This document shows positions 1 through 19,253 of a DNA stretch of 19,253 bases, one piece after another. The stretch is from Oscillospiraceae bacterium (GTDB lineage: Bacteria; Bacillota_A; Clostridia; Oscillospirales; Oscillospiraceae), in NCBI GenBank assembly GCA_015068175.1, contig SVLA01000021.1:1-19253 (forward strand), in the 5' to 3' direction. The position numbers and the translations under genes are program-made. Positions within the stretch are counted from its first letter, which is position 1; every line of letters begins with the position of its first letter. A model generated the notes under the pieces. It saw nothing but the letters and a program-made list of their open reading frames with translations. It searched no databases and had not been told where the DNA came from.

Positions 1-1368
1 CTTGGTCTCGTTGTAAACGGTCTGGGTCTGGTTATAGTCGTAGTGCATGAAGCCCAGGTCATGCTCCAGCATAGTCTCGGTCTTCTCAGCGGAGCCGTTG
101 ATGAAGGAATCGGAGATCAGGCCTTCCTGCGCCATGGCGTTCATACGGGCCAGGGCCTCATAGGTGTCCTCTTCCTGACGGGCGTCATGGAGCTTGCCAT
201 CGGCGCCGACGTACAGATAATCCTGACGGGACTCCAGGCCGCGGACGCCGAACAGCGTGCCGCAGAAGCGGAACATATCGACGCGGCGCTGGTTGTTGTT
301 GTCCTCACGGGAGAACAGACCTTCGATGTTGTCGGTGCCGTTCAGGGTCTGGGCATTGGCAACGACGCAGCGCAGCAGAGCCACCAGTTCGTCAGCGTCC
401 CAGGCGGCATTCTGACCGATGAACAGATCGGCGCGGTTGGTACCGTAGTAGCCGTTGTAAGCGGTGTCGATGTAGTCGCGGAGCATATTGACGGCGGCAA
501 CGCCATCAACGGTACCGGCGGCCAGGGCATCATTCATGGTCTTGATGATGTTGCCGGCAGCATCATAGTCCTTGGTCACAGTCTCGGTGCCGGAGGCATC
601 GGCCTTGACAACGTCCACAGTCAGCTTGCCGCTGGTGGGCATGTAGGGGGTGTAAGCGGCGGCGGCCAGGTTACCGGACTTGGCAGCGGTGAAGTCGCCT
701 TCGCCGTTCAGCAGAATCTGGACCCAGTCGGTACGCATCAGGGGCATACGCTCGATGTCGTTAACACCGTCGAAGTAGGGGCTGAAGTAGATGGCGCCGG
801 TTTCGGTGTTACCGGTGATGGACAGCAGGACAATGGGGTTCTGCTCCAGGTACTTCTTGAAGTTGGGCATCAGGTCCAGGTACTCAGCCAGGTTGATCAG
901 CGCGCCGTTCTCGCCGTACTCGGAAAGCTGAGAAGCAGTACCGCTGATCATGTCGATCTCGTTCAGGCGGCTCTGCCAGAACTCGAATTCCTTCTGGGCG
1001 GAGTTGCCCTGGTAGAAGTTCTCGAACTGCATGCCCAGGCGGTCCTGAACGGCAACCCAAGTGGGCTTCAGATCGCCCGTGAAGTAGGTTTTGCCATCGG
1101 CCAGGGTGATGCCGTCGCCGGCGACCTCGGCGTCAAAGAACAGACCGGTCTTCTTGGAGTTGTAACCGGTAGCCATACGCAGGACAGTGCCGGCGGCAAA
1201 GGGCAGCAGGTCCACATCCACGGGAACCGTGGGATTGGGATCGGTAGCGCCAGTGGTGGGGTTATTGTTGCCGGTGGTGGGCGTCTGGGGCACCTCGATG
1301 GGCGCGCAGCCCGCGAACAGGCAGACGACCATGCAAAGGGCCAGGATTGCGGAAATCAGCTTTTTCAT
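1..1368 (-). CDS. Sugar ABC transporter solute-binding lipoprotein (partial, C-terminus beyond window)
   Basis: This is the extracellular substrate-binding subunit that would deliver oligosaccharides to the two permeases encoded just upstream. The 456 codons seen are open from ATG at 1368 to the window edge, so the stop lies outside. The start is set by AAGGAG at 1375-1380, six bases ahead. The N-terminus is a lipoprotein signal: MKK, a hydrophobic stretch, and lipobox FAGC with the acylated Cys at 21. A Thr/Pro/Asn-rich linker follows (about residues 22-50), then a mixed globular domain typical of large family-1 binding proteins used with LplB/LplC permeases, which usually run 500-560 residues. 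It is the last visible gene of a minus-strand operon, 64 bases after permease 2. The substrate is not readable from the sequence. Pectin- or rhamnogalacturonan-derived oligosaccharides are inferred from the neighbouring pectinesterase and PL9 lyase. Confidence 0.88.
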   Translation of the reverse strand, partial: MKKLISAILALCMVVCLFAGCAPIEVPQTPTTGNNNPTTGATDPNPTVPVDVDLLPFAAGTVLRMATGYNSKKTGLFFDAEVAGDGITLADGKTYFTGDLKPTWVAVQDRLGMQFENFYQGNSAQKEFEFWQSRLNEIDMISGTASQLSEYGENGALINLAEYLDLMPNFKKYLEQNPIVLLSITGNTETGAIYFSPYFDGVNDIERMPLMRTDWVQILLNGEGDFTAAKSGNLAAAAYTPYMPTSGKLTVDVVKADASGTETVTKDYDAAGNIIKTMNDALAAGTVDGVAAVNMLRDYIDTAYNGYYGTNRADLFIGQNAAWDADELVALLRCVVANAQTLNGTDNIEGLFSREDNNNQRRVDMFRFCGTLFGVRGLESRQDYLYVGADGKLHDARQEEDTYEALARMNAMAQEGLISDSFINGSAEKTETMLEHDLGFMHYDYNQTQTVYNETK

Positions 1369-1401
1369 TTTTTTCTCCTTTACATTATTGATTTTATAAT
1401 C

Positions 1402-1418
1402 ATCCGGCGCGGCCGGAT
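1402..1418 (-). promoter_or_regulatory. Intercistronic hairpin between permease 2 and binding-protein gene
   Basis: A perfect 7-bp inverted repeat (ATCCGGC, loop GCG, GCCGGAT) lies in the 64-base gap between the permease stop and the binding-protein Shine-Dalgarno site. No U-run follows it on the minus strand, so it does not look like a terminator. Hairpins at this place in ABC operons commonly stabilise or separately dose the binding-protein mRNA. That role is inferred here. Confidence 0.4.
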
Positions 1419-1432
1419 ATTATACGGGAGGA

Positions 1433-2323
1433 TCATTCCTTCACGCCGCCCACATTGACACCCTTGGCGAAATACTTCTGGATGAAGGGGTAAATGATCA
1501 GGATCGGCACGATGGAGCAAACGATCAAAGCATAGATCACGGAGTCGGAAGAATAGAGCTCGTTCCAGCCCACCATAGCTTCCGGATCGGTGAATTCTTC
1601 CAGCTTCAGGCGGATAAAGACCTGCAGAGGATGCTCGTTGGCGTTGGAGATCATCTGGCGGGCCCAGAAATAGCCGTTCCAGCGGGAAATGGCGAAGAAC
1701 AGCGCCACGGTGGCGATGGTGGACTTGGTCATGGGGATGTAGACCTTGGTCAGCACCTGGAATTCGGTGGCGCCATCCACCACGGCGGCCTCTTCAATAT
1801 CGGAGGGGACACCTTCGAAGGCGTTGCGCAGCAGAATGACGTTCATGGCCGCCATACCCATGGCGATGACCACCAGCCACTTGTCATCGGTAATGCCCAG
1901 GGCGCCGAAGACTTCCTTGGTATCCAGGTAATTCAGATACTGGGGGATCAGGCCGGCGGAGAACCACATGGTGAACACCAGGAAGAAATTGAACACCCGG
2001 CGGAACAGCAGGCGCTTCTTACTCAGGGCATAGGCGCCCAGAATGGCCACCAGCAGAGCCCAAACCGTACCGTAAAAGGTCAGGAACAAGGTGTTTGTGT
2101 AGGAATTCCAGAACATATTGTCATTGAACATTCTGGAAAACGCCTGGAACTGGATATTCTTAGGGAACAGGATCACCTGGCCGTAGTCCACTTCGTACCG
2201 GCCGCTGACAGAAGCGGAAATGGCATAGACGAAGGGGTACAGACAGCACAGCGCGAAGACCGTCAGGCAGGTGTAGCTGATGATCTTAAAGATCAGTTCT
2301 GTAATTTCAAGTTTTCTTTTCAT
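1433..2323 (-). CDS. Carbohydrate ABC transporter permease, LplC/YtcP type
   Basis: An inner-membrane permease subunit of 296 residues, normal length for the family. Hydrophobic segments begin at about residues 10-35, with more around 76-100, 110-130, 150-165, 200-215 and 260-285. The cytoplasmic EAA loop, which contacts the ATPase, is visible at about residues 177-198 (EEAAVVDGA followed by YIPM). AAGGAGG lies 7 bases before the ATG, and its first bases overlap the TAA of the upstream permease, so the two genes are translationally close. The order LplB-type, LplC-type, binding protein matches B. subtilis YteP-YtcP-YtcQ-like systems for plant-wall oligosaccharides. No ATPase gene is visible. 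Such systems usually share a multipurpose MsmX-type ATPase encoded elsewhere (family knowledge). Confidence 0.92.
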   Translation of the reverse strand: MKRKLEITELIFKIISYTCLTVFALCCLYPFVYAISASVSGRYEVDYGQVILFPKNIQFQAFSRMFNDNMFWNSYTNTLFLTFYGTVWALLVAILGAYALSKKRLLFRRVFNFFLVFTMWFSAGLIPQYLNYLDTKEVFGALGITDDKWLVVIAMGMAAMNVILLRNAFEGVPSDIEEAAVVDGATEFQVLTKVYIPMTKSTIATVALFFAISRWNGYFWARQMISNANEHPLQVFIRLKLEEFTDPEAMVGWNELYSSDSVIYALIVCSIVPILIIYPFIQKYFAKGVNVGGVKE

Positions 2324-2335
2324 AGCGCCGCCTCC

Positions 2336-3397
2336 TTAATACAGAGATACATCCGAGGCTTTGCGGGAGATGGTATTGGCGCCGATGACCAGCATCATGC
2401 TGATCACGTTGCTCATCATTTCCGCTGCGGAAGCAATGCCCTGGTTGGTGGAAGAGCCGCCCATGCCGTAACGGTTGGCAAAGGTGGAGACCACATCAGC
2501 GGTGATATATGTATTGGGGTTGTACAGCAGCAGGACCTTTTCATAGCCCACACTCAGCAGGGAGCCGATGCGGGTGATGAGCATAATGACCAGAGTGGAC
2601 AGAATGCTGGGCAGGACCACATACTTCATCTGGGCCATCTTGTTGGCGCCGTCGATCTGGGCCGCTTCGTAGCTGGTGGGCGAAATGGCGATGATGGCGG
2701 CGAAGAACACGATGCTGTCATAACCGGCCGTCTCCCAAATGCCGCTGATCTGATAAATGGCCCGGAAATAATCGGGGTTATTCAGCAGACCGGCATGGGC
2801 CACTTCCTCGCTGATCCATCCAAGGTCCACAAGAAGCTGGGACAGAATGCCCATATTGGTGGTCAGGGAGCCCTGCTTGACCAGCATGGTGACCAGCGAA
2901 GTCATAACGACGGTGGAAATGAACTTCGGCAGGTAGGTCAGCACCTGGTAGCTGCTGCGCAGGAGATTGGACTTGATCTCGTTAAAGAACAGAGCCAGGA
3001 TCACCGGCATGGGGAAGCCGAACAGCAGACCGTAGAAACTCAGCAGGAAGGTATTACGCAAGGCCCTCCAAAAATCGGTGGACATGCCATCGCCGCTGAA
3101 CAGCAGGCGCTTGAAATAGGAGAAACCGGAGAAGAACTGATCTGCCACCGGCTTGACCTGGTCGTATACCTTGAAGCATCCCAACAGTTCGTACATGGGG
3201 AAGTATCTCCAGAACAGGAACACCAGGATCATGGGGATCAGCATCACATACAGACGCCAGTCCTTAATAATGGTGCGGACGACGTTGCGCCAGTAGTGCT
3301 TCTCCACGTCATCACGGACCACCTGCTCCGGATCGGTGTGATAAGTATTTGAGGATTTGTCGTATACCAGGAAATCCCCGGCTAAGGTTTTTTTCAC
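2336..3397 (-). CDS. Carbohydrate ABC transporter permease, LplB/YteP type
   Basis: The partner permease of the next gene, 353 residues. The start is GTG at 3397, supported by AAGGGGGAG seven bases upstream. The first ~45 residues are hydrophilic and cytoplasmic, somewhat longer than in the shortest family members. Membrane segments begin at about residue 50 (YVMLIPMILVFLF), and the EAA loop lies at about 243-265 (SYEAAQIDGA ... VVLPS). The C-terminal part has the long loop and ASAAEMMSN-type end expected of LplB/YteP proteins. Only 15 bases separate it from the membrane-protein gene upstream and 12 from the next permease, so all are probably one transcript. Import of unsaturated or short pectic oligosaccharides is likely from context, not proven. 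Confidence 0.92.
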   Translation of the reverse strand: MKKTLAGDFLVYDKSSNTYHTDPEQVVRDDVEKHYWRNVVRTIIKDWRLYVMLIPMILVFLFWRYFPMYELLGCFKVYDQVKPVADQFFSGFSYFKRLLFSGDGMSTDFWRALRNTFLLSFYGLLFGFPMPVILALFFNEIKSNLLRSSYQVLTYLPKFISTVVMTSLVTMLVKQGSLTTNMGILSQLLVDLGWISEEVAHAGLLNNPDYFRAIYQISGIWETAGYDSIVFFAAIIAISPTSYEAAQIDGANKMAQMKYVVLPSILSTLVIMLITRIGSLLSVGYEKVLLLYNPNTYITADVVSTFANRYGMGGSSTNQGIASAAEMMSNVISMMLVIGANTISRKASDVSLY

Positions 3398-3412
3398 AAC
3401 TGTTCTCCCCCT

Positions 3413-3982
3413 TCAGCGGTTTTGCTCTCTTTGGATGCGGAGCAAATATTGTATTTGATCTTCGAAAAGACCATCCATTCGCCGGACTGCCCAAATGCCG
3501 CATACCGTCAGCAGCACGGAAAGGACATCCGTCGTAATGAACCCTACACAGACTGCGGCCTCAAATCTGAGAAGCGCAGCGATGGCGGCCCGGCCCAGGA
3601 GCATCAGCGCCTGCACAAGCACCGCGAAACCCATGGAATAGACCACATTTTGCCGGACCTTTTCTTTGCCCGGGATCTTGAATAACAGCAATGCCAGCAA
3701 CGCGAACAGATTCCCGCCGCCGTAGATCAGCATCTGCTGTCCGTTTCCGCCGGCCAGGATGCAATGGAGCACGCCGCCCAGCGCCGCATGGATGGCGGCA
3801 TAGCCGCTCCAGCGCATCATCACCAGGGCCACGATCAGGGCCACCGGCGACACCACATACAGCTGATCCCGGAACCATTGGGATGCCGCAAAATGGATCA
3901 GCACCTGCACGGCGGCCATGGCCGCCCCCAGGATCCCAAGATCAATGGTCCGGTACTCGCTGACAGAAATTTGTCGTTTCAT
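3413..3982 (-). CDS. Small polytopic membrane protein, ECF S-component-like (function unknown)
   Basis: A hydrophobic protein of 189 residues from the ATG at 3982, with a weak purine-rich site (GCAGG) upstream. An in-frame ATG at 4018 would add 12 residues but has no Shine-Dalgarno site. About five membrane segments can be seen: near residues 15-35, 45-65, 70-100, 115-140 and 145-165. The short polytopic shape, with a small-residue-rich first helix (LGILGAAMAAVQVL), recalls ECF-transporter substrate-binding S components, but I see no diagnostic motif and no EcfA/EcfT genes nearby. The C-terminal tail is charged (DQIQYLLRIQREQNR). It is the first gene of the ABC operon, 15 bases before permease 1, which suggests a role in sensing or moving the same carbohydrate or a linked cofactor. 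A different function is quite possible. Confidence 0.7.
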   Translation of the reverse strand: MKRQISVSEYRTIDLGILGAAMAAVQVLIHFAASQWFRDQLYVVSPVALIVALVMMRWSGYAAIHAALGGVLHCILAGGNGQQMLIYGGGNLFALLALLLFKIPGKEKVRQNVVYSMGFAVLVQALMLLGRAAIAALLRFEAAVCVGFITTDVLSVLLTVCGIWAVRRMDGLFEDQIQYLLRIQREQNR

Positions 3983-4008
3983 AAAAATACCTGCAACAAT
4001 GTTTCTTC

Positions 4009-4037
4009 TTGTTTTCATAAGGAAGCCGTGTTATCAT
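4009..4037 (+). promoter_or_regulatory. Probable sigma-A promoter of the pectinesterase gene
   Basis: TTGTTT (4009-4014), a 17-base spacer and TATCAT (4032-4037). The -10 ends 33 bases before the ATG at 4071. The -35 is weak, which would suit activator dependence. It overlaps the upstream end of the divergent membrane-protein gene region, so the two transcripts may share control. Confidence 0.5.
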
Positions 4038-4070
4038 AGGTACAGCAAAACTTCCGGGAGGAATCGAAAG

Positions 4071-4928
4071 ATGAGGATCTGCGCATCGCCGGCAGAGGAT
4101 CTGCAGGCTGTATTTGACCGGGCCCCCGCGGGCAGTACCGTGATTCTGGCCCCCGGCACTTACCGGCAAAAACTCATGATCCGGACGCCGGGTTTGACGG
4201 TCATGGGCGCCGGTGCGGACCGGACCGTCATCGTTTATGACGATCACGCCAAGAAGGCCCATCCCGTGGGCGGAGAATACAACACCTTCCGCACATACAC
4301 CCTGGCCATTTGCGCCGACGGCGTCACTTTACGGGATCTGTCGGTGGTCAACGATGCCCTTCAGCCGGAGGTCAAAGGGCAGGAAGTGGCCCTCTCTGTG
4401 GTGGCAACGGATTTCCGTATGGTCCATTGCCGCTTGAGTTCTACCCAGGACACACTGTTTATCGGTCCCCTGCCCTCGGATCTGATCGGCCGCTATGAAG
4501 GCGCTTTTGAGGATGCCCTCCGGCAGGGTTATCGGATGGTTCAGCATTTTGAAAACTGCACCATCGAAGGGACCGTGGATTTTATTTTCGGCTGTGGGGA
4601 AGCGGTTTTTGAAAACTGCATCATCCGCTCCCTTAAAGACGCACGGAATGTGGGTTACATCGCCGCGCCGTCCCACGAACGGCGGCAGGAAAACGGATTT
4701 CTCTTCCGCCGCTGCCGGCTGACCTGCCAGGATGGGGTCACCCCCGGCAGCATCTACCTGGCCCGTCCCTGGCGGGACTACGGCATGGTCCGTTTTGAGG
4801 ACTGCACCTATGGCCCCCACATCGCGCCAGCCGGCTTTGATCCCTGGAGCGACACCCGCCGGGACCGGACCGCCCGGTTTTATGAATCCCCGCCGGTACC
4901 CGGCCGGGTGGATTGGATCAACCGGTAA
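4071..4928 (+). CDS. Pectinesterase (pectin methylesterase, CE8), cytoplasmic
   Basis: It hydrolyses methyl esters of galacturonate units in pectic oligosaccharides. The 285-residue protein starts at ATG 4071, chosen because GGGAGG lies nine bases upstream and the family fold begins at once. The frame is open further upstream but without homology-like sequence. CE8 motifs visible: QDTL with the general acid/base Asp127, GTVDFIFG with the nucleophile Asp170, and the ARPW motif with Arg232 and Trp234. About 43 residues separate the two Asp, against about 21 in Dickeya PemA, so there is an insertion (about 130-152) in the substrate-facing loop. There is no signal peptide, so it should act on imported oligosaccharides. 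It diverges from the ABC operon and ends in its own terminator. Confidence 0.92.
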   Translation: MRICASPAEDLQAVFDRAPAGSTVILAPGTYRQKLMIRTPGLTVMGAGADRTVIVYDDHAKKAHPVGGEYNTFRTYTLAICADGVTLRDLSVVNDALQPEVKGQEVALSVVATDFRMVHCRLSSTQDTLFIGPLPSDLIGRYEGAFEDALRQGYRMVQHFENCTIEGTVDFIFGCGEAVFENCIIRSLKDARNVGYIAAPSHERRQENGFLFRRCRLTCQDGVTPGSIYLARPWRDYGMVRFEDCTYGPHIAPAGFDPWSDTRRDRTARFYESPPVPGRVDWINR

Positions 4929-4934
4929 ATCTGC

Positions 4935-4966
4935 TGTGCTTCGGCTTTGGCCGGGGCACATTTTTT
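4935..4966 (+). terminator. Intrinsic terminator of the pectinesterase gene
   Basis: An 11-bp stem (4935-4945 with 4950-4960, including two G-T pairs), loop TTTG, then six T. The T-run overlaps the stop codon of the convergent isomerase gene. Confidence 0.85.
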
Positions 4967-5804
4967 ATACCTGAGCCCAAATGCTGCGAACGGTCTGCAC
5001 CGCATGGGGCACATCGTCCCCGGTAGTCCCTTCCAGGACCAGCACCGCATGGGGATCATAGGCCTTGATCCGGCTGATCACGGCCTTCAGGTCCAGATCG
5101 CCGGTTCCAAAGGGTACCTGCTCGGGCTCTGCGCCCGGACGCAGGAGGCAATCCTTCATATGGAACAGCAAAATGTCCCCGGCGAAGGTCTCCAGACCTT
5201 CCTCCAGGATGGACAGATAGTCCATCTGGTTGTTTGCATCCAGATAATTGAACAAGTCAAAGATCACCTTGGTGGGCCGGTCCATCATCTTCCGGACCCG
5301 GGCCAGGGTGGCCACATTGTAGCACACATGACCGGCGGCGCCTTCCATGGCCACGGTGGCGCCATGTTCCGCCGCAATATCGCACAGCCGGGCAAAGGTA
5401 TCCGCCACGGCGCGGCAGGCTTCCTCCGTACGGTTCTGTGGATGATAGACCCAGGGGTCATCGCTGTAAGAACCGGTCTCCGAGCCTACATGCAGGCTTC
5501 CCATGGCCCTGCAATGGGCCAGGTACTCTCCAAACACCTCGAAGCAGCGGCCGGCCTTGGCCCGGTTGGAATGGACGGGATTGAAGTATGCGCCCACCAG
5601 AGAGATACACTTTCCGGCCTCGGCAAAGGCTTGGCCGATGGCCTGGGCCTTGTCCGCCGTAATGGCGCCGGGTGCGTAGGGAATATCGTCGTAAGCCTTG
5701 TAGCAGACCATCTGCACACCGTCGATATCCAGTTCCCTGAGCCGCGCAAGGATCTGCTCCGTCCCCCGAACGCCCAGGTCATGGGCGCGGATACATAATT
5801 TCAT
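4965..5804 (-). CDS. Sugar phosphate isomerase/epimerase-like TIM-barrel protein
   Basis: A 279-residue member of the AP-endonuclease-2 TIM-barrel superfamily (xylose isomerase-like). It probably isomerises or epimerises a sugar or keto-sugar released from imported oligosaccharides; the exact reaction cannot be told. Candidate metal and catalytic residues lie on successive barrel strands: Glu154 (MEGAAGH), Asp183 (IFDLFN), His215 with Lys217-Asp218 (FHMKD) and Glu258 (VLEGT). The late PFGTGDLDL loop (231-239) is typical of the family. The ATG at 5804 is preceded by GGAGG at 8 bases; the frame extends 25 codons further but runs into the promoter. There is no signal peptide, so it is cytoplasmic. 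It has its own promoter and converges with the pectinesterase. A role in uronate metabolism is inferred from neighbours. Confidence 0.82.
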   Translation of the reverse strand: MKLCIRAHDLGVRGTEQILARLRELDIDGVQMVCYKAYDDIPYAPGAITADKAQAIGQAFAEAGKCISLVGAYFNPVHSNRAKAGRCFEVFGEYLAHCRAMGSLHVGSETGSYSDDPWVYHPQNRTEEACRAVADTFARLCDIAAEHGATVAMEGAAGHVCYNVATLARVRKMMDRPTKVIFDLFNYLDANNQMDYLSILEEGLETFAGDILLFHMKDCLLRPGAEPEQVPFGTGDLDLKAVISRIKAYDPHAVLVLEGTTGDDVPHAVQTVRSIWAQV

Positions 5805-5850
5805 ACATTGATCCTCCACACAGTACACATTATATACCAATATATACCGT

Positions 5851-5879
5851 ATCATATTATACCACATATACAATGTCAA
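5851..5879 (-). promoter_or_regulatory. Strong sigma-A promoter of the isomerase gene, with overlapping palindrome
   Basis: Reading the minus strand: TTGACA (5874-5879), a 17-base spacer, then TATGAT (5851-5856). A near-perfect 14-bp palindrome (GTATAATATGATAC, one mismatched pair) covers the -10. GGTATA occurs three times here, with starts 15 and 10 bases apart. A tight promoter with a palindrome on the -10 suggests repression by a dimeric regulator (inference). Confidence 0.82.
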
Positions 5880-5893
5880 CTAATTTTCGGATC

Positions 5894-5912
5894 TGCCAAA
5901 CGCATTTTGGCA
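5894..5912. promoter_or_regulatory. Inverted repeat upstream of the isomerase promoter (candidate operator)
   Basis: TGCCAAA, 5-base spacer, TTTGGCA, a perfect 7-bp inverted repeat ending 14 bases upstream of the -35 at 5874-5879. The position fits an activator or auxiliary operator. Its 19-base size recalls LacI/GalR-type sites, but the centre lacks their usual CG. No regulator gene is in the window. Confidence 0.4.
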
Positions 5913-6001
5913 CATTCCACAATCTGAAACATGAAAGTTTGGTGAATATTTCGGGTCATAAAATATAGATTTTGACTCCTTCCCTGCCCATAGGAACGAC
6001 A

Positions 6002-6028
6002 CGGGACCGGGCATGATGCCCGGTCCCG
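6002..6028 (-). terminator. Strong hairpin after the pectate lyase gene, without a U-run
   Basis: Two perfect 13-base arms (6002-6014 and 6016-6028) around a single base; a realistic hairpin would have a GC-rich stem of about 11 bp. It begins 13 bases after the TAA of the lyase gene. No run of T follows on the minus strand, so it is either a Rho-type or 3'-end-protecting hairpin or a weak terminator. Confidence 0.5.
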
Positions 6029-6041
6029 ACAGAGGGTCATA

Positions 6042-9000
6042 TTACTTTTTCAGCTTGGGGAGCAGGAACTTGATCACCGCAAACGCAGCCGCTGCCAGAA
6101 CCAGCAGCGCAACGATCACGACAGCCACGACCGTACCGCTGTTATCGCTGCCGGTGTTACCGGGTACAGAGGGATTTGCCGGAACGGTGGGTTCCGTCTC
6201 TTCCTGCCCGCCGGTGGTGGGCGGCACGGTCTCGTTGGTGTTTTCCCAGTAAGTGGAGACAGCCGCTCTCTTGAAACCGCAGTCGGCGCACTCTTCATGC
6301 TTCTTGCCGGGGGTGGTGGGGGTCGCCTCGGCATCGATGATCCACTGGAAGTTATGGGGCTCCATATGGCCCTTGGCGCCGCATTCGCATTCATGCCAGT
6401 GGTAGCTGTCATTGTCGCTGGTCCACTCGGTGCCGTAGTTATGCTCCATATCGTCTTCCAGGTCGTAGATGTCCGCCGCGGAAGGCGTTCCCTTGCCGAT
6501 GACGCCCACGCCATCGGGGGCGGTATCATTCAGTTCCAGGAAACCCTGCATATTGACGGTACCGTCAGCATTCCGGGCAACGCCCTTAAATTCCAGACTG
6601 ACAAACATGGAAGCCTTGATCTTATCGCCCTTGGCGTTGACAGAGGAGCCGCCGGCCCAGTAGTAATTGGTCTTGCCCTGGTACTTGGAAGTCTGCTGGG
6701 TACCCTGGGGGCTGATCTTTTCACCCACGGACACATCGCCGGCAAAGACCTTGTCATCGCCGTTGCGGAAGGAGATCAGGCCGTCGGCATAATAGTCCGT
6801 ATTTTTGGAGGCCACTTGGGTATAGAAGGCCACGTTATGAGAGCCGTTGTTATAGCTGACGCAGTTGATGACCTGGATATCCGGGCAGGAGTTGGAGTCG
6901 ATGCCCTTGGCCTTGTTGTAGAATGCGTAGCAGTTCTCCAGGGTATGGTAACCGGTGATGCTGTCGCCGCCCATCTTGAAGCCGTTGCCGTTGCCGGCGT
7001 CGGTGCCGTCTTCCAGGTAGCCGTTGGCATAAGCAACGGAATTGCGGATGACCACCTTGCCGATGGGGCCGGTCTCGTTCTTGGCGTAAAGGTCATAGCC
7101 GTCGTCGGCGTTATGGTGGGCCACGCAGCCGTCCAGGACGTTGCCCTCGCCGGAGGTCAGCTTCACGGCGAAACCGTCGGCGTCTTCATAGCCGGGGTCG
7201 CAGTTGGAATAGGAGGTGCAGTTGAGGACCAGGTTGTAAGAGGGCCAGTAATCCTTCAGATCGGTGCCGTACATGCGGCTGATCTGAATACCGGAGTTGC
7301 CGTTCTTGTAGGTATTGATCTGGTCCAGGGTGTTGTAGTTGCCGGAGACCTGGAAACCCTTCTGTCCGGGGGCGGAATTGGTCACATCGAAACCGAAGAA
7401 ATACCAATAGTCGCCGCCGTGGACGATGCCGCTGCCGGTCTGCTGGAAGTCCAGCACCGGACGGGTCTTGGCATCGATATCAGGGATCATGTAAATGAGG
7501 GCATCGGCGGTGCCGTCCATGCCGCGCTCGATGCGCAGGGTGTTGGGCAGCTTATAGGTGCCTTCCATCAGAATGATGGCCTGGCCGGGTACCACCACCT
7601 TCACGGCGGTGTAAAGATCGTAAGGATATTCCTTGGTGCCGTTGGCACGGCTGCCCATGATGGGATCCACATCGGGAGAGACATAGATCGCCTTGGCATG
7701 GTGGTTGCCCTTATACCAGAACACCGTCAAGGTAGCGCTGATCTCTTTGCTGGAGCTGAGGACTGTATCGGGGCCCAGGTCCTGATCGGGATCCGGCTTG
7801 AAGAGGACACGGACTTCGTTATCATCATATTCCTTCAGGTTGATGATGCCGCTGTAGCGCTGGCCGCCGGTGATGGGCACGTTCTCCAGGACGTTGCCGC
7901 GGTCCACCTGAACGGTGATGGTGCCGCTGACGTTGGTATCCACCAGGATCTCATATTCCTGAGAGGTGCTGACGGCGCCGGAGGTGATGGTCACGGTGGG
8001 GTCGATCTTGGTCACGGGCTTCTCTTCCGCGGGGGCATCATCCTTGGGCAGAACGGTGCTGATCTGTACATCGGAGAAGGTGGCGGTGGCATTGCGGGAG
8101 GCGAAGAAGCCGACGTAGACATAGTCCTCGTCCAGTTGATTCAGCGCATCCCGGTCATAATACTTCTGGCGGCACAGCACATTGCCGTTTTCATCATAAT
8201 AGGTGACGAAATAGCCGGTGTTGTTCCGCTGGATCTCCAGAATAAAGGTAGTCTTCACTTCCAGAGGCAGATTGGTCTGCTCGATGTTGCCGGATGTCTC
8301 ATTGCCGACGATATTGTATGTACCGGCTTCCTTGCCCCAGGAACCGGCAGCCCATTCCAGGGTCGTGGTGGTAGAATAAGTCTCAAAAGCCTTGCTGTCG
8401 GCAAAGCTCGCCTGATTCTTGGGGGTGACGCCCACGCGCTCGATGACGCCCAGGCCCAGCTTCATGGAATACTTGGTGCCGCCGGCAAAGCTGACATCAT
8501 AGACCTTGAAGCTCTCATCATCGCCTTCGTATCGGTACTCGATCTTTGTACAGCCGGCCAGATAGGAGTTATTATAGAAGGAAGAGGAGTCGCCGCTGAC
8601 GCCCAACTGGTCTGTGGCCATCAGGCCGAAGCCTTCCTGGCCGTTGGAATAGAGCCAGGAATCCACGGTGACCTTGGCCCGCAGGGTGAAGTTGTACTTT
8701 TCGGGAATGGCGGTGTAATAGAAAGCCACGCCGTCGCCGCTCTTGGGCTGGATCTTGCCCTTGCCGCCGGTGGAGAACACGGTGACCTTGCCGTCCTCGT
8801 TGAGAGAACCGGTGTAGCCGTTGCCCGCCGCATTGGTGGAAGGACCGTAATAGGTAAAGCCCCAGGTCATCTGGGCGTCCTTGGTCACGGTGGCGCTCAT
8901 CTGATTGGAGGTGGTTCGATCATTGCCGCGGACGGCCACCACATGGAAGGTATAGGACTTGCCCACCTTCAGGCCGGTAACGGTAAATTCTGTCTTGTCG

Positions 9001-10016
9001 GTGGTATCCTTCAGGACGCCGTCGCAGTACACTTCATAGCTGACAGCCTCAGCAACAGCGGTCCATTCCACGGCCACCTTGCCGTCACCCTTGCTGGTGG
9101 CGCTGGTGAGCACGGGGGTGCCCAGGGGGAAGATGAAATCTGCGGCAGCAGGAGCAGCCGCTGCCTTGCCGGTCTCCCCTTCCCGATTCAGCACGGCCTT
9201 GAAGGTATAGGTGCCGGAAGCGGTGGGCTCAAATTCGATCACATGGCTGCTCTTTTCGCCCACGGAGCGTTTGCTGGCCACTTCCTTGCCGGCGGCATCG
9301 TACATGGTGACCAGGATCTCGTCGCCGCCGTCGGGGCCCACCAGGGCATTGACGGTGACTTCGATCTTGCCTTCGCCGTTATCTGCGGCGCTGACGATCT
9401 CCGGGGCCGCCACGGAAGACCATTCCGCCCGCTGGGCAGGGCCGGAACCGCCGCCGGTGATGGTGACTTCCACCTTAAAATAATAGTTGTTGCCGCCCAC
9501 GTTGCCCAGGAAATATGTACCTGCTTCGTCCACGGTCAGTTCGGAAATGTAAAGGCTGTTCTTGACGGTGTCCTCGCTGGTCTTGCTCAGAACAGTGCCG
9601 GTAGAACTGTAGATGGCCTGCTGGCGGCCCACATCGCCGCCCACCCACCAGACTTTGATCTTGGCGGCGCCGGTGGTCTTGAACATAATGGCGTTTTTGG
9701 TATTGTCGCCCACCACGGTACTTCCGCCGAAATTGATGCGGGTGGTGGTACTGTAGCCATCGTCGAAGTTCTTGTTGCTGCCGTCTACGCGGCTCTTTGC
9801 GCTGTAGAAAATGGTAAAGAAATCATCAGTACCGGCAGTCTCCGTCTCGCCGTCAGCCTTGGCGCCGGTATCGAAGGTTGCCACATCCTGGGCCACATCC
9901 AGCACATACTTTTCCCCGGCCGCAAAAACCTGCAGCGCGGTACCGGGCAGCATGCCCAGCAGCATGACCGCCGCCAATGCAATGCTGAGCCATCGATTCA
10001 GGATCTTCCTTTTCAT
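6042..10016 (-). CDS. Multidomain surface-anchored pectate lyase, PL9 type
   Basis: A 1324-residue exported enzyme predicted to cleave polygalacturonate by Ca2+-dependent beta-elimination. The ATG at 10016 follows GGGAGG at 8 bases and starts a signal peptide (1 to about 33, ending VFAA). In order: a beta-rich domain (about 35-188), two fibronectin-III-like domains (about 200-295 and 298-378), a carbohydrate-binding/lectin-like region (about 382-656), another beta domain (about 670-768), and a parallel beta-helix (about 770-1178). The helix carries the PL9 pattern: Asp947, Asp971, Asp972 and Asp975 match the Pel9A calcium ligands in spacing, and Lys1014 in NGNGFKMGG is the likely catalytic base. 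Then come a Cys/His-rich repeat region (about 1192-1250, ECECG and CADCG), a Pro/Thr linker, and a membrane anchor (1295-1318) with a Lys-rich tail, so the lyase stays on the cell. Confidence 0.9.
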   Translation of the reverse strand: MKRKILNRWLSIALAAVMLLGMLPGTALQVFAAGEKYVLDVAQDVATFDTGAKADGETETAGTDDFFTIFYSAKSRVDGSNKNFDDGYSTTTRINFGGSTVVGDNTKNAIMFKTTGAAKIKVWWVGGDVGRQQAIYSSTGTVLSKTSEDTVKNSLYISELTVDEAGTYFLGNVGGNNYYFKVEVTITGGGSGPAQRAEWSSVAAPEIVSAADNGEGKIEVTVNALVGPDGGDEILVTMYDAAGKEVASKRSVGEKSSHVIEFEPTASGTYTFKAVLNREGETGKAAAAPAAADFIFPLGTPVLTSATSKGDGKVAVEWTAVAEAVSYEVYCDGVLKDTTDKTEFTVTGLKVGKSYTFHVVAVRGNDRTTSNQMSATVTKDAQMTWGFTYYGPSTNAAGNGYTGSLNEDGKVTVFSTGGKGKIQPKSGDGVAFYYTAIPEKYNFTLRAKVTVDSWLYSNGQEGFGLMATDQLGVSGDSSSFYNNSYLAGCTKIEYRYEGDDESFKVYDVSFAGGTKYSMKLGLGVIERVGVTPKNQASFADSKAFETYSTTTTLEWAAGSWGKEAGTYNIVGNETSGNIEQTNLPLEVKTTFILEIQRNNTGYFVTYYDENGNVLCRQKYYDRDALNQLDEDYVYVGFFASRNATATFSDVQISTVLPKDDAPAEEKPVTKIDPTVTITSGAVSTSQEYEILVDTNVSGTITVQVDRGNVLENVPITGGQRYSGIINLKEYDDNEVRVLFKPDPDQDLGPDTVLSSSKEISATLTVFWYKGNHHAKAIYVSPDVDPIMGSRANGTKEYPYDLYTAVKVVVPGQAIILMEGTYKLPNTLRIERGMDGTADALIYMIPDIDAKTRPVLDFQQTGSGIVHGGDYWYFFGFDVTNSAPGQKGFQVSGNYNTLDQINTYKNGNSGIQISRMYGTDLKDYWPSYNLVLNCTSYSNCDPGYEDADGFAVKLTSGEGNVLDGCVAHHNADDGYDLYAKNETGPIGKVVIRNSVAYANGYLEDGTDAGNGNGFKMGGDSITGYHTLENCYAFYNKAKGIDSNSCPDIQVINCVSYNNGSHNVAFYTQVASKNTDYYADGLISFRNGDDKVFAGDVSVGEKISPQGTQQTSKYQGKTNYYWAGGSSVNAKGDKIKASMFVSLEFKGVARNADGTVNMQGFLELNDTAPDGVGVIGKGTPSAADIYDLEDDMEHNYGTEWTSDNDSYHWHECECGAKGHMEPHNFQWIIDAEATPTTPGKKHEECADCGFKRAAVSTYWENTNETVPPTTGGQEETEPTVPANPSVPGNTGSDNSGTVVAVVIVALLVLAAAAFAVIKFLLPKLKK

Positions 10017-10081
10017 TCCATTATCCTCCCTTTTGATCGGTCCGACGGGGCAGCCCCCCCTGTAAAGGACCCTTTGTAAAT

Positions 10082-10110
10082 GTTTTATCATATACATGTA
10101 ACATTTTCAA
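10082..10110 (-). promoter_or_regulatory. Possible promoter of the pectate lyase gene
   Basis: Minus-strand TTGAAA (10105-10110), 17-base spacer, TAAAAC (10082-10087). The -10 is a poor match. The leader between it and the ATG contains the short inverted repeat AAAGG-AC-CCTTT (10064-10075), which could be a regulator site. The assignment is tentative. Confidence 0.35.
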
Positions 10111-10205
10111 GGAATATTATGGATTATGCAGAAATTCTATGCAGGATGTTATAAAACGCCCTGAAATTTTTTTCGCTGAAAAAGAATTTTTTTAGCATTC
10201 TGCTA

Positions 10206-10234
10206 TTGTTTCACTTTCCAAAGTGTGTTACAAT
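10206..10234 (+). promoter_or_regulatory. Promoter of the TIR-Sel1 pair with a palindrome in its spacer
   Basis: TTGTTT (10206-10211), 17-base spacer, TACAAT (10229-10234). The spacer contains the perfect inverted repeat CACTTT-CC-AAAGTG (10212-10225), placed so that a dimeric repressor would block or a MerR-like protein would remodel the promoter. The region just upstream is AT-rich with T-runs (10165-10200), which may act as an UP-type element. Confidence 0.6.
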
Positions 10235-10265
10235 ATTAAAAATTATGCGTTTGGAGGGTCAGGAT

Positions 10266-11767
10266 ATGCCGCACGGGACCTATGAAGGCAGCGAACCTTA
10301 TATTTTTGTCAGCTATGCCCACAAGGATTCTGCCCGTGTTCTTCCTGTCATTGAGGGCCTCCAGGCCAAAGGCTTCCGGGTCTGGTATGATGCAGGCATC
10401 GAGGCCGGCACCGAATGGCCGGAGTATATCGCCGAGCATCTGATGGGTGCCAACTGTGTCATCGCCTTTATCTCCGAAAGCGCGCTGGAATCCCCAATTG
10501 CAGGCAGGAGATCTTCTTTGCCATGGATGAGCGCAAGCCCATACTGGTGCTGTATTTGGAAGACATCACACTCTCCCCCGGCATGCGGATGCGCCTGGGC
10601 TCTTTGCAGGCGCTGTATCGCTTCCGACACAAGACGGAAGAATCCTTCATCCAGGCATTGGCGGATGCCCGGATCCTGCAGCCCTGCCTGAATAGCGCTG
10701 TATCGGAGCCGACACCTGAAATTGTGCCGGAGATCATGCCGGAACCTGTGGCAGAACCTATACCGGATACCCTTCCGGAATCCGACAAGGCCCCGGATAT
10801 GGAAAAGGATCCCACCGAGACTGCCGTCACCCCGGAGGATGCCTATAAAAACGGCCGGGCCGCATATAATGCCCAGCAATACGAAGAAGCGGCCCGCTGG
10901 TACACCATCGCTGCCGAGGGTGGGCATGTGGAGGCGATGCGGCAACTGGCATACTGCTACAGTTACGGCCGGGGTGTTGCAACCGATTACAGCCTCTGCG
11001 TGCGGTGGTTTCGGGCTGCGGCGGAATTGGGCGATGCGGACAGCATGAAGGAACTGGCCTGGCGCTACGAGATCGGTAGTGGCATGAAGATGGACAAGGA
11101 GGCAGCCGTCCTTTGGTACCGCAGAGCCGCCGAAAAGGGGCACACTGTGGCCATGGGATATTTAGCCTCCTGCTACGAAAAAGGCAGCGGTGTGGCAAAG
11201 GATCTGAATGAAGCCATTCGCTGGCATCGGAAAGCAGCCGCAGCCGGGTACAGTTACTCAAGAGACCGGCTGAAGGCATTGGGATTTGATCCGTCTCCTG
11301 CAGCCTGCTTCGAAAAGGGCAAGCGGCTCTACGATGCCAAGGAATATGCTGAGGCGGTGGAATTCTTCCGTATTGCGGCGCAACAAGGTCACACGGACGC
11401 ACAGTACTATTTAGGTAACTGCTACTACACCGGCAAAGGTGTCGACAAGGATCCGGCCGAAGCCGCAAATTGGTACCGCAAAGCGGCCGGGCAGGGCCAT
11501 CCCGCCGCCCAATACGCCCTGGGTTTCTGCTATGCCCATGGTGCGGGCGTCAAGCAGAGTCATTCCATGGCATTGATGTGGTACAAAAAAGCGGCTGAAG
11601 CCGGCCATACAGCTGCGATCAACAGCGTAGCCTGGCACTATGCCTACGGCGGTGCCGCCGGTGTGAAGCGGAATAAGGAAGAAGCGATCCGCTTGTTTCT
11701 GATCAACGCAAACAAGGGCGACCAATACGCCATCCGGCAGCTTCGGGAACTGGGCTATAAGATTTAA
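10266..11767 (+). pseudogene. TIR-domain/Sel1-repeat protein gene 1, frameshifted
   Basis: Translation begins at ATG 10266 (GGAGGG seven bases upstream) with a bacterial TIR_2 domain: YIFVSYAHKD, VWYDAGIEAG and WPEYIAEHL, with Glu46 where TIR NADases carry their catalytic Glu. At a CCCC run (10492-10495) the frame is lost. The matching sequence (NCRQEI ... LGSLQALYRFRH) continues in the -1 frame up to the TAA at 11765-11767. Restoring one base gives 500 residues: TIR (about 10-141), a Pro/Glu-rich linker (142-189), then two solenoid modules. Each module is a TPR-like cap followed by three Sel1 repeats, ending in LKALGF and LRELGY. The intact paralogue downstream shows where the frame should run. 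It is either a decayed gene, a switchable allele, or a one-base assembly error. No canonical slippery heptamer was seen. Confidence 0.8.
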
Positions 11768-11797
11768 TCTATAAATAATACCGGGAGGTTTTTACAT

Positions 11798-13843
11798 ATG
11801 GCATTCAACATCTACGAAGGCGGCGAGCCTTACATTTTCATCAGCTACGCACACCGGGACATGGACAAGGTCCTGCCCATCATCCGGGGTCTGCAGAGCC
11901 GGGGTTTCCGGGTCTGGTATGACGCCGGCATCGAAGCAGGTACCGAGTGGCCGGAGTACATCGCCGAGCATCTGGCCGGCTGCGCCACCGTCATCGCCTT
12001 CATCTCCCCCGCCGCCCTGGCTTCCCAGAACTGCCGCCGGGAGATCAACTTCGCCATTGAGCTGGGCAAGGACCCGCTGGTGGTATACCTGGAGTATGTG
12101 GAGCTGAGCCTGGGCATGCGGATGCAGTTGGGTTCCCTGCAGGCCATGTACCGCACCCGCCACGACAGCGACGAAAGCTTCCTGGATTCTCTGAGCAAGG
12201 CCCGCTGCATCCAGCCCTGCCTGGGTGCCGTCGCCGCCGCCCACGAGCCGATTTTCTCCGAGAAGTTCTTCCCCACCCTGAAGGATCCCGAAATGCCTGC
12301 TCAGGAAGCCTATGACGCAGGCGTCAGCGCCCATAACGCCGGCGATTATAACGAAGCCGTCCGGCTCTTCCGGATCGCCGCCGAGCAGTCCCACCCTGAA
12401 GGCACCTGCTTCCTGGGTTACTGCTACGAGTATGGCCAGGGCGTTCCCGCCGATCTGGGCGAAGCCTTTGCGCTGTACCGCCGGGCCGCCGAACTGGGTT
12501 CCGCTTCCGGCCAGCGAAATGTGGCTCTGTGCTATCAGAACGGCACCGGTGTGCCCAAGAATGACGGCGAAGCATACCGCTGGTTCAAGGCTGCCGCCGA
12601 CCAGGGCAGCATCTCCGCATTGAACGACCTGGGTCTGTGCTACGAGCGCGGCATCGGCGTAGCCAAAAATCTGGAAGAAGCCGTGAAATGGTACCGCAAG
12701 GGCGCCGAGGGCGGCAACAAGCATGCCCAGCGGAACCTGGCGCTGTGCTACAAGTATGGTACCGGCGTAGCCAAGAACCTGAACGAAGCATTCCACTGGT
12801 TCTCCCAGGCCGCCGAACAGGGTCTGGCCTCCGCCCAGTGCGACATCGGTCTGTGCTACGACGAGGGCCTGGGCGTTGCCAAGGATGAGGCTGAAGCCGC
12901 CCGCTGGTATCGCCGCGCCGCTGACAACGGCAGCGTCCACGCCATGCGGAACCTGGCCATCAGCTACAAATACGGCCAGGGCGTCACCAAGGATATTAAC
13001 GAAGCCGTGAAGTGGTACCGCAAGGCAGCCGAAAACGGCCTGGCTTCCGCCATGAACGATATGGGTCTGTGCTACGATAACGGCAACGGCGTGCCCAAGG
13101 ATGAAGCCGAGGCTGTCCGCTGGTACCGCAAGGGCGCTGAAGCCGGCAACATGCACGCACAGCGGAACCTGGCCATCAGCCTGAAGACCGGCTCCGGCTG
13201 CGTCAAGGACGAAGTGGAGGCCATGCATTGGTACCGCAAGGCGGCCGACCAGGGTCTGGCTTCCGCCATGAACGACATGGGCTTCAACTACGAGCATGGC
13301 ATTGGTGTCAGCGTGGATCTGTCCGCCGCCGTTTACTGGTATCGCAAGGGCGCTGAAGCCGGCAACATGCACGCACAGCGGAACCTGGGTCTGTGCTACC
13401 AGAACGGCCGCGGCACCGCCAAGAATCCCGGTGAGGCATTCCGCTGGTTCAAAAAGGCCGCCGAGCAGGGCAGCGTTTCCGCGCTGAACGACGTGGGTCT
13501 GTGCTATGACGAAGGCATCGGCGTTCCCAAGGATCAGGCCGAGGCCGTCCGCTGGTACCGCAGAGCCGCCGACGAAGGCAACCTCCACGCCACCCGGAAC
13601 CTGGGTCTGTGCTACAAGTACGGCACCGGCGTGCAGAAGGACCTGGCCGAGGCTGTCCGTTGGTTCCGCAAGGCCGCCGATCAGGGCTTCGCTTCCGCTC
13701 AGCACTCCCTGGCGCTGTGCTATGAAAACGGCGAGGGTGTGTCCAAGAGCATCACCGAGGCCGTCAAGTGGTACCGCAAGGCTGCCGCCCAGGGCAATCA
13801 GAAGTCCAAAGAGGCCCTGTCCCGCCTGGGTTACTCCCTGTAA
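11798..13843 (+). CDS. TIR-domain protein with 13 Sel1 repeats (gene 2, intact)
   Basis: A 681-residue cytoplasmic protein. The TIR_2 domain (about 10-143) contains YIFISYAHRD, WYDAGIEAG with the putative NADase Glu46, and WPEYIAEHL. After a short linker comes a cap helix pair (about 168-195) and 13 Sel1-like repeats of 36 residues (about 200-672), ending in LSRLGYSL. TIR domains of this type often consume NAD+ or make cyclic-ADP-ribose-like signals; Sel1 solenoids bind proteins. That this pair is a sensor-effector is inference. Repeats 2 to 13 alternate between an R-N-L-A/G type and an N-D-x-G type. Codons strongly favour C-ending, host-like choices, suggesting good expression. GGGAGG (11783-11788) lies 9 bases before the ATG, and the gene starts 30 bases after gene 1, so they are probably co-transcribed. 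Confidence 0.93.
   Translation: MAFNIYEGGEPYIFISYAHRDMDKVLPIIRGLQSRGFRVWYDAGIEAGTEWPEYIAEHLAGCATVIAFISPAALASQNCRREINFAIELGKDPLVVYLEYVELSLGMRMQLGSLQAMYRTRHDSDESFLDSLSKARCIQPCLGAVAAAHEPIFSEKFFPTLKDPEMPAQEAYDAGVSAHNAGDYNEAVRLFRIAAEQSHPEGTCFLGYCYEYGQGVPADLGEAFALYRRAAELGSASGQRNVALCYQNGTGVPKNDGEAYRWFKAAADQGSISALNDLGLCYERGIGVAKNLEEAVKWYRKGAEGGNKHAQRNLALCYKYGTGVAKNLNEAFHWFSQAAEQGLASAQCDIGLCYDEGLGVAKDEAEAARWYRRAADNGSVHAMRNLAISYKYGQGVTKDINEAVKWYRKAAENGLASAMNDMGLCYDNGNGVPKDEAEAVRWYRKGAEAGNMHAQRNLAISLKTGSGCVKDEVEAMHWYRKAADQGLASAMNDMGFNYEHGIGVSVDLSAAVYWYRKGAEAGNMHAQRNLGLCYQNGRGTAKNPGEAFRWFKKAAEQGSVSALNDVGLCYDEGIGVPKDQAEAVRWYRRAADEGNLHATRNLGLCYKYGTGVQKDLAEAVRWFRKAADQGFASAQHSLALCYENGEGVSKSITEAVKWYRKAAAQGNQKSKEALSRLGYSL
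12396..13815 (+). repeat. Tandem 36-residue (108-bp) Sel1 repeats with a 216-bp super-period
   Basis: Thirteen in-frame copies, recognisable by CYxxGxGV followed by KDxxEAVRWYRKAA. Odd members from repeat 3 to 11 carry N-D or C-D plus GLCYDEG; even members carry RNL plus ALCYKYG. The DNA is closely similar between like members (for example around 13130-13160 and 13350-13385, both encoding GAEAGNMHAQRNL), which suggests expansion by copying of two-repeat units. Confidence 0.8.
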
Positions 13844-13857
13844 AAGCATAAAATTTT

Positions 13858-13896
13858 GCGGCACTTCCGTTTTGGAAGTGCCGCGTTTGCTTTTAT
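13858..13896. terminator. Bidirectional terminator between TIR-Sel1 gene 2 and feoA-like gene
   Basis: A perfect 11-bp stem (13858-13868 with 13874-13884), loop GTTTT, followed on the plus strand by an interrupted T-tract (GTTTGCTTTTATT) and on the minus strand by AAAATTTTATG. It separates two convergent genes. Confidence 0.8.
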
Positions 13897-14111
13897 TCCG
13901 CAATGATAATCGCAGCAGCAAGCTGCATATCGATGTTATACCGCCCATCCTTAATGGCGACGGTGCAATTGTTCCGTTTGCGGGCCACCACCGTAATGGG
14001 CTCGCCGCTGTAACAACCAAGCGAGAACAAGAAGGCGTTCAGCTCTTCATCGTCGGTGTCGACGCGCACAACGGTGTATTCCTTTCCCTCGACGGCATTA
14101 CTCAAATTCAT
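13893..14111 (-). CDS. FeoA-family protein
   Basis: A 72-residue SH3-like small protein. FeoA normally assists the FeoB ferrous-iron transporter at the membrane. The pattern seen is typical: an N-terminal LSNAVEGKEYTVVRV strand region, then LFSLGCYSGEPITVVAR (the L-x-x-L-G-x-x-x-G-x-x-I motif, about residues 27-44), and an end in MQLAAAIIIAE. AGGTGA lies just before the ATG at 14111. No feoB or second feoA is in the window, so it is a stand-alone copy and may regulate another transporter or a metal-dependent regulator. It has its own strong promoter with an inverted repeat in the leader, and converges with the TIR-Sel1 genes. Confidence 0.82.
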   Translation of the reverse strand: MNLSNAVEGKEYTVVRVDTDDEELNAFLFSLGCYSGEPITVVARKRNNCTVAIKDGRYNIDMQLAAAIIIAE

Positions 14112-14138
14112 ATGATCACCTGTTTCTTCCTAATGGAA

Positions 14139-14152
14139 TTAGCCGCAGCTAA
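14139..14152. promoter_or_regulatory. Inverted repeat in the feoA leader (candidate metalloregulator operator)
   Basis: TTAGC-CGCA-GCTAA sits just downstream of the -10, near the expected transcription start. The TTAG...CTAA outline recalls DtxR/IdeR-family boxes, which control iron or manganese genes. This is a shape match only; it could also be a small RNA hairpin. Confidence 0.4.
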
Positions 14153-14160
14153 CTATCCCT

Positions 14161-14189
14161 ATCATAACGGTCCATCCATGTTTTGTCAA
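14161..14189 (-). promoter_or_regulatory. Strong sigma-A promoter of the feoA-like gene
   Basis: Minus-strand TTGACA (14184-14189), 17-base spacer, TATGAT (14161-14166). Six of six and five of six consensus matches. Confidence 0.85.
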
Positions 14190-14221
14190 TCCCCCGATCC
14201 ATAATTTCTTTTACATTTTTC

Positions 14222-14249
14222 TTGTGTTTTCGACAGAATATGATATAAT
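14222..14249 (+). promoter_or_regulatory. Promoter of the CotH-type lipoprotein gene
   Basis: TTGTGT (14222-14227), 16-base spacer, TATAAT (14244-14249), 33 bases before the ATG. It is divergent from the feoA promoter; the two -35 boxes are about 32 bases apart. Confidence 0.65.
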
Positions 14250-14282
14250 GATTTGCATAAGTAGTAAAGGAAGTGTAGCACT

Positions 14283-16676
14283 ATGAAAAAGATCCTTTCG
14301 TTGCTGTTGGCAACCGTACTGATCATCAGTTGTTTCTCCGGCTGTAGCGAATTGCTGACACCGCCGGATACCGGCGGCTCCGACGATACCGCACCCCGGC
14401 CCACTGATCCCAGTACCGGTGAGCCTCTGCCCACCGACCCCAGCACCGGCTTGCCCACTGACCCCAACATCCCGGTCCAGCAGGGCAACATCACCATCAA
14501 TGAGGTGATGCCGGACAACAAAAAACTGGTCCTGGGGCACGAACTGGACTGGATCGAGCTGTATAATGCCGAGGATGTGGATGTGAGCCTCCATGGCTAC
14601 TACCTGGCCGATAATCCTGAAAACACCACAGAATTGCCGCTGTCCGGCTTGACGATCCCGGCAAAGGGCTACCTGGTGATCACATTGGATGAAGCGTCTT
14701 CCTTCCGGCTCTCCGCCGACGGCGAAACGGTTTATTTGTTCCGCAGCGGCGAGGTAGTGTCTCAGCTTACTTACGGCTTGGCGGAGCATGGCGAATCCTT
14801 TGATGCCAACGGCATCTGCGCCTACCCCACCCCCGGTTACCCCAATAACGAAGAAGGCTACATGGCTTACCTGGAAAGTCTGACTCTGCCGGAGCTGATC
14901 ATCAGCGAGGTCATCTCTTCCAATTCCAAGTACCTGCCGGTAAACGGCACCTGCTATGATATGGTGGAAATCCGTAACAATTCCGACCATCCCATCGATC
15001 TGTCCGAGTATACGCTGTCCGACAAGCGCAGCGAGCCTGCCCGATATTCCTTCCCCGCGGTGACCCTGCAGCCCGGCGAATACTTCATCGTCTACTGCTC
15101 CGGTATGCCAACTTTGGGTAAGGACCACACCACCTTCAAGCTCAGCGCCGACGGTGAGACCGTGTATCTGAGCAAGAACGGCACACTGACCGATGTGGTC
15201 ACCGTTCCCGCCAATCTGCAGAAAAATGAAAGCTATGGCCGTGTGGGCAACATTCTCATGTACTTCCCCACCCCCACCTTCGGTGCGGACAACACCGTTG
15301 GCCACCTGACCGGCGTGGCGGTTCCCCAGGCGAACCTGCCCTCCGGACTTTACGGCGAAGCCGTCACCATCACCCTCAGCGGTGATGGTGACATTTACTA
15401 CACCACCGACGGCAGCCGCCCCACCACCGCTTCCACGAAGTATACCAACCCCATTGTGATCGATAAGGCCACCACCATCCGTACCTTTGTGGTCAGCGGC
15501 GAGCGGATCAGCCTCACAACCGCCTATACCTATATCATCGGCGCGGAGCATGACCTGCCGGTGGTGTCCATTTCCATCCCCCAGGAATATCTCTCCGGCG
15601 ACAAGGGCATATTGAACCATCCGGAGGAAACCTACGAATACGAAGCTGTGCTGACCTTATTGGAGGACGGCCGGGAAAAATTCTCCGTTCCCTTCGGTTT
15701 CCGCCTCCACGGCAACGACAGCCGCAAGGAACCCAAGCAGAATTTCCAGCTTCGTTTCCGCTCCGAATACGGCGTCAGCGAACTGAACTACAAAGTTTTT
15801 GAGGAGCTGGATATCACTTCCTTCAATTCCCTGCTGCTGAAGGGCGGCAGCGAGGACTGGTACGGCTCCATCATCCGTGACGAGATGGCCACCGCCATCG
15901 TCACAGGCACCACCAATCTGTATACCCAGGCCATCAAGCCCGTGGTGCTGTACCTGGGCGGCGAATACTGGGGTGTGTACTTCATTCGGGAGCGGTTCAG
16001 CGATGATTATGTGGCCAGCCATTTTGATGTGTCCACGGAATCCGTGGATCTGCTGTATTCCTCCGGCGGCTATGTGCAGAACGGCTCCAGCAAGGACTTC
16101 CAGGCCCTGAAGAAGTTCTGCCAGAACAACGATATGTCCAAGGAAGAAAATTACGAATACCTCTGCTCCCAGATCGACGTGCTGAGCCTTATTGACTGGT
16201 ACGTCTGCCGCAGTTACATGGGCGACAAAGACATTGCCAACATCCGCCGGTTCCGCACCTCAGAAGGCGACGGCAAGTGGCGCTGGATGTTCTTCGATAT
16301 GGACTGGTGTTTCATCCATACCACCGACGACCCCATCACCTCCATTATGGCCAAGAGCGGTGAGAATGTTCTGATGAAGGCAGTTCTGAAGAGCAAACAG
16401 GGCCGGGAGACCTTCCTGAAACGCTGTGCGGAGCTGCTGAAAGAGACCCTGAACGAAGAATACATCACCAGCGTGATCGATTCTCTGGCAAAGGCCATCG
16501 ATTCCGAAATGACCCGGGACCGGGAACGCTGGGGCTACAGCTACAAACATTGGCAGAACAAGGTGCAGAAGCTGCGGGATTACGTGGCCGATGGCGCCCG
16601 GACCAAAAATTTCCTGCGGGATCTGCAGGACTACTTTGATCTGTCCGATGCGGAAATGGAATCCTACTTTGGATAA
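14283..16676 (+). CDS. Surface lipoprotein with lamin-tail domains and CotH-kinase domain
   Basis: 797 residues, ATG at 14283 after AAGGAAG. The lipoprotein signal peptide ends in lipobox FSGC (Cys21), followed by a short PTDPSTG repeat linker (39-61). Domains in order: lamin-tail domain (about 69-170, ITINEVMPD ... DWIELYN), a second lamin-tail domain (about 203-290, LIISEVISS ... YDMVEIRN), a chitobiase/Fn3-like domain (about 345-415, DIYYTTDGSRPT), and a CotH kinase fold (about 422-690). The last carries the RLHGNDSR, LYLGGEYWGVYFIRE and FFDMDW motifs. CotH was described in Bacillus spore coats as a protein kinase, but secreted CotH-lamin-tail proteins are widespread in non-spore contexts in gut Clostridia. 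The substrate here is unknown. It stands alone, with its own promoter and terminator. Confidence 0.88.
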   Translation: MKKILSLLLATVLIISCFSGCSELLTPPDTGGSDDTAPRPTDPSTGEPLPTDPSTGLPTDPNIPVQQGNITINEVMPDNKKLVLGHELDWIELYNAEDVDVSLHGYYLADNPENTTELPLSGLTIPAKGYLVITLDEASSFRLSADGETVYLFRSGEVVSQLTYGLAEHGESFDANGICAYPTPGYPNNEEGYMAYLESLTLPELIISEVISSNSKYLPVNGTCYDMVEIRNNSDHPIDLSEYTLSDKRSEPARYSFPAVTLQPGEYFIVYCSGMPTLGKDHTTFKLSADGETVYLSKNGTLTDVVTVPANLQKNESYGRVGNILMYFPTPTFGADNTVGHLTGVAVPQANLPSGLYGEAVTITLSGDGDIYYTTDGSRPTTASTKYTNPIVIDKATTIRTFVVSGERISLTTAYTYIIGAEHDLPVVSISIPQEYLSGDKGILNHPEETYEYEAVLTLLEDGREKFSVPFGFRLHGNDSRKEPKQNFQLRFRSEYGVSELNYKVFEELDITSFNSLLLKGGSEDWYGSIIRDEMATAIVTGTTNLYTQAIKPVVLYLGGEYWGVYFIRERFSDDYVASHFDVSTESVDLLYSSGGYVQNGSSKDFQALKKFCQNNDMSKEENYEYLCSQIDVLSLIDWYVCRSYMGDKDIANIRRFRTSEGDGKWRWMFFDMDWCFIHTTDDPITSIMAKSGENVLMKAVLKSKQGRETFLKRCAELLKETLNEEYITSVIDSLAKAIDSEMTRDRERWGYSYKHWQNKVQKLRDYVADGARTKNFLRDLQDYFDLSDAEMESYFG

Positions 16677-16681
16677 GAAAC

Positions 16682-16712
16682 AGGCCCGGAGCCGCAGCTC
16701 CGGGCCTTCCTT
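16682..16712. terminator. Bidirectional terminator between CotH-type and ZIP genes
   Basis: An 11-bp perfect GC-rich stem (16682-16692 with 16697-16707) with a CGCA loop, followed by TCCTTAT on the plus strand and GTTTCTTAT on the minus strand. The U-tracts are imperfect. It lies in the 40-base gap between two convergent genes. Confidence 0.75.
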
Positions 16713-16716
16713 ATAC

Positions 16717-17472
16717 TCATCCAAGCAAAACGTCCGAGATCAGCATCACGCAAAATCCCACCAGCAATGCATAGGTGGCGCCCCGCTGCTCGCCATGGGC
16801 ATGGGTCTCGGGAATCATTTCATCGCTGATGACATAGAGCATGGTACCGCCGGCAAATGCCAGGGCAAAGGGTAGAATGGCCGTGGCCACCGTAACTGCC
16901 GCGTAACCCAGCAAGGTGCCGATGATCTCAATAACACCGGTGGCCGCCGCGATCAGAAATGTCTTCCCGGGTTTGACGCCGGAGGCCAGCATGGGGGCGA
17001 TGATCACCATACCCTCCGGGATATTCTGCAAGGCGATACCGCCGGCGATGAGAAGGGCCTCGGCATCGTTGCCGGAGCCGAAACTGACACCGGCGGCAAT
17101 ACCTTCCGGCAGGTTGTGGATGGCGATGGCCATGACAAAAAGCAGAACCTTACTGAGCTTTCCGTTGGCCTGGTGGCTCTCATCCTCGGCGCCCACCATG
17201 CGGTGGAGATGGGGCACCAGTTTATCCACCAGATTCAGGCAAAGCGCACCGGCAAAAATACCGGCCACCGTAATGATGAGGCCGTATTCTCCGCCGTAGT
17301 CCAGCGACGGCAGGATCAGACCCAGCACCGCCGCTGCCAGCATGACCCCCGCCGCAAAGGACAGCACGATGTCGCTGAATTTATGGGAGATTTTCTTAAA
17401 TACAAAACCGATCACCGCGCCGATGATCGTAGCACCGCCCACACCCAGGGCAGTCAGCAAAACCATTTTCAT
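16717..17472 (-). CDS. ZIP-family divalent metal transporter (ZupT-like)
   Basis: A 251-residue polytopic inner-membrane protein expected to import zinc or related divalent metals. The two signature metal-site helices are clear: HNLPEG at 119-124 and QNIPEG at 149-154. A His/Asp/Glu-rich cytoplasmic loop lies at about 87-102 (PHLH ... EDESHQ), and a further ETHAHGE segment precedes the last helix. About eight membrane segments can be drawn, the family's usual number. AGGAGG lies 9 bases before the ATG at 17472. No clear promoter is seen in the 47-base gap after the upstream HEPN-like gene, so the two are probably co-transcribed. Confidence 0.9.
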   Translation of the reverse strand: MKMVLLTALGVGGATIIGAVIGFVFKKISHKFSDIVLSFAAGVMLAAAVLGLILPSLDYGGEYGLIITVAGIFAGALCLNLVDKLVPHLHRMVGAEDESHQANGKLSKVLLFVMAIAIHNLPEGIAAGVSFGSGNDAEALLIAGGIALQNIPEGMVIIAPMLASGVKPGKTFLIAAATGVIEIIGTLLGYAAVTVATAILPFALAFAGGTMLYVISDEMIPETHAHGEQRGATYALLVGFCVMLISDVLLG

Positions 17473-17519
17473 GAATGTAAACCTCCTTTGGGTATTTTAT
17501 GCGTCAAAGTCAATCGGCG

Positions 17520-17999
17520 TTACAGCGACCGGAACAGCAACACGACCAGCCATAGGATGATGACGACAAGCAATGCCAAAATCAGCTTTGGGATCACCAT
17601 AACCCGGGATCCCGTTTTCGACTCATGCTTTTCCTTCCTCTTCCCATAGCTGACCGGCACTGCAGGGGCAGGTGCAGGCTTCGGGGTAAGTTGCGTCGCA
17701 TGGCGGTACTGTGTCAGGGGATCCGTACCTTCCATGATCCTTCGATGGAAGTCCTCCAACCATAGTTCATCCTCGTCACTGCACATATTGCGCTCATCGC
17801 AGTCTGTCTCATGGGCGATCTGGTTACGGATCCAGCGATAGTTCTTCAGCTTTTTCAGATCATTTTCCCAGCCGGGAACCCGCCAGACCGCACCCGGGAT
17901 CCGACTCATCTCCTCGATATAGGCAGATATTCCGCGACCGTTTTTCATAATATCAGCGCAAAGCCGATCCAGCCGCTTATATGCTTCCATGAATCCCAT
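17520..17999 (-). CDS. Small C-tail-anchored protein with HEPN-like R-x4-H motif (function unknown)
   Basis: 159 residues from ATG 17999, chosen because AAGGAG lies 8 bases upstream and a good promoter precedes it; the frame is open another 60 codons upstream but that part overlaps the promoter and a terminator. The N-terminal part (1-95) is helical, with a W-x-R-N-Q-I-A-H-E stretch giving Arg58-x4-His63, the arrangement of HEPN domains that in many toxins and defence proteins forms an RNase site. A Pro/Ala linker (about 105-117), a basic patch (119-130) and a single membrane helix (134-156) follow, so the helical domain should face the cytoplasm. It sits 47 bases before the ZIP transporter gene. 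The HEPN assignment is by motif and predicted helices only. Confidence 0.75.
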   Translation of the reverse strand: MGFMEAYKRLDRLCADIMKNGRGISAYIEEMSRIPGAVWRVPGWENDLKKLKNYRWIRNQIAHETDCDERNMCSDEDELWLEDFHRRIMEGTDPLTQYRHATQLTPKPAPAPAVPVSYGKRKEKHESKTGSRVMVIPKLILALLVVIILWLVVLLFRSL

Positions 18000-18032
18000 G
18001 GACTCAACTCCTTCGGTGAATGTCTTTCCTCC

Positions 18033-18061
18033 GTTATACCACAATTGGCCGGGAAGTTCAA
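18033..18061 (-). promoter_or_regulatory. Promoter of the HEPN-like/ZIP operon
   Basis: Minus-strand TTGAAC (18056-18061), 17-base spacer, TATAAC (18033-18038), 33 bases before the ATG at 17999. Confidence 0.7.
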
Positions 18062-18074
18062 TCTTTTTCATCGG

Positions 18075-18115
18075 AAAAAGTAAGGATCCCGAATGCAACG
18101 CATCCAGGATCCTTG
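18075..18115 (-). terminator. Intrinsic terminator of the AT-rich gene
   Basis: Perfect 8-base arms AAGGATCC/GGATCCTT (18082-18089 and 18107-18114) enclose a second nested ATGC/GCAT pairing. On the minus strand a run of five T (18079-18075) follows two bases after the stem. It lies 61 bases after the stop of the AT-rich gene. Confidence 0.75.
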
Positions 18116-18128
18116 CCTTAAACGAGTG

Positions 18129-18169
18129 AAAAGGTGTCTGAACATAGGTAAAAGCGAACAAAAGGTGTC
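18129..18169. repeat. Pair of 10-base direct repeats
   Basis: AAAAGGTGTC occurs at 18129-18138 and 18160-18169, 31 bases start to start, between the stop of the AT-rich gene and its terminator. Short repeats of this kind occur near ends of some insertion sequences, but no transposase is present. Confidence 0.45.
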
Positions 18170-18175
18170 CAAAGG

Positions 18176-18619
18176 TCATTCTTCAATCAAAGCTTTTCCT
18201 TCTTTTTCATTTTCATCAATAATATAAATAAAACAATTTTCAAATTGATTTGAATAAGATTCACCTGTTTTAAGCTTTTCAGGGAAGTAGTTATATTTTA
18301 TTACTACTGATAATTGATTCGGCAATGATTTTACCGTTAATGGTGCAAAGTCGTATGGCGAATCAGTATTATTGTGAGCGTGAGTGCCATCTTGCGTTGA
18401 ATCATATACAATTATTGAGTTGCCACAAGGACAAACAGCTTTTAGAATTAACTGTCCATTTTTCTTGATAATAAAAGGAGCGAAAATGCCTCTTGTTTGT
18501 TTGCCTGTATGTGAGAATTCAAAATTCGAACATCCGCAAGTACATTGCAACTTCGCGGACAAGGAAACGCCATTGTGTTCTTTTACATCTTTTATGTAAT
18601 CAAGTATTCTTAACTTCAT
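18176..18619 (-). CDS. AT-rich gene for a cysteine-motif (possible zinc-ribbon) protein, function unknown
   Basis: 147 residues, not recognised. CTCGC (Cys26, 28, 30) and CPCG (Cys63, 65) could form two knuckles of a metal-binding ribbon; the rest is beta-rich with an acidic tail (IDENEKEGKALIEE). There is no signal peptide or membrane segment. The ATG at 18619 follows AAGGGAG at 7 bases. The base composition is strikingly unlike the rest of the window: the 60 bases 18181-18240 contain only 12 G or C. This points to recent transfer. The gene is enclosed by a terminator on one side and the hairpin array on the other, and has its own promoter. Confidence 0.78.
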   Translation of the reverse strand: MKLRILDYIKDVKEHNGVSLSAKLQCTCGCSNFEFSHTGKQTRGIFAPFIIKKNGQLILKAVCPCGNSIIVYDSTQDGTHAHNNTDSPYDFAPLTVKSLPNQLSVVIKYNYFPEKLKTGESYSNQFENCFIYIIDENEKEGKALIEE

Positions 18620-18625
18620 AATATC

Positions 18626-18640
18626 ACTCCCTTCGAGAGT
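18626..18640 (-). promoter_or_regulatory. Hairpin over the ribosome-binding region of the AT-rich gene
   Basis: On the minus strand ACTCTC-GAA-GGGAGT forms a 6-bp stem (one G-T pair) with a GAA loop closed by C-G, and the right arm holds the Shine-Dalgarno GGGAG. It uses the same loop type as the adjacent array. If the promoter call is right, transcription starts near the loop, so the complete hairpin would exist only in DNA or in longer transcripts. Confidence 0.45.
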
Positions 18641-18669
18641 ATTATTTTATATTTTGTAAGGTAATTCAA
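18641..18669 (-). promoter_or_regulatory. Promoter of the AT-rich gene
   Basis: Minus-strand TTGAAT (18664-18669), 17-base spacer, AATAAT (18641-18646). It lies 27 bases from the first hairpin of the array. Confidence 0.6.
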
Positions 18670-18696
18670 GAGCTTTGTGCATCCTCGCTTCCCAAT

Positions 18697-18848
18697 CACG
18701 CCGTAAGGCGTGTATATCATCCTGTTCCGCAGGAACGGTATATCATCAACACGAAGTGTTCCTTCATATGTCGAAGGCATATATCATCGCTCGCAGAGCG
18801 ATATCATATCGAAGATATATCACCCGTTCCGAAAGGAACAGATATCAT
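18697..18848 (+). repeat. Array of seven small hairpins with ATATCAT spacers and C-GN(N)A-G loops
   Basis: Hairpins, with loop and stem: 18697-18712 (GTAA, 6 bp), 18722-18738 (GCA, 7 bp with one G-T), 18748-18760 (GAA, 5 bp), 18766-18782 (GAA, 7 bp with one G-T), 18788-18800 (GCA, 5 bp, extendable to 7), 18806-18818 (GAA, 5 bp), 18826-18839 (GAAA, 5 bp). Stem sequences all differ, but the spacer ATATCAT recurs at 18714, 18740, 18781, 18801 and 18842, with ATATCAC at 18817. On the plus strand every loop starts with G, ends with A and is closed by C-G. No ORF runs through it. Function unknown. Confidence 0.85.
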
Positions 18849-18892
18849 TGAAAAAAGTCACCTTTGTCGGTAGACAAAGGTGACTTTTTTCA
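18849..18892. terminator. Terminator of tRNA-Ser(UGA), 20-bp perfect stem
   Basis: Perfect 20-base arms (18849-18868 and 18873-18892) around loop GGTA. Six T end the arm on either strand, so it can work both ways. It follows the tRNA CCA directly and shuts off the hairpin array from tRNA transcription. Confidence 0.9.
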
Positions 18893-18981
18893 TGGCGGAG
18901 AGTGTGAGATTCGAACTCACGGTGGGTCGCCCCATCACCAGTTTTCAAGACTGGCTCCTTAAACCGCTCGGACAACTCTCC
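18893..18981 (-). tRNA. tRNA-Ser(UGA)
   Basis: 89 bases including an encoded CCA. Acceptor arm GGAGAGT pairs with ACTCTCC. The anticodon stem-loop is CCAGT-CTTGAAA-ACTGG, giving anticodon TGA. The long class-II variable arm and the TTCGAAT T-loop are present. Confidence 0.95.
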
Positions 18982-18990
18982 ATCGGTTCG

Positions 18991-19019
18991 ATGATACCAT
19001 TTTGTGCGCCAAAAGTCAA
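18991..19019 (-). promoter_or_regulatory. Promoter of tRNA-Ser(UGA)
   Basis: Minus-strand TTGACT (19014-19019), 17-base spacer, TATCAT (18991-18996), nine bases before the mature 5' end. Confidence 0.8.
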
Positions 19020-19063
19020 GTGCGGTCCTTTCGGAAATCTTTTGACAAAATACGTTTTTGCCC

Positions 19064-19092
19064 TTGACAAACCTCCCCCGCCGTGCTAGAAT
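19064..19092 (+). promoter_or_regulatory. Promoter of tRNA-Ser(GCU)
   Basis: TTGACA (19064-19069), 17-base spacer, TAGAAT (19087-19092), 37 bases before the mature 5' end. Confidence 0.8.
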
Positions 19093-19129
19093 ACTTTGGC
19101 AATCAACTGAACATCCCCTTCTTTGATTC

Positions 19130-19221
19130 GGAGTGATACCCAAGAGGCCGAAGGGGCTCCCCTGCTAAGGGAGTAGGCGTCTAAAAAGCGCGCGAGGGTT
19201 CAAATCCCTCTCACTCCGCCA
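19130..19221 (+). tRNA. tRNA-Ser(GCU)
   Basis: 92 bases including an encoded CCA. Acceptor arm GGAGTGA pairs with TCACTCC. The anticodon stem-loop is CTCCC-CTGCTAA-GGGAG, giving anticodon GCT. A long variable arm is present. It is divergent from tRNA-Ser(UGA). A hairpin start (TTTTGTC ... GACAAG) follows and is cut by the window end, probably its terminator. Confidence 0.95.
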
Positions 19222-19253
19222 CGAAAGAAACCTCTTTTGTCTACCAAGACAAG

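Follow-up and report, generated by a model that had tools for sequence, protein, structure and literature searches.

A hairpin array behind a tRNA-Ser gene is a rearranged copy of a dispersed two-armed element that contains the Rfam family Gut-1

Introduction

The RNA family Gut-1 (RF01706 in Rfam) was reported in 2010 by Weinberg et al. (PMC2864571), where it is classed as certainly RNA, probably not cis-regulatory and present in the human gut only; the passages of that survey dealing with Gut-1 give it no role. This was the only paper found that names Gut-1 together with Rfam, or that names RF01706, in a search that covered mainly open-access papers. Within that scope, no article was found that calls Gut-1 a repeat or links it to tRNA genes or terminators. 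At the level of DNA, GNA loops are described as giving very stable mini-hairpins (Yoshizawa 1997 and Hirao 1994, as cited in PMC6479982).

Here, we analyze a hairpin array on contig SVLA01000021.1 of an Oscillospiraceae bacterium; "the window" refers to the whole stretch of DNA that was analyzed, 19,253 nucleotides in length. In related gut MAGs, the Gut-1 match is one arm, a fragment of a larger palindromic and dispersed element with two arms.

Results

The hairpin array and its relation to Gut-1

Scanning of positions 18650-18900 recovered the spacers reported in a preliminary description of this DNA, five copies of ATATCAT (starting at 18714, 18740, 18781, 18801, and 18842) and one ATATCAC (18817). 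The seven hairpins that it listed were also found, with the plus-strand loops GTAA, GCA, GAA, GAA, GCA, GAA, and GAAA, every one closed by C-G. The fourth hairpin (18766-18782, in our own framing) requires one G-T wobble, and a strict stem script returned at this place an alternative stem with a 7-nt loop. Folding of positions 18690-18850 gave a z-score of -6.4 as plus-strand DNA and of -6.2 as minus-strand RNA, with 0 of 200 shuffles as good in each case.

On the minus strand, positions 18776-18850 match the full Gut-1 model (1-77) with 59.9 bits, for a cut-off of 50. Readings as integron attC, STAXI or riboswitch were considered as well; above the Rfam cut-off, the window contains Gut-1 and two tRNAs only. 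The array therefore belongs to a described family, where the preliminary description could name none. Of the counter-evidence envisaged there, a match to a family already described and with a known role, the first part was found, while no known role was found for Gut-1. The parts of the window copy and its surroundings, read from the tRNA gene onward, are as follows.

18893..18981, minus strand: tRNA-Ser(TGA), directly upstream of the element (ARAGORN; Rfam tRNA match at 18896-18981)
18849..18892, minus strand: 20-bp perfect hairpin with A and T tracts, the element's first hairpin and probable tRNA terminator (stem search; missed by the preliminary description)
18835..18845, minus strand: 5′ strand of helix P1, minus-strand ATATCTGTTCC (sequence; family covariation)
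18826..18839, minus strand: left-arm hairpin H1 (stem search; alignment to orthologues)
18806..18818, minus strand: left-arm hairpin H2 (stem search; orthologue alignment)
18786..18802, minus strand: left-arm hairpin H3 (stem search; orthologue alignment)
18766..18782, minus strand: left-arm hairpin H4, with one wobble pair in the window and perfect in locus L158 (sequence; alignment)
18776..18850, minus strand: Rfam Gut-1 match, 59.9 bits (Rfam scan)
18758..18765, minus strand: P1′ remnant, GAAGGAAC (orthologue alignment)
18697..18760, minus strand: three more hairpins (18697-18712, 18724-18736, 18748-18760) in left-arm sense, replacing the usual right arm
18641..18669, minus strand: weak promoter-like site TTGAAT-17-AATAAT behind the array
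18176..18619, minus strand: ORF (147 aa) beyond the array, for which Pfam gave no match at 0.001

The hairpin at 18849-18892 looks like a terminator and is probably that of the tRNA-Ser gene. The P1 5′ strand (18835..18845) can pair locally, within H1, or with P1′, the window P1 having 7 nt paired. Hairpin H2 shows a double change, T-A to C-G, between the window and locus L017. Beyond the P1′ remnant (18758..18765), the window diverges from its orthologues; this copy is rearranged, with its right arm lost or replaced, and is perhaps immobile. Two promoter-like sites were counted for a mean of 0.8 in shuffles, which is by itself no evidence.

Among the neighbors, a DUF6548 protein (17523-18179, minus strand) overlaps the 147-aa ORF, and a second tRNA-Ser (GCT) lies nearby on the other strand (19130-19221, plus). 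Further away, the plus strand encodes a CotH kinase protein with lamin tail domains (14283-16673) and two similar-looking neighboring ORFs (10415-11767 and 11798-13843), the second with a TIR domain and 13 Sel1 repeats.

Distribution of the family

Relatives were collected with the neighboring ZIP protein as query, and the best 80 of 562 loci were retained, in Oscillospiraceae and Clostridia MAGs mostly from ruminant gut. Among 30 genomes hand-chosen from those of these 80 loci, 23 contained a Gut-1 match, 19 of them over the cut-off, with a maximum of 74 matches in one genome. The occurrence of Gut-1 in ruminant-gut MAGs departs from the published human-gut-only range. In the order of genome G012, Gut-1 was found in 50 of 117 genomes at E 1e-5, with 42 over the cut-off, and a scan of the phylum at E 1e-6 detected it in at least 3 of 348 genomes (G012, G047, which is also in the order set, and G186), a lower bound since the scoring took in only 13 candidates per genome. 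The distribution seems patchy and confined to certain lineages. The counts in the 30 genomes and in the order bear out the earlier suggestion of a modular dispersed repeat. When the window and loci L001-L080 were scanned for hairpin arrays in general, the output was mostly noise.

In the viral_contigs set, the spacer pattern occurred in at least 120 stretches, of which 10 arrays, located in 8 loci, passed a strict hairpin filter. By eye, the arrays of L272, L302, L309, and L340, on contigs classed as viral, look Gut-1-like and may be prophage-borne or host DNA at a prophage edge; those of L236 and L310 do not resemble the family. Carriage by phages or plasmids was considered as a reading and set aside. 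One exact right-end pattern had 0 matches in viral_contigs, and one full copy used as query gave no plasmid match. A different copy matched in part (47% of the query, 75.6% identity) a single unannotated phage record from human feces.

Anatomy of the full element

Gut-1 matches often occur as opposite-strand pairs about 20 nt apart. The full element consists, in order, of a first hairpin, which is terminator-like behind tRNAs, a left arm (H1-H4), the strand P1′, and a right arm of three hairpins in opposite sense. The P1 strand at the start of the left arm has the choice between local pairing (H1) and pairing with P1′ behind H4. The end hairpins share a common core in one orientation. Not every copy is two-armed.

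The spacers recur about every 17-22 nt, with words such as GTGAAAT in the left arm and ATTTCAC in the right arm, and the word varies between elements (GTGAAAT, ATGATAT, GTGATGT, GCGATAT, TCGATAT, and others). In a blind word test, the right spacers were reverse complements of the left ones in 39 of 60 elements, where shuffling gave 27.3 on average and 33 at most, the 21 misses being partly copies without a right arm, the window copy included. The two arms mirror each other, so that the two strands look alike. The window array is part of this larger element. In genome G006, family A copies (L127:13655, L128:2467) have left arms and the common first hairpin followed by other repeats (ATTATTCATTATTCA; GCAAAAAGCCCCCC stretch), which indicates that composite repeats occur.

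Placement behind tRNA genes

Placement was quantified in genomes G005, G012, and G014, where 84 Gut-1 matches form 63 groups. Thirteen of the 63 elements lie 35-48 nt behind a tRNA gene on the same strand and 0 in the opposite sense, for a chance expectation of about 0.05; the other 50 have no listed tRNA upstream, some of them being at contig ends. Conversely, 13 of the 104 tRNA genes of these genomes are followed by an element. The host tRNAs in the loci include Tyr, Thr, Ser, Cys, His, Arg, Asn, Trp, Leu, Ala, and Gln. By crude ORF calls, 17 of 59 elements lack an upstream ORF within 300 nt; of the 42 that have one, 29 lie on its strand.

The window shares the tRNA-Ser(TGA) site with related copies of G014 and G017, and G005 has a close copy behind a tRNA-Thr gene. 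The terminator stems at this site differ in sequence between L164, L017, and the window and still pair perfectly. In the Gly-Arg-His cluster, L089 and L175 carry the element in the Arg-His gap, whereas L085 has it after His and none in that gap; this is presence or absence across species and not a strict empty site. The preliminary description had set the array between a foreign-looking gene and a tRNA gene. The closest partner of the array is the tRNA gene with its terminator.

By eye, other repeat-like sequence unrelated to Gut-1 follows tRNA terminators around position 1290 of L089 and behind the tRNA-Gly of L086 (CTCGAAGATCT...). In some copies, the right flank is apparently complementary to the tRNA T-arm.

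Copies inside terminators

In G006, near-identical copies stand in unrelated flanks with a sharp left border, which by eye follows an NYA flank. Of five G006 copies of one kind, that of L135 diverges before the right end. The element ends are conserved in several genomes; a search of 23 chosen genomes recovered a 94-base right end in 9 of them, in some weakly. On either side of this form with conserved ends, the host flanks make up an inverted repeat carrying A and T tails, a split terminator, with 13 bp perfect by eye in L210. For a test of flank pairing, 22 right-end places were taken, of which 9 without a recognized left end were dropped and 13, several of them from one genome, were kept. 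Their scores were 14, 14, 14, 13, 12, 11, 10, 8, 8, 8, 8, 6, and 6; a score of at least 8 was reached by 11 of 13 versus 31 of 156 swapped flanks, and at least 10 by 7 of 13 versus 6 of 156. One score of 6 (L129) comes from a misplaced left border, the same element, as L090, scoring 12 in a wider scan. Most scores of that scan (52 elements) were not above shuffles, so the split-terminator form is a subset. The copies inside a host hairpin are 223-413 nt long.

The near-identical copies in unrelated flanks and the split terminators support mobility, and the element is probably mobile. A search for an empty site with joined flanks found no orthologue (one strict search, 2 genomes of the genus), no target-site duplication was seen by eye, and a common terminator word had 0 matches in the loci. 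The right end at G012:C4:17258-17350 is 94% identical to the G006-derived query in the MAG of a different species, by recent transfer or as a misbinned contig.

The preliminary description had advised looking for linked recombinase genes; none was found among Y1 transposases (PF01797), the only family examined. Of the 117 genomes, 36 have PF01797, namely 18 of the 50 that carry Gut-1 and 18 of the 67 that do not. PF01797 thus shows no association with Gut-1, although MAG incompleteness weakens the negatives. Genomes G005, G012, and G014 carry many Gut-1 copies and no PF01797 match. A Y1/RAYT transposase was accordingly dropped as partner. By eye, the GTAG/GTGG tag located 5′ of REP hairpins is not constant in the listed flanks, which mostly end NYA (e.g., CCA, TTA).

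Covariation of two exclusive helices

Sixty-four elements with, by construction, a P1 of at least 6 bp were taken, among which 40 distinct P1 sequences were counted. In the 56 elements with at least 8 bp, P1 has a mean of 10.8 bp with its own partner versus 5.8 with shuffled partners (maximum 6.6), a gap partly built in by the selection of elements for a long P1. Alignment A1 contains 32 rows: 30 of 49, selected for a P1 of at least 9 bp, a set length and differences from one another, to which L106 and the window copy were added. In A1, 98.6% of 350 P1 cells are paired with double changes in 10 of 11 pairs, and the covariation score is 0.705 versus 0.235 shuffled (0 of 500 as high), a value inflated by row choice. 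Although H1 was not a criterion for the rows, 98.9% of its 185 cells are paired with double changes in 5 of 6 pairs; its score is 0.871 versus 0.302 shuffled, with 0 of 500 for the score, whereas the counts of pairs and of pair types are not above shuffles. Sliding the partner by one base lowers both signals. One set of bases thus covaries with each of two partners whose pairings exclude each other. The shuffles leave the relatedness of copies in, and the resemblance of the H1 3′ strand to P1′ makes conversion between them possible.

In the minimum-energy fold of the full L106 copy, the left spacers pair with the right ones whether it is folded as DNA (z-scores of -6.1 and -6.0 for the two strands) or as RNA (-5.7). 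Both the P1 helix statistics and the covariation of P1 and H1 agree with the earlier claim that the fold is kept rather than the sequence.

Loops and wobble pairs

Like GNA, the GNNA loop belongs to the stable hairpin rules of DNA. Among 200 distinct spacer-flanked units, 184 have loops of 3-4 nt, 171 of these with C-G closure. With stems of at least 5, C-G closure is found in 124 of 127 loops; 42 of 72 triloops are GNA and 38 of 55 tetraloops are GNNA. In background hairpins (stems of at least 6, both strands counted), GNA accounts for 41 of 1420 and GNNA for 34 of 1498. The DNA mini-hairpin rule noticed in the window thus holds across the family. The third base of GNNA is a purine in 20 of 38 loops, i.e., with no GNRA preference, and the loops on Rfam's strand are neither UNCG nor GNRA. 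Over 1213 pairs in 206 units, G-T pairs number 21 on the GNA strand and 8 on Rfam's strand, and other mismatches 58, partly from wrong framing. Loop and wobble statistics lean toward DNA, short of proof, or at the least away from Rfam's strand; DNA and RNA are not told apart by folding energy, both being equally significant.

Discussion

These comparisons place a known Rfam fragment within a dispersed two-armed element of terminators; its anatomy, its dispersal, its placement at tRNA genes and terminators and its covariation, with two mutually exclusive helices, are established by the sequences. We interpret the window array as the left arm and rearranged end of such an element, selected as folded single-stranded DNA, with a probability of about 0.55. 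The element sits at transcription terminators, with tRNA genes as favored hosts, and since its first hairpin is terminator-like, the upstream gene would still end. Selection may act on single-stranded DNA in its folded state, as exposed during replication or as an extruded cruciform; in this state, both arms would form C-GNA-G hairpins and the left spacers would pair with the right ones. A putative recombinase could recognize this fold and place copies in or beside terminator hairpins. The window copy would be a long-standing resident of the tRNA-Ser(TGA) site, with its right arm replaced. We give the single-stranded DNA mechanism itself about even odds. More tentatively, and with rather more doubt than belief, Gut-1 may be the recognized portion of a novel type of mobile DNA in which the fold is inherited and not the sequence, with inverted arms, a spacer word changing in concert and a three-strand switch, moved as single-stranded DNA by a putative recombinase into terminator loops and behind tRNA genes.

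The main rival to the DNA reading is a role as RNA, in which Gut-1 would be a structured transcript produced when tRNA terminators and others are read through, and the alternative pairing in H1 or P1 would serve as a switch or as a platform for protein binding. The Gut-1 passages of Weinberg et al. classify it as certainly RNA (PMC2864571), P1 and H1 covary strongly, the left arm lies on the strand of the upstream gene in 13 of 13 tRNA cases and, by crude ORF calls, in 29 of 42 ORF cases, and the RNA fold (z -5.7) is as significant as that of DNA. We nevertheless consider this role unlikely, as a perfect hairpin of terminator type stands between the tRNA and many of the copies, the loops are neither UNCG nor GNRA on Rfam's strand and are GNNA without purine preference on the other, wobble pairs are scarce and rarer on Rfam's strand, the mirrored arms make each strand alike, and copies split host terminators. 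BIMEs are palindromic arrays behind highly transcribed genes, where they bind gyrase or other proteins and relieve supercoils. A similar chromosomal or transcription-end function (gyrase or other protein binding, supercoil relief, insulation), with movement only incidental, would fit the position behind tRNA genes, the orthologous copies at one tRNA-Ser site in three genomes and the recurrence of spacers about every 17-22 nt; it seems quite unlikely given the patchiness in the order (50 of 117), the presence of the element at only 13 of 104 tRNA genes and the bursts of near-identical copies at protein genes in G006.

Two further explanations appear very unlikely. A non-autonomous element moved by a Y1 transposase of the IS200/IS605 or RAYT type, REPIN-like or PATE-like, would account for the inverted hairpin arms, the end hairpins with a common core in the same orientation and the left border, sharp by eye, after an NYA flank. 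It is disfavored by the distribution of PF01797 (18 of 50 genomes with Gut-1 versus 18 of 67 without, as far as incomplete MAGs allow), by the copy-rich genomes G005, G012, and G014 that lack a match, and by the GTAG tag not being seen. Old decaying interspersed repeats, devoid of present function and kept where insertion is harmless, are suggested by the truncated copies and the rearranged copy of the window, to which one must oppose the compensatory helix changes and the C-G closure of 124 of 127 loops, both of which need selection or constant renewal by movement.

Listed since 2010 as RNA, Gut-1 gains a genomic setting at terminators and tRNA ends, a full anatomy and a DNA-level reading. 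If this reading is true, intrinsic terminators can serve as targets in the form of folded DNA, and a mobile element is able to exchange its sequence and yet retain its structure, which would hide it from ordinary repeat searches. It also carries the warning that covariation alone is no proof of RNA.

Group IIC introns, among others, target terminators, inserting beside the stem and encoding a ribozyme; they share with this element the use of terminator hairpins as sites, while the copies described here are inside the hairpin. Prokaryotic MITEs, in the aspects compared (PMC10969869), are also small, non-coding, and dispersed, with transcripts that fold strongly; unlike them, this element inserts in terminator loops, and no parent insertion sequence was found (PF01797 only). 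The BOX, RUP, and SPRITE repeats of Streptococcus pneumoniae, as characterized in the relevant passages of PMC3049150, are similarly short, structured, mobile-looking intergenic repeats that insert into one another, BOX with a variable inner array between end modules and SPRITE terminator-like and near gene ends. Compared by description, BOX keeps its module sequence, whereas here the stem and spacer sequence turns over and the fold stays; those passages mention no loop rule, inverted arms or link to tRNA for these repeats. REP, BIME, and REPIN sequences with RAYT, as presented in the corresponding parts of PMC6006769 and PMC3733652, are inverted pairs of extragenic hairpins in many copies and arrays, and two hairpin units in inverted orientation are present here too, as opposite-strand paired matches. 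They differ from this element by its several hairpins per arm and its lack of association with Y1. Finally, the Gut-1 RNA, as depicted in the sections of PMC2864571 devoted to it, a three-hairpin stretch with UGAAAU-type spacers and CUUCG-type loops, is by score the family of the window; there it is a non-coding RNA of the human gut, and here the arm of an element of ruminant-gut MAGs, tied to tRNA genes and terminators.
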